A stretch of DNA of 64,000 nt from Bacteroides mediterraneensis (lineage in GTDB: Bacteria; Bacteroidota; Bacteroidia; Bacteroidales; Bacteroidaceae). Numbering within the stretch: the first letter of the stretch is position 1; each line of letters starts with the position of its first letter. The DNA lies in NCBI RefSeq assembly GCF_016900355.1, contig NZ_JACJKA010000009.1:1-64000 (forward strand), written 5' to 3'. Shown here piece by piece: positions 1-64,000 of the stretch. A model generated the notes under the pieces. That model had not been told where the DNA came from. It did not search any database and saw only the letters and a program-made list of their open reading frames with translations. The position numbers and the translations under genes are program-made.

Positions 1-357
1 GCCTCCCGTAGGAGTTTGGACCGTGTCTCAGTTCCAATGTGGGGGACCTTCCTCTCAGAACCCCTATCCATCGTCGACTAGGTGGGCCGTTACCCCGCCT
101 ACTATCTAATGGAACGCATCCCCATCGCTTACCGATAAATCTTTAATCTTATTTGCATGTGCGCTTAAGATACCATCGGGTATTAATCTTTCTTTCGAAA
201 GGCTATTCCCGAGTAAGCGGGAGGTTGGATACGCGTTACTCACCCGTGCGCCGGTCGCCATCGAACTTAGCAAGCTAAGTCCATGCTGCCCCTCGACTTG
301 CATGTGTTAAGCCTGTAGCTAGCGTTCATCCTGAGCCAGGATCAAACTCTTCATTGT
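1..357 (-). rRNA. rrs: 16S ribosomal RNA, 5' part (runs off the left edge)
   Basis: Read on the minus strand, the gene begins near 357. The universal 5' motif AGAGTTTGATCCTGGCTCAG lies at about 350-331 and is followed by the Bacteroides-type start of helix 6. The window begins at the conserved ACTCCTACGGGAGGC site, so about the first 355 nt are present, covering V1 and V2. The V2 sequence is of Bacteroides/Phocaeicola type but was not matched to a species. The rest of the operon lies outside the window. Confidence 0.97.
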
Positions 358-568
358 AAAATATTTTCTTTACCCTTGCGGGTATTGTTGATTCTGTTTC
401 AGGAAACCGATTTTCTATATCCTTATTCAGGTTATTGACGGTTCTTGTTTCATCCCATATATACATTATATATAAGACTACTTCTTGTACTACATCTTCG
501 TTTGTTTATCTAAAGTCTTTCAAAGAACTATCTTTTCTTGAGCTCCCGTTTCAGCGGGAAAGCGTTTG

Positions 569-600
569 CAAAGGTAAGGCGTTTTTTCTTTCCCTCCAAA
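569..600 (-). promoter_or_regulatory. rrn promoter, proximal
   Basis: On the minus strand a -33 TTTG (600-597) is followed after 20 bp by TACCTTTG (576-569), an exact fit to the Bacteroides consensus TTTG-N19/21-TAnnTTTG. Transcription would start near 562, about 205 nt before mature 16S. The leader contains TTCTTTGA (527-520), a boxA-like antitermination motif usual in Bacteroidetes rRNA leaders. The 435-641 and 520-804 reading frames here are not genes. Confidence 0.8.
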
Positions 601-774
601 TTTTTCCGAAAGTTTTTTTCGAAAAAGTTTTTTCAGGGTGACTTCTCGGGGCTTATCCTTTTCTCGCTCCCTTGCCGTCTTGCAAGGTAAGATACTCGGG
701 GGCAGCGCCTTCAAGTGTCTGCCTCTCTTTACCAGTCTGTCATCTTCAGTGGCTCTCCCTCTCGAAAGCGGTTG

Positions 775-805
775 CAAAGGTACGCACTTTTTCCGGTTCT
801 GCAAC
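775..805 (-). promoter_or_regulatory. rrn promoter, distal
   Basis: On the minus strand GTTG (805-802) is followed after 19 bp by TACCTTTG (782-775). The -7 octamer is identical to that of the proximal promoter, and GCAA follows in both. Tandem promoters upstream of 16S are expected for rRNA operons. The downstream ATP-supply or stringent control elements cannot be read from sequence. Confidence 0.7.
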
Positions 806-1007
806 TTTTACGCAATACTTTTTTGCGGATTTTTTGAAGAAATTTCGTAAATTACTGGGAACAAGAAGGTTATAGGTGAATATTTTTTGACGCTGCTAAA
901 AGCGGACGGGAAAGGTCCTACATTATGTATTTCGCGCGGGCGCGTACGTGCGCACATATATACTCGCACCGCCAGCACATTTTTTCCAGAAACTCCCGGC
1001 ATTTTTT

Positions 1008-1097
1008 ATGTTTTCCTCTCGGGAAACGTATGTTTCCGCCTTGGAAAACGTACGTTTCTCGGCAGGGAAACATATGTTTCTCATGCCGGAAACATAG
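1008..1097. repeat. Array A: 22-bp-phased palindromes
   Basis: Three palindromes of the type GGAAACrTAyGTTTCC have centres at 1029.5, 1051.5 and 1073.5, a spacing of exactly 22 bp. Half-sites lie in phase on either side: ATGTTTTCC at 1008-1016 and GGAAACAT at 1088-1095. The core varies between units (CGTATG, CGTACG, CATATG) while the GAAAC/GTTTC arms are kept. It lies between the divergent rrn promoters and the sigma-54 operon, far from any start codon. The function is unknown. The phasing of about two helical turns suggests a platform for a dimeric DNA-binding protein or serial RNA hairpins. Confidence 0.75.
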
Positions 1098-1156
1098 AAA
1101 ACATAGAGGCAACGGAGAATTATCTCACCGGCATTTCTTCAATACGGAACATTTGA

Positions 1157-1330
1157 ATGGAAAAAACGGAGAGTTTGAAAAACAAACGGGACGCTTACAA
1201 GAAAGAACAAGCAGCCGCTTACAAAGAAAAACAAAAGGAACAACTTGAAGGAAAACTTACAGAAAAACGAACAAATAAAAGAACGGCTCAGCAAACAGAA
1301 AAAAAAAGGAAGCCTCACCTACGGACATAA
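1157..1330 (+). CDS. Possible 57-aa Lys/Glu/Gln-rich small protein
   Basis: An open frame begins at ATG 1157 and ends at TAA 1328-1330. The product begins MEKTESLKNKRDAYKKEQ and stays highly charged, with a heptad-friendly, probably helical composition and a very basic end (KKRKPHLRT). No family is recognised and no clear Shine-Dalgarno is seen; upstream is the degenerate end of palindrome array A. The stop codon lies inside the terminator of the minus-strand small RNA. It could be a real small protein, a decayed gene, or chance in A-rich DNA. Confidence 0.3.
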   Translation: MEKTESLKNKRDAYKKEQAAAYKEKQKEQLEGKLTEKRTNKRTAQQTEKKRKPHLRT

Positions 1331-1528
1331 AAAAAGGAGTTCCGCTGAACTCCAACCTTTGTTAACCTTAAATCTAATACTATGAAAAACACAGTGCAAA
1401 AGTAAGCATTCCCGGGAAAACCACAAAGAATATAGCCGGAAAATCATGTTTTACAACACATATTAACCATCTACCATATTTCAATTAAATCCCTTAACAG
1501 ATAAAGGTTTAAAACTAAAAAAGTGCAG
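1319..1528 (-). repeat. Duplicated small-RNA cassette, copy 1
   Basis: About 210 bp here resembles 6578-6788. The segment from the terminator to the -7 box (about 1320-1404) differs between copies by one T in the loop-side T run. The promoter spacer has diverged. The upstream part (about 1441-1528) is partly conserved, notably a block reading CTGTTAAGGGATTTAAT on the minus strand (1499-1483) and a CTGCACTT block at the far end. Conservation of the upstream block with a divergent spacer suggests a bound regulator about 95 bp before the start site. Confidence 0.75.
1329..1391 (-). ncRNA. Small RNA, copy 1 (about 62 nt)
   Basis: On the minus strand, TTTG (1427-1424), a 19-bp spacer and TACTTTTG (1404-1397) make an exact Bacteroides promoter. 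Transcription would start near 1391. The RNA ends in the hairpin GGAGTT-CAGCGG-AACTCC (1353-1336) followed by seven T, a textbook intrinsic terminator. There is no open reading frame of note on this strand. A second copy with the same promoter and terminator lies at 6588-6651. Bacteroides is known to carry families of paralogous small RNAs; whether this is one already named cannot be decided here. Coordinates of the 5' end are approximate. Confidence 0.75.
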
Positions 1529-1577
1529 AATTCCACAATAGGATATGATTCCTCCCTCTTGAGAAGGCGTTTCCAAT

Positions 1578-1660
1578 TGTCTAAAAATCATACACTCATT
1601 GTCAAAAAATTAGACACTCCTTCTCTATCGAAAAATCAGCATAATTCTATCAATCAGACA
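1578..1660 (+). promoter_or_regulatory. Phased upstream activating sites for a sigma-54 activator
   Basis: TGTCTAAAAATCATACA (1578-1594) and TGTCAAAAAATTAGACA (1600-1616) both read TGTC-N9-(G/T)ACA. Their centres lie 22 bp apart. A half-site GACA at 1657-1660 falls in the same phase, with its centre 44 bp further on. They sit 60-110 bp upstream of the sigma-54 start site, the usual place for NtrC-type activator binding. No activator gene is present in the window. Confidence 0.6.
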
Positions 1661-1670
1661 CTTGCGATAA

Positions 1671-1686
1671 TGGCACGGAAATTGTA
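1671..1686 (+). promoter_or_regulatory. Sigma-54 (RpoN) promoter of the permease operon
   Basis: TGGCACGGAAATTGTA matches the -24/-12 consensus TGGCACGrNNNTTGCw in 15 of 16 positions, with the diagnostic GG-N10-G spacing. The only mismatch is T for C in the -12 GC. The start site would be near 1697, about 29 nt before the ATG at 1726. Such promoters need an ATP-hydrolysing activator, consistent with the phased sites just upstream. Confidence 0.75.
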
Positions 1687-1725
1687 TTAAGAATCACGAC
1701 AAACAAAAAAACATAACCACAGAAT

Positions 1726-4074
1726 ATGAAAACTTACTTTACATTCTTACAACGCAACAAACTCTTCACCTTTGTCAACGTCATTGGCTTGAGCATCTCC
1801 CTGATGTTCTTCTTGCTGATCAGCCACATGGTGACCCGACAACTCACTGTTGATAAAGACATGAAAGATGCGGACCGGACTTACGTACTGGCCAGCGAAA
1901 TATGGGCAGGAGGTCATATCCTGCTGGGCGACAAACTACAAAGCCGTTATCCGGAAATAGAAGACTGGTGCGCCGTGAGCGGTTCCTACGAACAGTTTGT
2001 CAAGACAAACGACAAACCCGTGAATATACAAATGATGTTTGTCCGCGACAACTTCTTCCGGTTCTTCAATTTTCATTTGCTGGAAGGAAACCCTGAAACC
2101 TTGCTGAGCAATGAAAATAACATCGTACTGACACGTTCCTGCGCCATCAAGCTGTTCGGTACGGAGCATGCGCTGGGTAAAACCCTCACAGAACAGGCAT
2201 TCGACAACCAGAAATGTACAGTAAGCGGTATCATCGAAGACATTGACAACTCCATCTTTCCTTCCCACATTGAAGCATTCAGTCCTCATAAGAATGTACG
2301 GTATGTACATTGGAGTGCCAGCGAAGAAAATACCGAGTTGGGCAATGCCGCCAGCTGCATCTTCTTCCTGCGTTTCCATCCGGGTGTCAACCCCAACGAC
2401 AAGGCCGGTGACATTGCCCGCTTCTTCAAGGAATTCTTCTGGATTTACCAATACGACATTGTCAAAGAAGTACGCTTTATACCTGTACATGATTTTTATT
2501 TCTCCGATATTTATGCTGCCGGAGCAACCCTTAACCAGTACAGCCGGAAACTGGTACTCATTTTCCTGACCATCAGTATCTTGATTCTGTGCATGGCTAC
2601 TTTTAACTACATCAGTATGAGCGTGGCCCAGACCAGCTACCGGGCAAAGGAAATGGCTACCCGCCGCCTGTTAGGTTCTTCCAAGAAGAATATTTTCTGG
2701 CGCATGATTGCCGAGTCGTTCCTGATGACCACCTTCGCTTTCCTGGTGGGATTATTGCTCGCCAAAGCCGCAGAACCGACCGCCATGAACCTGCTCCACA
2801 CACGGCTCGACATCGTGGGAGGGTTAAATTCTGTCACCATATCCTGCTATCTGCTGCTGATTGTCGTACTTTCCCTGCTCTCCGGTTTCGTGCCCGCCAC
2901 GATGCTGTCGCACTACCATCCGCTGGACATCGTGAAAGGTACCTTCCGCCGGAAAACCAAGACGTTATATCTCCGCTTGCTGAACATCGTGCAAAACGGA
3001 CTGACCATCGCCATGTTGGGATGTGCCCTCTATCTGACTGTACAAATTTACCGCATCCTGCACGCCCCCTTAGGATATGAATACGGACACGTCATTTACT
3101 ACCCTCCTATGGCCAGCGACCAGAAGCTGCAACTCTTCCGCCACGAAGCCCAGAAACTTCCTTTTGTGAAGCGCGTCAGTTTTTCAAAGGGTACCCCCTT
3201 GGACGGAGGCAACAACGACACGATGAACTTTAATTCTGCCGACAGTACAGAAGTACTGAGCTTCCAGAGTTTTATCGTTGACTCTGCCTTTATCGACATG
3301 TTTCACATCCAAATCACGGACGACCGTCATGCCGGATTTGATACGCACAATTATCTGGTGAGCCAATCGGCCATGAAAAAGCTGAAACAACTGGGATTTA
3401 CCGACCATGTCCACAGCAGTGACGGAAACTATTCCTGGAACATCACCGGCGAGTTCAAGGATTTTCAAGTCCGCTCCCTGCTGGAAAAAGAGCCTCATCC
3501 GCTGCGCATGCAGATTGCTCCTGCCGACAGCATCAGCCCTTGGAACATTCTGGTGGAAGTACGTGACGACCAACCTGATGTATATAAGAAGCAACTTGAC
3601 CAGCTCTATTCCAAGATCATAGACGGATACCCGTTTGAATCGGAATGGTATGACACCCTGATGCAAGACATCTATGAGAATATTACCCGCATGAGCCAGC
3701 TGATCCGCATCTTCACCTGCGCGGCACTGGTTATCTCTCTGTTGGGACTGACTGCCATGAGCATCTATTTCATCGCCCAGCGGAAACGCGACATTGCCAT
3801 CCGCAAGGTCTTCGGTTCCGACAGCCGCCACGAGATGCTGCAACTGATGAGATTCTCTTCCGTCTCGCTCGTTATCAGTCTGCTGATTGCGCTCCCGCTG
3901 ATGTATGTGGGAATCCGCCAGATAGACAAGATTGTAACCTACGAGAGCAGTTTCCCCTGGTGGGTACCGATTGCCGCCTTCCTGATTGTGAGCCTCATCT
4001 CCCTGGCCTCCGTCTGGCTTATCAGCCGAAAAGCCGTACGGGAAAATCCGGTATGCAACCTGAAGACCGAATAA
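1726..4074 (+). CDS. FtsX/MacB-type ABC transporter permease
   Basis: This 782-residue membrane protein has the double-FtsX plan common in Bacteroides. A first helix lies at about residues 14-34, followed by a MacB-type periplasmic domain to about 265. Three or four helices span about 268-435, a second periplasmic domain runs to about 660, and three helices end the protein. The motif AIRKVFGSD before the penultimate helix is the FtsX signature. The partner would be a MacB/LolD-like ATPase, but none is adjacent; proteins of this class usually work as mechanotransmitters rather than classical importers. It is the first gene after the sigma-54 promoter and lies 35 bp before a paralogue. The substrate is unknown. 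Confidence 0.9.
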   Translation: MKTYFTFLQRNKLFTFVNVIGLSISLMFFLLISHMVTRQLTVDKDMKDADRTYVLASEIWAGGHILLGDKLQSRYPEIEDWCAVSGSYEQFVKTNDKPVNIQMMFVRDNFFRFFNFHLLEGNPETLLSNENNIVLTRSCAIKLFGTEHALGKTLTEQAFDNQKCTVSGIIEDIDNSIFPSHIEAFSPHKNVRYVHWSASEENTELGNAASCIFFLRFHPGVNPNDKAGDIARFFKEFFWIYQYDIVKEVRFIPVHDFYFSDIYAAGATLNQYSRKLVLIFLTISILILCMATFNYISMSVAQTSYRAKEMATRRLLGSSKKNIFWRMIAESFLMTTFAFLVGLLLAKAAEPTAMNLLHTRLDIVGGLNSVTISCYLLLIVVLSLLSGFVPATMLSHYHPLDIVKGTFRRKTKTLYLRLLNIVQNGLTIAMLGCALYLTVQIYRILHAPLGYEYGHVIYYPPMASDQKLQLFRHEAQKLPFVKRVSFSKGTPLDGGNNDTMNFNSADSTEVLSFQSFIVDSAFIDMFHIQITDDRHAGFDTHNYLVSQSAMKKLKQLGFTDHVHSSDGNYSWNITGEFKDFQVRSLLEKEPHPLRMQIAPADSISPWNILVEVRDDQPDVYKKQLDQLYSKIIDGYPFESEWYDTLMQDIYENITRMSQLIRIFTCAALVISLLGLTAMSIYFIAQRKRDIAIRKVFGSDSRHEMLQLMRFSSVSLVISLLIALPLMYVGIRQIDKIVTYESSFPWWVPIAAFLIVSLISLASVWLISRKAVRENPVCNLKTE

Positions 4075-4109
4075 TCTCTATCAAACCCAAAACATAAAAT
4101 AACAACGAT

Positions 4110-6494
4110 ATGAAAACCATTTTACGAAATCTATTTTACACCCTGAAGCGCTTCCGGACCGCCTCCGTGCTGAACCTCCTGGGACTTTCGGCCGCCTTTG
4201 CCGCCTTTGTCCTACTCATGATGAAGGTGAGCTACGAGCGCAATTTCGATACCTGCTATCCCCATGCCGACCGCTTGGTCATGCTGAACCTGTCAGAAGC
4301 CAAAGGAAGCAATCATGTCAGTATCCTTCCCCGAGGTCCTATCGACTACCTCATCCAGCAAGTGCCCGGCATCGAATACGGTACCATCTATTCCCCTGCC
4401 TGGTCCAAGCAGGCTTTCTACACCGACCCCAAGAATCCGCAATATTTCTACGAGGAACCGTGGGCCGTATATCCGGATTTCGGCAAAATCATCGGACTGA
4501 AGTTCGTGGAAGGCAGCGACCAGGAGATGAACCAGCCGGAAAGTGTCATTATCTCCGAAAGCTATGCCCGCAAACTGTTCCCCAAAGGAAATGCCTTGGG
4601 CTCCTATCTGTATGCAGACACCCCAGACTGGCGAAGTCCGGAAGCCACGAAGTTCCGGATATGCGGTATCTTTGAAGACCTCCCCGAAAACTGCCAGTTC
4701 AAGAACGACCTTTTCGTTCCGATGGGAAAGCTGCAGGAGAACGACTGGGGCAGCCAGAACTTCTATGCGTTCTTCCTGCTGAAACCGGGCGTCAGCGTAG
4801 AAGAAGTCAACCAACAGATTACGGCTACAGGGGTCGACGCACGATTGTTCACAGGAGAGCCAGGCACACAGAAACTCTATGTCTTCCCGATACAGAAACT
4901 GTATTATGACATGTATTCCCCCTACTACTTCAAGACGGGCAGCCGCAACACCATGACCTTGCTGGTAAGCATCGGCTTCCTGATCATCCTCATTGCATGC
5001 ATCAACCTCATCAATTTCAGTACGGCACTGGCTCCGATGCGCATGCGCAGCATCAACACCCAGAAAGTGCTGGGAAGTACCAACGGAGAACTGCGCCGTG
5101 CCTTGACCCTCGAATCGGTCGTCATCGTACTGGTCAGCTGGTTGCTGTCATTGTGCATCGTGGCCGCCCTGATTCACTTGAACGTGCTATCCTTCATGGG
5201 CTTCACACCCTCCCTGCTTGTCTACTGGAAATATGTAGTCTACACCGGACTGATAGCCCTGCTTACCGGCATCGTGGCAGGACTGTATCCGGCGTGGTAC
5301 ATGACCTCCTTCCCGCCTGCCCTCGTGCTGAAAGGCAACTACGCCCTGAGCGGAAAAGGACAACGGTTGCGTACGATACTCATCGGCTTCCAGTACATCG
5401 TTTCGTTTGCCCTGATTACTACTGCCGCTTTCATCTTCCTGCAGAACCGCTTCATGCGCAACCATGACCTGGGCATCGACAAAGACCAGATACTGGTAGC
5501 TTCCCTCCCCCAACAGCCTTTCCACAGCAGTCCGTACCGTAAGTTCGACAGCCAACTGAAGAGTTTTGCGGAAATCGACGACATCGCCTATGCCAAATGG
5601 GAACTGGGGGCCAGCGAAGGATACACGCAATATGCTTTCACCTACAAAGGAACTCAATATGGGCATCAGTATATTGACGTCACTCCCAATTTCTGCCGCG
5701 TCATGGGCATGCACATCCTGTCGGGAAGTGACTTTCTGCCCAGCGATTCCATCTACACCTCCCAGCTGAACTTCATCGCCACACAGGACTTACAGCAAGA
5801 AAGCGGTATCCCGGCAGGAGAGACACTCGACTTTTTCCCGTGGGGAATGAAGGCCCTTCTCAAAGGATATGTGAACAACGTGCAGTTTACTTCATTAAAG
5901 ATGAATCCCGTGCCTTACGTATTCTGCCCCAACGGTGCCTACAGCAACCAAGTCTTGCCGTTTGCCTATATCCGCGTAAAAGCCGGGAGCGACATGGATA
6001 CCGCCCTGAAACACATCCGCGAGACCATTAGCGACTGCTTCACCGGTTATCCCACCGAAGTGAAGTTCTATGACCAGATCTACGGACAACTGTATCAGAA
6101 GGAAACCGACCAACAAAAAATCATAACCTGGTTCAGTCTGCTGGCCATTCTCATTTCCTTGGTAGGCGTATTCGGCCTGATTATATTTGAGGCTGAACAC
6201 CGGCAGAAAGAAATCGGCGTGCGCAAGGTCTACGGAGCCTCCATCCGGCAAATTCTCTGGATGTTCGGACGTTCCTACTTGATACTCTCAGTGGTATGTT
6301 CCCTCATCGCCAGCCCTATCGCCTGGTATGCCGTATCAGAATGGCTGAAGCAGTTCAATGAACGGATTGCCATCTCGCCTTGGGTTTTCCTTGGTACCTG
6401 CCTGCTTATCAGCGCCATTACATTGGTTACCATTACGATACAGAATTACCGGACGGCTACCAGCAATCCGGTAGACTGCCTGAAATCGGAATAA
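4110..6494 (+). CDS. FtsX/MacB-type ABC transporter permease, paralogue
   Basis: This 794-residue protein has the same plan as its upstream neighbour: an N-terminal helix (about 16-36), a MacB periplasmic domain, central helices (about 275-425), a second periplasmic domain and three C-terminal helices with the motif EIGVRKVYGAS. Both end in a similar tail (NPVxCLKxE), showing they are paralogues that probably work as a pair. The pair is co-transcribed from the sigma-54 promoter and closed by a terminator at 6527-6566. No ATPase is encoded in the operon, so it must be supplied in trans or lie outside this transcript. Confidence 0.9.
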   Translation: MKTILRNLFYTLKRFRTASVLNLLGLSAAFAAFVLLMMKVSYERNFDTCYPHADRLVMLNLSEAKGSNHVSILPRGPIDYLIQQVPGIEYGTIYSPAWSKQAFYTDPKNPQYFYEEPWAVYPDFGKIIGLKFVEGSDQEMNQPESVIISESYARKLFPKGNALGSYLYADTPDWRSPEATKFRICGIFEDLPENCQFKNDLFVPMGKLQENDWGSQNFYAFFLLKPGVSVEEVNQQITATGVDARLFTGEPGTQKLYVFPIQKLYYDMYSPYYFKTGSRNTMTLLVSIGFLIILIACINLINFSTALAPMRMRSINTQKVLGSTNGELRRALTLESVVIVLVSWLLSLCIVAALIHLNVLSFMGFTPSLLVYWKYVVYTGLIALLTGIVAGLYPAWYMTSFPPALVLKGNYALSGKGQRLRTILIGFQYIVSFALITTAAFIFLQNRFMRNHDLGIDKDQILVASLPQQPFHSSPYRKFDSQLKSFAEIDDIAYAKWELGASEGYTQYAFTYKGTQYGHQYIDVTPNFCRVMGMHILSGSDFLPSDSIYTSQLNFIATQDLQQESGIPAGETLDFFPWGMKALLKGYVNNVQFTSLKMNPVPYVFCPNGAYSNQVLPFAYIRVKAGSDMDTALKHIRETISDCFTGYPTEVKFYDQIYGQLYQKETDQQKIITWFSLLAILISLVGVFGLIIFEAEHRQKEIGVRKVYGASIRQILWMFGRSYLILSVVCSLIASPIAWYAVSEWLKQFNERIAISPWVFLGTCLLISAITLVTITIQNYRTATSNPVDCLKSE

Positions 6495-6526
6495 AATCAA
6501 TCAGAAAAACAATAGTGAATTACTTT

Positions 6527-6566
6527 AAAAAGGCTGTTTCCACCGCCCGTGGAAATGGCCTTTTTT
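6527..6566 (+). terminator. Terminator of the permease operon
   Basis: AAAAAGGC (6527-6534) pairs with GCCTTTTTT (6558-6566), and inside it TTTCCAC pairs with GTGGAAA. The stem ends in a six-T run on the plus strand. Confidence 0.85.
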
Positions 6567-6577
6567 CAGGCCCAGAC

Positions 6578-6788
6578 GTACGGACATAAAAAAAGGAGTT
6601 CCGCTGAACTCCAACCTTTTGTTAACCTTAAATCTAATACTATGAAAAACACAGTGCAAAAGTATTTATTTTATTTGGAACGACAAAGCCTGAAGCTAAA
6701 AAAGAATGTTTTACAACATACATTAACAACCTCCTATTCTTTGATTAAATCTCTTAACAAGTAAAGAAACAAAGCTAAAGAAGTGCAG
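6578..6788 (-). repeat. Duplicated small-RNA cassette, copy 2
   Basis: This is the second copy of the element at 1319-1528. The 85 bp from TACGGACAT through the -7 box are almost identical. Beyond the promoter the shared blocks are a TTTTACAACA run (about 6709-6718), CTTGTTAAGAGATTTAATC on the minus strand (6761-6743) and CTGCACTT (6787-6780). The two copies flank the sigma-54 permease operon, so this may be an old flanking duplication. Confidence 0.75.
6588..6651 (-). ncRNA. Small RNA, copy 2 (about 63 nt)
   Basis: On the minus strand TTTG (6687-6684), a 19-bp spacer and TACTTTTG (6664-6657) form the promoter. The hairpin GGAGTTCAGCGGAACTCC (6612-6595) with seven T (6594-6588) is the terminator. 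Spacing, -7 box and hairpin are the same as in copy 1, while the 19-bp spacer sequence differs completely. That pattern is what selection on a promoter would leave. The 5' end is estimated. Confidence 0.75.
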
Positions 6789-6801
6789 GCCCCTCTTCCC
6801 T

Positions 6802-7215
6802 CTAATAAGACGGAAACTTGTACATCCGGTAGCATCGGCCTTTTTTCAACTCAAACTCCAGATTCTCCCGGTCTTTCCGCGAGAGTCTTTCGTGGATATT
6901 CACCGCAAACTCATAGGTTTCGCCTTTCTGCATGTGCGGCAGACGAACCCTACAAACCCTTTTCTTCTTATAGAACAGACAAAAAGAGACTTTCCGCACC
7001 GTTTCTTCTCCGTCGTTACAGATTTTCATTTTCAAGCGTTTTCCGTCGGGCAAGGAACAAAATACGGGCGGACAGATTATCATCTCCTTTAACTCATTCT
7101 CACCGTCATGGTACATCACCATCCGAAGCGAATCCGTTCCTTCCACTTGTGCATGTACCTGACCCGCAAACAGCATGAAAGCACATACCACACCTGTTAT
7201 GTAACTCCATTTCAT
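6802..7215 (-). CDS. Secreted protein of unknown function
   Basis: From the ATG at 7215 this is 137 residues with a clear signal peptide (MKWSYITGVVCAFMLFAG, cleavage after VHAQ or HAQ). The start is preferred over an upstream in-frame ATG because it gives the signal peptide and has GGAGG about 9 nt before it. The mature part is a small, basic, cysteine-containing beta-type domain. Phrases such as LKMKICNDGEETVRKVSF and MQKGETYEFAVNI suggest an immunoglobulin-like fold. No family is recognised. It stands alone between the small-RNA copy and a terminator. Confidence 0.65.
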   Translation of the reverse strand: MKWSYITGVVCAFMLFAGQVHAQVEGTDSLRMVMYHDGENELKEMIICPPVFCSLPDGKRLKMKICNDGEETVRKVSFCLFYKKKRVCRVRLPHMQKGETYEFAVNIHERLSRKDRENLEFELKKGRCYRMYKFPSY

Positions 7216-7327
7216 AACCCAAAACCTCCATTTTAACCTCTCTGTAAAGTTACGACGAATACCTTTATATGTTACATCTGTTTGGATAAATAAAGAATAA
7301 ATGCACATCTTTAAGGTAAATCACGCC

Positions 7328-7372
7328 ATAAAAAAAGCGATTTGATACCTCAATCCTGCATCAAACCGCTTT
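7328..7372 (-). terminator. Terminator (minus strand)
   Basis: AAAGCGATTTGAT (7334-7346) pairs with ATCAAACCGCTTT (7360-7372) with one mismatch. On the minus strand it is followed by a T run (7336-7330), so it ends transcription of the gene at 7394-7795. Confidence 0.8.
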
Positions 7373-7393
7373 GTCTGAAAGTAAAATGAATTT

Positions 7394-7795
7394 TTATTTT
7401 TCCTTGTCCAGCTGCTTCTTTTCAATCAAATAAGAGATGACCAGACCTAAACCGCCTCCCAGCAACACACTGGATCCGTAAATGACGGAAACCGTATACT
7501 CTACTGCCCGGCTCGGATCTTCCATAAAATATTCCGGCTGAGTGGCATACACCAAACCATATCCAATCAACAGTCCCACACCTATCCCTAACAGCAGGCA
7601 TCCTATCCGTAGTCCACCAAAAGAGAACAAACTGGGCCGATACACAATACCTTTCTTAAAGGTTTCCGGCGTCAGCTTATCTCCCAGTTTCTCAATCAGC
7701 ATCATCCGTTCTCTTCTTCCGGCAAACAATTCAAACAGTTTGTAAATCACTCCAAATACAATGGCCACATTGGCAACAATCATTAATTCTTCCAT
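7394..7795 (-). CDS. DUF6249-like small membrane protein
   Basis: This 133-residue protein has three predicted membrane helices: about 4-24, 62-84 (a glycine-rich GCLLLGIGVGLLIGYGL) and 103-124. The soluble loop after helix 1 carries EKLGDKLTPETFKKG. This plan and size are typical of the DUF6249 family, often encoded beside ECF sigma factor genes in Bacteroidetes. It is divergent from the sigma factor at 7929 with 133 bp between, so the two may share regulation. Its molecular role is unknown. Confidence 0.7.
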   Translation of the reverse strand: MEELMIVANVAIVFGVIYKLFELFAGRRERMMLIEKLGDKLTPETFKKGIVYRPSLFSFGGLRIGCLLLGIGVGLLIGYGLVYATQPEYFMEDPSRAVEYTVSVIYGSSVLLGGGLGLVISYLIEKKQLDKEK

Positions 7796-7828
7796 CGTCG
7801 TTTCGTTTTTAATTTGTTACTTTGCCCC

Positions 7829-7921
7829 TTTAGACGCATCTCCACGGAAAAGGTTACACTTCATGAGCATGAAAAAAATTTTTCCGTAGAATGTAACCTT
7901 TCACAAGGCATCGCGTCTAAA
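7829..7921 (+). promoter_or_regulatory. Structured leader of the ECF sigma gene
   Basis: An outer perfect stem TTTAGACGC (7829-7837) / GCGTCTAAA (7913-7921) ends 7 nt before the start codon. Inside are three further inverted repeats: ACGGAAAA (7844-7851) / TTTTCCGT (7880-7887), AAAGGTTACA (7849-7858) / TGTAACCTTT (7892-7901), and the hairpin TTCATG-AG-CATGAA (7860-7873). The second and third stems cross and share bases, so they cannot both form in a simple fold. A weak -7 match, TTACTTTG (7817-7824), would start transcription at the foot of the outer stem. It may be a translation switch or a set of operators. Confidence 0.6.
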
Positions 7922-7928
7922 AGGCATC

Positions 7929-8474
7929 ATGCAAAACGAGGAATCACATATCATCGCATCCATCCTAAGCGGGAGAACCGAACAGTTCTCCTACTTTTTG
8001 GATACCTACGGACCACAGGTGTTTCACCTAATTGTCCGCATGGTGGGTTCACCAGAAGATGCAGAAGAACTGACGCAAGACTGTTTTATGAAAGCCTTCA
8101 CCCACCTTTCCTCGTTTCAGGAGAACAGCAGTTTCTCCACCTGGATTTACCGCATCGCCTACAACACGGCCACGTCTGCCCTGCGAAAAAAAGAGCATGA
8201 GCTCCTTTCGTTCGACGACCGGATGTGGAACAGCCTGTCGGATACGGAAGTAGATGAAGCACTCAATACGGAAAATGAAGTACAGATAGAAAAGCTGCAA
8301 CGAGCCCTCACCCGTCTGACTTCGGACGAGAAGGCCCTGGTGACACTCTTCTATGAAGAAGAAAAACCGGTGACGGAAATAGCCTATATCCTTCACCTGA
8401 CCGAAAATAATGTGAAAGTGAAGCTACACCGCGTCCGCAAAAAATTATGTACCTTAATAAAAGAGGAGGATTGA
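7929..8474 (+). CDS. ECF-type RNA polymerase sigma factor
   Basis: This 181-residue protein has both ECF sigma domains. Region 2 spans about residues 20-87 and contains DAEELTQDCFMKAF (44-57) and the core-binding motif STWIYRIAYN. Region 4 lies at about 124-172, with a helix-turn-helix around EIAYILHLTENNVKVKLHR. The linker is acidic. The gene starts 7 nt after a long structured leader and is followed after 3 bp by a small membrane protein that is probably its anti-sigma factor. Such pairs respond to envelope or oxidative stress; the signal cannot be read here. Confidence 0.93.
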   Translation: MQNEESHIIASILSGRTEQFSYFLDTYGPQVFHLIVRMVGSPEDAEELTQDCFMKAFTHLSSFQENSSFSTWIYRIAYNTATSALRKKEHELLSFDDRMWNSLSDTEVDEALNTENEVQIEKLQRALTRLTSDEKALVTLFYEEEKPVTEIAYILHLTENNVKVKLHRVRKKLCTLIKEED

Positions 8475-8477
8475 CTT

Positions 8478-8837
8478 ATGAATACCAACGATAAAGGACT
8501 TAAAAAGGCTCTCAGCCAGCAGCCTGACTATCGGCTGCCCAGCAATTTCAGTTACCGGATGATACAGAAGATTCATCAGGAAACCTTGCTACGCGAAAAA
8601 CGGCAAGAGAAAAGATTGTTCATCCTTATGCTCGTCACGACCTTTCTGGCGGTCGGAGGTTGCCTGGGATTTTTGTGCTGGCAATACGGGAATAAGCTAC
8701 TTTCCCTGCTACACACCTTGCAAGAAGGTAGTCCTTCCCTGCAGACCTGTTTGTTTTATCTGCCTATTCTCTGCGCCCTCTTCCTGCTCTTCCTGTTCAA
8801 CCGATGGCTGCGGAGAAAACTCATCTCACACACTTAA
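8478..8837 (+). CDS. Putative anti-sigma factor, two-helix membrane protein
   Basis: This 119-residue protein begins with a charged cytoplasmic stretch of about 45 residues (LPSNFSYRMIQKIHQE), followed by two predicted membrane helices at about 49-71 and 91-112. It starts 3 bp after the ECF sigma stop and has a GAGGAGGA ribosome-binding site overlapping the sigma gene end. Position, size and topology are those of Bacteroidetes anti-sigma factors. The N-terminal part lacks an obvious zinc-binding HxxxCxxC motif, so the function is inferred from context. Confidence 0.65.
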   Translation: MNTNDKGLKKALSQQPDYRLPSNFSYRMIQKIHQETLLREKRQEKRLFILMLVTTFLAVGGCLGFLCWQYGNKLLSLLHTLQEGSPSLQTCLFYLPILCALFLLFLFNRWLRRKLISHT

Positions 8838-8897
8838 AGAAGCTGTTCAAAAGCGAGTTTCCAAACAGAAAATCGTATTCACTCACACGCAAAAAAA

Positions 8898-8950
8898 GAA
8901 TCCTCCTGTGCCCGTCTTTCACGTGATGAAGACTACACACAGGAGGATTC
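8898..8950. terminator. Bidirectional terminator between convergent genes
   Basis: A perfect 13-bp stem GAATCCTCCTGTG (8898-8910) / CACAGGAGGATTC (8938-8950) encloses a second stem formed by GTCTTTCA and TGATGAAGAC. A run of A precedes it and TTTTAT follows, so it can end both the sigma/anti-sigma transcript (plus) and the acyl-CoA dehydrogenase transcript (minus). Confidence 0.88.
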
Positions 8951-9005
8951 TTTTATAATCACTTATTCAGTCGGCCTGTTCTTATTTCAAGAACCAGCCG
9001 GAATC

Positions 9006-10712
9006 TTATTGCCGGTAGCTGGCCAGTTCTTCAGCCTGGAACTTGCGGATGAAGTTGAAATGTTTTTCCACTTCTGCCTCTGCATAGTTCACATACACAT
9101 TCAGTGACTTGCCGAACATGTCAGGAGCCTTGGTGGCATCCTGCAACAGCAAGTGGCTCATCACACAGACAGCTGCCATTTCATACAAACGACGAGCCAT
9201 CAAATCCAAGAGTTCCTGGTTCTGTGCTTCTTTCACCGCATTGGTGCAGGCTTCCAGCTTACGAGTCATGTCCTTGATACGATCCATGTAACCTTCATAT
9301 TCCGGCGCACAAGGTACCGTTTCAAATTCATGCAAAGTAGCGGCATACGAACCGTTGGTCACATAACGGATGGCAGCTACCGTCTGCAACTGAGTCGTTC
9401 CTTCGTAGATGCTGGTGATACGGGCATCACGGTAGATACGCTGGCACGCATATTCCATCATGAAACCGGAACCGCCATGTACTTGAATACAGTCGTAAGC
9501 ATTCTGGTTGGCATATTCAGAGTTCATACCTTTTGCCAACGGAGTAAAGCTGTCGGCCAGTTTTGCATAGCGTTTCTGTTCCTGACGTTCTTCCGGAGTC
9601 AGTTTACGTTCGCGAGCAATGTCGTCCAAGGCCTTGTAAATATCCACATAGCGGGAAGTCTGGTACAACAATGCACGACCGGCATCCAGTTTCGCCTTGA
9701 TAGTAGCCAGCATGTCGTACACAGCCGGGAATTCGATAATCGCCTTACCGAACTGCTTACGGTCTTTTGCGTATGCCAACGCCTCATCGTAGGCAGCCTG
9801 GCTCAAACCTACTGACTGAGCCGCAATACCCAGACGGGCACCGTTCATCAATGCCATCACGTATTTAATCAAACCGAGCTTGCGGTCGCCGCAAAGTTCA
9901 GCCTTCGCATTCTTGTACACCAGTTCACAAGTCGGAGAACCATGGATACCCAACTTGTTTTCAATACGACGTACGTCAACTCCGCCATCGTTCTTGTCGT
10001 AGATGAACATAGACAAACCACGACCGTCGTGAGTACCTTCTTCCGAACGAGCCAGTACCAGGTGAATATTAGCATCACCGTTCGTAATGAAACGTTTCAC
10101 TCCGTTCAGACGCCAGCAGTTGTTGGCCTCATCGTAGGTAGCCTTCAGCATCACGCTCTGCAAGTCGGAACCTGCATCCGGTTCAGTCAAGTCCATAGAC
10201 ATGGTTTCGCCCGCACAGATACGCGGAATAAAACGGCTGTGCTGGTCTTCGTTACCAAACTCATACAGGGTTTCGATACAGTCCTGCAAAGACCAGATGT
10301 TACCAAAACCGGCATCGGCCTGCGCCACGATTTCTGCACACATGGTGTACGGCGTAATCGGGAAGTTCAAGCCACCGAAACGGCGCGGCATGGTCATTCC
10401 GTTCAATCCGGCCTTTACCATGGTTTCCAGATTGACCTTTGTACCGGAAGCATATTCCACACGGCCATTGGCATGATGCGGACCTTCCAAGTCTACCCCT
10501 TCGGCATTGGCTGCAATCACTTCGCCCGTGATTTCACCAGTAATTTCCAACACTTTATCGTAAGAGTCGATGGCATCCGCATAATCCTGCGGCGCATAGT
10601 CGAACTCGTCTTTATCTCTGTAATCGCGTTCTTTCAACTGACAGATACGCTCCATCATCGGATTGTTCAAGTGAAACTTGAGTTCCGGATGTTCTGTATA
10701 AAAGTTTGCCAT
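9006..10712 (-). CDS. Acyl-CoA dehydrogenase
   Basis: This 568-residue flavoenzyme oxidises acyl-CoA to enoyl-CoA and passes electrons to ETF. The FAD/substrate motif MDLTEPDAGSDLQSV and the catalytic-base motif SIYEGTTQLQ (Glu437) are present. Length is above that of short-chain enzymes (about 380) because of a C-terminal extension after about residue 460, as in other Bacteroidetes members of the family. It is last in an etfB-etfA-acd operon: its ATG shares a base with the etfA stop (TAATG), implying translational coupling. The acyl substrate is not evident. Confidence 0.93.
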   Translation of the reverse strand: MANFYTEHPELKFHLNNPMMERICQLKERDYRDKDEFDYAPQDYADAIDSYDKVLEITGEITGEVIAANAEGVDLEGPHHANGRVEYASGTKVNLETMVKAGLNGMTMPRRFGGLNFPITPYTMCAEIVAQADAGFGNIWSLQDCIETLYEFGNEDQHSRFIPRICAGETMSMDLTEPDAGSDLQSVMLKATYDEANNCWRLNGVKRFITNGDANIHLVLARSEEGTHDGRGLSMFIYDKNDGGVDVRRIENKLGIHGSPTCELVYKNAKAELCGDRKLGLIKYVMALMNGARLGIAAQSVGLSQAAYDEALAYAKDRKQFGKAIIEFPAVYDMLATIKAKLDAGRALLYQTSRYVDIYKALDDIARERKLTPEERQEQKRYAKLADSFTPLAKGMNSEYANQNAYDCIQVHGGSGFMMEYACQRIYRDARITSIYEGTTQLQTVAAIRYVTNGSYAATLHEFETVPCAPEYEGYMDRIKDMTRKLEACTNAVKEAQNQELLDLMARRLYEMAAVCVMSHLLLQDATKAPDMFGKSLNVYVNYAEAEVEKHFNFIRKFQAEELASYRQ

Positions 10713-11731
10713 TATTTACTGTTCTTTTTGTAATACTTAATCATTTTCGGGATTACTTCTTCCACCGTACCGTTGATGACATAGTCGGCGATGGTGTTAA
10801 TCGGTGCATTCGGATCGCTGTTCACAGAGATGATGATACCTGCATCCTGCATACCGGCGATGTGCTGAATCTGTCCGGAAATACCGCAAGCGATATACAA
10901 TTTCGGATGTACCGTTACCCCTGTCTGACCAATCTGACGGTCATGTTCACAGAAACCGGCATCTACCGCCGCACGGCTGGCTCCCACTTCTGCATGAAGT
11001 TCCTTGGCCAGTTCGAACAGCATATCAAAACCTTCCTTGCTGCCCATTCCGTAACCACCGGCTACCACGATAGGCGCTCCTTTCAGATTATGTTTCGCTT
11101 TTTCCACGTGACGGTCGATAACCTTCACCACATAATCCGTTTCAGGCACGTACTTCGCTACGTCGTGACGAATCACTTCACCCTGATAGTTGGCATCTAC
11201 GATTTCTTTCTTCATCACACCCTCACGTACGGTAGCCATCTGCGGACGATGTTCCGGATTGACGATGGTAGCCACAATGTTACCTCCGAAAGCCGGACGA
11301 ATCTGATACAACAGGTTTTCGTAAGTGATACCGTTTTTCTTGTCTTCGTGGTTACCGATTTCCAACTGCGTACAGTCGGCAGTCAGACCACTCGTCAAGG
11401 CTGAAGACACACGCGGACCCAGGTCACGACCAATCACCGTCGCACCCATCAGGCAAACTTGAGGTTTTTCCTCCTTGAACAAGTTGACAAGAATAGAAGT
11501 ATGAGGAAGTGAAGTATAAGGGAACAAGCCCGGAGCATCGAACACATGCACGCGGTCTACTCCGTATGGCAAAACTTGTTTTTCTACATCTGCAAGGCCA
11601 CTGCCGGCACAAATCGTTTCCAACTGGCATCCCAGCTGATTGGCCAACTTACGACCTTTGGTTAAAAGTTCGAGACTGACATCGGCCACATGGGCACCTT
11701 CCATCTCACAATATACAAATACGTTATTCAT
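10712..11731 (-). CDS. etfA: Electron transfer flavoprotein, alpha subunit
   Basis: This 339-residue protein has the N-terminal ETF alpha/beta domain and the C-terminal FAD-binding domain. The ETF-alpha signature is visible in VNSDPNAPINTIADYVING near residues 290-308, preceded by the FAD-domain segment GAPIVVAGGYGMGSKEGF. It forms a heterodimer with EtfB, encoded 5 bp upstream, and accepts electrons from the acyl-CoA dehydrogenase encoded next. In anaerobes such complexes can couple to NADH or quinone pools; nothing in the window shows which. Confidence 0.95.
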   Translation of the reverse strand: MNNVFVYCEMEGAHVADVSLELLTKGRKLANQLGCQLETICAGSGLADVEKQVLPYGVDRVHVFDAPGLFPYTSLPHTSILVNLFKEEKPQVCLMGATVIGRDLGPRVSSALTSGLTADCTQLEIGNHEDKKNGITYENLLYQIRPAFGGNIVATIVNPEHRPQMATVREGVMKKEIVDANYQGEVIRHDVAKYVPETDYVVKVIDRHVEKAKHNLKGAPIVVAGGYGMGSKEGFDMLFELAKELHAEVGASRAAVDAGFCEHDRQIGQTGVTVHPKLYIACGISGQIQHIAGMQDAGIIISVNSDPNAPINTIADYVINGTVEEVIPKMIKYYKKNSK

Positions 11732-11736
11732 AGTCT

Positions 11737-12624
11737 TTATCCGATAGTATGGTTAGCCAACAGTTCAACAATCAAATTCTCTACGTCTGCATCGCTGCCA
11801 GTAAGTGTCTTGCTTTCCTTAGCCTGGAAGATGATGTTTTCAATCTTCTTCACCTTGGTCGGAGAACCCGACAGACCGCATTGTTTCGTATCACCGTTTA
11901 CATCGGCTACGCTCCATTCCGTGATATTCAGATAAGGACGGCTCTCATACAAATCGGCATAAGGCAATGCGCTGCCGTCTTTCGTAAGAGCTGCCTTTTC
12001 CTGACCACCCAGCGCACGTTTGTATTTCTGCACCAGTTTCGCATTACGCGGACGGCAAGGAGCGGCACTGCCGTTCACCGTCAATACAATCGGCAGCGGA
12101 GCTTCTACGGTTTCCACACCTCCATCGATATGACGTTTCACGCGGATGCGTCCGTCTTTTACCTCTTCAATCTCTTCTACGTAGGTTACCTGCGGCAATC
12201 CTAATTTTTCTGCCACCTGCGGACCTACCTGTGCCGTATCTCCATCGATAGCCTGACGTCCGCCCACGATGATGTCGTATGCACCAATCTTGCGGATGGC
12301 AGTTGCCAACGCATACGAAGTGGCCAGCGTATCGGCACCGGCAAAAGCACGGTCTGTCAGCAGATAACCGTTGTCGGCTCCTCTGTATAATCCTTCACGA
12401 ATGATTTCAGCGGCACGGCCTGGTCCCATTGTCAGAATTGTCACAGTAGAACCGGGATGTGTGTCTTTCAGTCTGAGTGCCTGTTCCAAGGCATTCAAGT
12501 CTTCCGGATTAAAAATCGCCGGAAGTGCCGCACGATTAATTGTACCGTCGGCATTCATGGCATCTTTTCCCACACAGCGTGTATCGGGAACTTGTTTTGC
12601 CAATACTACAATTTTCAAACTCAT
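11737..12624 (-). CDS. etfB: Electron transfer flavoprotein, beta subunit
   Basis: This 295-residue protein begins MSLKIVVLAKQVPDT, the classic EtfB start, and carries the GGRQAIDGDTAQVGPQVAE motif of the nucleotide-binding site. The C-terminal arm (about 255-295) that wraps the alpha subunit is present. It is first of the etfB-etfA-acd set. A promoter-like element lies just upstream (12661-12690), within the end of the preceding gene, so the set can be transcribed separately from the thioredoxin-like gene. The conserved nucleotide motif suggests an NAD- or FAD-binding EtfB, but bifurcation is not provable here. Confidence 0.95.
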   Translation of the reverse strand: MSLKIVVLAKQVPDTRCVGKDAMNADGTINRAALPAIFNPEDLNALEQALRLKDTHPGSTVTILTMGPGRAAEIIREGLYRGADNGYLLTDRAFAGADTLATSYALATAIRKIGAYDIIVGGRQAIDGDTAQVGPQVAEKLGLPQVTYVEEIEEVKDGRIRVKRHIDGGVETVEAPLPIVLTVNGSAAPCRPRNAKLVQKYKRALGGQEKAALTKDGSALPYADLYESRPYLNITEWSVADVNGDTKQCGLSGSPTKVKKIENIIFQAKESKTLTGSDADVENLIVELLANHTIG

Positions 12625-12642
12625 TAGATTCTTATTTTGGTA

Positions 12643-13221
12643 TTAGTAATTTCTTGTCGGCAAATTTAGTGAAACCATTTGTTCCGCAAAAAGATATGAA
12701 GAAAAAATACGTGCATTCTCCACATCTTCCTTCAACTCAGAATAGGTGGCGATGGGATTATCGGAATAGATAGAAACTACCCTTCCGTCCGGCCCGCAGA
12801 CATAAACTTTAGGCACCCCACTCGTAGAAAAAAGCGCATAGACACTCCGGTCTTCCTGTGCCGAGTAAGGGATAGTCAGCGCATGAATCTGCCAATAGGA
12901 AGCCACTTCTTCCTCCCCTTCTTCCCGACTGATAGCACAAATACAGACATCGGACGAAGAAGCATATTCCTCATATAATTGCTGGATAACCGGCAGTTCT
13001 TTCTGACAATCCGGACAACCTGTATGAAAAAAGACCAGCACAGCCACTTTTCCCTCCAGCGACTTCCGGCTCACCACCGAACCGTCGTTCAATACGACCG
13101 AAAAATCGGGCAACCTATCTCCCGGCTTCACGATATCCTCGCCAGCCGGCACCTCATCCCGGATACACGAAAAACAAAGGCATCCGAAAAGAACCCCTAA
13201 AAAATTCCGATTCCACTTCAT
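12643..13221 (-). CDS. Thioredoxin-like lipoprotein (TlpA/ResA type)
   Basis: From the ATG at 13221 the product is 192 residues with a short signal and lipobox ending at Cys19 (LCFSC). A longer start at 13245 would bury the signal. The AhpC/TSA-TlpA domain covers about residues 33-180, with the redox pair CPDC at 69-72 in FFHTGCPDCQKEL and the TlpA-like cis-proline region STSGVPKVYV. It probably reduces or isomerises disulfides in the periplasm. It lies 18 bp upstream of etfB on the same strand, though etfB seems to have its own promoter. Confidence 0.85.
   Translation of the reverse strand: MKWNRNFLGVLFGCLCFSCIRDEVPAGEDIVKPGDRLPDFSVVLNDGSVVSRKSLEGKVAVLVFFHTGCPDCQKELPVIQQLYEEYASSSDVCICAISREEGEEEVASYWQIHALTIPYSAQEDRSVYALFSTSGVPKVYVCGPDGRVVSIYSDNPIATYSELKEDVENARIFSSYLFAEQMVSLNLPTRNY
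12661..12690 (-). promoter_or_regulatory. Putative promoter of etfB-etfA-acd
   Basis: On the minus strand TTTG (12690-12687), an 18-bp spacer and TAAATTTG (12668-12661) fit the Bacteroides consensus with a spacer one base short. It lies inside the last codons of the upstream gene (12643-13221), about 30 bp before the etfB start. Confidence 0.5.
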
Positions 13222-13249
13222 ACGGTAAAGATAAACAAGAAACACAAGT

Positions 13250-13280
13250 TTTGCAAACTCTCAGAACTTGTTTATCTTTG
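13250..13280 (+). promoter_or_regulatory. Promoter of the MscS-type channel gene
   Basis: TTTG (13250-13253), a 19-bp spacer and TATCTTTG (13273-13280) match the Bacteroides consensus exactly. The start codon follows about 30 bp later at 13312. The same intergenic region must also drive the divergent thioredoxin-like gene, where a weaker TATCTTTA is found on the minus strand. Confidence 0.8.
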
Positions 13281-13311
13281 GGTCCGGAAAAGATAAAAAG
13301 ACACTGCAAAT

Positions 13312-14526
13312 ATGAATACACTGAACCAAGAAATCGCACAACTTCTCCAGCAGACCGGCATCGAAAAGAACGACCTCAGCTGGACTACCCAAGTGGTGCT
13401 TATTTTAGCCATTTTACTGATATCCTATCTCACCACTTTGGTGTTCCGACACCTGATTATGCCGGCCGTACGGAAAATCACGGCCCGTACCAAGGCTACG
13501 TGGGACGACTATCTGTTTAACCACAAGATGATGACCTCTTTCTGCCGGATGATTCCCCCTATTATCTGGTACATCCTGCTCCCCTTCGCCTTCAACGATC
13601 AATCAGCCTACCTGCTTCAAATTTTACTGAAGATCAGTCTGATTTGCCTCATCATCACCGCCCTCATGCTGATTAAATGTTTTCTGGACTCACTGTATGA
13701 GATTTCCAGCGAACACGAAGCCTTGAAAAACCGTCCGCTCAAAGGTATCTACCAGATGATTAACCTGGTGGCCATCGGCATTGGCGTCATCCTGATTATC
13801 AGCGTGCTGATTGACCAAAACGCTACGGCCATCCTGACCGGACTCGGTGCCTCAGCCGCCGTACTGATGTTGATCTTCAAAGACAGTATCCTGGGACTGG
13901 TAGCCGGGGTACAGCTTTCGGCCAACGACATGCTGCGTCCGGGCGACTGGATTACCATGACCAAATACGGGGCCGACGGCTATGTGCTGGAAGTCTCACT
14001 GACTACGGTCAAGGTACAGAACTTCGACAAGACCATCACCACCATCCCTCCCTACGCCTTGGTGAGTGACTCCTTCCAAAACTGGCGGGGCATGCGTGAA
14101 AGCGGCGGACGACGCATCAAGCGGTCGCTATACATTGACATGACCACCGTACATTTCTGTACCCCAGAAGAAGTGACCCGTTTCACGGAAAAAGGTTGGA
14201 TGACTGCCCCCACAGAAGGCAGTGAACCACCGGTCAACCTGCACGTATTCCGAGAATATGCCCTCAAATATATCAGCAGCCATCCCGACGTGAACCACAA
14301 CCTGATGCAGATGGTCCGCCAGTTGCAACCTACCACCGAAGGTATCCCTGTGGAAGTCTATTGCTTCTCGAACACGCCCGACTGGATTCCCTACGAAACC
14401 CTGCAAGGCGAACTCTTTGACCATCTGATTGCCATGGTACCGGAATTCGGGTTGCACATCTTCCAACGCCCTGCCGGAACCGATTTTCAACCCAATGAGA
14501 AAAATAAATTTATAACTTCAAAATAA
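13312..14526 (+). CDS. Mechanosensitive ion channel, MscS family (YbdG/MscM-like)
   Basis: This 404-residue inner-membrane protein has four to five predicted helices in the first 200 residues. The pore-lining helix is followed by the MscS beta domain: SILGLVAGVQLSANDMLRPG, then DWITMTKYGADGYVLEVSLTT with the typical turn before the cytoplasmic cage. Length and the long C-terminal domain (about 250-404) fit the YbdG subgroup better than the short MscS. It releases solutes on hypo-osmotic shock. It has its own promoter and lies 7 bp before the thioesterase gene. Confidence 0.9.
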   Translation: MNTLNQEIAQLLQQTGIEKNDLSWTTQVVLILAILLISYLTTLVFRHLIMPAVRKITARTKATWDDYLFNHKMMTSFCRMIPPIIWYILLPFAFNDQSAYLLQILLKISLICLIITALMLIKCFLDSLYEISSEHEALKNRPLKGIYQMINLVAIGIGVILIISVLIDQNATAILTGLGASAAVLMLIFKDSILGLVAGVQLSANDMLRPGDWITMTKYGADGYVLEVSLTTVKVQNFDKTITTIPPYALVSDSFQNWRGMRESGGRRIKRSLYIDMTTVHFCTPEEVTRFTEKGWMTAPTEGSEPPVNLHVFREYALKYISSHPDVNHNLMQMVRQLQPTTEGIPVEVYCFSNTPDWIPYETLQGELFDHLIAMVPEFGLHIFQRPAGTDFQPNEKNKFITSK

Positions 14527-14533
14527 AAGAACA

Positions 14534-14902
14534 ATGGAAACAGGACTTACATACAGCAGTACCGTACAGGTAAATTCCACCAACACCGCCTTGGCCCTCG
14601 GCTCGGGTGACATGGAAGTATTTGCCACTCCCGCCTTGGTGGCTTTAATGGAAAATGCGGCCATGCGTGCCGTCCAACCGGCTCTTCCGGAAGGCTCTAC
14701 CACCGTAGGGGCCATGATACAAACCTCGCACCTCAAGCCTTCCGGTCTGGGAGAGGAAGTCACCGCCACCGCAGAACTCACCGGAATAGAAGGGCGAAAA
14801 CTGACCTTCAAGGTAAGTGCCTCCGACCGCAAAGGACTGGTAGGAGAAGGCGTTCACATCCGATATATTGTGGACCGGGAACGTTTTTTGAGCAAACTAT
14901 AA
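14534..14902 (+). CDS. FlK-type hotdog thioesterase
   Basis: This 122-residue single-domain hotdog protein resembles fluoroacetyl-CoA thioesterase FlK. Thr32, Glu40 and His66 are spaced 8 and 26 residues apart, the same spacing as the FlK catalytic triad Thr42, Glu50 and His76. Surrounding motifs TPALVALMENAA and TSHLKPSG are typical. Most bacterial homologues have no role with fluoroacetate and probably hydrolyse a small acyl-CoA. It is co-transcribed with the MscS-type channel. The native substrate is unknown. Confidence 0.85.
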   Translation: METGLTYSSTVQVNSTNTALALGSGDMEVFATPALVALMENAAMRAVQPALPEGSTTVGAMIQTSHLKPSGLGEEVTATAELTGIEGRKLTFKVSASDRKGLVGEGVHIRYIVDRERFLSKL

Positions 14903-14915
14903 CCCAAAGAGTCGA

Positions 14916-14946
14916 AGTGGATCAGTCTGTCATCTGACTATCCACT
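14916..14946 (+). terminator. Possible hairpin terminator after the thioesterase gene
   Basis: AGTGGATCAGTC (14916-14927) pairs with GACTATCCACT (14936-14946) with one bulged base. It starts 14 nt after the stop codon. The trailing sequence CCTCTATTG is only weakly T-rich, so termination may be partial or Rho-assisted. Sequence from 14947 to 15158 shows no other feature. Confidence 0.5.
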
Positions 14947-15158
14947 CCTCTATTGTTCCCGTTTCCGAAGAAAATACCGCTCCTATCTGATACAGTTTAC
15001 GGGCATCTGCCCCATATTCTTTCGCATATTCTGTCTATTTTATCTGGATTTATCCTAATTTGTTCCAAACTCAGAACTCATCTTCCCCGGTGACAACTAA
15101 TATTTACTGCAGTAAAAACTTCCGTTTCCCCTTACATATTCCCCCAAACTTCGGGAAA

Positions 15159-15254
15159 AATTCTCTGTCCCACACTGTGGGATACAAAAACCACAGTGTG
15201 GGATATGTATTTCACAGTGTGGGATACAAATCCCGCAGTGTGAAACAGAGAATT
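15159..15254. repeat. Array B, copy 1: 96-bp element with four 21-bp-phased palindromes
   Basis: A 10-bp perfect terminal inverted repeat AATTCTCTGT (15159-15168) / ACAGAGAATT (15245-15254) encloses four palindromes of the type CCACA-S-TGTGG. Their central bases are at 15175 (C), 15196 (G), 15217 (G) and 15238 (G), exactly 21 bp apart. A 93% identical copy of the same length lies at 59161-59256. Here it sits between convergent genes. There is no reading frame or transposase. Confidence 0.85.
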
Positions 15255-15333
15255 CTTTGGGACAAAAAGAAGTATGCGACAAGGCCGCTGAACTTTATCT
15301 CAGGGGATGCTGAAAGTATCCGCCGGATGCTAC

Positions 15334-15383
15334 AAAAAAATCCTGAAAGCCGCCCCTCTTTGCAGATGCAGACTTTCAGGATT
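15334..15383 (-). terminator. Terminator of the YidE-type transporter gene
   Basis: AATCCTGAAAG (15339-15349) pairs perfectly with CTTTCAGGATT (15373-15383). On the minus strand a seven-T run follows (15340-15334), 35 bp after the transporter stop. Confidence 0.88.
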
Positions 15384-15417
15384 TCCTCACCGAAGGCAAA
15401 GCAAGCCTTCTCAAATA

Positions 15418-17016
15418 CTATATTACTGCCAGTGCAATCAACTGAATAAACAGAATCAGGAACACCATGGCAATGGGATATACTGTAGCGTAGGCCACTC
15501 CCGGAATGTTGCTGTCGGTCATGGAGTCGGCAGCCGCAAGTCCCGGGGTACTGGTCATACCGCCGGTAATGGTGCCCAACAAATCGAGCAGACTGACCTT
15601 AAACACCAGCCGTCCTACGACAGCCGCCAGCAGCATCGGTACCAAAGTAATCAAAGCACCTACCCCGAAAAGCAGAAAACCGCTCTCCTGGAAGGTTGCC
15701 ACCAAGGTCTTTCCGGCTGAGGTACCCACTTCGGCCAGGAACAGCAGCAAGCCCAACTGACGCAACAGCTGATTAGCCGGTCCCGACATGGACCAGATAA
15801 TCGGCCCTGTCTTGCCAATGGCACTCAGGAACAACGCCATCATCAGCACGCCACCGGTCAGTCCCGGAGAGAAGGTCATTCCTCCTCCGAAAGAGATATA
15901 CAGTTTACCGAACAGTACGCCCAGCACAATACCCATGGCAATGGGAAAGAAATCGGTATCCGAGAGGCGTTTCACGTCGTTACCTAACAACCGGGCCACT
16001 CCCTGTATACCTTCCTTTTCGCCCACCACCATCAGTTTGTCGCCAAACTTCAGGGCCAGTTCCGGCGAAGGAGACAGGTCGATACCGCTTCGGCGCACGC
16101 GGGTGACCGTACAACCGAAGTTCTTCTGCAAGTTGAGTTCACCCAGCTGCTTGTTAATCATGTCTTTCTTGGTCAGCAACAACGATTCAATGCTTTGCGT
16201 ATGGCTCAGCGGAAGTTCTCCTTCTTCCCGCTCGCCCAACATCACGGCCAGATTCTTCAAGGAATCCTCACTGCCTACCGCCTGGATGTGGTCGCCTTCC
16301 TGCAACACCGTGTGGGCTTTCGGAATCAGAATCTCGTCGCCCCGTTTCAAGCGCGAAATCACGGCCCCCGTCATGGCCCGGATATTCAACTGAATCAGGG
16401 TACGGTTGAAAACGGTAGGATTGGTTACCCGAAACAGGCAGGTACCCAGCTCTGGGAACTGGCTGCGCCGTTCCTTTTCCAAGCGCCGGGCCTCTTCGTC
16501 CAAGTCGACACGCATCAGCTTGGGAAGCAGCTTTACAAATAAAATCACCCCAATCACCCCGAACGGATAGGCAATACCGTAGGCAATGGAAGCCAGTGGC
16601 GACTGCGTACTGTCGATGGCCACTGCCAATCCCGGCGTACTGGTCAGCGCACCTGCAATCAGTCCTACCACACTGGGGGTATCAATATCGAAAAGATACT
16701 TCATGGCCACCCCCGTCAGACAGGCAGAAGCCACAATCAGCAAGGTAATCAGAATCAAGGTCTTTCCTTTGCTTCGGAAAGAGTGGAAGAAACCCGGACC
16801 GGCCTGAATGCCGATGGTGAAAATGAACAACACCAGTCCGAAGGTTCCCAGTTCCTTTGGAATAGACACGCCCCAATGCCCGAAAGCAAGGGCGATAAAA
16901 ATCACGGCAGACACATCGAGCGATAGGCCCATCACTTTGATACGTCCGAGCATAAAGCCCAAGGCTACAATCAAGAAAATTGCAAAATACGAAGTTTGCA
17001 GTAAGTCTGTCAACAT
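15418..17016 (-). CDS. YidE/AspT-type transporter (aspartate-alanine exchanger family)
   Basis: This 532-residue membrane protein has the symmetric plan of the AAE family. An N-terminal Asp-Al_Ex half with about five helices (1-180) is followed by two TrkA-C/RCK_C regulatory domains (about 200-285 and 290-370) and a second Asp-Al_Ex half (375-532). Each half holds the repeat motif GAL/GGMTSTPGLA followed by AYGIAYPFGV or AYATVYPIAM, showing the internal duplication. Family members exchange dicarboxylates or amino acids; the substrate here is unknown. It stands alone between two terminators. Confidence 0.9.
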   Translation of the reverse strand: MLTDLLQTSYFAIFLIVALGFMLGRIKVMGLSLDVSAVIFIALAFGHWGVSIPKELGTFGLVLFIFTIGIQAGPGFFHSFRSKGKTLILITLLIVASACLTGVAMKYLFDIDTPSVVGLIAGALTSTPGLAVAIDSTQSPLASIAYGIAYPFGVIGVILFVKLLPKLMRVDLDEEARRLEKERRSQFPELGTCLFRVTNPTVFNRTLIQLNIRAMTGAVISRLKRGDEILIPKAHTVLQEGDHIQAVGSEDSLKNLAVMLGEREEGELPLSHTQSIESLLLTKKDMINKQLGELNLQKNFGCTVTRVRRSGIDLSPSPELALKFGDKLMVVGEKEGIQGVARLLGNDVKRLSDTDFFPIAMGIVLGVLFGKLYISFGGGMTFSPGLTGGVLMMALFLSAIGKTGPIIWSMSGPANQLLRQLGLLLFLAEVGTSAGKTLVATFQESGFLLFGVGALITLVPMLLAAVVGRLVFKVSLLDLLGTITGGMTSTPGLAAADSMTDSNIPGVAYATVYPIAMVFLILFIQLIALAVI

Positions 17017-17042
17017 AAAAAATTAGAATAGTGTAAATAAAA

Positions 17043-17085
17043 TCGGGATAAAGATAGACAAATTTTGTGAATATCCTTATCCCGA
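17043..17085 (-). terminator. Terminator of the helicase gene
   Basis: TCGGGATAAAGATA (17043-17056) pairs with TATCCTTATCCCGA (17072-17085) with one mismatch. On the minus strand it is followed by TTTTATTT, 10 bp after the helicase stop. Confidence 0.8.
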
Positions 17086-17094
17086 CCCCTGAAT

Positions 17095-18987
17095 TCACTC
17101 CTGCAAACTGACAATATATTCGTAGAGCTTCTTGTAAAAGGCATGTTTGGTCAAAGTGGAAGCATCTCCTAAAATGATGAGCTTCATGCGGCCCCGCGTA
17201 ATGGCCACGTTCATACGGCGCAAATCGTTCAAGAAACCAATCTGTCCGTCTTCGTTGGCGCGTACCAGACTGATGAGAATGACGTCGCGCTCCTGCCCCT
17301 GGAAACCGTCCACCGTATTGATGGTAATCAAAGAGCGGTAAGGCTTGAAAAACGCGTCTTTCTTGACCAGCTGGCGGAGGTACTGCACCTGCGCCTTGTA
17401 CGGCGAAATCAGTCCCACGTCGATGCGTTCTTCCAGGAAACGTTCGCGGCCGATTTTCGTGATGTATTCTTTCAACTGCCCGATGGACAGTTCCGCCTCC
17501 GGCTTGTTGATGCGCCCGTAGTTTTCGCCCACAAACTCCTCGTTGCAATCCATTCCTTCGGTATTGACCCATTCAATCGGGGTATCAAAATCCAGAATGC
17601 TGCGGTATTTCACTTCGGGCGCCGAACGAAGCATGCCCCCGTAGAACCAGTCGGACGAAAAGCGCATGATTTCGTCGTTCATGCGGTACTGCACCTTCAA
17701 CAGTGACACCACCTCCGGCTTGTTCTTCACAATGCATTGCATCAGCGTATGCCCCAGTCCAGCACGCAGGGCCTCCGGACATTTCACCGTAGGCGGCAAC
17801 TGACAATGGTCGCCGGCCAGAATCACCCGGTCGGCTTTCCGCAACGGAATCCAGCAGGCCGCTTCCAACGCTTGGGCCGCCTCATCAATGAATACCGTTC
17901 CGAATTTCTGTCCCATCAGCAGACGGTTGGCGCTTCCCACCAGCGTGCAGGCAATCACTCTCGCTTCACTGAACAGGGCTTCGTTAATGCGGATTTCCAG
18001 TTCCGTGGCCCGGTCTTTCAATGAATTGATTTTCTGCCGGATACTCTCCCGGTCGGCTCCTTTCCGGCTCCGTGCATACAATTCACGCACGGCCTTGCGG
18101 ATACTCCACAGCTGAGGATAGTCCGGATGGGCCTCGAAACGCCGTTCGTAGGTAAACGACAGCATCTTGTCATTGACCCGACTGGGATTCCCGATGCGCA
18201 ACACACTCACGCCCCGGTCGACCAGCTTCTCACTGATCCAGTCGACGGCCATGTTGCTCTGTGCGCAGACCAGCACCTGATTTTCCCGATGGAGAGTTTC
18301 ATAAATGGCTTCTACCAGCGTGGTCGTCTTTCCCGTTCCGGGAGGGCCGTGTACGATGGCCACGTCTTTGGCATGCAACACCTTGTTGACCGCCTCTTCC
18401 TGTGTGGCGTTCAACCAAGGGAAACGTACCGGCTGAAACGAGAAGGTGGATACGGGCTGTGTGCCGTGGAAAATATCCCTCAACTCCGCCAGACGGTTGT
18501 TCTTCGCACTGAGGACCTGCTTGACGGCCTCAAACATCAGCCGGTAGCTGGTCTCGTCGAAATACAGCTGCACGCCCAGCACTTCCTTGCTCTGCAAAGC
18601 CAGCAACGCATTGGCATCCGGCAGAATCACCACCATGCGGTCTTCCTCCACATAGTTCACCGTGGCCACGAAGTTCAGGTAGGTCAGCTTGCCCGACAGG
18701 TCCTGTGTAAAGAAACACACCGGACGCCCATACTCGAACAAGTGCTCAATCTCCTTGTCCTCCTTCCGTTCTACCTCGATGACCAACTGGTTCAAGGCGT
18801 TGTAATAACTTCTTCCCAGCGACAAGGGATACCAGCACATGCCCCGCTTGATTTTCCGGCCGATGCCCATCAGTTCGGTCTGCTGCTTGAACTGCGCTTT
18901 CTCGTATTCATATTCCAGCTTCAACAGCTCATAATGATGCTGCAAGTACAATATCGGCGATTGGATGACTGTATCTTCTTTTTTCAT
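17095..18987 (-). CDS. UPF1/IGHMBP2-like superfamily 1B helicase
   Basis: From the ATG at 18987 (MKKEDTVIQSPILYLQ) the product is 630 residues; an upstream ATG at 19059 would add 24 residues that look non-coding. All SF1 motifs are present: Walker A GPPGTGKTTT (about 213), FIDEAAQALE (motif II), GDHCQLPPT (III), LKVQYRMNDEIM (IV), TVDGFQGQERDVILISLVR (V) and NVAITRGRMKL (VI). An N-terminal beta-barrel region of about 200 residues precedes the motor, as in IGHMBP2-like proteins. It unwinds DNA or RNA; the cellular role in Bacteroides is not known. It is divergent from the ATPase-DUF4435 pair. Confidence 0.93.
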   Translation of the reverse strand: MKKEDTVIQSPILYLQHHYELLKLEYEYEKAQFKQQTELMGIGRKIKRGMCWYPLSLGRSYYNALNQLVIEVERKEDKEIEHLFEYGRPVCFFTQDLSGKLTYLNFVATVNYVEEDRMVVILPDANALLALQSKEVLGVQLYFDETSYRLMFEAVKQVLSAKNNRLAELRDIFHGTQPVSTFSFQPVRFPWLNATQEEAVNKVLHAKDVAIVHGPPGTGKTTTLVEAIYETLHRENQVLVCAQSNMAVDWISEKLVDRGVSVLRIGNPSRVNDKMLSFTYERRFEAHPDYPQLWSIRKAVRELYARSRKGADRESIRQKINSLKDRATELEIRINEALFSEARVIACTLVGSANRLLMGQKFGTVFIDEAAQALEAACWIPLRKADRVILAGDHCQLPPTVKCPEALRAGLGHTLMQCIVKNKPEVVSLLKVQYRMNDEIMRFSSDWFYGGMLRSAPEVKYRSILDFDTPIEWVNTEGMDCNEEFVGENYGRINKPEAELSIGQLKEYITKIGRERFLEERIDVGLISPYKAQVQYLRQLVKKDAFFKPYRSLITINTVDGFQGQERDVILISLVRANEDGQIGFLNDLRRMNVAITRGRMKLIILGDASTLTKHAFYKKLYEYIVSLQE

Positions 18988-19120
18988 ATTCTTCTCTTTC
19001 CGGATTGAAGGATAGCCGCCAGACACAAGTCCATCGGGGCTCCCGGTTGCCCTGCTCACGGCCTACTATTTCCTAATTTTTGCAAAGTTACGAGGTTTTT
19101 GAAAAAAGAACCGGCTACCC

Positions 19121-19152
19121 GTTGATTTATTCCAAGCAATTTGCTATTTTTG
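19121..19152 (+). promoter_or_regulatory. Promoter of the ATPase-DUF4435 pair
   Basis: GTTG (19121-19124), a 20-bp spacer and TATTTTTG (19145-19152) fit the Bacteroides consensus. The start codon is at 19177. On the opposite strand TAACTTTG (19090-19083) is a -7 box for the helicase gene, so the two units diverge from a 190-bp region. Confidence 0.7.
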
Positions 19153-19176
19153 TTTGACGCGTAAACAAAAACAGTC

Positions 19177-20001
19177 ATGAAAAAGCAAGCTGAATACATC
19201 AAGCGCATTGAGATTAAAGGCTTATGGGGCCGGAAAAACATTGCCTGGGATTTACGCCCGGACGTCAACATCCTGAGCGGAGTGAACGGCATCGGGAAAA
19301 GCACGATCCTGAACAATTCCGTACGCCGTCTGAGCGACCTGGAAGGAGGGGCTCTCAGCAACGGGGTGCATGAGGGGGTATCATTTACTTTCTATCCCGA
19401 AGATGCCACCTACATCCATTTCGATGTGATACGCAGTTTCGACCGTCCGCTGCTCAGCGCCGGACTACTGGATAAAATCGGGAACCAGAACGTGAAGACG
19501 GAACTCGACTGGCAGCTTTATCTGCTCCAGCGGCGCTATTTGGACTATCAGGTGAACATCGGCAACCGGATAATTGCCTTGCTGACAAGCGGAAAGCCGG
19601 AAAACCAGGCGAAAGCGGCTGAAATCTCACAGCCGAAGACGCATTTCCAGGACCTGATGGACGACCTGTTCAGCGAGACCGGCAAGAAAATTCTCCGCCA
19701 GAACAACGAAATCCAGTTTGAACAGGACGGCGACATCCTGACGCCTTACCAACTGTCTTCCGGTGAAAAGCAGATGCTGGTCATTCTGCTCACCGTACTG
19801 GTACAAGACAACCAGTCGTGTACCCTGTTCATGGACGAGCCGGAAATCTCCCTTCACGTGGAATGGCAGCAACGCCTCATCTCCCTCATCCGGAGCCTGA
19901 ATCCGAACGTACAAATCATCCTGACCACCCATTCCCCCGCCCTCATCATGAACGGCTGGATGGATGCCGTGACCGAAGTAAGTGACATTACCACCCGTTA
20001 A
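19177..20001 (+). CDS. ABC-type AAA ATPase of the RecF/OLD class (possible PARIS AriA-like)
   Basis: This 274-residue ATPase has Walker A GVNGIGKST (35-43), an ABC signature LSSGEKQ (193-199), Walker B LFMDEP (217-222, catalytic Glu221) and a switch His252 in LTTHSPALI. It lacks the long coiled-coil insertion of SMC/Rad50 and is shorter than typical defence AriA proteins. It is followed 14 bp later by a DUF4435/Toprim gene; ATPase plus DUF4435 is the gene pair of the PARIS anti-phage system (AriA-AriB), and resembles a split OLD nuclease. Neighbours are housekeeping genes, so a core cellular role is equally possible. Confidence 0.85.
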   Translation: MKKQAEYIKRIEIKGLWGRKNIAWDLRPDVNILSGVNGIGKSTILNNSVRRLSDLEGGALSNGVHEGVSFTFYPEDATYIHFDVIRSFDRPLLSAGLLDKIGNQNVKTELDWQLYLLQRRYLDYQVNIGNRIIALLTSGKPENQAKAAEISQPKTHFQDLMDDLFSETGKKILRQNNEIQFEQDGDILTPYQLSSGEKQMLVILLTVLVQDNQSCTLFMDEPEISLHVEWQQRLISLIRSLNPNVQIILTTHSPALIMNGWMDAVTEVSDITTR

Positions 20002-20015
20002 AACCAAGTAGCTGT

Positions 20016-21014
20016 ATGGGAAAAAGACTGACTGAGAACCTTTCTTCCCTGTACATTGGAGCGGCCAACCGCCTCAAGCCCAAACGTGCGAGAAGAAAAA
20101 TCGTGGCTTACGTGGAAAGCTACGACGATATTTCTTTCTGGAGGACCATCCTCTCGGAATACGAAGACAACACCCGCTACTTCGAAGTGATGTTGCCCTC
20201 GCAGACCTCATTGGCCAAAGGCAAGAAAACCGTACTGATGAACCAGCTCGGCAAGCAGTTGGGCGAAAACATGATTGCCTGCGTGGACAGCGATTACGAT
20301 TACCTCCTGCAAGGACGTACCCATACTTCCCAATACATCATCGAGAGCCCCTACGTGATGCAAACCTATGCCTACGCCATTGAGAACTACCACTGCTATG
20401 CAGAAGGGCTGCACGAGGTCTGTGTCATGGCTACCCTGAACGACCACAAGCTCATCAACTTTGTGGAGTTCATGAAAATGTATTCCCAGATTGCCTATCC
20501 TTTGTTCATCTGGTCGGTGTGGTTCTACCGCCGGCACATTCTCTCGGAATTCTCCCTGCTGGATTTCTGTTCGTACGTCAAGCTGGAACAGGTCAGCACG
20601 TATCATCCGGAACGGAGCCTGGAAAACATGGCGAAGAAAGTCAACCGGAAGCTGCACGACCTGGAACACCGCCACCCGGATGCCTTGGGAGAGATTGAAG
20701 ACATGAAGAAAGAATTTGCCCGGCTCGGCGTGCATCCCGACAATACTTATATGTTTATCCAGGGCCATCACATCATGGACAACGTGGTGCTGCGCCTGCT
20801 AATTCCCGTATGCACCGTGCTGCGCCGAGAACGGGAACAGCAGATTCATGACCTGGCACTCCACGACATGCAGCTGCACAACGAGCTGACCAGCTACCAA
20901 CGCAGCCAGGTGGGCGTGGAAATCGTCATCCACCGGAACAACTTCTACACCAATTCCCCGCTCTATCAAATGATCCGAAAGGACATCGAGAAATTTCTCA
21001 AGATTATCCGGTAA
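20016..21014 (+). CDS. DUF4435 protein, Toprim/OLD-like nuclease (possible AriB-like)
   Basis: This 332-residue protein has the DUF4435 N-terminal domain. The Toprim acidic residues appear intact: Glu34 in VAYVESYDDISFW and the D-x-D-x-D set Asp91, Asp93 and Asp95 in IACVDSDYDYL. The rest is alpha-helical (LENMAKKVNRKLHDLEHRHP) without recognised domains. In PARIS, AriB is released from the ATPase when a trigger is sensed and cleaves RNA. Here the partner ATPase is encoded just upstream under one promoter. The nuclease function is inferred from the acidic residues and the pairing. Confidence 0.82.
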   Translation: MGKRLTENLSSLYIGAANRLKPKRARRKIVAYVESYDDISFWRTILSEYEDNTRYFEVMLPSQTSLAKGKKTVLMNQLGKQLGENMIACVDSDYDYLLQGRTHTSQYIIESPYVMQTYAYAIENYHCYAEGLHEVCVMATLNDHKLINFVEFMKMYSQIAYPLFIWSVWFYRRHILSEFSLLDFCSYVKLEQVSTYHPERSLENMAKKVNRKLHDLEHRHPDALGEIEDMKKEFARLGVHPDNTYMFIQGHHIMDNVVLRLLIPVCTVLRREREQQIHDLALHDMQLHNELTSYQRSQVGVEIVIHRNNFYTNSPLYQMIRKDIEKFLKIIR

Positions 21015-21039
21015 GCAAAGTGACGAAACTCCTATACAA

Positions 21040-21108
21040 GATAGGGAAAACCCTATCAAAGAATGGGCGTTTTCATCTTGACGGGCGTTTTTTCTCCTCC
21101 TAACTTTG
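21040..21108 (+). promoter_or_regulatory. Promoter region with hairpin and direct repeats
   Basis: TTGA (21078-21081), a 19-bp spacer and TAACTTTG (21101-21108) form a promoter for the gene at 21165. A direct repeat GGGCGTTTT occurs at 21065-21073 and 21083-21091, 18 bp apart and straddling the -33 box. Upstream, GATAGGG-AAAA-CCCTATC (21040-21057) is a perfect inverted repeat without a T run, 26 nt after the DUF4435 stop. The repeats could be operators; no regulator is identified. Confidence 0.5.
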
Positions 21109-21164
21109 TACCATGAACAAAAGCTGAAAGAGTTACCTCCTTCGGCTGATAAAGACTACAAGTT

Positions 21165-22070
21165 ATGAGAACCCGTACATTTTTCCTCTGTCTGCTGGCC
21201 TTCTGCCTGACCACAGTTTCCAGCTATGCCTCCGGATGGGGAGACTTCCGCCTCAACGCCCGTTTCCTGACCGACCGTATGGCATTTGAATTGCACTTGA
21301 GTACCGACCAGTACAATGACCTGTACGAAATCAACTACGACTTTCTGAACAATGTCGATCCTTACCTTTCAGGCATTGCCATTGCTGACAGCCGCGCCTT
21401 GGATGCGTACTACCGTTACCTGGACGAACGAAACGATGACCTCCGCTGGGTACTTTCCAATGCGGAATATGTACGCTTCATGGGCATCGAATATTTCTTC
21501 CGCCCCATCTATGCGGTGAACAGCGTGTGCTACCTCCGTATTTATCAAGTATATCCCAACCGGAATTATTTTTATTTCGGCCCGCCCCGTCACTACCTGA
21601 CTTATCGGGGAGGACACTGCCGGGCTCACTTCGGAGGTGCCAGCTTCTATCGGAGGAACTATCCGCTACGTTACCATCATCCGGTGTACAGCCGTCCGTG
21701 CCGCATCAGTCCGCAGCTGCGTCCTAAAGATTTTGCCAGACCGAAGCCGGGAAACCGCCCGCCTAAAGTCAATCACTGGACATCGGCTCCCCGCCCGGGA
21801 CACCAACCCGTGGCAAACGGCAGACCAGAATACCGATCTGTACAAAAGCCGAACAACCGGCCTCAGGCTCGTCCGGAAGCCCGTCCGCAAAAAAGGCCTG
21901 AAAGCCAAACACAGCGAAGACCTGAAACTGCCCCACAAAGACGACCGGCCACTCGCCCACAGGCAAGGCCGAACAAAGGTACCACGGTAAAATCCGCACA
22001 AAGCCGTTCCCGGCAAAATCAAAGAAAAGAAGTGTCCAACGACCGAAAATCTCTCTCTAAGCGTCTATAA
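21165..22070 (+). CDS. Secreted protein with Arg/Pro-rich repetitive tail
   Basis: This 301-residue protein has a signal peptide (MRTRTFFLCLLAFCLTTVSS, cleavage near YAS). A folded region at about 24-165 contains MAFELHLSTDQYNDLYEINYDF and tyrosine-rich stretches, which recall the LTXXQ/CpxP-like helices that follow a growth-to-maturity style motif. From about 190 onward the chain is dominated by RPQARP-, QKRPES- and QRRPAT-like repeats and is strongly basic, probably disordered. Such tails may bind nucleic acid, LPS or anionic glycans. The function is unknown. It has its own promoter and ends in a shared terminator. Confidence 0.8.
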   Translation: MRTRTFFLCLLAFCLTTVSSYASGWGDFRLNARFLTDRMAFELHLSTDQYNDLYEINYDFLNNVDPYLSGIAIADSRALDAYYRYLDERNDDLRWVLSNAEYVRFMGIEYFFRPIYAVNSVCYLRIYQVYPNRNYFYFGPPRHYLTYRGGHCRAHFGGASFYRRNYPLRYHHPVYSRPCRISPQLRPKDFARPKPGNRPPKVNHWTSAPRPGHQPVANGRPEYRSVQKPNNRPQARPEARPQKRPESQTQRRPETAPQRRPATRPQARPNKGTTVKSAQSRSRQNQRKEVSNDRKSLSKRL

Positions 22071-22126
22071 ACTCAAAGTGCTGAAGCCTACCGGAATTTT
22101 CCGAGAAACTTCAGCACTTTGAGTTT
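22069..22126. terminator. Bidirectional terminator, 18-bp perfect stem
   Basis: AAACTCAAAGTGCTGAAG (22069-22086) pairs perfectly with CTTCAGCACTTTGAGTTT (22109-22126). It overlaps the stop codon of the plus-strand gene and lies 14 bp beyond the end of the minus-strand cvfB-like gene, so it serves both. Confidence 0.85.
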
Positions 22127-22139
22127 GAGGTTGATGACC

Positions 22140-22976
22140 TCAAGCCAAATGTATGCCGTCTCCTTTCAATACGATGCGACGTTTCTTATACAAATCGCCG
22201 ACGGCCTTCTTGAAAGTCTTCTTGCTTACCCCAAAGGTGTGGTAAATCACCTCCGCATCCGTCTTGTCGTTCAACGGAGTGAATCCGTCGTTGTCCTTGA
22301 TATATTGCCACAGCACCTCCGAAAAATCATCCACCTTCCGGGCACCTGCTTTCTGCAAAACCAAATCAATCTTTCCGTCCGGACGTACCTGCTTGATAAA
22401 CGCCGTCAGCCGCATGCCGACTTCCAAAGGCTGGAAAATCTCATTGTGGTACAGCATACCGCTGAACTTATTTTCCACAATCACCTTATATCCCAGCTCC
22501 GTGCGCTGCCATACCAGCACCTCGACCTCTTGCCCCGGCTGGTAATCCGGTTTCTCGGTCGACAAGAAATGTTCTATCTTGGCTGAAGCCACAATACGGT
22601 AGCTTTCCTCGTCCAGGTGCACATACACCACGTAGCGTTTTCCCTTCTGCATCTTCATTTTCTGCTCACGGAAAGGCACGAACAAGTCCTTCATCAATCC
22701 CCAATTCAGGAAGGCCCCGAACTGATTGACCCATGCCACTTCCAAGCAGGCAAACTCGCCCACCTGCACATACGGTTGCAAGGTGGTGGCCACCAGTCTT
22801 TCCTCCATGTCCAAGTAAATGAACACGTTCAAGATATCGCCCGGTTTTGTTCCTTCGGGCACATACCGTTTCGGAAGCAGGATTTCGCCGTCCTCATCTC
22901 CATTGAGATAGACTCCGAAATCGACTTCCTTCACTACTTCCAGCTGATTATATTTTCCTAATTTGATATGACTCAT
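22140..22976 (-). CDS. cvfB: S1-domain RNA-binding protein, CvfB/YitL family
   Basis: This 278-residue protein has the CvfB plan of repeated S1-like domains and a C-terminal winged helix. The first S1 domain reads [22 protein letters not shown] (split over residues 14-35) and the second [22 protein letters not shown]. The winged helix at the end contains [20 protein letters not shown]. It binds RNA; CvfB influences virulence gene expression in Staphylococcus, but the role in Bacteroides is unknown. Its ATG overlaps the stop of the upstream LolD-like gene by 4 bp. Confidence 0.9.
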
Positions 22977-23635
22977 AATTCTTCCATTTTTATTTTACCA
23001 TCTATCATGTGAATCGTGCGGTCGGTCTGTGCAGCCAGTTCGTCATCGTGGGTCACGATGACGAACGTCTGTCCCAGTTTGTCACGCAAATCAAAGAACA
23101 GCTGATGAAGCTCGCCCTTGTTCTGTGTGTCCAGGCTGCCCGAAGGTTCATCAGCCAGGATAACCGACGGATGATTGATCAAAGCCCGGGCCACGGCCAC
23201 CCGCTGTTTCTCTCCTCCCGACAGCTCCGCCGGCTTATGGGAAGCACGTTCCGACAATCCCAGAAACGCCAAAATATCCAACGCCTCTTTCCGGGCCGTA
23301 CCCATCGGCTGCCCCTGAATCAAGGCCGGCATCATCACGTTCTCCACCGCCGTAAATTCCGGAAGCAACTGGTGGAACTGAAACACAAAACCGATTTCCC
23401 GGTTCCGGAAAGCAGAGAGTTCCTTTTCTTTCAAGCGGTTCACCTCCGTTCCGTTCAAGACGATGCGTCCGCTATCCGGCTTGTCCAGCGTACCCATAAT
23501 CTGCAGCAACGTCGTCTTTCCCGCGCCACTGGGACCTACAATGCTCACCACTTCCCCTTTGGCAATCTCCAGGTCGATTCCTTTCAACACCTGAAGCGTG
23601 CCAAAGCTCTTAGTTATTCCTTCTAACTGAATCAT
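22973..23635 (-). CDS. LolD/MacB-family ABC transporter ATP-binding protein
   Basis: This 220-residue ATPase carries Walker [10 protein letters not shown] (34-42), the Q-loop [12 protein letters not shown], the signature LSGGEKQR, Walker [13 protein letters not shown] and the switch VTHDDELA. These match the LolD/MacB/FtsE group, whose partners are FtsX-type permeases. No permease is adjacent. It sits in a four-gene operon, 4 bp after tcdA and overlapping cvfB. It could serve lipoprotein release (LolCE) or one of the orphan MacB-type permeases such as the pair at 1726-6494; both are inferences. Confidence 0.92.
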
Positions 23636-23639
23636 TCCT

Positions 23640-24365
23640 TTACAATTTACGAATCACATATTCTGCCAGATAACAGCCAAACACCGCCGGCATGTAGCTC
23701 ACCGTACCCGCTGTCGACTTCTTGTTCTGTTCGTTGTCTACCAATATCACTGCCTGCGGGTCGGCCTGTTCCGTACTGAAGACTACCGGCAGTTTCCGCT
23801 TCATGCCCATCTTCTGCAAACGCTTCCTCACCGCCTTGCTCAACCCACAATGGTACGTTTCCCACAAATCAGCAAAACGTACCTGCGTAATATCCTTCTT
23901 AGCCCCTGCTCCCATGCTGCTGACAATCTTCAAGCCCCGTTGGAGTGCATGGTAAATCAGGTAACATTTGGGTGCCACCGTATCGATGGCATCTACGATG
24001 AAATCGAACGAAGCACTGTCCAGCAACTGCGGAATCGCCTCATCCTTCAAATAAACCGGCAATACAGTCAAGTCCAAGTCCGGATTAATATCCCGGAAAC
24101 GTGCCGCCAACACTTCTGCCTTCGGTCGGCCAATCACGGAATGAGTAGCTGGCAACTGACGGTTGATGTTACTCGGCTGCACCGTATCCGCATCTACAAT
24201 CGTCATCCGCCCTACTCCAGCACGGCAAATCATCTCTGCCGCATAGGCACCTACACCGCCCAAGCCGACAACCAGCACATGTGCATGTCGCAAGCGGTCC
24301 ATTTTTTCTTTACCTAACAGCAGTTCCGTACGCTGCTGCCATTCCATACTGTTATTTTCGTTCAT
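23640..24365 (-). CDS. tcdA: tRNA threonylcarbamoyladenosine dehydratase, ThiF/E1 family
   Basis: This 241-residue E1-like enzyme has the nucleotide-binding loop [21 protein letters not shown] followed by [16 protein letters not shown], the ATP- and magnesium-binding E1 motif. TcdA (CsdL) uses ATP to cyclise N6-threonylcarbamoyladenosine at tRNA position 37. The [14 protein letters not shown] segment is typical of this subfamily rather than ThiF or MoeB, and zinc-binding Cys pairs are absent. Its start overlaps the antiporter stop by 4 bp (ATGA). Confidence 0.9.
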
Positions 24366-26506
24366 GAATCTTTCTTAAACCATTTATAAAACCAGTTGCC
24401 CACCTTGTCATAATACTGGGTCTCGGCCCATCCGCGCGGATCGGCAAAGCTCAGTGTTTCATTCGGGTCACCTTTCTGGTCCGGATACAACAGCATGATG
24501 CTGTTGTTATTGAAATACTTGGAAACCTGCATCGGCAAACGCTCAAACGAAGAATCATACGAAATAGACCCTCTTCGTGAACTTACAATCACCAGCAAAT
24601 GATCGAAATTCACCTGTCCGGTAATAATCAGCAAATCGTCCCAGTTGTCCAATTCCTGAAACTCCGTCATCACATCCTTATGCTTTTTTTGGATATATCC
24701 CTTGATGTAACCCAAGGTCTGCGGATGGGCAAAGAAATGCAAACGGCATCCTAACTGACTGCTCATCCGGCACAGGTGCGTAATCCATTTCACAAATCCA
24801 TGCTCAAATTCCGACTTGGGAGGTACAGCCACAATAATACGCCGCAGCGTATTGACCGGCATCTGAAAACGCGCAATCATCACCTGCTGATAAGTATTTT
24901 TCAACAAATCCTCTGTCAGATTTCCGAAGAACGAATCTACCAGATTGGATTTGTTATGCAAACCGATGACAATCGTGGTCGATTCCGTTTCCTTGGCTGT
25001 ATGCAAGATTCCCGTGGCAATGTTCAAATCAAAACGAGTCACTGTTTTCAAAGGCACATTGGCCGAAGCCGCAATCTGTGCCGCTCTTTCCAGGCTACGC
25101 TTGCCCCGCATTTCCAATCGCACTGAATCATTATTGTCGTTAATCACATTCAACGCCACCAGATTGTCCGTACGTTTCTCATCGCGCACCACCAGTGCCA
25201 GCTGCATCAACCGTTCCAAAGTATCCGGATTGGCTACAGGAATCAGAATCCGCTCCTTTTTCTGTTCCTTTTCTTCATCCAGTTCCGCATCATCCATGGC
25301 AATCCGCTTGGCGGCATGTTCGGTAATGAAGGAGCTGACCACACAAGTTACCAAAATCAACAGGATGGTACCGTTCAGCACATCTTCATTGAGCAAACGC
25401 TCGCCTGAAGGAAGTATAATATTGTAGCCTACCAGTACCGCTGCCAACGTAGCCGCCGCCTGTGCGTTACTTAGTCCGAACATCAGTTCTCGTTCCACCG
25501 GCTTCATGCGATAAATCTTCTGTGTCAGCCAGGAAGCAATCCACTTGCCCAGTAACGCCACCACAATCATTATCGAAGCCACCTTAATGGAATCAATATG
25601 TCCGAAAAGTACATTGACGTTAATCAACATACCCACCCCAATCAAAAAGTAAGGAATAAACAAAGCATTTCCTACAAACTCCAGGTGACTCATCAGCGGA
25701 GACACATGCGGAATCAAGCGGTTCAACACCAGTCCGGCCAGAAAAGCGCCCAAAATGCCTTCCATACCGACCCACTCCATCAGGCCCGCTCCTAAGAAGA
25801 CCATGGCCATCACAAAAATATATTGTACTACCTGATCACTGTAACGACGGAAAAACCAGCGACCGATACGAGGGAAAGTGACCATGATGACGGCACTCAG
25901 CACCACCACCTTCAGCACCAGCCAAATCCAGAACATATCCGACGTTTCTCCCTTGTACATACCGGAAATCACGGCCAGCACCAGCAACGTCAACGTATCG
26001 GTCACCGCCGTACCTCCCACAGCGATACTTACCGCCCGCTGCCGGTTGATGCCATAACGAATCACAATCGGATAGGCTATCAAGGTGTGCGAGGCATACA
26101 TACTGGCCAGCAAGACCGACGTAATCAGCCCGTATCCCAAGAGATTCAAATTGGTCCATACTCCAATGCCCAACGGGAAAATGAACGCCAGCAATCCCAA
26201 TACGGTTGCCTTCACACGGATACTCTTGAAGTCCTCCATGTTCATTTCCAGACCGGCCAGAAACATGATGTAGTATAATCCTACCTTGCCAAAAAGTTCA
26301 AAACTGCTGTCACGGGCCAGGATGTTGAACCCGTGTTCACCGACCACAATACCCGCCAGAATCATCCCGATGATGTGCGGAATGCGCAAACGTTCCAACA
26401 CAATCGGCGCAAACAAAATGATTACCAATACCAGAAAAAAAATCCAGGTCGGGTCAGTAATGGGAAAATCTATATCGAAATGAAACAAATCTAACAATTC
26501 TTCCAT
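24362..26506 (-). CDS. Na+/H+ or K+/H+ antiporter, CPA2 (KefB/NapA) family, with USP-like tail
   Basis: This 714-residue protein has about 12 helices in the first 400 residues, with CPA2 motifs such as HIIGMILAGIVVGEHGFN and GVGMLINVNVLFG. The C-terminal half (about 420-700) is cytoplasmic and resembles paired universal-stress-protein folds: RILIPVANPDTLERLMQLAL and later TTIVIGLHNKSNLVDSFFG. It lacks the TrkA-N domain of true KefB. It exchanges protons for sodium or potassium. It is the first gene of the antiporter-tcdA-lolD-cvfB operon. Confidence 0.88.
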   Translation of the reverse strand: MEELLDLFHFDIDFPITDPTWIFFLVLVIILFAPIVLERLRIPHIIGMILAGIVVGEHGFNILARDSSFELFGKVGLYYIMFLAGLEMNMEDFKSIRVKATVLGLLAFIFPLGIGVWTNLNLLGYGLITSVLLASMYASHTLIAYPIVIRYGINRQRAVSIAVGGTAVTDTLTLLVLAVISGMYKGETSDMFWIWLVLKVVVLSAVIMVTFPRIGRWFFRRYSDQVVQYIFVMAMVFLGAGLMEWVGMEGILGAFLAGLVLNRLIPHVSPLMSHLEFVGNALFIPYFLIGVGMLINVNVLFGHIDSIKVASIMIVVALLGKWIASWLTQKIYRMKPVERELMFGLSNAQAAATLAAVLVGYNIILPSGERLLNEDVLNGTILLILVTCVVSSFITEHAAKRIAMDDAELDEEKEQKKERILIPVANPDTLERLMQLALVVRDEKRTDNLVALNVINDNNDSVRLEMRGKRSLERAAQIAASANVPLKTVTRFDLNIATGILHTAKETESTTIVIGLHNKSNLVDSFFGNLTEDLLKNTYQQVMIARFQMPVNTLRRIIVAVPPKSEFEHGFVKWITHLCRMSSQLGCRLHFFAHPQTLGYIKGYIQKKHKDVMTEFQELDNWDDLLIITGQVNFDHLLVIVSSRRGSISYDSSFERLPMQVSKYFNNNSIMLLYPDQKGDPNETLSFADPRGWAETQYYDKVGNWFYKWFKKDS

Positions 26507-26693
26507 ATAAATGAGCGGGCAGTTTTAAATTTATGGACAAAAATAAGAAAAAAGTTCTGCATTTCCCGTTTCGTATTCCAAAATGTTTTAATTTTGCGTT
26601 TCAATAGCTGTAAGAAGAATTAAAAAAATCTTGCTGAAACACAGAAGGCTATGCAAGGACAAAATCTATTAACTTAAATAATAAACATAAAAA

Positions 26694-27704
26694 ATGAAAG
26701 TAGCAATTGTTGGTGCAAGCGGAGCCGTAGGACAAGAGTTTCTGCGCGTGCTTGATGAAAGAAATTTCCCGGTAGATGAACTGCTGTTGTTCGGCTCAAC
26801 CAGAAGCGCCGGACGAAAATACACTTTTCGGGGAAAAGAAATTGAAGTCAAACTTCTGCAGCACAACGATGATTTCAAAGGAGTTGACATCGCATTCACT
26901 TCAGCCGGTGCAGGCACCTCAAAAGAATTTGCCGATACTATCACCAAATATGGTGCCGTGATGATTGACAACTCCAGTGCTTTCCGCATGGACAATGACA
27001 TTCCTTTGGTAGTGCCCGAAGTCAATGCAGCCGACGCCCTGAACCGTCCGCGCGGAATCATTGCGAACCCGAACTGTACGACTATCCAGATGGTCGTAGC
27101 CCTGAAAGCCATCGAGAACCTGACACACATCAAACGTGTACACGTAGCTACATACCAGGCTGCCAGTGGGGCTGGAGCAGCTGCCATGGACGAACTGTAC
27201 GAACAATACCGTCAGGTATTGGCCGGCGAACCAGTGAAAGTAGAAAAGTTCGCTTACCAATTGGCCTTCAACCTGATTCCTCAGATTGACGTATTCACCG
27301 ACAACGGATATACCAAAGAAGAGATGAAGATGTACAACGAGACACGCAAAATCATGCATTCTGACGTGAAAGTCAGTGCCACTTGCGTACGTGTGCCGGC
27401 TCTTCGTTCTCACTCAGAAAGCATCTGGATTGAAACTGAACGTCCGGTTTCTGTAGAAGAAGCCCGTGAAGCCTTTGCTCACGGAGAAGGCCTGGTACTG
27501 ATGGACAACCCGGAAAAGAAAGAATATCCGATGCCGTTGTTCCTGGCTGGAAAAGACCCTGTATACGTAGGACGTATCCGTAAAGACTTGTCAAACGAGA
27601 ACGGTCTGACCTTCTGGATTGTAGGTGACCAAATCAAGAAAGGTGCCGCACTGAACGCCGTACAGATTGCAGAATACCTGATTAAAGTAAAGAACATCGG
27701 ATAA
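26694..27704 (+). CDS. asd: Aspartate-semialdehyde dehydrogenase
   Basis: This 336-residue enzyme makes aspartate semialdehyde from aspartyl phosphate for lysine, diaminopimelate, threonine and methionine synthesis. The NADP loop [18 protein letters not shown] opens the protein. The active-site cysteine lies in the segment [11 protein letters not shown], and the catalytic His in [12 protein letters not shown] -7 box TAATTTTG (26589-26596) lies about 100 bp upstream, without a clear -33. A strong terminator follows. Confidence 0.96.
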
Positions 27705-27736
27705 GAGGTCTTCCTCCCTCTGATTACACGATAAAG

Positions 27737-27785
27737 AAGGCCATTGCCTCGTATCGGTTCAACCGACGGAGACAATGGCCTTTTT
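27737..27785 (+). terminator. Terminator of asd
   Basis: AAGGCCATTG (27737-27746) pairs perfectly with CAATGGCCTT (27773-27782), with an inner CGGTT/AACCG pair, and five T follow. Confidence 0.9.
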
Positions 27786-27848
27786 CATTTCCTCCTTTCC
27801 GGAGAATGATGTCTTATCAAAGAATTTGACCGACAAGCTGTTCTTCCT

Positions 27849-30158
27849 TTAAAATAAATCCCAGGTATGAATTTCATCTTTCCATTGATGATCCTTCGGG
27901 AAAGGTTTCTCTCCCCATGCCTTCACGCTGGTCCATTCCTGGGGCGCATCGGTCCAGAAAGGATGCGATGCCGGAAGTCCCAATGGCAAGAAAGCCAAGG
28001 AAGTCATATACAGGCTTCCGTTGTTGGTGTACCAGTCGGCTACATTCGGCTGACGACCGGTAAAACCGATGGTCAGGAAACCGCCTTCATTAAAATTATG
28101 ACCGGTAGCAAACATGCGCTTCATCACAGCTGTCAGTGCACAACGCACCTGTGAACTTGTCACCCCTGCCGGCAATTTCTCATACCAAGCCATCAAAGCC
28201 AAAGGCTGCATAGTGGCCATACGGTACGGGATGGAACGACCGAATACGGGGAAAGTTCCCTCCGGTGAAATGAAACGTTCCAATATCAGACTGTATTTCT
28301 GGGCACGCTTCAACGCGCGGTCATAATATTTTCCGTAGTCAATCCGGCTGCGCACCTTGGCATCCTTCATGGCCTGGAGCGTCTCCAAGTACATGGGATG
28401 GAACACGTAACTGCTGTAATAATCAAATGCAAAAGATGGGCCGTCTGAGTACCATCCGTCGCCGGTGTACCATTCTTCCACCTTACGAATGGCGGAATTC
28501 ACCCGGTATTCATCAAACTTCACTCCCACTTTAGCCAAAAAACTTTCAATAGTAGACGAAAACAGCAACCAGTTTGTATAAGGCGGATCAATTCGGCGCA
28601 GCTGCTGAAACTCTTCGATGTAACGCTTCTTGGTGATTTCATCCAACGGCATCCAAAGCTGGTCGTACGCCCGAAGGAAACTTTCAGCCACATAGGCACC
28701 GTCGACCAATGTCTGTCCTTCCTGACGCCACAACAGGTAGTCCGGACTCTGGGGATCAACTGCATTGGTATAGCTTTTCAAGACCCACTCACGCAATTCC
28801 TTACGCATTTTCCCTTCTTCCGTGTCATCATCCGGCAAGGAGAGCCAAGGAGCAATGCCAGCCATCAGCCGTCCGAAGGTTTCCATATAAGCCACTTTCT
28901 TATTGCGTCCGTCCCAAGTAGGGCTGACCTCCAGCTGCATGTTCTTCTGCAATTCTTCCTTGGCCATGTTGCTCAATACGGGAGCCGCCATCCGATACGC
29001 CAAGTCGCACCAGTAAGTACGGTCGGCAGTCTGCGGAGCTTCCAGATAACGTACATATTCACAGGCTGCCAGCAAGAAGGCCCCGACTCCGAAATTCGCC
29101 GTAGAATTGACATCGAGTACTTGTCCGGGAATCGCCTTCTCTCCAATCGGCTGTACATACCCCACCGTACCATCTTTCTGAAACGCTTTCTTCGACAAAT
29201 AGTTCCATGCTTTCTTTACCACCGGCTGGTAAGTAGCTTCTGCTAAATACCCATTGTTGATACCCCCCAAAAAACCGTAGGTAAACAGAGCCGTTCCGCT
29301 GGTTTCCGGCCCCGGAGCAAAATCCGGATCCATCATGCTGCGCGTCCAGTATCCTTCCGGCTGCTGAATGGCCGCTACGGCCTGGGCCATGTGCTGAAAC
29401 TTATTCACAAAAAACGAATGATGCACATAATTTTCCGGCATATCTTTCAGCACCTTAGCCAGTCCGGCCAGTACCCAAGCATCTCCTCTGGCCCAGAAAT
29501 CCTTCTTTCCATTGGCTGTGGCATGCTTGGGATAGACATATTTCGCATCCCGGTAATACAAATTCTCATCCTTGTCGAACATGATGCTGTCGGAATATTG
29601 TAGATACTCATACAACTTATCCAAATACAGTGTGTTATGCGTTACCTTATATAATTTAGTCATCACGGGCATGACCATATAGAGCGCATCGCTCCACCAC
29701 CAGTAATCATTCTGTGAGGTACTCATCTGATATTCCATCACTTCACGGGCCCGACGGATTTTCCGATCTTCCGGAGCCAAGTTGTACAAATCGACATACG
29801 TCTGGAAACAAATCTGATAATCGCCGAAGAGTACGTATTCATCCGACTCTCCGTAGGAATATTTCCACTCTGCCCGATTGTCACTCTTGGCCCCTTTCCA
29901 TTGGTTATAGTTGGCCCATGTCTCCGAATAAGTGCGATACGTTTCATTACCCGTCAGGAAATACGCTTCCATATTTCCAGTATGATATACGGCATTGTCC
30001 CAAAACGCACGTACCTCCGGCGAATGCTCCACCTGCCAATGCTGATTTACTTTCTCAATCATCTTCCGGACTTGAACAGCCTCAGAATCCTTGGCTCCTG
30101 CCGACACGGCGCACAGTCCCATCGCACAAGCCAATAAAAATTTACCTGTTTGTTTCAT
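27849..30158 (-). CDS. Secreted GH105-like plus DUF2264 (GH154-like) glycoside hydrolase
   Basis: This 769-residue protein has a signal peptide (MKQTGKFLLACAMGLCAVSA). The first catalytic-like domain (about 25-400) resembles GH105/GH88 unsaturated uronyl hydrolases, with WWWSDALYM around Asp157 and FWARGDAWVLAGL around Asp226. The second (about 400-760) is DUF2264, now related to GH154 beta-glucuronidases, with YSDGPSFAFDYYSSYVFHP and NEGGFLTIGFTGRQPNVADWY. Unsaturated uronyl hydrolases act after polysaccharide lyases, and the upstream gene encodes a lyase-like propeller. The fusion suggests sequential removal of uronic acids. Both genes are secreted and co-transcribed. Confidence 0.88.
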   Translation of the reverse strand: MKQTGKFLLACAMGLCAVSAGAKDSEAVQVRKMIEKVNQHWQVEHSPEVRAFWDNAVYHTGNMEAYFLTGNETYRTYSETWANYNQWKGAKSDNRAEWKYSYGESDEYVLFGDYQICFQTYVDLYNLAPEDRKIRRAREVMEYQMSTSQNDYWWWSDALYMVMPVMTKLYKVTHNTLYLDKLYEYLQYSDSIMFDKDENLYYRDAKYVYPKHATANGKKDFWARGDAWVLAGLAKVLKDMPENYVHHSFFVNKFQHMAQAVAAIQQPEGYWTRSMMDPDFAPGPETSGTALFTYGFLGGINNGYLAEATYQPVVKKAWNYLSKKAFQKDGTVGYVQPIGEKAIPGQVLDVNSTANFGVGAFLLAACEYVRYLEAPQTADRTYWCDLAYRMAAPVLSNMAKEELQKNMQLEVSPTWDGRNKKVAYMETFGRLMAGIAPWLSLPDDDTEEGKMRKELREWVLKSYTNAVDPQSPDYLLWRQEGQTLVDGAYVAESFLRAYDQLWMPLDEITKKRYIEEFQQLRRIDPPYTNWLLFSSTIESFLAKVGVKFDEYRVNSAIRKVEEWYTGDGWYSDGPSFAFDYYSSYVFHPMYLETLQAMKDAKVRSRIDYGKYYDRALKRAQKYSLILERFISPEGTFPVFGRSIPYRMATMQPLALMAWYEKLPAGVTSSQVRCALTAVMKRMFATGHNFNEGGFLTIGFTGRQPNVADWYTNNGSLYMTSLAFLPLGLPASHPFWTDAPQEWTSVKAWGEKPFPKDHQWKDEIHTWDLF

Positions 30159-30173
30159 AGTTTTATTTTGAGA

Positions 30174-31454
30174 TTAATCAATTTCCAATACATAAATGGG
30201 AGTCGCTGCGGAAGTCTTTACTCTTTCTCCGTCGCCTTGACGCGTTTCCTGCACAAACACATGCAACTTTTTCTGGGCTTTCCATAACTCCGTGTCATAA
30301 CTGGGCTCCCAGGCATCCACCGAGAAATCGGTCAAGTCTTTCACCTGCCATTCTCCCGACTTCACATCATCGGTGTAGGCCATTGAAACCTTACTTCCAC
30401 GTTCTGCATCACGGAACATAAAATAAGCTTTTCCCTCATCTACCGCAAGACGTGGCCGGGAAATCGGAATCATCTTCGTCCCGTCGCCTTTCAGCGTAAA
30501 GTCCTGCGAACGGTTGACTATCTGGCGGTGTTGCCAGGAGATTCCATCGTGCCACACCAATCGATATTGAGGCACTTCATTTTCCGCATTTCGCCAGTAA
30601 GTGACAATATACGGATGTCCCTCCGCATCGGTACACATACTGGTTTGGTTAATCAGTTCACTGTTTTGCGGAATGTAACAAGCATACTCCGCATTGTCCT
30701 TCCGAATAGGCAGCGTATACTTTTCACCATTCGTCTTATACCATGTGCGTCCATCATCGGGAGAATAGGCATAACAAAGGTCATGATTGGTCTCTACCAT
30801 CCAAGTCTCACGCCACACCCACGACAGATGAAGCCGGCCATCTGCATCCATATACAATTGCCAATAAGCGTTCCGCTGATTTTCTCCGTCAATCAGGACA
30901 TCCTGTACCCGTATCCATTTGCGACTTTTCAATTCATAACGGTTCAACACTAAGTTTCCCCGCCCGGAAGCCCCCGAACGATAAGCAAACAACAAATCGC
31001 CGTTGGGCATCCGATAAAACTCCGGATATGTCACATCCGACTCATCCTTCCCTGTCATCTGTTCCTTTTCTCCCAAGGTCAATGCGCCGGGAGCCGTACT
31101 CCGGCAATAATTCAACTCGTTGCCGTGATGGTCAAAAGCTACATGCAGATACCCGTCACCGTCCACCATCATACTGATAACATTGTGCGCGTCTGCCACA
31201 TTACCTTTATACTGACTGCGGTGCAAGGTCCATTGCTCCGTTCCCAAGTCACGCTTACCCACTACCAGGTAACCGTCCGCATCATAATACGATACATACT
31301 GTATTCCCTTGTCGGTCACCAACGAACTGTTCCGGAAAATGGCCGTATTCACAGAGGTGGAGCTATAACCCTCGGCCACCTCTACCAGCCGTTGTGCCGA
31401 CAGTCCTTCCCAGACAAGGAATCCCATTAGAAATAAAAAAAAGATGTGCTTCAT
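30174..31454 (-). CDS. BNR_4 beta-propeller protein, ulvan-lyase-like (PL24/PL25 type)
   Basis: This 426-residue protein has a signal peptide ending near LSA (residue 20) and a seven-bladed propeller of BNR_4 type. The conserved region ADAHNVISMMVDGDGYLHVAF then DHHGNELNY (His90, Asn91, His109, His110) matches the active-site blades of PL24/PL25 ulvan lyases. Those enzymes cleave rhamnose-glucuronate bonds, leaving an unsaturated uronate that a GH105 enzyme removes. The downstream gene, 15 bp away, encodes that kind of enzyme. A -7 box TATTTTTG (31487-31480) precedes it. The substrate is inferred only; gut homologues may act on arabinogalactan or other glucuronate-rich glycans. Confidence 0.8.
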   Translation of the reverse strand: MKHIFFLFLMGFLVWEGLSAQRLVEVAEGYSSTSVNTAIFRNSSLVTDKGIQYVSYYDADGYLVVGKRDLGTEQWTLHRSQYKGNVADAHNVISMMVDGDGYLHVAFDHHGNELNYCRSTAPGALTLGEKEQMTGKDESDVTYPEFYRMPNGDLLFAYRSGASGRGNLVLNRYELKSRKWIRVQDVLIDGENQRNAYWQLYMDADGRLHLSWVWRETWMVETNHDLCYAYSPDDGRTWYKTNGEKYTLPIRKDNAEYACYIPQNSELINQTSMCTDAEGHPYIVTYWRNAENEVPQYRLVWHDGISWQHRQIVNRSQDFTLKGDGTKMIPISRPRLAVDEGKAYFMFRDAERGSKVSMAYTDDVKSGEWQVKDLTDFSVDAWEPSYDTELWKAQKKLHVFVQETRQGDGERVKTSAATPIYVLEID

Positions 31455-31626
31455 AGCCTATGTGTTTAAGTTCTTTCTGCAAAAATAAGATTTTCAACAA
31501 AAGGAAGGGATAAAAATCCCGTCAAGGAAGGAGAAAAAAACGAGCAAATGTACGCTAAACCTACAATTTGATTCCTTTTTTGCTAAGATTATCACATTCT
31601 GCCATACATTTCGCCTCCTAGCCTAC

Positions 31627-31669
31627 AAAAAAAGTCCATATCCAAGAGACTTTCTCTCGAATATGGACT
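31627..31669 (-). terminator. Terminator of murF
   Basis: AGTCCATAT (31633-31641) pairs with ATATGGACT (31661-31669), with inner AGAGA/TCTCT pairing. On the minus strand a seven-T run follows (31633-31627), 26 bp after the murF stop. Confidence 0.88.
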
Positions 31670-31694
31670 CTGCGCTTAAAAGCGATTTCTTATG

Positions 31695-32987
31695 TTATAG
31701 ACTGGCCGGAAGTTCGCTCAGCTTCATGCTGTTGGAACCTTTTACCAGCACGCAGCACCCTTGCAAAGGATGAGCTGCCAACAGGGCCTCTACTTCTTTC
31801 ACATCTTTATAATGCTCGAAGGAAGAGGCAGTACCTCCAAATTCCGGACCGACCAGCATCACCCGTTCAAATCCGCATTCTTTCAAAAAGTCGACCACCT
31901 TCTGGTGTTCCTCGTGACTTCCTTCTCCGAGTTCCTTCATATCGCCCAAGATAGCCACCTTGTGCGCCGCCTCCATCTGACGGAAGTTTTCCAATGCCGC
32001 CATCATACTGGTGGGATTGGCATTGTAGGCATCCACAATCAAGGTATTGGAAGCGGTGTGTACCAACTGTGAACGGTTGTTCTGCGGTACATACGAAGAC
32101 AATGCATGACAGATTTTTGCATCCTCTACCCCGAAATAACGACCGATGGTTACCGCAGCCAAGGCATTGTCCAAGTTGTAGGAACCTATCAAATGCGTCT
32201 GTACTTCATGAGAAGTACCTTCGGCCGTCCAGCTGAAACGCAGGAATGGAGAACAGGATACCACTTTACCTGTCACATCCAGTCCCGGAGTCTGTCCGTA
32301 GCGGACGCACGTCAATCCTGTGGCAATCTTGTTCAGGTAAGGATTCTCATTTTGAATGAAAATGGTAGAATTTCCCTTTTCCCGCAGGAAATCATACAAT
32401 TCTCCTTTGGTACGGATAACCCCTTCAAAGGAACCGAATCCCTGCAGATGCGCCTTTCCCACATTGGTAATGATACCGTAATCTGGCTCGGCGATATGTA
32501 CCAAAGTCTTGATTTCTCCCGGATGGTTGGCCCCCATTTCGATGACTGCCATCTCATGCTCCGGCTTCAGACGCAACAAGGTCAACGGCACTCCGATGTG
32601 GTTGTTAAAGTTCCCTTGCGTATAAAGTACCTTGAACTTCTCGCCCAGCACGGTTGCAATCAATTCTTTCGTAGTGGTCTTTCCATTCGTACCGGTCACC
32701 CCGATCATGCGGGTTCCTAACCGGCGACGGTGATAGTTGGCCAACTTCTGCAAGGTCTCCAAACAATTATCCACTAAAATAATCCGCGGATTCTCGGGGG
32801 AAGCATATTGCGGTTCATCGACCACCGCATAGCGGCAGCCCTGTGCCAACGACTGGGCCGCAAAAGCATTCCCATTGAATGTTTCTCCTTTCAGGGCCAG
32901 AAACATAGAACCCTCCGGACAATGGCGGCTGTCCGTCGTCAGTCCGTTACATTCCGTAAAACGGCTGTATAGTTCCTCTATTTCCAT
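31695..32987 (-). CDS. murF: UDP-N-acetylmuramoyl-tripeptide--D-alanyl-D-alanine ligase
   Basis: From the ATG at 32987 (MEIEELYSRF) the product is 430 residues, the usual MurF length; the upstream in-frame ATG at 33026 would lie inside trpS. The ATP loop is GTNGKTTT (99-106), with the central-domain motif VIEMGANHPGEI and the later segment DAYNANPTSMMAAL typical of MurF. It adds D-Ala-D-Ala to the UDP-MurNAc tripeptide in the cytoplasm. It starts 4 bp after trpS and ends in a terminator. Confidence 0.95.
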   Translation of the reverse strand: MEIEELYSRFTECNGLTTDSRHCPEGSMFLALKGETFNGNAFAAQSLAQGCRYAVVDEPQYASPENPRIILVDNCLETLQKLANYHRRRLGTRMIGVTGTNGKTTTKELIATVLGEKFKVLYTQGNFNNHIGVPLTLLRLKPEHEMAVIEMGANHPGEIKTLVHIAEPDYGIITNVGKAHLQGFGSFEGVIRTKGELYDFLREKGNSTIFIQNENPYLNKIATGLTCVRYGQTPGLDVTGKVVSCSPFLRFSWTAEGTSHEVQTHLIGSYNLDNALAAVTIGRYFGVEDAKICHALSSYVPQNNRSQLVHTASNTLIVDAYNANPTSMMAALENFRQMEAAHKVAILGDMKELGEGSHEEHQKVVDFLKECGFERVMLVGPEFGGTASSFEHYKDVKEVEALLAAHPLQGCCVLVKGSNSMKLSELPASL

Positions 32988-32991
32988 ATTC

Positions 32992-34086
32992 TTATTGCTC
33001 TGCGAAGCGTTTTGCCTGCTCTTCAATCAGTGCGGCATCGTCAAAATAGTTGATTTTCATGGCACGGCGTACCTCATCCAGCGTCTGGGCTGCTGCCTCA
33101 CGGGCTACTTCGCAACCTTTCTTCAGCATGTCGTAGACAGCCGGGATGTCTTTTTCAAATACCTTACGACGTTCACGAATCGGTTCCAGTTCTTCCTGCA
33201 TGACGGCTGCAAGGAACTTCTTCACCTTCATATCACCCAGTCCGCCACGTGTGTAATGCGCTTTCAATTCATCCAAGCTGGCATATTCCGGCAAATAACG
33301 GTCAAAATGCTCCGGACGGCAGAATGCATCCAAATAGGTGAACACGCAGTTGCCTTCCAGTTTACCCGGGTCGCTCACCTTGATGTGAGTCGGGTCAGTA
33401 TACATGCTCTTCACCTTCTTTGCCACTTCGTCTGCTGAATCCGACAAGTAAATGCAGTTGCCCAATGACTTACTCATTTTAGCCTTTCCGTCTGTACCCG
33501 GTAAACGTAAGCAAGCCGCATTATCCGGCAACAAGATTTCTGGTTCTATCAATGTCTCGCCATAGATATGATTGAAACGACGCACAATTTCACGGGTCTG
33601 TTCAATCATCGGTTCCTGGTCTTCTCCCACCGGTACGGTAGTCGCCTTGAAAGCGGTAATATCGGCAGCTTGACTGATGGGATAAGTAAAGAAGCCCACC
33701 GGAATGCTCGTTTCAAAGTTACGCATCTGGATTTCGGTCTTCACCGTCGGGTTACGCTGCAAACGGGAAACAGTAACCAGGTCCATGTAATAGAATGTCA
33801 ATTCACACAGTTCCGGAATCTGCGACTGGATAAAGATGGTAGACTTTGCCGGGTCAAGTCCCACAGACAAATAGTCCAATGCCACTTCAATTACGTTCTG
33901 ACGCACCTTTTCCGGATTGTCAATGTTGTCGGTCAACGCCTGTCCGTCGGCCTCGAACACAAATATTTTATCGTAAAGTCCTGAATTCTGCAACTCCACA
34001 CGTCGGCGCAATGAACCCACATAGTGGCCGATATGTAATTTACCGGTAGGGCGGTCACCGGTCAAAATAATCTTTTCTTTCTTCAT
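32992..34086 (-). CDS. trpS: Tryptophanyl-tRNA synthetase
   Basis: This 364-residue class I synthetase has HIGHYVGSL (18-26) and KMSKS (about 203-207), the two ATP-binding signatures, and the tryptophan-site segment [16 protein letters not shown]. It charges tRNA-Trp. It is the first gene of a trpS-murF operon and has a strong promoter at 34122-34153, with a leader of about 30 nt. No tryptophan attenuator or T-box is seen in that leader. Confidence 0.96.
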
Positions 34087-34121
34087 AATATAAGCTATTG
34101 TATCTACTTTTTAAATTGCAG

Positions 34122-34153
34122 CAAAGATATATAAATCCTTTGTTTTCTTCAAA
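34122..34153 (-). promoter_or_regulatory. Promoter of trpS-murF
   Basis: On the minus strand TTTG (34153-34150), a 20-bp spacer and TATCTTTG (34129-34122) match the Bacteroides consensus exactly. The start codon is at 34086. Confidence 0.82.
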
Positions 34154-34243
34154 ATAAATCGTTTCTTTGCAAGTAGTCCTCCACGACAAAAACTGCCGCC
34201 GGACGCAGACAACCTTTGAGAAACCCCAAATTTATCTATATCC

Positions 34244-37200
34244 ATGAAAAAAGAATTAAAGAAAGTCCTGGTTCTCGGATCAGGCGCACTGAAAATCGGA
34301 CAAGCCGGAGAGTTCGACTATTCAGGTTCGCAAGCTTTGAAAGCCTTACGTGAAGAAGGTATCCGCTCCGTACTCATCAACCCTAACATTGCGACCATCC
34401 AGACTTCGGAAGGCATTGCCGACCAAGTTTACTTCCTGCCTGTCACTCCGTATTTCGTAACCGAAATCATCAAGAAGGAACGTCCGGACGGTATTCTGTT
34501 AGCTTTCGGCGGACAGACAGCCCTGAACTGCGGTACGGAACTTTACCAGAAAGGCATTCTGAAAGAATATGGCGTGGAAGTGCTGGGCACCTCAGTGGAA
34601 GCCATCATGTACACCGAAGACCGCGACCTGTTTGTCAAAAAGCTGGATGAAGTACCTCTTAAAACTCCTGTCAGCCGGGCAGTGGAAAACATGCGGGATG
34701 CCCTCGAAGCGGCACGCACCATCGGCTATCCGGTCATGATCCGTTCAGCTTATGCCTTGGGTGGCTTGGGAAGCGGCATCTGCCCCGATGAAGAAAAATT
34801 CATCGAACTGGCAGAAAGTGCCTTCACCTTCTCTCCGCAGATTCTGGTGGAAGAATCCCTAAAAGGCTGGAAAGAAATCGAGTTCGAAGTAATCCGCGAT
34901 GCCAACGACCATTGCTTCACCGTGGCCAGCATGGAAAACTTCGACCCGCTGGGCATCCATACCGGAGAATCCATCGTGGTGGCTCCTACCTGCTCACTGA
35001 CCGAAGAACAAGTCAGCATGCTGCAAGATTTGTCGAAACAATGTATCCGCCATTTGAACATTGTGGGAGAATGCAACATCCAATATGCCTTCCACGCCGA
35101 GACCAACGACTACCGCATCATTGAGGTAAATGCCCGCCTGAGCCGTTCTTCTGCCCTAGCTTCCAAAGCCACCGGTTACCCATTAGCTTTCGTAGCCGCC
35201 AAGATTGCCTTGGGCTATACCTTGGATGAAATCGGCGAAATGGGGACTTCCAACTCGGCCTACGTGGCTCCACAACTGGATTACCTGATTTGCAAGATTC
35301 CGCGCTGGGACCTCAACAAGTTTGCCAGAGTTTCTCACCGCATCGGCTCCAGCATGAAGTCGGTGGGCGAAATCATGTCCATCGGACGGACGTTTGAAGA
35401 AATTATCCAGAAAGGCCTGCGTATGATTGGTCAGGGCATGCACGGCTTCGTGGGCAATGACCATACCCGCTTCACAAACCTGGACGACGAACTGGCCAAC
35501 CCGACCGACCTGCGTATCTTCGCCATCGCACAGGCGCTGGAAGAAGGTTATTCCATCGAACGCATCTACGAACTGACCAAGATTGACCCGTGGTTCATCG
35601 GGAAACTGAAAAACATTGTCGACTACAAACATAAGCTGTCAGAATACAACTCGCTTGAAGAACTTCCGGCCGACGTACTTCGCCAAGCCAAAGTGATGGG
35701 CTTCTCCGATTTCCAGATTGCCCGCTTCGTACTGAAGCCCACGCAGGGAAACATGGAGAAAGAAAACCTGCAAGTACGTGCCTACCGCAAAAAGCTGGGT
35801 ATCCTGCCGGCAGTGAAACGCATCAACACGGTGGCTTCCGAACATCCGGAACTGACCAACTACCTGTATATGACGTATGCCGTGGAAGGTTACGATGTCA
35901 ATTATTATAAGAATGAGAAATCGGTCATCGTCCTCGGTTCGGGTGCCTACCGCATCGGCTCGTCCGTGGAATTTGACTGGTGCTCGGTGAATGCCATCCA
36001 GACCGCCCGTAAGTTAGGCTACAAATCCATCATGATCAACTACAACCCGGAAACGGTATCTACCGACTACGACATGTGCGACCGTCTGTACTTCGATGAA
36101 CTTTCCTTCGAACGGGTACTCGATGTCATCGACTTGGAACAGCCTCGCGGTGTTATCGTTTCCGTGGGCGGACAGATTCCGAACAACCTGGCCATGAAAC
36201 TGTATCGCCAGTCGGTGCCGGTACTCGGAACCTCTCCGATTTCCATCGACCGGGCGGAAAACCGCAACAAGTTCTCGGCCATGCTCGACCAGCTCGGCAT
36301 CGACCAACCGGCCTGGCAGGAACTGACCAGCTTGGACGACGTGAAAGAGTTTGTGAAGAAAGTGGGCTATCCGGTATTGGTGCGTCCGTCGTACGTGCTC
36401 TCCGGAGCGGCCATGAACGTATGCTATGACCAGGAAGAACTGGAACGCTTCCTGCAAATGGCCAGCGAAGTATCCAAGGAATATCCGGTGGTCGTATCGC
36501 AGTTCATGCAGGAAACCAAGGAAATCGAATTCGATGCCGTGGCACAGAACGGAGAGATTGTGGAATACGCCATTTCGGAACACATCGAATATGCGGGAGT
36601 CCACTCCGGTGACGCCACTCTGGTATTCCCCGCACAGCACATTTATTTTGCGACGGCCCGTCAGATTAAGAAAATCAGTCGCAAGATTGCCAAGGAACTC
36701 AACATTTCAGGTCCGTTCAACATCCAGTACCTGGCCAAGAACAACGACGTGAAAGTGATTGAATGTAACCTGCGTGCTTCCCGCAGCTTCCCGTTCGTAT
36801 CGAAGGTATTGAAACGTAACTTCATCGAAACAGCCACCCGCATCATGCTCGATGCCCCCTACGTGCGTCCCGACAAACTGGCGTTCGACATCGACTGGAT
36901 TGGGGTCAAGGCCTCGCAGTTCTCGTTTGCCCGTCTGCAAAATGCCGACCCGGTACTGGGTGTCGACATGTCGTCTACGGGAGAAGTAGGCTGCTTAGGT
37001 GACGACTTTAACGAAGCCTTGTTGAACGCCCTGATTGCTACGGGCTACAAGATTCCGAAAAAATCGGTACTGTTCTCTTCCGGTGCCACCAAGTCGAAAG
37101 TGGACTTGCTGGATGCCAGCCACCTGCTGCACCAGAAAGGATACGAACTTTATGCGACGGCCGGCACGGCTGCCTTCTTGAACTCCCACGGCATTCCGAC

Positions 37201-37468
37201 CACACCGGTCTTCTGGCCCGATGAACGCCCGCACGCCGAAAACAACGTGATGAAGATGATTGCGGAACACAAGTTTGAACTGATTGTGAACATCCCGAAA
37301 AATCATACCAAACGGGAACTCACCAATGGATACCGCATCCGCCGTGGTGCCATCGACCACAACATTCCGCTGATTACGAATGCCCGTCTGGCCAAAGCCT
37401 TCATTGAAGCTTTCTGCCACATGACGCAGGAAGAAATCCAAATCAAGAGTTGGCAGGAATACAAATAA
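34244..37468 (+). CDS. carB: Carbamoyl-phosphate synthase, large subunit
   Basis: This 1074-residue enzyme makes carbamoyl phosphate for pyrimidine and arginine synthesis. Two homologous ATP-grasp halves are visible: the first starts VLGSGALKIGQAGEFDYSG and the second (about residue 560) VLGSGAYRIGSSVEFDW. The C-terminal MGS-like allosteric domain is present (VLFSSGATKSKVDLLDASH onward). The glutaminase subunit carA is not in the window. It is divergent from trpS, with 157 bp between. It is followed by palindrome array C. Confidence 0.97.
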   Translation: MKKELKKVLVLGSGALKIGQAGEFDYSGSQALKALREEGIRSVLINPNIATIQTSEGIADQVYFLPVTPYFVTEIIKKERPDGILLAFGGQTALNCGTELYQKGILKEYGVEVLGTSVEAIMYTEDRDLFVKKLDEVPLKTPVSRAVENMRDALEAARTIGYPVMIRSAYALGGLGSGICPDEEKFIELAESAFTFSPQILVEESLKGWKEIEFEVIRDANDHCFTVASMENFDPLGIHTGESIVVAPTCSLTEEQVSMLQDLSKQCIRHLNIVGECNIQYAFHAETNDYRIIEVNARLSRSSALASKATGYPLAFVAAKIALGYTLDEIGEMGTSNSAYVAPQLDYLICKIPRWDLNKFARVSHRIGSSMKSVGEIMSIGRTFEEIIQKGLRMIGQGMHGFVGNDHTRFTNLDDELANPTDLRIFAIAQALEEGYSIERIYELTKIDPWFIGKLKNIVDYKHKLSEYNSLEELPADVLRQAKVMGFSDFQIARFVLKPTQGNMEKENLQVRAYRKKLGILPAVKRINTVASEHPELTNYLYMTYAVEGYDVNYYKNEKSVIVLGSGAYRIGSSVEFDWCSVNAIQTARKLGYKSIMINYNPETVSTDYDMCDRLYFDELSFERVLDVIDLEQPRGVIVSVGGQIPNNLAMKLYRQSVPVLGTSPISIDRAENRNKFSAMLDQLGIDQPAWQELTSLDDVKEFVKKVGYPVLVRPSYVLSGAAMNVCYDQEELERFLQMASEVSKEYPVVVSQFMQETKEIEFDAVAQNGEIVEYAISEHIEYAGVHSGDATLVFPAQHIYFATARQIKKISRKIAKELNISGPFNIQYLAKNNDVKVIECNLRASRSFPFVSKVLKRNFIETATRIMLDAPYVRPDKLAFDIDWIGVKASQFSFARLQNADPVLGVDMSSTGEVGCLGDDFNEALLNALIATGYKIPKKSVLFSSGATKSKVDLLDASHLLHQKGYELYATAGTAAFLNSHGIPTTPVFWPDERPHAENNVMKMIAEHKFELIVNIPKNHTKRELTNGYRIRRGAIDHNIPLITNARLAKAFIEAFCHMTQEEIQIKSWQEYK

Positions 37469-37514
37469 GAAAGGTAAATCAGGAGCCTGCAGAGGCTTTC
37501 TCAGCAGGTTTTTG

Positions 37515-37640
37515 AGGCCCTAAAAAAACGCAAGTGCGTTTGGACTAAAACGCACTTACGTTTAAAGTAAAACGCCTTTGCGTTTCAGGTAAAACGTACT
37601 TACGTTTTCCTTCAAACGCAAAGGCGTTTTTTCAGGACCT
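37515..37640. repeat. Array C: five 16-bp palindromes at exact 22-bp period
   Basis: Five units of form AAACG-N6-CGTTT start at 37526, 37548, 37570, 37592 and 37614, exactly 22 bp apart. Unit 5 (AAACGCAAAGGCGTTT) is the exact reverse complement of unit 3. A 17-bp imperfect inverted repeat (15 of 17) flanks the array: AGGCCCTAAAAAAACGC (37515-37531) and GCGTTTTTTCAGGACCT (37624-37640). The outer units end in T runs pointing outwards, so the ends look like terminators for carB (plus) and the tlpA-like gene (minus). It fills the whole convergent intergenic space. Confidence 0.88.
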
Positions 37641-37648
37641 TTTTTTAC

Positions 37649-38167
37649 TTATTTCAAGGCTGTCTCAATGGTCTTCATCAGCTCTTCAAATTCAGCTTTT
37701 GTATACCCTATGGAAGCATGAATCAGCTTGCCGTCCTTTCCGAACAGATAGGCACGGGGAATCGTCTGGTCGGCAAACAGAGAGAACACTTCCCGTTTCG
37801 GGTCCGGATAAAGAGGGAAGGTAAATTTCTTCCGTTCATTGTATTTCTTCAACTCGGCATCGGTATGTTCCCGTCCGATGACCAGCAGTTTGAAATCCTT
37901 GCAATCCTTATATTTCGGCCACAAGGTTTTCTGCACCTCTGCCAGTTCCAGCTGGCAAGGACCGCACCAGGTGGCAAACAAACTCACCAGTACCACTTTT
38001 CCTTTCAAGTCGGCCGGGGTCACCTTCCCATACACTTCAGAATTGAGAGTAATGGCTGGCATCGCATCCCCCACTTTCAATTTTTCTTTTCCCGTATCCT
38101 GTGCAGAGGCTGCCAGCACCCCCATCCAAATCAGGCACAGAAGACTCCAGATTCGTACGCTTTTCAT
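37649..38167 (-). CDS. TlpA-family periplasmic thiol-disulfide protein
   Basis: This 172-residue protein has a signal peptide (MKSVRIWSLLCLIWMGVLAA, cleavage near SAQ, residue 23). The thioredoxin-like domain contains the redox motif CGPC at 68-71 in FATWCGPCQLELAEV and the cis-proline region DQTIPRAYLFGKDGKLI. It acts as a disulfide reductase or oxidase in the periplasm. It is a single gene, converging on carB across array C. It differs from the lipoprotein paralogue at 12643-13221 in its motif (CPDC) and anchoring. Confidence 0.9.
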   Translation of the reverse strand: MKSVRIWSLLCLIWMGVLAASAQDTGKEKLKVGDAMPAITLNSEVYGKVTPADLKGKVVLVSLFATWCGPCQLELAEVQKTLWPKYKDCKDFKLLVIGREHTDAELKKYNERKKFTFPLYPDPKREVFSLFADQTIPRAYLFGKDGKLIHASIGYTKAEFEELMKTIETALK

Positions 38168-38280
38168 TGTTTTTCCTTTCTGTAAATGTTAAATCCTGAC
38201 AAAGATACCGTAAACCGATGGAAAATCCGCCGGGGAACCTATCTTTGTAAAGAGTTTTAACGAAAAAATAAACCCACAAG

Positions 38281-39045
38281 ATGATGACCTTCATTTCGTG
38301 TGCCAAAACCATGACGGCACGCACCAAGATAAAATACCCCGAAACCACAATACCTCATTTTCAGGAGGAAGCCCGGGAAAATGCCTTGTACATGAACCAG
38401 TTCACTGCCGAAGAACTGGGCCAGATACTGAAAGTGAATGCCAAACTGGCGGCAGAGAACCGACTGCGCTACCAAGACTTCCTTTCACCCGACACCCCGT
38501 CTCTCCCGGCACTGCTGGCCTACACGGGCATGGTGTTCAAACGCATCCATCCGGCCGACTTTACCCCAGAAGATTTTCAATTCGCTCAGCAACATCTGCT
38601 CATTACCTCTTTCTTATATGGGTTGTTGCGTCCGCTGGATGCCATCAAGAACTACCGGATGGAGGGAAATGTCCGCTTGCCGGAACACCAGCACCAAACA
38701 CAGTTCGATTATTGGAAACCGATTCTGACCGACTATTTCATCGAAGCTGTCCGCCAGCAAGGGGGTATTCTGATTAATCTGGCCAGTGGCGAGATGAAAG
38801 ACCTGTTCCACTGGGACAAGGTATGCCGGGAAGTCCAGGTCATCACACCCGAATTTTATACCCTGAAGAACGGGAAACCCACCACCGTGGTCGTCTATGC
38901 CAAGATGTGCCGCGGCGAAATGACCCGCTTCATCCTGAAAAACCGGATTGAACAACCGGAACAGCTGAAAGCCTTTGAATGGGAAGGCTTTTCCTACGAT
39001 GCGGCCTCCAGCGATGCACAGACACTCCGCTTCCTACTGAAATAG
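38281..39045 (+). CDS. yaaA: Peroxide stress protein YaaA (DUF328)
   Basis: This 254-residue protein belongs to the YaaA family, which lowers free intracellular iron during hydrogen peroxide stress in E. coli and binds DNA. The family motifs FISCAKTM at the start, YTGMVFKRI, LYGLLRPLDAIKNYRMEG in the middle and LINLASGEMKDLF are all recognisable. The start could be 38281 or the next codon, 38284. A -7 box TATCTTTG lies at 38240-38247, without a good -33. Confidence 0.92.
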   Translation: MMTFISCAKTMTARTKIKYPETTIPHFQEEARENALYMNQFTAEELGQILKVNAKLAAENRLRYQDFLSPDTPSLPALLAYTGMVFKRIHPADFTPEDFQFAQQHLLITSFLYGLLRPLDAIKNYRMEGNVRLPEHQHQTQFDYWKPILTDYFIEAVRQQGGILINLASGEMKDLFHWDKVCREVQVITPEFYTLKNGKPTTVVVYAKMCRGEMTRFILKNRIEQPEQLKAFEWEGFSYDAASSDAQTLRFLLK

Positions 39046-39158
39046 AAATGAAAAGCCGGAAACCCTGACGACACATCTTCGTAAATGCAACTTCATCGGA
39101 TTGCTTTCACCCTGTAACAGGAAAACTGCAACTTTGCAGCAGAAAAAGCAAACGATAC

Positions 39159-41858
39159 ATGAACAGAACAAGAAGATGGATTAGTGCCGCCCTTTTTACC
39201 TCACTCATTACGGCCCACGTGTTTGCCGTAGAGGTAAATGTCAATATCAAGGGCTGCATCACAGACCAAAAATCAAAAGAGCCGCTGATTGGCGCCACGG
39301 TACAGATTGTAGGGAGCAGCATCGGAGCCGTGACCGACATGGACGGAAATTTCCAGCTTTCAGGAGTGGAAGATGGCATCTACGACATCGAGATTAAATA
39401 TGTAGGCTACAAGACTGCCATCAAAAGGCAGGTCAAGATTGAGAACAATAAAATCACGACACTCGACTTCGAAATGGTGACTGACGACCACCTGTTGTCG
39501 GATGTAGTAGTGGTAGCCAAGGCCAACCGCGAATCTGAAAGCGTGACCCTGCTGGAACAAAAACGGTCGGTAGTGGCCGTTCAGGCAGTCGGTGCCAAAG
39601 AGCTGGCCCGAAAAGGCGTCAGCGATGCACAGGCTGCCGTGACCAAAATCTCGGGTATCTCCAAACAAGAAGGAGTGAAAAATGTCTTTGTCCGCGGATT
39701 GGGCGACCGTTACAACCTCACCACCCTCAACCGCTATCCCATTCCTTCGGAAGATCCTGAATACAAAAACATTGCCCTCGACTTTTTCTCCACCGACGTC
39801 ATCCAGTCGGTAGAAGTGAACAAGGCTTTTTACGGCAACACCTCTGCCGATGCGTCGGGAGCCAACATCAATATCACGTCGAAGGAACTGACCGGAGATG
39901 CCACACTGGATTTCAGCCTGTCGGGCGGAATCAATACCCAAGCGCTGTCGGGCGACCTGCAGCAGGCCAGCGGAAGCAACCTGTTCGGATTTGCCAATAC
40001 TACCCAACCGGGAGCAGATTTGAAGAGCTACCGCTTTAAAAATGCCATCGACCCTTCCCAGAAGAATGCCCCTGTCAACCAAGATTACAGCCTGTCGGGT
40101 GGTAAACAATTCTATATTCACAACAACCCACTCTCTTTCTTCATCGTGGCCAGCCACCACAAAAGCTTCTCCTACTACGACGAGGAAGTGCGAAATACCC
40201 TCACCAGCGGCGATTTGTCTCAAGATATGAACGGCGAAATCTCCCGCATCGAAACCAGTCAGCTGGCCATGGCCAACCTGAGCTATACCCACAATCAGAA
40301 GCACCACCTATCCTACAACTTCATGATGGTGCATGCTTCCAATTCCTCTGTGGGTGATTACCTCGGCATGGATGCCGATTATCAGTCATCGGACACCTAC
40401 GAAGGATTCATGCGCCGACAGCAGACCAACGACAACCTGCTGTTTGTGAACCAGCTTCACACGCAATGGGACTTGGGCAAGAATTTCCAGCTGGACGCCG
40501 GACTTTCTTACAACACGATTCAAGGAAACGAACCCGACAGAAGAATCAACAACCTGGTGAAAACCGACAAGGGTTATGTGCCGATGAAAGGTACGGGCGT
40601 GCAACAGCGTTATTTCTCTGAATTACAGGAAAACGACCTGAACCTCCGGGCCGGACTGACCTATAAGCTCCACGACGGGTATGGTGACCTGTCGAACATT
40701 CAACTGGGCTACATGGGCCGGATAGTAGATGACAACTTCACAGCGACAGAATACGATATGTCTGTGATTAAACAGTCGGCTTTCGATTTGGAACACATCT
40801 CTTTCGGGGATTTCTACAACCAGGAGAATCTGGACAACGGCATGTTCCAGCTGGACCGCAACGTGGATGAATACGGTGTCCGGAAGAATATCCATTCGGC
40901 CTATGCGGAAGCCACTTATCAGCTCACCTCGCACTTCATCGCCAATATCGGACTGAAATACGACGATGTCAACATCCGCGTAGACTACAACGTGAATCGT
41001 GGAGGGACCAAGGGAGAAAATACCATCGACAAATCTTATTTCCTGCCCAGCCTCAACCTGCGTTATAATTTCAGCGACCAACATGCACTCCGACTGGCTG
41101 CCAGCAAGACATATACTTTGCCACAGGCCAAAGAAATTTCCCCGTTCCGTTATACCGGTGTCAGCTTCAACAGCCAGGGTAACCCGAACTTGAAGCCTTC
41201 CGACAATTACAACGTGGACTTGAAATGGGATTTCTATATCTCCGCAAGCGAGCTGTTCTCCATCACCGGATTCTACAAATACATCCAGAACCCTATTTCA
41301 CGCATCGAGATTGCCAGTGCCGGAGGTTTTCTTTCCTATGAGAACATTGCGAGCCATGCCACCGTAGCCGGAGTGGAGATGGAGTTCCGAAAGGACTTGT
41401 TCAACCGCAAGCTGCAAGGCAACGGAGTCAGCAAACTCAGTTTAGGAGTCAACGGAGCCTATACATACACCTATGCCAAAGTTCCCCTGGCCACCGCCCC
41501 CACCGGTTCACAACTGGAAGGAGCTGCGCCCTGGATTTTCAATGCAGACCTAAGCCACCTGTTCCAAAAAGGACAGAAAAGTTTTACCAATACACTGGTG
41601 GTGAACTACTTCAGCGACCGTATCCATACCATCGGTACGGAGGGATATCAGGACATCGTGGAAAACGGGATTCCGACACTCGACTTTGTCTCTTCCGCCC
41701 AGCTGAACAAATACGTGACCCTCAGCCTGAAAGCGAAAAACTTGTTGAATTCTACCCATCAGCTGACCCGGAAAGGCAATGCGGATGGGAAGGAAGTGGT
41801 ACTGAGCAAATACAAGAAAGGCATAGACTTCAGCATCGGAGTGACCTGCAATTTCTAA
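39159..41858 (+). CDS. TonB-dependent outer-membrane receptor
   Basis: This 899-residue protein has a signal peptide (about 1-24), an N-terminal carboxypeptidase-regulatory-like domain (about 29-110, IKGCITDQKSKEPLIGATVQ), a plug domain (about 135-240, with VFVRGLGDRYNLTTLN) and a 22-strand barrel ending in the usual C-terminal aromatic (CNF). It lacks the long SusC-type sequence features and has no SusD partner. It is followed 60 bp later by a beta-helix surface lipoprotein, which probably serves as its substrate-capturing partner. The ligand is unknown. Confidence 0.92.
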   Translation: MNRTRRWISAALFTSLITAHVFAVEVNVNIKGCITDQKSKEPLIGATVQIVGSSIGAVTDMDGNFQLSGVEDGIYDIEIKYVGYKTAIKRQVKIENNKITTLDFEMVTDDHLLSDVVVVAKANRESESVTLLEQKRSVVAVQAVGAKELARKGVSDAQAAVTKISGISKQEGVKNVFVRGLGDRYNLTTLNRYPIPSEDPEYKNIALDFFSTDVIQSVEVNKAFYGNTSADASGANINITSKELTGDATLDFSLSGGINTQALSGDLQQASGSNLFGFANTTQPGADLKSYRFKNAIDPSQKNAPVNQDYSLSGGKQFYIHNNPLSFFIVASHHKSFSYYDEEVRNTLTSGDLSQDMNGEISRIETSQLAMANLSYTHNQKHHLSYNFMMVHASNSSVGDYLGMDADYQSSDTYEGFMRRQQTNDNLLFVNQLHTQWDLGKNFQLDAGLSYNTIQGNEPDRRINNLVKTDKGYVPMKGTGVQQRYFSELQENDLNLRAGLTYKLHDGYGDLSNIQLGYMGRIVDDNFTATEYDMSVIKQSAFDLEHISFGDFYNQENLDNGMFQLDRNVDEYGVRKNIHSAYAEATYQLTSHFIANIGLKYDDVNIRVDYNVNRGGTKGENTIDKSYFLPSLNLRYNFSDQHALRLAASKTYTLPQAKEISPFRYTGVSFNSQGNPNLKPSDNYNVDLKWDFYISASELFSITGFYKYIQNPISRIEIASAGGFLSYENIASHATVAGVEMEFRKDLFNRKLQGNGVSKLSLGVNGAYTYTYAKVPLATAPTGSQLEGAAPWIFNADLSHLFQKGQKSFTNTLVVNYFSDRIHTIGTEGYQDIVENGIPTLDFVSSAQLNKYVTLSLKAKNLLNSTHQLTRKGNADGKEVVLSKYKKGIDFSIGVTCNF

Positions 41859-41918
41859 CCCAGCAACTTTACATGAACTAAAAATAAAGACAATCAATTT
41901 TCTTAATCAATTATCATT

Positions 41919-43082
41919 ATGAAAAAGGTATTTTTAACTGCAATGGCCTTTGCTGCCATAGTAAGTAGCGTAAGTTTGACAGCTTGTTCCAACGAAGATA
42001 CTCCGGAAGAAACTGGCACAAGAGGTGAAAAGATTGAACTGAACGGAATCGTAGAAGGCACCCTGACCTTGGATGCCAACAATGAATACATTTTGAACGG
42101 CACACTGACCGTACCCGACGGAGCTACTCTGGAAATCCCGGCTGGTACCACCATCAAGGCAGCGAAAGGATTCGGAAACTATATCCTCGTGGCACAGGGA
42201 GGTAAAATCAATGCCAAGGGTACGGCCGACAAACCTATCATCTTTACCGCCGACGATGAAGCCAATGCCACAGCAGGCTACTGGGGAGGTTTGATTCTCA
42301 ACGGAAAGGCACCAATCTCAGGAGCTACCAGCGGTGAACTGGGTTCTACGGAAGTAGACAACAACCAGAAATACGGAGGTACGGATGAAAACGACAACAG
42401 CGGTACGTTGGAATACGTGGAATTACGCTATACCGGTGCACGTTCCAGTGCGGATATCGAACACAACGGACTGACACTGAACGGTGTGGGAAGAGGAACT
42501 ACCATCAAGAACCTGTATGTCGTAGACGGTGCGGACGATGCCATCGAATTTTTTGGCGGTACAGTCAACGTAGAAAACATACTGGCTGTAAACTGTGACG
42601 ATGACATGTTCGATTTCACTCAAGGTTACAAAGGTACATTGAGCAACTGCTACGGAATCTGGGAAAGTGGATTCACCAGCACGGAAGAAGATCCGCGCGG
42701 AGTGGAAGCCGACGGTAACCTGGACGGAAACGGACCCGACCACCAGGGACAGTCTGATTTCACCATCAAGAACATGACCATTGCCACCTATGCCACCGGA
42801 CAAGTGATGGACGATGCTATCAAAGTGCGCAGAGGAGCTACCGCCCACATTGAAAACGCACTCGTAACCGGAAACGGACAAATGAAAGACTTCATCGATG
42901 TGACCGACTCCAAAGGAAACGCCGCTACAGCAACCAGCATCAGTGCCACCAACAATATCAGTTCTACACTCACCGGCAAAGAACTGAATGAAGGAGACGC
43001 TTCTTATGAAAATGTCAAAGTGGTGAACGGCAACACAGGAGCCGACCAGTCAGCCTTCAGTTGGACAGGCTATCAATTTTAA
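41919..43082 (+). CDS. Surface lipoprotein with right-handed beta-helix
   Basis: This 387-residue protein has a lipoprotein signal with the lipobox cysteine at 23 (SLTAC), followed by SNEDTPEE, an acidic stretch of the kind that exports Bacteroides lipoproteins to the cell surface. The mature part is rich in short Asn/Gly/Asp repeats (LTLDANNEYILNGTLTVPDG, TIKNLYVVDGADDAIEF), a parallel beta-helix. It lies just after a TonB receptor and before a terminator, so the two are likely a receptor pair. The many Asp and Asn residues could bind calcium. Confidence 0.82.
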   Translation: MKKVFLTAMAFAAIVSSVSLTACSNEDTPEETGTRGEKIELNGIVEGTLTLDANNEYILNGTLTVPDGATLEIPAGTTIKAAKGFGNYILVAQGGKINAKGTADKPIIFTADDEANATAGYWGGLILNGKAPISGATSGELGSTEVDNNQKYGGTDENDNSGTLEYVELRYTGARSSADIEHNGLTLNGVGRGTTIKNLYVVDGADDAIEFFGGTVNVENILAVNCDDDMFDFTQGYKGTLSNCYGIWESGFTSTEEDPRGVEADGNLDGNGPDHQGQSDFTIKNMTIATYATGQVMDDAIKVRRGATAHIENALVTGNGQMKDFIDVTDSKGNAATATSISATNNISSTLTGKELNEGDASYENVKVVNGNTGADQSAFSWTGYQF

Positions 43083-43121
43083 ATAAGCCCTACACACAAG
43101 ATTGCTTTTCTTCTTTTTCCT

Positions 43122-43177
43122 TCTCCGGTTTTCATGCAACGCACCTGCCGCGTATGGGAACCGGAGATTCTTTTTTC
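43122..43177 (+). terminator. Terminator after the beta-helix lipoprotein gene
   Basis: TCTCCGGTTTTCAT (43122-43135) pairs with ATGGGAACCGGAGA (43154-43167), allowing G-T pairs, and a six-T run follows at 43171-43176. Confidence 0.85.
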
Positions 43178-43239
43178 CTCTATTTCCTGATTTTATGAAG
43201 GGTTTTTCTTATTTTTGTCCAGACCTAAATTAAAATCAT

Positions 43240-44214
43240 ATGATGTATCCTTTTAAATTTAAACCTATCTTAAAATCCACCCTTTGGGGCGGTGAACGTA
43301 TTATCCCTTTCAAACAACTGGACTGCCAGCAGGAACAGGTGGGAGAAAGCTGGGAAATATCCGACGTACCGGGCGATGAATCGGTCGTAGCCGACGGAGC
43401 AGATGCCGGAAAGAATCTGACTCAACTGATGCAAGAATATAAGGAAAAACTGGTGGGAAAAGAAAACTACCAGCGCTTCCAGGGTAAGTTTCCCTTGCTC
43501 ATCAAATTTATCGATGCCAAACAAGACTTGTCCATTCAAGTACACCCGAACGACGAACTGGCCATGAAGCGCCACCAGTCCATGGGAAAAACAGAGATGT
43601 GGTACATCATCGACAACACAGGTGGAAAGGCTCATCTGTATTCCGGACTGAAGAAAAAGATTACCCCGGAAGAATATGCCCAGATGATTGAAGACAACAC
43701 CATCTGTGACGCACTGGCCCGATATGACGTGCAGCCGGGCGATGTATTCTTTTTGCCTGCCGGACGTATTCACAGCATCGGAGCAGGTTGCTTCCTGGCT
43801 GAAATCCAGCAGACTTCCAACATCACCTACCGTATCTACGACTTCAACCGAAGAGACAAGAACGGCAATCTGCGTGAACTGCATACCGAACTTTCAAAGG
43901 ATGCCATCGACTATACAGTGGAAAACGATTACCGTACCCACTACACTCCGCGTAAGGACGAACCGGTGGAACTGGTCAGCTGTCCGTATTTCACCACTTC
44001 TGTCTACAACCTGACAGAACCCATGACGATGGACTACAGCGAACTGGACTCTTTTGTTATCTACATCTGCATGAAAGGAAGCTGCACCGTGACCGACAAT
44101 GAAGGCCACAGTATTCCGTTGCGAGCTGGTGAGTCGGTGCTGTTCCCTGCTACTACTCAAAACTTAGAAGTAGTGCCGGAAGGTGAGGTTTCTTTCCTCG
44201 AAACGTATGTATGA
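43240..44214 (+). CDS. manA: Mannose-6-phosphate isomerase, class I
   Basis: This 324-residue enzyme interconverts fructose-6-phosphate and mannose-6-phosphate. The zinc site is visible: Gln100 and His102 in SIQVHPND, Glu119 in KTEMW, and the later His in AGRIHSIGAGCFLAEIQQ. The short length (about 320) is typical of the Bacteroidetes and Firmicutes form. It stands alone, with a -7 box TATTTTTG at 43210-43217, and shares a terminator with the convergent AraC gene. Confidence 0.94.
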   Translation: MMYPFKFKPILKSTLWGGERIIPFKQLDCQQEQVGESWEISDVPGDESVVADGADAGKNLTQLMQEYKEKLVGKENYQRFQGKFPLLIKFIDAKQDLSIQVHPNDELAMKRHQSMGKTEMWYIIDNTGGKAHLYSGLKKKITPEEYAQMIEDNTICDALARYDVQPGDVFFLPAGRIHSIGAGCFLAEIQQTSNITYRIYDFNRRDKNGNLRELHTELSKDAIDYTVENDYRTHYTPRKDEPVELVSCPYFTTSVYNLTEPMTMDYSELDSFVIYICMKGSCTVTDNEGHSIPLRAGESVLFPATTQNLEVVPEGEVSFLETYV

Positions 44215-44235
44215 TACTTTACTTTTTTAAAATCG

Positions 44236-44290
44236 CTGAGCCTTTTTTCTCTCTTCACAAGCAGACCGAGAAAAAGGGCTCAGTCATTTT
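44236..44290. terminator. Terminator between manA and the AraC-family gene
   Basis: CTGAGCC (44236-44242) pairs with GGCTCAG (44277-44283), and inside it TTTTTCTC pairs with GAGAAAAA. T-rich sequence follows on both strands. It overlaps the last codon of the AraC-family gene. Confidence 0.75.
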
Positions 44291-45086
44291 TCACGAAGTT
44301 GTGAGGCGACATGCCCGTAATCTGCCGAAATACCCGGTTGAAATTATTCGGGGTACTGAATCCCACTTCGTAAGCAATCTGCTGCATGGTCTTTCCCCCG
44401 TCGGCAAACAATTCAATGGCCCGCATAATTCGAAGATTATTTACATAATAGCTGAAACGTATGCCCGATTCATTGAACAAACGACTCAGGTTACGCACTG
44501 AAAAACCGAAATGCTCAGCCAACTGCGGCATTTTCGGGTTTTCTTGCAAATGCTCCTGCAAATAAGCCAGAATGGGGTGCAAACGGGCATCGTTAGGAAT
44601 GGCCAACGTCTTGAGCAGAAATTCCATGTTCTGGCAGATAGTAGGAAGCAACCGGAAAAAGCCAAGGGCAAACGCATACAAGTCCGGAGCATCTTCCCGG
44701 TTTATCCCCCGCCCTTTGGAAGCGATGAACTTCAGATTCTCTGCAATGAACGAATCGGCATGGTAAATGGAAAACTCGTTCAGCGGTGTACCGTCTTCAC
44801 AGGCATCCAACGACAAATAGAATATCACCAATGAAGTCCTCCGGTTGTTACTGCTCAGTTCATGCCCCATATAGCTGGGTATCCAGGCGATGTGTTTCTC
44901 CGGCACAAAATAATTCGTAGCCCCAATCTGCACATGCAACGTCCCCGAAAGCGTATAGATAATCTGACACCTTTCGTGGGTATGTCCCGGAAGATTGATT
45001 TCCTCCCAACCCGTTTTCTTGATACGGATGGTTTCCTTACGCGTATGGTTAATCAATGAAATATAGCTCTTCTGTTCTTGATTCAT
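44280..45086 (-). CDS. AraC-family transcriptional regulator
   Basis: From the ATG at 45086 (MNQEQKSYISL) the product is 268 residues: a cupin-type sensor domain (about 20-150, GHTHERCQIIYTLSG) and two C-terminal helix-turn-helix motifs (about 170-265). The AraC signature is visible in QIAYEVGFSTPNNFNRVFRQITGMSPHNF. A longer frame to 45317 would run across the promoter of the divergent gene and is rejected. It is divergent from the esterase-TolC-HlyD-MFS operon and probably controls it. The ligand is unknown. Confidence 0.92.
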   Translation of the reverse strand: MNQEQKSYISLINHTRKETIRIKKTGWEEINLPGHTHERCQIIYTLSGTLHVQIGATNYFVPEKHIAWIPSYMGHELSSNNRRTSLVIFYLSLDACEDGTPLNEFSIYHADSFIAENLKFIASKGRGINREDAPDLYAFALGFFRLLPTICQNMEFLLKTLAIPNDARLHPILAYLQEHLQENPKMPQLAEHFGFSVRNLSRLFNESGIRFSYYVNNLRIMRAIELFADGGKTMQQIAYEVGFSTPNNFNRVFRQITGMSPHNFVKND

Positions 45087-45119
45087 CTTTTCCCAATGGC
45101 TTAAAATGGTAATCTTTTT

Positions 45120-45144
45120 GCATAAACTGCAAATTCCGCATAAA
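45120..45144. promoter_or_regulatory. Candidate AraC-type operator (direct repeat)
   Basis: GCATAAA occurs at 45120-45126 and again at 45138-45144 in the same orientation, 18 bp apart. This lies 10 bp before a -7 box TAATTTTG (45155-45162), which lacks a good -33 box, as expected for an activator-dependent promoter. The spacing of same-direction half-sites fits AraC-family binding. It is a guess from position and arrangement. Confidence 0.35.
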
Positions 45145-45201
45145 AATAAAGGTTTAATTTTGCACCAGCAATAGAAGAGACTATAAATTATCGATGAAAT
45201 T

Positions 45202-46184
45202 ATGATGAAATGTATTTTTGCAATTGCAGTTTTGCTCGCAGGAACCACCTTCAGCGCATCGGCTGCGCCCGAGAAGATTTCTGAAAACAAGCAGGAAAGC
45301 ATGAAAGTAGAAATCACTGAAGGACAAATTGACGTGATAAGCGGCCTTATCTACTCACAAGTCATCTCCACCCGAAGCAACCGTGCGTTGCGGATGACCG
45401 TCCTGGTACCACGGACCCGTACGCCCAAACCTGCAATTGTATATTTCCCCGGAGGAGGATTCACATCGGCAGATTATGAGAAATTTATTGAAATGCGCAT
45501 GGCATTGGCCAAAGCCGGATTCGTGGTGGCTGCGGCAGAGTACCGTACAGTTCCCGACAAATTCCCCGCACTGGTAGTCGATGGTAAAGCGGCTGTACGC
45601 TTCCTGAGAGCCCATGCCGCACAGTTCCATATCGACCCGACCCGCATCGGAGTATGGGAGATTCTGCCGGAGGATATTTGTCACAAATGGTGGGGACGAC
45701 CAACGGGGAAAAGGAATTCGACCAAGGGGATTATCTGGACCAGTCGTCTGATGTACAAGCAGCCGTCACCATTTACGGTATCAGCAATCTGCTGAACATC
45801 GGCGAAGGATATTCAGCACACGTACAACAGGTACATGCTTCACCAGCCGTGACAGAAGCTTTACTCGTACATGGTACAGCCTTTGCAGATTTCGCAGGCG
45901 CCAGCATCTTGTCAGACCCGGAAAAGGCCATGAAAGCCAGTCCACTGGGACACGTAAAAGAGCATATGCCTCCCTTCCTGATTATGCACGGAAGCAACGA
46001 CAAGCTGGTATCCCCTGTACAAAGCGAACAACTGTATAAGGCATTGACCGAGAAAGGAAACCAAGCTACCTATATCACAGTAGAAGGTGCCGGACACGGT
46101 GACTTATACTGGTTCCAGCAACCGGTTATCGAGAAAGTGGTCAACTGGTTTCAAACTGTTTTTCAATATCACACAGAAAAATGA
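45202..46184 (+). pseudogene. Alpha/beta-hydrolase (esterase), frameshifted at the nucleophile motif
   Basis: Two overlapping frames (45202-45795 and 45654-46184) together encode one hydrolase of about 327 residues with a signal peptide (cleavage near SASA). The first frame runs to RIGVW and then reads nonsense from 45658; the second continues with GDSAGGYLSQ, the Gly-x-Ser-x-Gly nucleophile. Adding one G to the GGG at 45656-45658 joins them exactly. The acid (HGSNDKL) and His (GAGHGDLYWF) follow intact. The gene leads an efflux operon and overlaps tolC by 4 bp. It may be truly broken, phase-variable, or a sequencing error. Confidence 0.85.
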
Positions 46185-47485
46185 ATAAAAGACTAATTGC
46201 AAGCATCGGAATTCTTTCTTTTTTTATGTACACCGCAGCTCAGGAACGAGTGCTTTCCATCGACGAGCTGTTTCAGCTGGCAGACCAGAACAGTAAAAGT
46301 ATTCAGCTGCATGAACTGGCCATCAACGAGAGCGCACAAGCCGTAAAGGTTGCCAAGGATGCCAAACTGCCGTCTATCAATGCCCAACTGGAACTTAACT
46401 ACATTGGGGACGGTTGCATGACCGACCGAAACTTCAGCAATGGGGTACATGCCGATATGCCTCATTTCGGGAACACTTTCGTGCTCAAGGCTTCACAAGT
46501 CATCTATGCCGGAGGAAGCATCAATGCCAACATCCAAAAAGCAAAACTCCAACACCAACTGTCGCAACAGACTTACTACAACAACCAGCAGGATTTGCGT
46601 TTCATGCTGTTGGGATATTACCTCGACTTGTTCCAGCTGAGAAACCAACAGACGGTATATGAAAAGAACATTGAACAGACCCGCCTGCTGGTAAAAGATA
46701 TGCGGGCAGCCTACGAACAAGGCACGGCACTGAAAAGTGACATTACCCGTTATGAACTCCAGCTCCAGAATCTCCAGTTAGGACTCACCTCTACGGTGAA
46801 CAAGCTCAACGTGCTGAACCACAAACTGACTACGACGATCGGGCTGGAACCTACCGTACACATCGTACCAGATTCTACCGCTCTGTTCCAAATCAATGTG
46901 GACAAGCGACAGGAAATTTCCTGGATGGAAGACTCGCAAGAATCTCCTACTCTCCAACAGGCACAAACCGCCATCAAGCTGAGCCATAACCAGCAGGAGC
47001 TGGTTCGTTCCGAACGCAGACCGCACATCAGCCTGACAGCTACGAACGACTTCACTGGCCCAATTCTGGTGGAAGTGCCGCCATTGAACAACAATTTCAC
47101 CTACTGGTTTGCCGGAGTAGGCATCTCATACAACCTGGATGCCCTATTCAAAACGAAGAAGAAACTGCGGCAGGCACGAATTGCCACTTCCAAAGCCGAA
47201 AAGAACTACGAACTGGCCAAGGAAGAAATCGAGAACAACGTACACGAAGCGTACGTGAACCTGAACGAAGCCTACGTACGGCTCCATACACAGCAAAAGA
47301 GTGTACAGCTGGCCCACGAAAACTTCCGGATTGTCCGCCAACGTTACTTGAATGGATTGTCACTGATTACCGACATGCTGGATGCCAGTAACATGCAGCT
47401 GGACATGGAACTTCAGCTGGCCAACTATCAGATAGGTATATTGTATCAATACTATCTGCTGAAAAAGATTACAGGAACCCTTTAA
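46181..47485 (+). CDS. TolC-family outer-membrane efflux protein
   Basis: This 434-residue protein has a signal peptide (about 1-20) and two OEP domains: repeated long coiled-coil hairpins such as LHELAINESAQAVKVAKDAK and KAEKNYELAKEEIENNVHEAY. The trimer forms the outer-membrane channel and periplasmic tunnel of a tripartite pump. Its ATG overlaps the end of the esterase gene. The next two genes encode the adaptor and the inner-membrane transporter, so the operon is a complete export system. Confidence 0.93.
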   Translation: MNKRLIASIGILSFFMYTAAQERVLSIDELFQLADQNSKSIQLHELAINESAQAVKVAKDAKLPSINAQLELNYIGDGCMTDRNFSNGVHADMPHFGNTFVLKASQVIYAGGSINANIQKAKLQHQLSQQTYYNNQQDLRFMLLGYYLDLFQLRNQQTVYEKNIEQTRLLVKDMRAAYEQGTALKSDITRYELQLQNLQLGLTSTVNKLNVLNHKLTTTIGLEPTVHIVPDSTALFQINVDKRQEISWMEDSQESPTLQQAQTAIKLSHNQQELVRSERRPHISLTATNDFTGPILVEVPPLNNNFTYWFAGVGISYNLDALFKTKKKLRQARIATSKAEKNYELAKEEIENNVHEAYVNLNEAYVRLHTQQKSVQLAHENFRIVRQRYLNGLSLITDMLDASNMQLDMELQLANYQIGILYQYYLLKKITGTL

Positions 47486-47516
47486 CTTCATTTATATTCA
47501 CACAAAAAATCTAGAT

Positions 47517-48551
47517 ATGATACGAAACAAAAAAAGAGCTATTTCTAATTTCTTTATACTTCTGGTGCTCGCAGCGGGTATCAGCTGGGTATGCGGCAAA
47601 TTTATCCATCTGGGTAACGTGGAATACACTGACAACGCACAGGTGAAACAACATCTGACTCCCGTCAGCACACGCGTACAGGGATTCATCAAGAAAATTT
47701 GTTTTGAAGAATACCAGACCGTGAAAAAAGGAGATACACTTGCCATCATCGAAGACACGGAATACCGGTTGAAAGTGGCACAGGCTGAAGCAGACTACCG
47801 CAATGCCCTGGCCGGAAAGAGTGCCATGTACACCACCATCAATACCACACAGAACAACATTCTTGTCACGGATGCAGCCATCGATGAACAACGGGTCCGC
47901 CTGAAGAATGCTGAAACCGATTACAAACGTTACCAGGAACTGCTGAAAGAAGAAGCCGTCACTCCGCAACAATTCGACCGGGTCAAAACAGACTACGAAG
48001 CCACTCAGGCACGTTACGAACAATTGCTGCGCCAGAAACAGTCTACTTTACTCCAGAAACAGGAACAAACCCAGCGACTGGATCAGAATGAATCAGCCAT
48101 CAAACTGGCAGAAGCTGCGCTTAACCTGGCCAAACTGAATCTTTCTTATACAGTTATTCTGGCTACCACTGACGGTGTGACCGGACGAAAGGAAATCCAC
48201 GAAGGGGAACTGGTACAGCCAGGACAAGCCTTGGTGACACTGGTGGATGGTACGGAAAAATGGGTGATTGCCAACTACAAGGAAACACAAACCACTGACA
48301 TGAAAAGAAATCAGTTGGTAGAAGTGAAAGTAGATGCCATTCCGGGCGTAAAATTTGAAGGACGTATCGCTTCCATCTCAGATGCCACAGGAGCTTCTTA
48401 TTCACTGATTCCGCAAAACAACTCTGCCGGAAACTTCGTGAAAGTGGAACAGCGTATTCCTGTCCGTATTGAATTTACCAAAAACAACCGTCCGGAAGAC
48501 CTGCAGCGCCTGAGAGCCGGAATGAATGTAGAATGTTACGTAAAACAATAA
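47517..48551 (+). CDS. HlyD/EmrA-type membrane fusion protein
   Basis: This 344-residue adaptor has one N-terminal membrane helix (about 11-29), a biotinyl-lipoyl-like hairpin (SRVQGFIKKICFEEYQTVKKGD type, about residues 45-65), a coiled-coil region (about 90-200) and a beta-barrel domain. The KGDTLAIIEDTEY segment is the lipoyl-domain turn. This is the EmrA subclass that works with 14-helix MFS exporters. It bridges the MFS protein encoded next and the TolC-type channel encoded before. Confidence 0.93.
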   Translation: MIRNKKRAISNFFILLVLAAGISWVCGKFIHLGNVEYTDNAQVKQHLTPVSTRVQGFIKKICFEEYQTVKKGDTLAIIEDTEYRLKVAQAEADYRNALAGKSAMYTTINTTQNNILVTDAAIDEQRVRLKNAETDYKRYQELLKEEAVTPQQFDRVKTDYEATQARYEQLLRQKQSTLLQKQEQTQRLDQNESAIKLAEAALNLAKLNLSYTVILATTDGVTGRKEIHEGELVQPGQALVTLVDGTEKWVIANYKETQTTDMKRNQLVEVKVDAIPGVKFEGRIASISDATGASYSLIPQNNSAGNFVKVEQRIPVRIEFTKNNRPEDLQRLRAGMNVECYVKQ

Positions 48552-48568
48552 ACTGAACCAGTAGAGAA

Positions 48569-50164
48569 ATGGCTGAACAACGTCCCCGTATCCTATATTT
48601 TAAAGATTTTCTGCCCACCTCCGTGTGTATTGGCTTGTCCATGTTTTTTGCCATGGTGTTTCAGTTCAATGGAGGAGTATTCCTGCCGGCAGCAACCCAG
48701 ATGTCGAGTGCCCTGGGCTGCATCCAAGAAGATGTGAACATGGCCGGATATGCCTCGTTCATCGGTATGACCATCATCTTTCCGATTCTGTTCCGTCTGA
48801 AAGCTCGGTTTACGACACGTTCCATTTTCATGACGGTATGTCCGGTACTGATTGCCTGCAACCTGATTACCATGCACACAGAAAATATTTTTCTAATGAT
48901 TTGTGTATGCTTCGTGTCGGGATTCTTCCGCATGTGGGGTACGTTTGAATGTTTCTCCAATATCCGTCTGAGCATTACGCCTTCAGGCAACTTCTCCGTG
49001 TTCTATCCTGTCATCTACATCATCGTACTCGAAAGCATCCAGTTGTCTGGACTAGTAACGATGCACCTCAATGACTGGGCCAACTGGCAATATATGCACT
49101 GGTTCGTCATCGGTATGCTGATGATTGTATGGGTTTGCGTGATGTGCCTTACCCGTTCTGTCCGCCTGATGAAGAAAATGCCCCTGTATGGCATCGACTG
49201 GAAAGGACTTGCCTTGTGGACTACCATGCTGTTTGCCATTGTTTTCATCTGCATCTATGGAGACTATTATGACTGGCTGGACAGCGTGCAAATCCGTGCC
49301 AGCATCGTCATTGCCGTAGTGGCCTTGCTACTCAACATCAATCGGATGAACTCCATCCGCCATCCTTACATCGACCCACAGGTATTCAAGTACAAGAAAT
49401 TCCCTGTCATATTGTTTCTGTTCCTCATGCTCTGCCTGTTTCTCACTACGTCTTCCGTCCTTCAAAATGCCTTCATGATGTCTATTTTGAAATACGATAC
49501 TCTGAACGCCATCTCCTTAAACTGGTGTGTATTTGTAGGTATTCTGGCTGGAGCAGGAATTGTCTTTCTACGCCAAGCAGTCTGGAAGAAAGGATATAAG
49601 CTGCTGATTTCAATCGGATTTACACTGATTGTCGTGTACCAGTATTACATGTATTTTCTCATTTACCCAGACCTGAATATTGAAAGCCTGTATCTACCTA
49701 ACTTTTTAAAAGGAATCGGACATGGAATTTTGTACATTGCATTAACCATCTATGTGGCCAAAAATATTCCCTTCAAGCACTTCTTCCAATCATTGTGCGT
49801 GCTCAGCTTCATCCGTACCAGTATTGCTACCCCACTGGGAAGCGCCATTCTGAACCGTTGGATGAAACACCTCCAGCTGGACAACTGGGCCTTGCTGAGT
49901 CGAAACATGGACGACCTGACCGAATGGATGCCCAATAATGCTTCCCTCATGCAACTTTACAATGAGGTAAATACTCAAACCATGCTGACCAGTTTAAAAG
50001 AGCTCTTCGGATGGGTCTGCATTATCGGTACTGTTTTCCTGGCCATTGTCGTCACCTACCGAATATGGCGTGACCGTCACGTATCTGCATTAAAAATGCT
50101 GCACAGTCTGCCCGTCAAGAAGAGATACAAACTGTCCAGCATTCATCGTCCTGCCAAACATTAG
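48569..50164 (+). CDS. MFS exporter, EmrB/DHA2-like
   Basis: This 531-residue membrane protein has about 14 predicted helices, the DHA2 (EmrB) topology, and starts 17 bp after the adaptor gene. It is a divergent member: a clear DHA2 motif C is hard to see, but SGFFRMWGTFECFSNIRLSI occupies its place. It exports drugs, bile-like amphiphiles or metabolites across both membranes with the adaptor and TolC. The stop codon overlaps that of the convergent barrel gene, so no terminator separates them. Confidence 0.88.
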   Translation: MAEQRPRILYFKDFLPTSVCIGLSMFFAMVFQFNGGVFLPAATQMSSALGCIQEDVNMAGYASFIGMTIIFPILFRLKARFTTRSIFMTVCPVLIACNLITMHTENIFLMICVCFVSGFFRMWGTFECFSNIRLSITPSGNFSVFYPVIYIIVLESIQLSGLVTMHLNDWANWQYMHWFVIGMLMIVWVCVMCLTRSVRLMKKMPLYGIDWKGLALWTTMLFAIVFICIYGDYYDWLDSVQIRASIVIAVVALLLNINRMNSIRHPYIDPQVFKYKKFPVILFLFLMLCLFLTTSSVLQNAFMMSILKYDTLNAISLNWCVFVGILAGAGIVFLRQAVWKKGYKLLISIGFTLIVVYQYYMYFLIYPDLNIESLYLPNFLKGIGHGILYIALTIYVAKNIPFKHFFQSLCVLSFIRTSIATPLGSAILNRWMKHLQLDNWALLSRNMDDLTEWMPNNASLMQLYNEVNTQTMLTSLKELFGWVCIIGTVFLAIVVTYRIWRDRHVSALKMLHSLPVKKRYKLSSIHRPAKH

Positions 50165-50799
50165 AACTTATAAGCAGCGGTAAAGAAGAAGGCAAGGTTA
50201 CGGGTCTTGGAATAACTGGCCAGCTTACAGAGACCAAATTCTCCGTCGAGCCCTACCGTCCAACGTGGAAAGTCCAGCGCGACTCCTCCCATCAGACCGG
50301 CATCGAAACGACGCAGACCCGAAATAACTTCTTCTTCCACCTTCGAATCGCCAAATGTATTATAAGAAACGGTAAGATCATCTATATCGGCATCCCGTTT
50401 ACCGCTCACACCGTAAGCCAGATACGGACCTGCGGTAAAAACCATATCAAAGTTGGATGCAGTTCCTACATGAAAGGCTGCCAGCAAAGGCATTTCAAAG
50501 TAATTCTGATTTACATGCACGCTCACCTTATTCTTCGTATTGAGCCCTGCAAAGTCCATGTCCATACCGGCCCCTTTGGATACCCAGTTTAATCCGGTCT
50601 GGAAAGAAACCAGTCCGCTCAAGGGCACATCAATGCCTACTCCCACCTTCTGATTAAACAGAGGAGAAGAATCTCCGGCATCTTTCCCCATCCAGGTACT
50701 CATACCCAGCCCTACCTTCATACTCCAGGTCACTTTCGTCTGTGCGGCCATTGTCAACACGGTGAACAAACAGGCCACTATACATGCAATTCTTTTCAT
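50161..50799 (-). CDS. Outer-membrane beta-barrel protein, PorT family
   Basis: This 212-residue protein has a signal peptide (MKRIACIVACLFTVLTMAAQ) and an eight-strand-type barrel. Alternating hydrophobic residues occur in VGIDVPLSGLVSFQTGLNW and the last strand ends in AFFFTAAYKF with C-terminal Phe, the Bam recognition signal. It belongs to the outer-membrane beta-barrel family common in Bacteroidetes. The function is unknown. It has an exact-match promoter and converges on the MFS gene with overlapping stops. Confidence 0.85.
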   Translation of the reverse strand: MKRIACIVACLFTVLTMAAQTKVTWSMKVGLGMSTWMGKDAGDSSPLFNQKVGVGIDVPLSGLVSFQTGLNWVSKGAGMDMDFAGLNTKNKVSVHVNQNYFEMPLLAAFHVGTASNFDMVFTAGPYLAYGVSGKRDADIDDLTVSYNTFGDSKVEEEVISGLRRFDAGLMGGVALDFPRWTVGLDGEFGLCKLASYSKTRNLAFFFTAAYKF

Positions 50800-50822
50800 A
50801 AATTTACAATAGATGATTTACA

Positions 50823-50853
50823 CAAAAATAAGAAGATAAAGCGAAGCTGCAAA
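50823..50853 (-). promoter_or_regulatory. Promoter of the PorT-like gene
   Basis: On the minus strand TTTG (50853-50850), a 19-bp spacer and TATTTTTG (50830-50823) match the Bacteroides consensus exactly. The start codon is at 50799, giving a leader of about 17 nt. Confidence 0.82.
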
Positions 50854-50897
50854 TAAAAAGGGAGCAAAAAAGAAGTTTTTCCCTCTTTTTGCTCCCT
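50854..50897 (-). terminator. Terminator of the second barrel gene
   Basis: GGGAGCAAAAA (50860-50870) pairs with TTTTTGCTCCC (50886-50896). On the minus strand TTTTTATTT follows, about 30 bp after the stop at 50924. Confidence 0.85.
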
Positions 50898-50923
50898 TCT
50901 CACAAGGTCTTAAACGTTATTTC

Positions 50924-51457
50924 TTAGAATTCGTAATCGATACCAATGGAAATGTTTTCCATATCCAAACCGACACCAAATCCGTTTCCTTCCATATCAC
51001 GATAATAATCGTCGCGATAACCGGCAAAGCCCACCTTTGTAATGAAGCTGAAATGGTCGTTCAATTTCAAGGCCAGACCCGGCTTTACACCAATTTCAAA
51101 ACCGTTCACAGCATCCGCATGTTTTGCCTTATAGGTAGAAAAGCCGAATCCCATATCCAGGAACAAACGTACGATTTTATTTTCGTAGAATGAATAACGG
51201 GCATACGGAGCAAAAGCAAAGGCATTGGTATCTATTTCATGCTCTCCGTCATATCCTTTATATGCATAAGCCAGTTCCACACCTACTGCCCATTTCTCAC
51301 TCAAATTATAACCTACATCCGGGGTAATGGAGAATGAAGCCTTATCCACATCATTGTTTCTCCACAAGCTGATGCCACCTCCCAGATATACACCTTCCTG
51401 TGCACTGGCTGAGATTGCCGCCATGACAATCACCACAAGTAAAAATAATTTTTTCAT
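50924..51457 (-). CDS. Outer-membrane beta-barrel protein (OmpA/OprF-like barrel)
   Basis: From the ATG at 51457 the product is 177 residues with signal peptide MKKLFLLVVIVMAAISASAQ. An in-frame upstream ATG at 51529 would place 24 extra residues before the signal and is rejected. The barrel shows the Bacteroidetes PorT/OmpW-like pattern (VGVELAYAYKGYDG, VRLFLDMGFGFSTYKAKH), ending ISIGIDYEF with the C-terminal Phe. It is similar in plan but not in sequence to its neighbour at 50161. The function is unknown. Confidence 0.85.
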   Translation of the reverse strand: MKKLFLLVVIVMAAISASAQEGVYLGGGISLWRNNDVDKASFSITPDVGYNLSEKWAVGVELAYAYKGYDGEHEIDTNAFAFAPYARYSFYENKIVRLFLDMGFGFSTYKAKHADAVNGFEIGVKPGLALKLNDHFSFITKVGFAGYRDDYYRDMEGNGFGVGLDMENISIGIDYEF

Positions 51458-51525
51458 AATCGTCTTTTTTGTTCTACAATTTATTTTGATACACTTTTCT
51501 CTTTTCATTCCAAGATTCCGGATGC

Positions 51526-51720
51526 TCAACCCTGTTTATGTCGGTTGGCTCTCCGGCGACGATACTCCGCCTTCATCTTGGCAGAGCCCGAACCATGAAG
51601 TCCCGTGATGTACGTTTTCTTCTTGGCTTTCGTCTTTACCTTTTCTTCTTTCTTCTTTCCATCCGAAGATTTGCTTCCCTTAAAGACAATCCCTTCGGTC
51701 AATATCTTTTCAATATCCAT
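51526..51720 (-). CDS. Small basic protein of unknown function (64 aa)
   Basis: The 64-residue product starts with an acidic-hydrophobic piece (MDIEKILTEGIVFKG), then a lysine-rich stretch (KKKEEKVKTKAKKKTYITG) and an arginine-rich end (AEYRRRRANRHKQG). The composition suggests nucleic-acid or ribosome binding. It starts 7 bp after the M23 peptidase gene on the same strand and is the last gene of the hpt-adk-obg operon. No family is recognised. The tight spacing supports it as a real gene. Confidence 0.6.
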   Translation of the reverse strand: MDIEKILTEGIVFKGSKSSDGKKKEEKVKTKAKKKTYITGLHGSGSAKMKAEYRRRRANRHKQG

Positions 51721-51727
51721 AATCTGC

Positions 51728-52345
51728 TTATTTTTTAGGTTGTAATCTTACATGCTTACCCGACTTTGTACAAATCAAGGTACGTTTCAGAGGCTGGCGC
51801 GTCTGCATATTAAACAAGAGTCCGGGACTGAAATGCTGTCCGTTCACCCGCAGTTCAAAATGAAGATGTTCCGTAGTAGCCCGTCCAGACCGCCCAGTCA
51901 GCGCAATGACCTGTCCAGCTTTCACCGTATCACCTGATTGCACCAAATTCTTAGAGTTATGGCTGTACACGGTTTCCAATCCATTGGCATGACGCACTAC
52001 AATCACTTTTCCATATCCACCATAATGCTTGGCCATGCGCACTACGCCATCGAACACACACACTATGGAATCATTGGCTTTCGTTTTAATGTCTGACCCG
52101 GAATGTCCACCCCGGCTTCCGTAGGCCGAAATCACTTTCCCATTGCGAAGCGGAAAGCAGAATTGCGAATCGGCCAGACATTCCAGATGAATTTCAAAAC
52201 GATTCCCTTTGGCAAACAATCCTGGAGTCTGCACCCTGATATGATTGCGTTCCATAGACGTGAACCCGGAGGATACCGGTTCACCGGCCTGAATGCTTCC
52301 TACCCAGAAACACCACAGCAGCATCATCCATACAATCTGTTTCAT
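51728..52345 (-). CDS. M23-family metallopeptidase (LytM-like)
   Basis: This 205-residue protein has a signal peptide (MKQIVWMMLLWCFWVGSIQA) and an M23/LytM domain. The zinc motif is visible in GGHSGSDIKTKAND (HxxxD) and HLHFELRVNG (HxH), so the catalytic residues are intact. It cleaves peptidoglycan cross-bridges, or it activates amidases as LytM factors do. It starts 1 bp after the B3/B4 gene and is part of a seven-gene minus-strand operon. Confidence 0.9.
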   Translation of the reverse strand: MKQIVWMMLLWCFWVGSIQAGEPVSSGFTSMERNHIRVQTPGLFAKGNRFEIHLECLADSQFCFPLRNGKVISAYGSRGGHSGSDIKTKANDSIVCVFDGVVRMAKHYGGYGKVIVVRHANGLETVYSHNSKNLVQSGDTVKAGQVIALTGRSGRATTEHLHFELRVNGQHFSPGLLFNMQTRQPLKRTLICTKSGKHVRLQPKK

Positions 52346-52346
52346 C

Positions 52347-53015
52347 TTACTTAAAATAATAAAGTTCTACATCTTGGGCATCCGCAAATTCTTTCAGCAA
52401 GTTCACCATATAGTTCACAGACTCTTCCAGTCCCTCACTGCCACTATATCCGTTCATAATCGCCAACAGATGAGTGGTGTTTTCCGAGATTTTCGTCCGT
52501 TCATTGTCACTGGTCGGCGTACCGATACCTCCCACGGCATCCCGGTACACCGGCATGCCTTCAATGTTCAATTCTCCACGGCCAATACCCTCGTAAGGCT
52601 CACCCGCCTTTCCGATTCCTAACACCAGTTTGTCGCCCTGAATCTTGTCACGGTCAAAACCACCGATGGAGTGACCGCTGTAGATAGACGCCAAATTAAT
52701 CAAATCGACCAGCGTATCTATCTGATACAAAGAAAGTCCTCTCAACAACCTGCGGCACAAGGCTTCCGAAGAAGGCCGATAACGGCTGGGATCCTTTCCA
52801 CATTTTTTATAGGCTTGACGAGTGGCCTGAATAGCCGGCATCTCCTTGATGGAATCTACCGTATATTTCTGGCGATAAAGTTCCGTAAACTCATCAATCT
52901 TTTTCCACAAAGCTTCACTATACGGTGAATTTTTCACGGTTGCAAAAACGGCTGCTCCGCGAAACTGCGGCCAAGCCTGCCGCAATTCTTCTGATACTTC
53001 AATTTTCAAATCCAT
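52347..53015 (-). CDS. B3/B4 tRNA-binding-domain protein
   Basis: This 222-residue protein is a stand-alone B3/B4 domain, the fold found in the beta subunit of phenylalanyl-tRNA synthetase (editing region). Segments SKAYK-like RQAYKKCGKDPSRYRPSSEAL and SLYQIDTLVDLINLASIYSG are characteristic. Such proteins are thought to act in trans on mischarged or damaged tRNA, but this is unproven. It lies between pgeF and the M23 peptidase gene. Confidence 0.85.
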   Translation of the reverse strand: MDLKIEVSEELRQAWPQFRGAAVFATVKNSPYSEALWKKIDEFTELYRQKYTVDSIKEMPAIQATRQAYKKCGKDPSRYRPSSEALCRRLLRGLSLYQIDTLVDLINLASIYSGHSIGGFDRDKIQGDKLVLGIGKAGEPYEGIGRGELNIEGMPVYRDAVGGIGTPTSDNERTKISENTTHLLAIMNGYSGSEGLEESVNYMVNLLKEFADAQDVELYYFK

Positions 53016-53033
53016 TCCGCAAAACTCTCCTTC

Positions 53034-53840
53034 CTATTTTTCCATTCGCATAATTCCCGACAGAATACGTCCGGAGTGAATTCCCAACCTGCGTGCCGAG
53101 AAAAAGTCCGTAGCATGCTGATAGGTACAGATACCTGCCAATTCCACATTGGACGCCTTTACTCCTTTAGAAAGCAACTGAATACGGTTGGCCTCCCATA
53201 AATCGATGTGCCACTTCGCATACCGTCGGGCTATCTTAGCCATATCAAATCCGGCAGTTTTAAAGGCTTCGTACACTTCCTCGCCCACCTCGAATGCCTC
53301 GAGCGAAATACCGGGACCAATGCAAGCCCGCACATCTTCTCCCTTCGTGCCGTAAAGTTCACTCATCCGGTCAAGGGTTTTCTCCACAATCCGGGCTACC
53401 GTACCCCTCCATCCGGCATGAATGGCGGCCATTGCCTTGTGCTTCGTATCGTAACAAAGCACCGGAATGCAGTCGGCTGTAGAGATACACAGGCAGACTC
53501 CCGGGCAATCACTCACCAAGGCATCCACCCCTTCCAGGAGTTCTTTTTGCTTTTCTGAAGCAAGTCCGACAAACGTCTCATCTATCTCTCTCACCTCCGT
53601 ACCATGCGTCTGATGAGGGATTACCAGCATTTCCGGTCGGACCGGCATCAGTGAGCACAACAGCTTCCGGTTCTGTTCTACTTTTTCAGGATCATCCCCA
53701 CAATAATGGTTACAGTTGAACGAGGCATAATTTCCTTCACTGTACCCCCCATGACGGGTAGTAGAAAAACAAAAGATGTCGGCGCACGAATTCGTCAGCC
53801 CGTACACCCACATCCTTTTATCCTCTGTCAGGTTATTCAT
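53034..53840 (-). CDS. pgeF: Purine nucleoside phosphorylase / polyphenol oxidase family protein
   Basis: From the ATG at 53840 the product is 268 residues. That ATG overlaps the obgE stop (TAATG) and is preferred to an earlier one at 53864. The zinc ligands of the DUF152/YfiH fold are present: His79 (HQTHG), Cys124 (TADC) and His141 (HAGWRG). In E. coli PgeF corrects peptidoglycan precursors by removing L-Ser misincorporated in place of L-Ala; homologues also phosphorylyse adenosine. The operon also holds adk and hpt (purine metabolism) and a cell-wall peptidase. Confidence 0.9.
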   Translation of the reverse strand: MNNLTEDKRMWVYGLTNSCADIFCFSTTRHGGYSEGNYASFNCNHYCGDDPEKVEQNRKLLCSLMPVRPEMLVIPHQTHGTEVREIDETFVGLASEKQKELLEGVDALVSDCPGVCLCISTADCIPVLCYDTKHKAMAAIHAGWRGTVARIVEKTLDRMSELYGTKGEDVRACIGPGISLEAFEVGEEVYEAFKTAGFDMAKIARRYAKWHIDLWEANRIQLLSKGVKASNVELAGICTYQHATDFFSARRLGIHSGRILSGIMRMEK

Positions 53841-55024
53841 TACTTCTGTGTTTCGTCGTCCCAATCTTCTTCTTCGTACTCGTAATCAAAGTCATCTTCG
53901 TCTGTATCCTCCTCGTATTCATACTCGAAGTCCTCGTCCTCACCCATATCTTCCAGCTCTTTCTGGAGTTTCTTCAGGTCTTTCGGACGATGTACGATGG
54001 CTTCCCGACGTACGGCTTCCAACTGGTTACTGTCTTTATTCAATTCGGTCCACAACAGGTCTTTCAACTGTTGGATACCCATCCCGGACACGGAAGAAAT
54101 AAAGACATGAGGTATATCTTCAGGCAATGTAGGCTCCAGCATCTGCATCAACTCCTCGTCCAGCATATCACACTTCGTGATAGCCAGTACCCGCTGCTTG
54201 TCCAGCATCTCCGGATTGAAGGTAGCCAGCTCATGGAGCAGAATCTCATACTCCTTCCGGATGTCGTCCGTATCGCCCGGCACCATGAACAGCAGCAACG
54301 AGTTACGTTCGATATGACGCAAGAAACGCAATCCCAGTCCCTTTCCTTCACTGGCTCCTTCAATGATACCCGGGATGTCCGCCATCACGAACGACTTGCC
54401 ATCGCGATAGGACACGATGCCCAGATTCGGCTCCAGCGTGGTAAAAGGATAGTTGGCTATCTTCGGGCGTGCCGCAGAAACGGCCGCCAGCAAAGTCGAT
54501 TTTCCCGCATTCGGGAAACCTACCAGACCCACATCTGCCAATAATTTCAATTCCAAAATCACCGTCATCTCCTGCATGGGTTCCCCCGGTTGTGCAAAAC
54601 GAGGTGCCTGACGGGTCGCTGTACGGAAATGCCAGTTTCCCAGTCCGCCACGTCCGCCTTTCAGCAAGATGACTTCTTGTCCGTGCTCCGTTACGTCGCA
54701 CACATATTCGCCGGTTTCGGCATTATAAACTACGGTTCCGCATGGAACCTCGATGACCTTGTCTGCCCCGTCTTTTCCGAAGCTCTTGTTCTTCGAACCG
54801 TTTCCACCATGTTCCGCAAACACGTGACGGTCATACTTCAGGTGCAGCAACGTCCAATAATTGCGGTTTCCCCGCAAAATCACATGACCTCCTCTACCAC
54901 CGTCGCCACCGTCTGGACCTCCGTTGGGCATATACTTCTCACGGCGCATGTGCACCGAACCGCGGCCTCCTTTTCCGGAGCGGCAATAGATTTTTACGTA
55001 ATCAACAAAATTCGATTCAGCCAT
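53840..55024 (-). CDS. obgE: GTPase ObgE/CgtA
   Basis: This 394-residue essential GTPase aids large-subunit ribosome assembly. The glycine-rich Obg domain (about 1-158, [19 protein letters not shown]) is followed by the G domain with G1 GFPNAGKST (169-177), G3 DIPGIIEGA and G4 TKCD. The C-terminal end is very acidic (stretches of Glu, Asp and Tyr from about 360), usual in Bacteroidetes. It lies between adk and pgeF in one operon. Confidence 0.96.
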
Positions 55025-55079
55025 AATTTAAAGTTTAAGAACTGGCAGACTGTCACCAGCCCGCCAGTTTATCCATTAT

Positions 55080-55649
55080 TTAAAGTTTATCGATAGCTGC
55101 GCAAATGTCAGCGAAGATACCTTCCATGGTACCCAGACCCTGGATGTGGCAATATTTACCGTCGTTCTTGTACCAGTCAATCAACGGAGCAGTCTGAGAA
55201 TGATATACAACCAGACGTTTCTTGATGGTTTCTTCATTATCGTCGGCACGACCTGATTCCTGTCCACGTTTGATCAGACGAGTCATCAGTTCATCTTCCG
55301 GTACTTCCAGGTCGAGCATGATAGACACTTCCTGACCACGTTCCTTCAACATCTTTTTCAAAGCCTCAGCCTGAGCGATGGTACGAGGAAATCCGTCGAA
55401 GATTACACCTTTGCTGTCTTTGAAGCTGTCGAACACGCTAGCCAGAATGTCAATCATCAATGCATCAGGAATCAGCTGACCATTGTCGATATAACCTTTG
55501 GCTGTTTTGCCCAGTTCTGTACCGTTTTTGATTTCTGCACGCAATACATCTCCCGTAGAAATATGGTTCAAACCATATTTTTCCACAATACGAGCACTCT
55601 GAGTTCCTTTACCTGAACCCGGAGCACCAAAAATTACAATATTCAACAT
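55080..55649 (-). CDS. adk: Adenylate kinase
   Basis: This 189-residue enzyme converts AMP plus ATP to 2 ADP. The P-loop GAPGSGKGT is at 8-16, the AMP-binding segment is IFDGFPRTIAQAEAL, and the short LID with RADDNEETIKKRL confirms the short form without a zinc finger. Length is the usual 189 for Bacteroides. It lies 28 bp after hpt and 55 bp before obgE. Confidence 0.96.
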   Translation of the reverse strand: MLNIVIFGAPGSGKGTQSARIVEKYGLNHISTGDVLRAEIKNGTELGKTAKGYIDNGQLIPDALMIDILASVFDSFKDSKGVIFDGFPRTIAQAEALKKMLKERGQEVSIMLDLEVPEDELMTRLIKRGQESGRADDNEETIKKRLVVYHSQTAPLIDWYKNDGKYCHIQGLGTMEGIFADICAAIDKL

Positions 55650-55677
55650 GTTGTTTTAGATATGATTTATAAAAAAA

Positions 55678-56214
55678 TTATTCAATCACCGTATAAATGT
55701 CGCGATAGTTCCGGCCCAGCCCGTCATAGTCCAGTCCGTATCCCACAATAAAGTCGTTCGGGATGCGCATGGCCACGTAATGGATATCCAAATCCACCTT
55801 CAGTTTATCCGGTTTTACCAGCAGGGTGGCAATGCGGATTTCCTTCGGATGACGTGCCTTCAAGGTTTCCAGCAGACGCTGCATGGTCAGTCCCGTATCC
55901 ACAATATCTTCCACAATCACGACCGTACGCCCGGTAATGTCTTCATTCAACCCTACCAGTTCCTTTACCTTGCCCGTAGAAGCCGTTCCTTCGTACGAAG
56001 CCAGTTTCACGAATGAAATCTCACACGGAATCGTCAGATGTTTCATCAAATCGGCCGTGAACATGAACGAGCCGTTCAACACACTCAAAAACAGCGGTTT
56101 CTCACCCTCCAAATCACGGTTAATTTCATTAGCTACACGCGCTACTTCCTTCAAAATATTCGCTTCCGGGATAAACGTCTTAAAACGTTTGTCTTTTATC
56201 TGAATCGTTTCCAT
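55678..56214 (-). CDS. hpt: Hypoxanthine phosphoribosyltransferase
   Basis: This 178-residue enzyme salvages hypoxanthine or guanine with PRPP. The PRPP-binding motif VVIVEDIVDTGLT is at 98-110, and the later segment DFIVGYGLDYDGLGRN is the purine-binding region of HPRTs. It is the first gene of the operon hpt-adk-obgE-pgeF-B3/B4-M23-small protein. A -7 box TAAATTTG (56249-56242) precedes it by about 30 bp, with a poor -33. Confidence 0.95.
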   Translation of the reverse strand: METIQIKDKRFKTFIPEANILKEVARVANEINRDLEGEKPLFLSVLNGSFMFTADLMKHLTIPCEISFVKLASYEGTASTGKVKELVGLNEDITGRTVVIVEDIVDTGLTMQRLLETLKARHPKEIRIATLLVKPDKLKVDLDIHYVAMRIPNDFIVGYGLDYDGLGRNYRDIYTVIE

Positions 56215-56371
56215 GTTATGATGTAGTTTTTAGAAATTGCGCAAATTTACGGATTTTCCCTAAAACCGCCACACATCCCTTTGAGTATTTAAAGATATTT
56301 TCAATAGAACATATACACCATTCAGGGCTTTTTTCGTACTTTTACCGACAAAATAGCTTTTTATATATACA

Positions 56372-57889
56372 ATGAAGATTTTAAGTTGTACACAACAAAA
56401 AGAAGCCGATGCATATACCATCGCCCACGAATCCATATTGTCTATTAACCTCATGGAAAAAGCAGCCGGTCTGCTGGCACAAGCCATCAGCGACCGCTGG
56501 GATAAGTCACACCGCATCATCGTCTTTGCCGGTCCAGGCAACAACGGAGGCGATGCGCTGGCTGTAGCTCGCATCCTTTTCCTGAAACATTATCCGGTAG
56601 AAGTCTACCTGTTCAACGTAAAAGGCACTCTTTCCGAAGAATGCCTCACCAACGTACAGCGGTTGAAAGAAAGCGGATTTGCCAATTATACAGAAGTCAG
56701 CAGCCAATTTGACCCTCCACAATTAGGCACCCACGACGTCGTAGTAGACGGACTGTTCGGGTCCGGCCTCAACAAGCCGCTGAGTGGAGGCTTTGCTGCT
56801 GTAGTACAATACATCAACGCTTCCCCCTCCCAGGTGGTATCCATTGATATCCCCTCCGGACTGATGGGTGAAGACAATACGCACAACATCCGTCAGAATA
56901 TCATCAAGGCCGACCTGACCCTGAGCATCCAGCTGCCGAAACTTTCTTTCCTGTTTGCGGAGAATGCCGACATTGTAGGCGAATGGCAACTGCTCGACAT
57001 CGGCATCAGCCGTGAATTCATAGAGAAGGCCAAGACTCCGTACTTCATCACCGAAGCAAAGGAAATGCATGACCTGATCAAACCCCGAAAGAAGTTCGCC
57101 CACAAAGGCATGTTCGGTCACGGACTGCTGGTAGCCGGTTCCTACGGTATGGGAGGAGCCGCCTTGCTGGCCTCAAAGGCCTGCCTTCGCTCGGGCATCG
57201 GCCTGCTCACCGTACATACGCCTATATGCAATCATGACCTGGTTCAAGCCTATGTGCCCGAAGCCATTGTACAAGACGACGTTCACGACCGTTACTTTGC
57301 CGAAGCGGCCGACCTCGACAATTTCCAAGCCGTAGCCATCGGTCCGGGACTGGGACAGGATGAAGTAACCGTGCAGGCCCTTTTCGACCAGATCAGCAAC
57401 TGCTACATTCCTTTGGTACTCGATGCGGATGCCTTGAATATTTTCAGCAACTACCGCAATTACCTGACCCGTATTCCCCGCCACAGCATCCTTACTCCCC
57501 ACGTCAAGGAACTGGAGCGTATCATCGGCCGTTGCAGCAACGGTTTTGAAAGACTGTCCAAAGCAAAGGAACTGGCTGCCTACCTGCAATGCTACATCGT
57601 ATTGAAAGGAGCCTGGACCGCTGTCATCACGCCCGACGGAGAGACTTACTTCAATCCGACAGGCAATCCGGGCATGGCCACTGCCGGCAGCGGAGACGTG
57701 CTGACAGGCATCATCCTGTCTCTTCTTTCACAAGGATACACGCAAGAGGAGGCTTGCCGCTTAGGAGTCTACGTACACGGCTTGGCCGGTGACATCGCCT
57801 GCCAGCAAAAAGGAGTGATCAGCATGACTTCCGGCGACATCATTGAAGCCTTGCCCGAAGCCTGGAAACAATTAACGGAAACCAAATGA
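56372..57889 (+). CDS. nnr: Bifunctional NAD(P)HX epimerase / ADP-dependent dehydratase
   Basis: This 505-residue fused enzyme repairs hydrated NAD(P)H. The N-terminal YjeF_N domain (about 1-215) contains GPGNNGGDALAVARIL and VVDGLFGSGLNKPLSG. The C-terminal ribokinase-like dehydratase domain (about 220-505) has GSYGMGGAALLASKACLRSG and the phosphate-binding loop NPGMATAGSGDVLTGI. Both halves seem intact. It overlaps the DUF4831 gene by 4 bp (ATGA). Confidence 0.95.
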   Translation: MKILSCTQQKEADAYTIAHESILSINLMEKAAGLLAQAISDRWDKSHRIIVFAGPGNNGGDALAVARILFLKHYPVEVYLFNVKGTLSEECLTNVQRLKESGFANYTEVSSQFDPPQLGTHDVVVDGLFGSGLNKPLSGGFAAVVQYINASPSQVVSIDIPSGLMGEDNTHNIRQNIIKADLTLSIQLPKLSFLFAENADIVGEWQLLDIGISREFIEKAKTPYFITEAKEMHDLIKPRKKFAHKGMFGHGLLVAGSYGMGGAALLASKACLRSGIGLLTVHTPICNHDLVQAYVPEAIVQDDVHDRYFAEAADLDNFQAVAIGPGLGQDEVTVQALFDQISNCYIPLVLDADALNIFSNYRNYLTRIPRHSILTPHVKELERIIGRCSNGFERLSKAKELAAYLQCYIVLKGAWTAVITPDGETYFNPTGNPGMATAGSGDVLTGIILSLLSQGYTQEEACRLGVYVHGLAGDIACQQKGVISMTSGDIIEALPEAWKQLTETK

Positions 57890-58932
57890 CAAACCATATG
57901 AAAAGAGGAATCATCGCATTGGGATTGCTGGCCTCTCTGAGCGCCTATTCCCAGGAAAGCTACGTGCCACAGGAAGGTGAAGGCATTGTCTACTTCCTGC
58001 CGAAGACCAAAGTAGCCATCGACATCGTCGCCACCAAGGTGGATTATCAACCGGGTGACTTTTACCTCTATGCCAGCCGGTATCTGCGGCTGAATGATAT
58101 CAGTACGAAACCTGAAACCCACTGGGAAATCAAAGACATCCACGTACGACTGGCAGGAGTACCCGACTCCACCAAGGCTTACATCATGAAGCTGAAAGAC
58201 AAAAGCGTGGCTTCTAACATACAGCTGACAGACAACGGAATCGTGAAAGCCATCAACACGACCTCCACGGAGCAAGAATCGCTTCCCGACTACAAACTGG
58301 AAACGCCCCAGCCCCACGAAAATGCCAGCAAATATATGACCGAAGACATTCTCATGGCGGGTTCCAGTGCCAAAATGGCCGAACTGACCGCTCGGGAAAT
58401 CTATAACATCCGCGACAGCAAGAATCTTATCCTGCGCGGACAAGCGGACACCATGCCTAAAGACGGGGCTTCCCTGCAATTGGTCATCGACCAGCTTAAC
58501 AAGCAAGAGAAAGCACTGATGCAAGCCTTTACCGGCATTACCGACCGTACAGACAAGGTTTTCACCATTCTGGTAGAACCAGGAGATAACGTGAAGGAAC
58601 AAATCGCCGCACGCTTCTCCACCCAATTGGGAGTGCTCCCCACCAATAACCTCGCCGGAGACCCGATTTACGTGTCCGTACGCAACACCTCAAACCTGCC
58701 CGTATCGGAAGACGGCAAGAAGAAGAAAAAAGACGGTATCATCTACAACGTACCGGGCAAAGGAAAAGTCACCGTCACCTATCAGGGCAAGAAGCTTTTC
58801 GATGACGAGATGTCGTTTACCCAATTCGGCTATACCGAAGTGCTGGTAGACGGCCTGTTTGACAAGAAAGTCAATACCCGTGTCATTTTCAACCCCACTA
58901 CGGGTGGAATCGTAAAAATTGACAAGGACTGA
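57886..58932 (+). CDS. DUF4831 family secreted protein
   Basis: This 348-residue protein has a signal peptide. The start could be 57886 (overlapping the stop of the previous gene) or 57898, where MKRGIIALGLLASLSAYSQ makes a cleaner signal. DUF4831 is a Bacteroidetes-specific family of unknown function; the mature part starts with EGIVYFLPKTKVAIDIVATK, a family hallmark. It is translationally coupled to the NAD(P)HX repair enzyme, which suggests co-expression rather than shared function. A terminator follows. Confidence 0.9.
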   Translation: MTNHMKRGIIALGLLASLSAYSQESYVPQEGEGIVYFLPKTKVAIDIVATKVDYQPGDFYLYASRYLRLNDISTKPETHWEIKDIHVRLAGVPDSTKAYIMKLKDKSVASNIQLTDNGIVKAINTTSTEQESLPDYKLETPQPHENASKYMTEDILMAGSSAKMAELTAREIYNIRDSKNLILRGQADTMPKDGASLQLVIDQLNKQEKALMQAFTGITDRTDKVFTILVEPGDNVKEQIAARFSTQLGVLPTNNLAGDPIYVSVRNTSNLPVSEDGKKKKKDGIIYNVPGKGKVTVTYQGKKLFDDEMSFTQFGYTEVLVDGLFDKKVNTRVIFNPTTGGIVKIDKD

Positions 58933-58958
58933 TTCTATCAGAATTTATAAAGATTAGG

Positions 58959-59001
58959 AATCCCGTTCTCTGTGTGCAATACCGGAGAACGGGATTTTTT
59001 T
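58959..59001 (+). terminator. Terminator after DUF4831
   Basis: AATCCCGTTCTC (58959-58970) pairs perfectly with GAGAACGGGATT (58985-58996), followed by a seven-T run. Sequence from 59002 to 59160 has no other feature seen. Confidence 0.92.
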
Positions 59002-59160
59002 GTGGCCCAATCCTCTTATAACCGTAAAGTAGCATACCAAGCTGTGGACAAGACGAAGTCTTTACACGAATACCCGCATTTCCCACATAAAGAGGATTTG
59101 TTCCGGCGTTCCCTCGCAAACCTTTCTTACTCAGGGCATTTTCCTTCAAACACCAAAAAG

Positions 59161-59256
59161 AATTCTCTGTACCACACTGTGGAATACAAAAACCACAGTG
59201 TGGGATATATATTTCACACTGTGGGACACAAATCCCGCACTGTGAAACAGAGAATA
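59161..59256. repeat. Array B, copy 2: 96-bp element with four 21-bp-phased palindromes
   Basis: This copy has 7 differences over 96 bp from 15159-15254. The terminal repeats AATTCTCTGT (59161-59170) and ACAGAGAAT (59247-59255) are kept. Palindrome centres are at 59177 (C), 59198 (G), 59219 (C) and 59240 (C), exactly 21 bp apart. Two of the seven differences are G-to-C changes exactly at the centre bases of units 3 and 4. It lies between the DUF4831 terminator and the psd promoter, in a non-coding stretch; 59257-59435 holds nothing else recognised. Confidence 0.85.
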
Positions 59257-59435
59257 TGAAAGAAGATTCAGAAGAAGATGCAAGGGAAAAACAAATTTAA
59301 GGAACCGTATGGAGAGAATATTTGATGTGGGACTTTCCTCATTTTCACAAAGTAGCAAAAAGCTACAAAAATTGCCAGTTTTTCCACCTTACATAGAGGA
59401 AATCTTCGTTCTAAGCCGTTTTTCTGTTGCCATTA

Positions 59436-59467
59436 TTTGCAGAGTTCTTAAAATAGCCCTATCTTCG
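59436..59467 (+). promoter_or_regulatory. Putative promoter of psd-pssA
   Basis: TTTG (59436-59439), a 20-bp spacer and TATCTTCG (59460-59467) fit the consensus with one mismatch. A second -7 box TAACTTTG (59483-59490) lies closer but has no -33 partner. Its use would place the start site at or after the ATG at 59493, which is one reason to prefer the start at 59502. Confidence 0.6.
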
Positions 59468-59501
59468 CACGATAAATACATGTAACTTTGTTATGACCCG
59501 A

Positions 59502-60188
59502 ATGAACAAGATAAAGAAACTAAAAAAAATCCGACTTCATCACGAAGGTACCCACATACTGATTACCGGTGCAATCCTGTTACTCCTTATAAATATTGCC
59601 TTATACTGGGGAATAGAATGCAAAATCCCATTCTATCTGGTAGCACTTGTAAGCATCATCGTCTACGGACTGATGGTCAACTTTTTCCGCTGCCCGATAC
59701 GCTTGTTTAAAGGGGATACAGAAAAAACAGTCGTGGCACCGGCCGACGGACATGTGGTAGTCATTGAAGAAGTGGACGAACATGAATATTTCCATGACCG
59801 TCGACTGATGATTTCTATCTTTATGGGGATTACAAACGTACATGCCAACTGGTATCCGGTAGACGGGGTGGTGAAACATGTAGACCACCATAACGGACGC
59901 TTCATGAAAGCCTGGTTGCCGAAAGCCAGCACAGAAAACGAGCGTTCTATGGTTGTCATTGACACACCGGAAGGCCATACGGTGATGGCCCGTCAGATTG
60001 CAGGAGCCGTAGCCCGACGCATTGTCACTTATGCAGTGCCGGGAGAAGACTGTTACATTGACGAACACATGGGATTCATCAAGTTCGGGTCGCGGGTGGA
60101 TGTGTATCTGCCACTGGGCACAGAGGTATGTGTCACGATGGGACAGAAAACAACCGGCAACGAAACAGTGATTGCCCGTCTGCCTTAA
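59502..60188 (+). CDS. psd: Phosphatidylserine decarboxylase proenzyme (short form)
   Basis: From ATG 59502 the product is 228 residues, the standard length in Bacteroides; an ATG at 59493 would add three residues. One or two membrane segments (about 20-60) precede the catalytic part, with [13 protein letters not shown] and the self-cleavage site Gly-Ser in [14 protein letters not shown] (Ser197 becomes the pyruvoyl group). It makes phosphatidylethanolamine from the product of PssA, encoded 43 bp downstream. The two genes give the complete PE branch. Confidence 0.94.
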
Positions 60189-60231
60189 CCCTGAAAAACG
60201 ACATCTTTATACCTTATTTATATATAATATC

Positions 60232-60936
60232 ATGGCTCACGCGATTATCCGGAATATTCCCAATACGATTACCAGCTGTAATCTGTTCTGTGGGTGTATA
60301 GCCTGCTACATGGCTTTCCATAGCAAATATGAATGGGCACTGCTTTTCATCGTGCTGGGAGCGGTGTTCGATTTCTTCGACGGAATGACAGCCCGTCTGC
60401 TGCATGTGTCGTCCCCCATTGGGAAAGAACTGGACTCGCTGGCCGACGATGTGACTTTTGGACTGGCCCCGGCAGCCATTGCCTTCTCCCTGTTCAAGGA
60501 AGTACATTATCCGGATTTTCTCCTTCCCTTATCGGACATCATGCCCTATACGGCTTTTCTGATTTCCGTCTTCTCTGCCCTGCGACTGGCCAAGTTCAAC
60601 CTGGACGAACGCCAGACCAGCTCATTCATCGGCATGCCGACTCCGGCCAATGCCTTGTTCTGGGGCTCACTCACTGTAGGAGCACACGACTTTCTGGTTT
60701 CTGACAGCTTCAATGCCCTATACCTGTTTATTCTGGTCCTTGTCATGTCATTGCTGCTGGTAGCCGAACTGCCCATGTTCTCCCTGAAATTTAAGGATTT
60801 GTCATGGGGGCACAACAAGATAAGCTATATCTTCCTGATTGTCAGTATCCCGCTGCTGATTATCTTCCAGTTGAGCGGATTTGCGGCAGTCATCGTATGG
60901 TATATTATTTTGTCCTTACTGACATATAAGAAATAA
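60232..60936 (+). CDS. pssA: CDP-diacylglycerol--serine O-phosphatidyltransferase
   Basis: From ATG 60232 (MAHAIIRNIPNTI) the product is 234 residues; an upstream ATG at 60172 would overlap psd. The CDP-alcohol phosphotransferase signature DG-x2-AR-x8-G-x3-D-x3-D is exact: Asp50, Gly51, Ala54, Arg55, Gly64, Asp68, Asp72. About six to seven membrane helices follow. It makes phosphatidylserine, the substrate of Psd encoded just upstream. Confidence 0.94.
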   Translation: MAHAIIRNIPNTITSCNLFCGCIACYMAFHSKYEWALLFIVLGAVFDFFDGMTARLLHVSSPIGKELDSLADDVTFGLAPAAIAFSLFKEVHYPDFLLPLSDIMPYTAFLISVFSALRLAKFNLDERQTSSFIGMPTPANALFWGSLTVGAHDFLVSDSFNALYLFILVLVMSLLLVAELPMFSLKFKDLSWGHNKISYIFLIVSIPLLIIFQLSGFAAVIVWYIILSLLTYKK

Positions 60937-60991
60937 GAGGGGAAACGGTGTGGCACATTTTTTGTTCATTTCAAACTAAAAACAAAAGACA

Positions 60992-61270
60992 ATGTTCCAT
61001 ATTTTAGGTATTTTATTTCTCATTATTCTGGTCATCCTGCTCATTGGACTGGCTATTCTCTCGAAGGTCGTCGGCATGATATTCGGATTCAAACGCCGTA
61101 TGCAACGCAACGGCTCTGCCCAACGGACCACTTATTCCTCCGGTTCCAGTCAGCCACAGGAAGATAGCTTCGACTCTTCCTCCAACGAAGGAAACACCTC
61201 CGTACGCCGACGGAAAAAGATTTTCGACAAAGAAGAAGGGGAATACGTGGATTTTGAAGAAATCAAATAA
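60992..61270 (+). CDS. DUF4834 family small membrane protein
   Basis: This 92-residue protein has one or two N-terminal hydrophobic helices (about 3-30) and a polar, Ser/Arg-rich tail ending in KIFDKEEGEYVDFEEIK. That conserved acidic end is the DUF4834 hallmark. The family is restricted to Bacteroidetes and its function is unknown. It follows pssA by 55 bp and probably shares its transcript. Confidence 0.85.
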   Translation: MFHILGILFLIILVILLIGLAILSKVVGMIFGFKRRMQRNGSAQRTTYSSGSSQPQEDSFDSSSNEGNTSVRRRKKIFDKEEGEYVDFEEIK

Positions 61271-61276
61271 CACTTT

Positions 61277-61711
61277 TCATCTTCTCTTTCGGAAGAAGTC
61301 TTTCATCAATCCGGCGCACTCGTCAGACAACAGCCCTTTTACGACCACCGTCTTAGGGTGCAAGGCTTGCGGCGCATACCGCTGATACCCTCTTTTCTCG
61401 TCTTCTGCCCCGAATACGAGACGCCCTACCTGCGCCCAGGCAATCGCCCCAGCGCACATCACACAGGGTTCCACCGTCACATACAGGGTACAGTCGTTCA
61501 AGTATTTCGCCCCCAATGCATTAGCCGCCGCCGTCACCGCCTGCATCTCCGCATGCGCCGTCACATCGTGCAACGTCTCGGTCAGGTTATGCGCACGCGC
61601 AATGATGCGGTCCCGGCAGACCACTACGGCCCCCACGGGTACCTCGCCTCGGTCTGCGGCCCGTGCAGCCTCAGCCAGCGCTTGTTTCATGTAAAAAGAA
61701 TCGTCTGCCAT
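61277..61711 (-). CDS. tadA: tRNA adenosine(34) deaminase
   Basis: This 144-residue enzyme converts A34 to inosine in tRNA-Arg. The deaminase zinc site is complete: His53 and Glu55 in TAHAEMQAV, Cys83 and Cys86 in EPCVMCAGA. Length and the C-terminal FFRKRR tail fit TadA. It ends 6 bp from the stop of the convergent DUF4834 gene and starts 2 bp after the small RHH-like gene. Confidence 0.94.
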   Translation of the reverse strand: MADDSFYMKQALAEAARAADRGEVPVGAVVVCRDRIIARAHNLTETLHDVTAHAEMQAVTAAANALGAKYLNDCTLYVTVEPCVMCAGAIAWAQVGRLVFGAEDEKRGYQRYAPQALHPKTVVVKGLLSDECAGLMKDFFRKRR

Positions 61712-61713
61712 GG

Positions 61714-61947
61714 TTATCTGCGCATATCATGTTCCTTGAAAAGCGTGGGATAATCGTCTTCCATGTTCTGATGGATAAAAGACAAAACCGTCTCGCGAAG
61801 CCAGCGTGCCTTGTTGGTTATCTGATACTTTTCCAGATAACGGTCCACAATCCGCACCTCTTCTTCGCTCATCAGGCAAACCATCCGCTGACGGCGGGGA
61901 GGATTGCTGACTGGTACTTTCTTCCTTTTTTTTCCGGTATTTACCAT
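61714..61947 (-). CDS. Small ribbon-helix-helix-like protein (77 aa)
   Basis: From ATG 61947 (MVNTGKKRKKVPVSNPP) the product is 77 residues: a basic N-terminal arm, then RRQRMVCLMSEEEVRIVDRYLEKYQITNKARWLRETVLSFI, which looks like the beta strand and two helices of a ribbon-helix-helix DNA-binding fold. An ATG at 61959 is also possible. It is upstream of tadA on the same strand with 2 bp between, and has a -7 box TAATTTTG nearby. No toxin gene is adjacent, so an antitoxin role is not supported; a regulator is more likely. Confidence 0.65.
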   Translation of the reverse strand: MVNTGKKRKKVPVSNPPRRQRMVCLMSEEEVRIVDRYLEKYQITNKARWLRETVLSFIHQNMEDDYPTLFKEHDMRR

Positions 61948-62020
61948 ATTGTACTGCAAAATTAGCGTATTCCGTTAAAATTGAAGCATAAAAATGCGTA
62001 TTTTTGCAAAAAAGCAGAAA

Positions 62021-62389
62021 ATGGCACTACATAATGACCTGGGAAAAGAAGGTGAAGACGCTGCGGTAGACTACCTGACCCAAAAAGGGTATGAAATCAG
62101 GCACCGAAATTGGCACTCCGGGCACCGCGATCTGGACATCGTGGCGCAAAAAGACAGTACCCTGGTCATCGTGGAAGTGAAAACCAGAAGGGACGACCGC
62201 TTCGGACAGCCGGAAGAAGCGGTGGACAACCGGAAAATACGGAACATTGTGGCTTCTACCGATGCGTATGTCCGGAAATTCGCCATTGACCTTCCAGTCC
62301 GCTTCGACCTCATTACCGTAGTGGGGATACAGCCTCCTTTCCGGATAGAACACATCGAGGATGCTTTCTTTCCGCCTGTGTGGAATTAA
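62021..62389 (+). CDS. yraN: YraN family protein (UPF0102)
   Basis: From ATG 62021 (MALHNDLGKEGEDAAV) the product is 122 residues; an in-frame ATG at 61994 would add nine residues across a -7-like TATTTTTG at 62000-62007. The restriction-endonuclease-like fold residues are intact: GHRDLDIVAQ, then VIVEVKTRRDDRFG and later AVDNRKIRNI. The family is nuclease-like (Holliday-junction resolvase related) but lacks a proven function. It precedes birA by 17 bp. Confidence 0.92.
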   Translation: MALHNDLGKEGEDAAVDYLTQKGYEIRHRNWHSGHRDLDIVAQKDSTLVIVEVKTRRDDRFGQPEEAVDNRKIRNIVASTDAYVRKFAIDLPVRFDLITVVGIQPPFRIEHIEDAFFPPVWN

Positions 62390-62406
62390 TTAATGCATAG
62401 AAAATC

Positions 62407-63144
62407 ATGAAATACCCTGAACCTATTGTATTGGCAGAAACCACTTCTACCAACTCTTATTTGTCGGACCTTTGCAACGCGCAGACGTGTCCGGAACTCA
62501 CCAGTGTATATTCTTCTTTTCAGTCGGCCGGCCGCGGACAGCGGGGCAACAGCTGGGAATCGGAAGCAGGCAAGAACCTGCTTTTCAGCTTTGTGCTGTA
62601 TCCGGACTTTCTGGAGGCACACCGCCAGTTCTATCTGTCACAGGTCACAGCACTGGCCTTGTACGACGTACTGTCGAGCTATACGGAAGGTATCTCCATC
62701 AAATGGCCCAACGACATCTACTGGAAAGACAAAAAGATTTGCGGCACCCTGATTGAAAACGACCTGACCGGTATCCACATCAGCCGTTCCATCTCTGGAA
62801 CCGGGGTCAACCTGAATCAGGAACGTTTTTACAGCGATGCCCCCAATCCGGTCTCCCTGTGTCAGATTACGGGCAACCGGTACGATGTCCGTGAGATTTT
62901 AGAGCAAATCATGGACAAGGTCGCCGACTATTACCAACGGCTGAAGGAAGGACAGACTGACATGCTGGAAACGCGTTACAAGGAAGCCCTCTATCGCAAA
63001 GGAGGCTTGCACCCGTTCCAGGACAAAGACGGACAGTTCCAGGCCCGTATCGTGGACATCGAACCCAGCGGACGCCTGATACTGGAGGATGCACAGGGAA
63101 ACATAAGAGGCTATTTATTCAAGGAAGTGGAGTACATCTTATGA
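62407..63144 (+). CDS. birA: Biotin--[acetyl-CoA-carboxylase] ligase
   Basis: This 245-residue enzyme attaches biotin to carboxylases. The biotinyl-AMP-binding motif GRGQRG is at 42-47, KWPNDIYW at 99-106, and the biotin-site segment KKICGTLIEN follows. It lacks the N-terminal helix-turn-helix of E. coli BirA, so it is a mono-functional ligase, not a repressor. Its stop overlaps the start of the MATE gene by 4 bp (ATGA). Confidence 0.95.
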   Translation: MKYPEPIVLAETTSTNSYLSDLCNAQTCPELTSVYSSFQSAGRGQRGNSWESEAGKNLLFSFVLYPDFLEAHRQFYLSQVTALALYDVLSSYTEGISIKWPNDIYWKDKKICGTLIENDLTGIHISRSISGTGVNLNQERFYSDAPNPVSLCQITGNRYDVREILEQIMDKVADYYQRLKEGQTDMLETRYKEALYRKGGLHPFQDKDGQFQARIVDIEPSGRLILEDAQGNIRGYLFKEVEYIL

Positions 63145-64000
63145 AGACGACCGACAGACAAATTCTGCACATCGCCCTGCCCTCCATCGTGTCGAACATC
63201 ACCGTCCCGCTGCTGGGACTGATTGACGTCACCATTGTAGGCCATTTGGGAGCGGCTTCCTACATCGGGGCCATCGCCGTGGGAGGTATGCTGTTCAATA
63301 TGATTTACTGGCTCTTCGGTTTTCTCCGTATGGGCACAGGAGGACTCACCGCCCAAGCCTACGGCCGGCACGACTTACAGGAATCTACCCGCATCCTGCT
63401 CCGCTCGCTGAGCATCAGTCTGCTGCTGGCCCTTGCCCTGCTAATCTTGCAATTTCCCATCCGCAGCTTAGCTTTTACCTTCATCGATACGAGTGAAGAG
63501 GTGCAGAAGCTGGCCACACTGTACTTCCATATCTGCATCTGGGGAGCTCCGGCCACCTTAGGACTCTACGGGTTCAACGGCTGGTACATCGGCATGCAGA
63601 ACTCCCGCTTTCCGATGTTCATCGCCATTATCCAAAACATTGTCAACATTGCCGCCAGCTTGTTTTTCGTCTTCTCCCTCGGCATGAAAGTGGAAGGTGT
63701 GGCCCTCGGTACCCTCGTGGCACAATATGCGGGACTGGGCATGGCCTGTCTGCTCTGGCTTGTCTACTATCGCCCGCTACGGAAATACTTGCACCAGAAA
63801 GGCTTGTTCGACCGAACCGAAATGAAACGATTCTTCCAGGTGAACCGGGATATCTTCTTCCGGACCCTCTGCCTGATTGCCGTGACCGTCTTTTTCACCT
63901 CTACAGGAGCCGCATACGGTGACGTAGTATTGGCAGTGAACGCCTTGCTCATGCAACTGTTCACCCTCTTTTCCTACTTCATGGACGGATTTGCCTACGC
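63141..64000 (+). CDS. MATE-family exporter (DinF-like), cut by the right edge
   Basis: The reading frame starts at ATG 63141, overlapping the birA stop (ATGA), and stays open to the window end: 286 codons. The start MKTTDRQILHIALPSIVSN and the segment GLIDVTIVGHLGAASYIGAI are typical of the DinF branch, with about seven to eight helices so far. MATE proteins export cationic drugs or metabolites with sodium or protons. The C-terminal half is outside the window. No substrate can be assigned. Confidence 0.92.
   Translation, partial: MKTTDRQILHIALPSIVSNITVPLLGLIDVTIVGHLGAASYIGAIAVGGMLFNMIYWLFGFLRMGTGGLTAQAYGRHDLQESTRILLRSLSISLLLALALLILQFPIRSLAFTFIDTSEEVQKLATLYFHICIWGAPATLGLYGFNGWYIGMQNSRFPMFIAIIQNIVNIAASLFFVFSLGMKVEGVALGTLVAQYAGLGMACLLWLVYYRPLRKYLHQKGLFDRTEMKRFFQVNRDIFFRTLCLIAVTVFFTSTGAAYGDVVLAVNALLMQLFTLFSYFMDGFAY

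Follow-up and report, generated by a model that had tools for sequence, protein, structure and literature searches.

A candidate Cur-type operator at a fixed place in the promoters of the multicopy small RNA FopS in Bacteroides mediterraneensis and its relatives

Two nearly identical genes on the minus strand of the 64,000-nucleotide stretch of Bacteroides mediterraneensis DNA analysed here (the window) are genes for the small RNA FopS, of which this genome has at least 13 copies. The RNAs themselves are already known; what looks new is an operator, conserved upstream of their promoters, that matches the consensus of the carbohydrate regulator Cur, together with the finding of no RRM partner protein. 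We put the probability that the genes are FopS and that Cur controls them, whether by activation or by repression, at about three in four for the two jointly. A wider proposal, for which the odds seem only a little better than even, is that FopS is the RNA arm of the Cur regulon, in which a dozen redundant small RNAs that gate the SusC importers have their dose set by Cur, the operator has been swapped among the Bacteroidales, and the circuit works mostly without an RRM hub in the genus. The features of the window on which the argument draws are listed here.

1326..1393, minus strand: FopS small RNA, copy 1 (match to Rfam RF04319 at 1326-1392, 78.6 bits; 5' seed region, then the terminator hairpin)
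6585..6653, minus strand: FopS small RNA, copy 2 (match to RF04319 at 6585-6652, 81.3 bits, and fold)
1329..1353, minus strand: intrinsic terminator of copy 1, GGAGTTCAGCGGAACTCC followed by seven T
6588..6612, minus strand: intrinsic terminator of copy 2, GGAGTTCAGCGGAACTCC followed by seven T
1397..1427, minus strand: Bacteroides-type promoter of copy 1, TTTG-N19-TACTTTTG, of the -33/-7 type in PMC7366714
6657..6687, minus strand: promoter of copy 2, TTTG-N19-TACTTTTG
1446..1459, minus strand: candidate Cur-type operator of copy 1, GTGTTGTAAAACAT, agreeing with ATGTTnTAnAACAT at 13/14 positions, the end of the dyad lying 41 nt upstream of the -7 box
6706..6719, minus strand: candidate Cur-type operator of copy 2, ATGTTGTAAAACAT, agreeing with the consensus core at 14/14 positions
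1484..1498, minus strand: GTTAAGrGATTTAAT block of copy 1, GTTAAGGGATTTAAT, a local second element
6744..6758, minus strand: GTTAAGrGATTTAAT block of copy 2, GTTAAGAGATTTAAT

Both copies exceed the curated cut-off of 56 bits for FopS (RF04319) in Rfam, with 78.6 and 81.3 bits, so that the resemblance is not a matter of chance, and the paralogous Bacteroides small-RNA family to which a preliminary description of this DNA had supposed them to belong is FopS. Elsewhere in the window, Rfam gives a single match above cut-off, to a partial 16S gene (1-357). The preliminary description had placed two near-identical small-RNA genes on the minus strand here, and the coordinates bear it out; the promoters and terminators that it had assigned to them were found at both copies, each promoter being of the canonical -33/-7 kind. 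Its view that the transcribed part is almost invariant also stands, since one inserted A is the sole difference between the RNAs at 1393-1326 and 6653-6585, but its length of 62 nt gives way to about 67 nt, as predicted from the Rfam match and the fold. The spacers between the -33 and -7 boxes are, as it had said, unrelated (7 of 19 positions identical between the copies); the operator element [AG]TGTTGTAAAACAT at 1446-1459 and 6706-6719, which the preliminary description had overlooked, is identical at 13 of 14 positions, and the GTTAAGrGATTTAAT block at 14 of 15. The centroid folds of both RNAs consist of the terminator hairpin alone; in the minimum-energy folds there are weak 5' pairs as well, and as a whole the RNAs are of unremarkable stability (z about -1.0 and -1.2).

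FopS was described in B. thetaiotaomicron in 2025 (Ruttiger et al., PMC11697453), with 14 copies in that species, and the window genes are like the published family in covariance score, seed, terminator, -33/-7 promoter and multicopy habit. A covariance-model search for paralogues, a check that the preliminary description had proposed, gave 13 loci over the RF04319 cut-off in the B. mediterraneensis genome (99.83% complete), seven weaker matches being left out of the count; the genes are thus not the pair for which they had been taken. Three of the copies lie inside 10 kb (G000:C55:174488-184002, G000 being the B. mediterraneensis genome), and a similar triple exists in the sister genome G007 (C1:3781364-3790862). 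All 36 genus genomes searched, the present one included, contain a FopS match (E 0.01), with 1 to 15 matches per genome. A pattern scan of named genomes found at least 119 stretches with the FopS pattern; records of Prevotella, Parabacteroides, Dysgonomonas, Tannerella, Barnesiella and Muribaculaceae are among the 80 matches listed, and the FopS sequence therefore occurs well beyond the Bacteroidaceae.

When the FopS upstream regions are aligned on the -7 box, TAnnTTTG, an upstream palindrome, ATGTTnTAnAACAT, keeps a fixed distance from it. Three of 64 genus regions and five of 125 named regions were dropped before counting, either as having no -7 box (two genus regions, L231 and L244, and three named ones) or as being too short. 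Within the 64 kb of the window, 1446-1459 and 6706-6719 are the sole places with one mismatch or fewer from ATGTTNTANAACAT, the expected number being 0.19. Eleven of the 13 B. mediterraneensis copies match ATGTTRTAAAACAT with two mismatches at most, 10 of these at -41, and in 10 of the 13 the dyad ends 41 nt from the -7 box; among the 61 genus copies, a dyad with at most three mismatches is found at -41 in 42 and at -42 in four (46/61). Base-shuffled controls, in which a match at any offset was accepted, gave 0.55 of 13 and 3.85 of 61, respectively. The dyad is absent from that place in three of the 13 and in 15 of the 61. Of 75 copies from B. mediterraneensis and the genus, 55 match ATGTTNTANAACAT at -41 or -42 with two mismatches or fewer, and none of 200 scrambled motifs did as well at any offset (mean 1.24); the largest value was 44, from a scrambled motif that may be a near-copy of the palindrome. 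With the Rfam start taken as +1, the centre of the dyad is near -60. Across the whole B. mediterraneensis genome, 14 places are within one mismatch of ATGTTRTAAAACAT (15 rows of matches, and six rows for the reversed control pattern): six are FopS operators, four stand before small-protein genes, one stands before the ara operon discussed below, and three carry no assignment. The preliminary suggestion that the upstream region bears a likely regulator site is upheld, the site being a conserved palindrome at a fixed distance.

The element that had been singled out for this role, GTTAAGrGATTTAAT, is kept between the two window genes (two matches with two mismatches or fewer in the window, 0.32 being expected) but is not a generally conserved operator. 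With three mismatches allowed, it occurs in only 10 of the 75 FopS upstream regions (0.95 in shuffled ones), eight of these 10 coming from the B. mediterraneensis genome and one sister, as against 55 of 75 for the palindrome, and it was rejected as a general operator.

Cur (BT4338), the master regulator of carbohydrate use in Bacteroides, has the consensus wwwTATGTTnTAnAACATAwww (PMC6989115, PMC3878776). The core of the FopS dyad is the core of this published consensus; for the 14-bp core, the only part compared, copy 2 agrees at 14 of 14 positions and copy 1 at 13 of 14. One of the named Cur targets is araMPRDAB (PMC3878776), and as a positive control a ATGTTGAAAAACAT site was found at position 3993 of contig C66 of the B. 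mediterraneensis genome, after a sodium:solute symporter gene and just upstream of an Aldose_epim / NrtR-AraR / Aldolase_II / AraA / FGGY-kinase operon, whose genes carry the domains expected of araM, araR, araD, araA and araB. The FopS genes have an operator palindrome core identical to that of the Cur regulon, the ara operon site being present in the same genome; they are absent from the Cur targets named in the examined passages of PMC3878776 and PMC6989115. No link between Cur and FopS was found in the searches made here of the text of journal papers. The examined text sections of PMC11697453 describe no Cur-type operator and bring in Cur only as a comparison for the colonisation phenotype, and the name FopS does not occur in the text of PMC10994844, the co-expression work in which MasB was assigned to Cur.

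Eight cNMP-binding proteins are encoded in the B. mediterraneensis genome. The best candidate for Cur is a 233-aa Crp/Fnr protein (G000:C17:64489-65187), whose identity across the 17 other genus genomes searched is 81-99%. A Cur-like dyad with at most three mismatches lies 16-39 nt before the start in 17 of the 20 orthologues with a readable frame (two of 22 had none, and seven of 29 loci were left out), and Ravcheev et al. (PMC3878776) reported a putative Cur site upstream of BT4338 itself. These observations support, but do not prove, the assignment of the 233-aa protein as the putative Cur orthologue. The closest relative of solved structure, 2gau (E 2.6e-64), is a Crp/Fnr protein and gives it no specific name, and NCBIfam put no Crp-like protein over its cut-off (four of the eight were given). 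A Cur box with two mismatches or fewer was found within 350 bp upstream of none of the eight cNMP-binding genes in this genome. Another Crp-like protein, L309 (G000:C22), was not our first choice for Cur: its identity is 50-63% in the genus (92% in the sister G007), it is missing from four of 36 genus genomes, and it has no fixed upstream dyad, 11 of 28 upstream regions having one within three mismatches at scattered places.

To compare FopS promoters of other lineages, the named records were grouped by their titles, 47 of 120 falling into no group. The Cur box is at -41/-42 in 16 of the 25 records titled Bacteroides, Mediterranea, Phocaeicola, Caecibacteroides or only Bacteroidaceae. Prevotella-type records (among L064-L143) have instead an FNR-type box, TTGAYnTAnRTCAA, which ends 59-62 nt before the -7 box in 21 of 31, and other Bacteroidales have a Cur-type dyad 7-12 nt before the -7 box in 12 of 17. 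The proposed scheme of swapping accordingly has a Cur box near -60 in Bacteroides, Phocaeicola and Mediterranea, an FNR-type box near -80 in Prevotella, and a Cur-type box near -28 in the Dysgonomonas/Parabacteroides type. The separation is imperfect, since one of the 17 other Bacteroidales has its box at -41/-42, one of the 31 Prevotella-type records has it at -11, and one of the 25 Bacteroides-type records has an FNR-type box; among the 47 ungrouped records, the Cur box is at -41/-42 in eight and at -7 to -12 in seven, and an FNR-type box occurs anywhere in eight. The dyad was also sought in seven phage or plasmid copies of FopS. It is exact at -41 in the single B. ovatus record, lies at -41 in all three B. 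finegoldii records (two exact, one with one mismatch) and, with three mismatches, in the phage copy, while of two P. massiliensis copies one has it at -41 with two mismatches and the other at -52. Several large non-mobilizable 'plasmid' records (OY725xxx / OY726xxx; B. finegoldii, P. massiliensis, Parabacteroides) carry FopS and may be mislabelled pieces of chromosome.

A related arrangement, in which the palindrome is near -40, was noticed at other promoters. The pattern ATG[CT]TRTAnARCAY-N17-23-TAnnTTTG gave 25 matches in 16 of 36 genomes (genus loci L201-L225) and none for the reversed control; in B. mediterraneensis the matches are at G000:C66:88954, C66:103287, C97:45453 and C86:526. An ORF for a protein of 25-33 aa resembling MKKVKNIFHKIANADPMIWGYVMLNDRLSK follows 18 of the 25, while five stand before three other tiny proteins and two before neither; Pfam and NCBIfam gave no match for the four tiny proteins tried. 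By eye, a second box, TTGAYnTAnRTCAA, stands upstream in 21 of the 25. L207 (G024:C47, 1500-1782) combines the two kinds of gene: about 170 nt downstream of a small-protein gene that has the palindrome near -40 lies a FopS gene.

Three other explanations of the palindrome have to be weighed against Cur. FopS might be as published and the palindrome bound by another paralogue of the CRP/FNR type, for example one responsive to bile or to redox state; the eight cNMP-binding proteins of the genome, the effect of bile salts on FopS in B. thetaiotaomicron (PMC11697453) and the FNR-type box of the Prevotella-type promoters, which suggests that regulators of this superfamily may exchange, are all consistent with it. 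However, copy 2 matches the Cur consensus core exactly and the same palindrome is found in this genome at the ara operon, which is among the named targets of Cur, and we regard another paralogue as unlikely. Upstream conservation could also be a memory of recent duplication, or could reflect an A/T-rich element of the UP type with no specific regulator. Long, nearly identical upstream stretches are indeed shared by the B. mediterraneensis copies L005, L007, L008 and L009, which points to recent duplication for some, and TTAA recurs at -58, -79 and -89 (in 52, 21 and 31 of the 75 upstream regions); but the palindrome stays at one offset across diverged species whose flanks have been lost, and similar palindromes stand before unrelated transcripts and before the ara operon, which makes this explanation improbable. 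The least probable, to a degree that it hardly competes, is that a larger mobile repeat or a phage element merely carries these blocks, a possibility that the preliminary description had raised against itself. The FopS core is present in 13 viral-contig records, and the Bacteroides phage BX-TP2 holds a FopS match, a phage copy having already been remarked on in PMC11697453; yet the window copies, flanks and promoter spacers included, are unrelated outside the RNA, the promoter and the operator, and the family is found in 36 of 36 genus genomes.

Control by Cur thus remains the preferred reading, and its direction can be considered separately. A site centred near -60 that leaves the -33 box free has the geometry of a class I activator of the CRP type, and because of this spacing we slightly favour activation over repression. 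If Cur instead bound and repressed these promoters, FopS would accumulate in glucose and hold the SusC importers down, in the manner of Spot 42, which in Escherichia coli is governed by CRP; this alternative, which is counted inside the probability given above for Cur control of either sign, is a tentative one, although published expression data lean to it. Relative to glucose, FopS is lowered about 3-fold on high-mannose N-glycan, and it is anticorrelated with the mucin-induced GibS (PMC11697453); more Cur-bound genes are repressed (140) than activated (35) (PMC6989115), and the dyad of the other Bacteroidales (12/17), being 7-12 nt from the -7 box, lies on the -33 region, a repressor-like place. 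Besides the activator-like geometry, the keeping of the spacing although the sequence between is unrelated argues against repression, and the 48 h glucose culture of PMC11697453 may, as we read it, have been depleted of carbon. Cur both activates and represses (PMC6989115), and its regulon responds to mucin and starvation (PMC10994844).

By the published mechanism, FopS pairs at the start codon and represses SusC translation (PMC11697453). The pairing predicted here between the FopS 5' seed and 30 SusC starts of the B. mediterraneensis genome (those with loci among 38 SusC matches, with start codons picked mechanically) has a mean of -15.2 kcal/mol, as compared with -9.6 kcal/mol for 200 shuffled seeds, none of which was as low, and -11.4 kcal/mol for 26 other mechanically picked ORF starts in the window (p about 1e-4 against the SusC starts). 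No 22-nt target with three mismatches or fewer was found in this genome outside the 13 FopS copies, so that any pairing with SusC is partial. From the computed family membership, copy number, operator, fixed spacing and predicted SusC pairing, we infer a scheme in which the RNA is made, Cur binds and the level of FopS changes. RNA polymerase would sit on the TTTG/TAnnTTTG promoter, and the carbon state of the cell would set transcription through Cur, a CRP-family protein, on the palindrome whose centre precedes the RNA start by about 60 nt. Each gene would make an RNA of about 67 nt with a 5' end, GUGUUUUUCAUAGUAUUAGAUUUAAGGUUAAC, partly complementary to SusC translation starts, where it would pair, as in B. 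thetaiotaomicron, and block translation of the glycan importers.

The published partner of FopS (PMC11697453) is RbpB, an RRM-1 protein. In the B. mediterraneensis genome (99.83% complete), we could not find any match to PF00076 (RRM_1) at E 0.001, the control, Bacteroides ihuae, having one. Over the genus, an RRM_1 match (E 0.01) occurs in 10 of 36 genomes, in which the genes were identified at the level of RRM_1, and is absent in 26, B. mediterraneensis included; for genomes at least 90% complete the figures are seven present and 16 absent of 23. Because the best E-value is 5e-18 or better wherever a genome matches, the absences are not marginal. FopS is present in all 36 genomes, including the 26 with no RRM_1 match. 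Thus, whereas FopS in B. thetaiotaomicron has RbpB, the present genome and 25 others of the genus are without an RRM_1 match, and in B. mediterraneensis FopS probably works with no partner of the RbpB type, the remaining alternative being a partner that has diverged or is differently folded.

The two genes between the FopS copies encode MacB/FtsX-type permeases, and the preliminary description had noted that the small RNAs flank this operon. The neighbourhood recurs in the sister G007, where two FopS copies are 5.3 kb apart; in tblastn searches in which positive controls matched, matches beyond the window's own loci came from this sister alone (98% over 53 aa and 97% over 102 aa), and the adjacency was seen at none of the 119 named loci listed, each up to 8 kb long. 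The pieces from other relatives, of 1 kb each, are too short to rule out adjacency there. The position of the operon beside FopS looks incidental, with no sign of a functional tie. Upstream of the permease operon, at 1579-1616 and 1671-1686, there are a TGTCTAA ... TTAGACA inverted repeat and a stretch like TGGCACG-N5-TTGT, which we take to resemble an enhancer site and a sigma-54 promoter. The window also contains a 119-nt direct repeat (15135-15253 and 59137-59255, 87% identical).

In E. coli, the small RNAs Spot 42 and CyaR are governed by CRP and act on mRNAs for sugar use or outer-membrane proteins. The analogy with FopS is one of logic only, since these RNAs are unrelated to it in sequence, depend on Hfq, and answer to cAMP-CRP rather than to Cur. 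Within Bacteroides, MasB is likewise a small RNA under Cur control (PMC10994844), but it is another gene with another target, and its link to Cur comes from deletion and northern blot, whereas that of FopS is one that we infer. GibS (PMC7366714) has the R1 seed in common with FopS, according to PMC11697453, and differs from it in its promoter (PM2), its R2 seed and its targets.

The control of FopS is ascribed in PMC11697453 to an 'unknown transcriptional regulator', and in PMC10294740 Cur is proposed to reach one of its targets, after transcription initiation, by way of a small RNA or an RNA-binding protein. An earlier genome-wide motif search spanned -50 to +1 (PMC7366714), and a site near -60 was thereby left out. 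That 26 of 36 genus genomes carry FopS but no detectable RRM protein suggests that the RNA-protein circuit as published is not an obligatory one, and these genomes form a group in which another partner of FopS, or none, may be sought. If the present reading is true, the Cur-type operator at a fixed place in the FopS promoter would join the FopS and Cur literatures.
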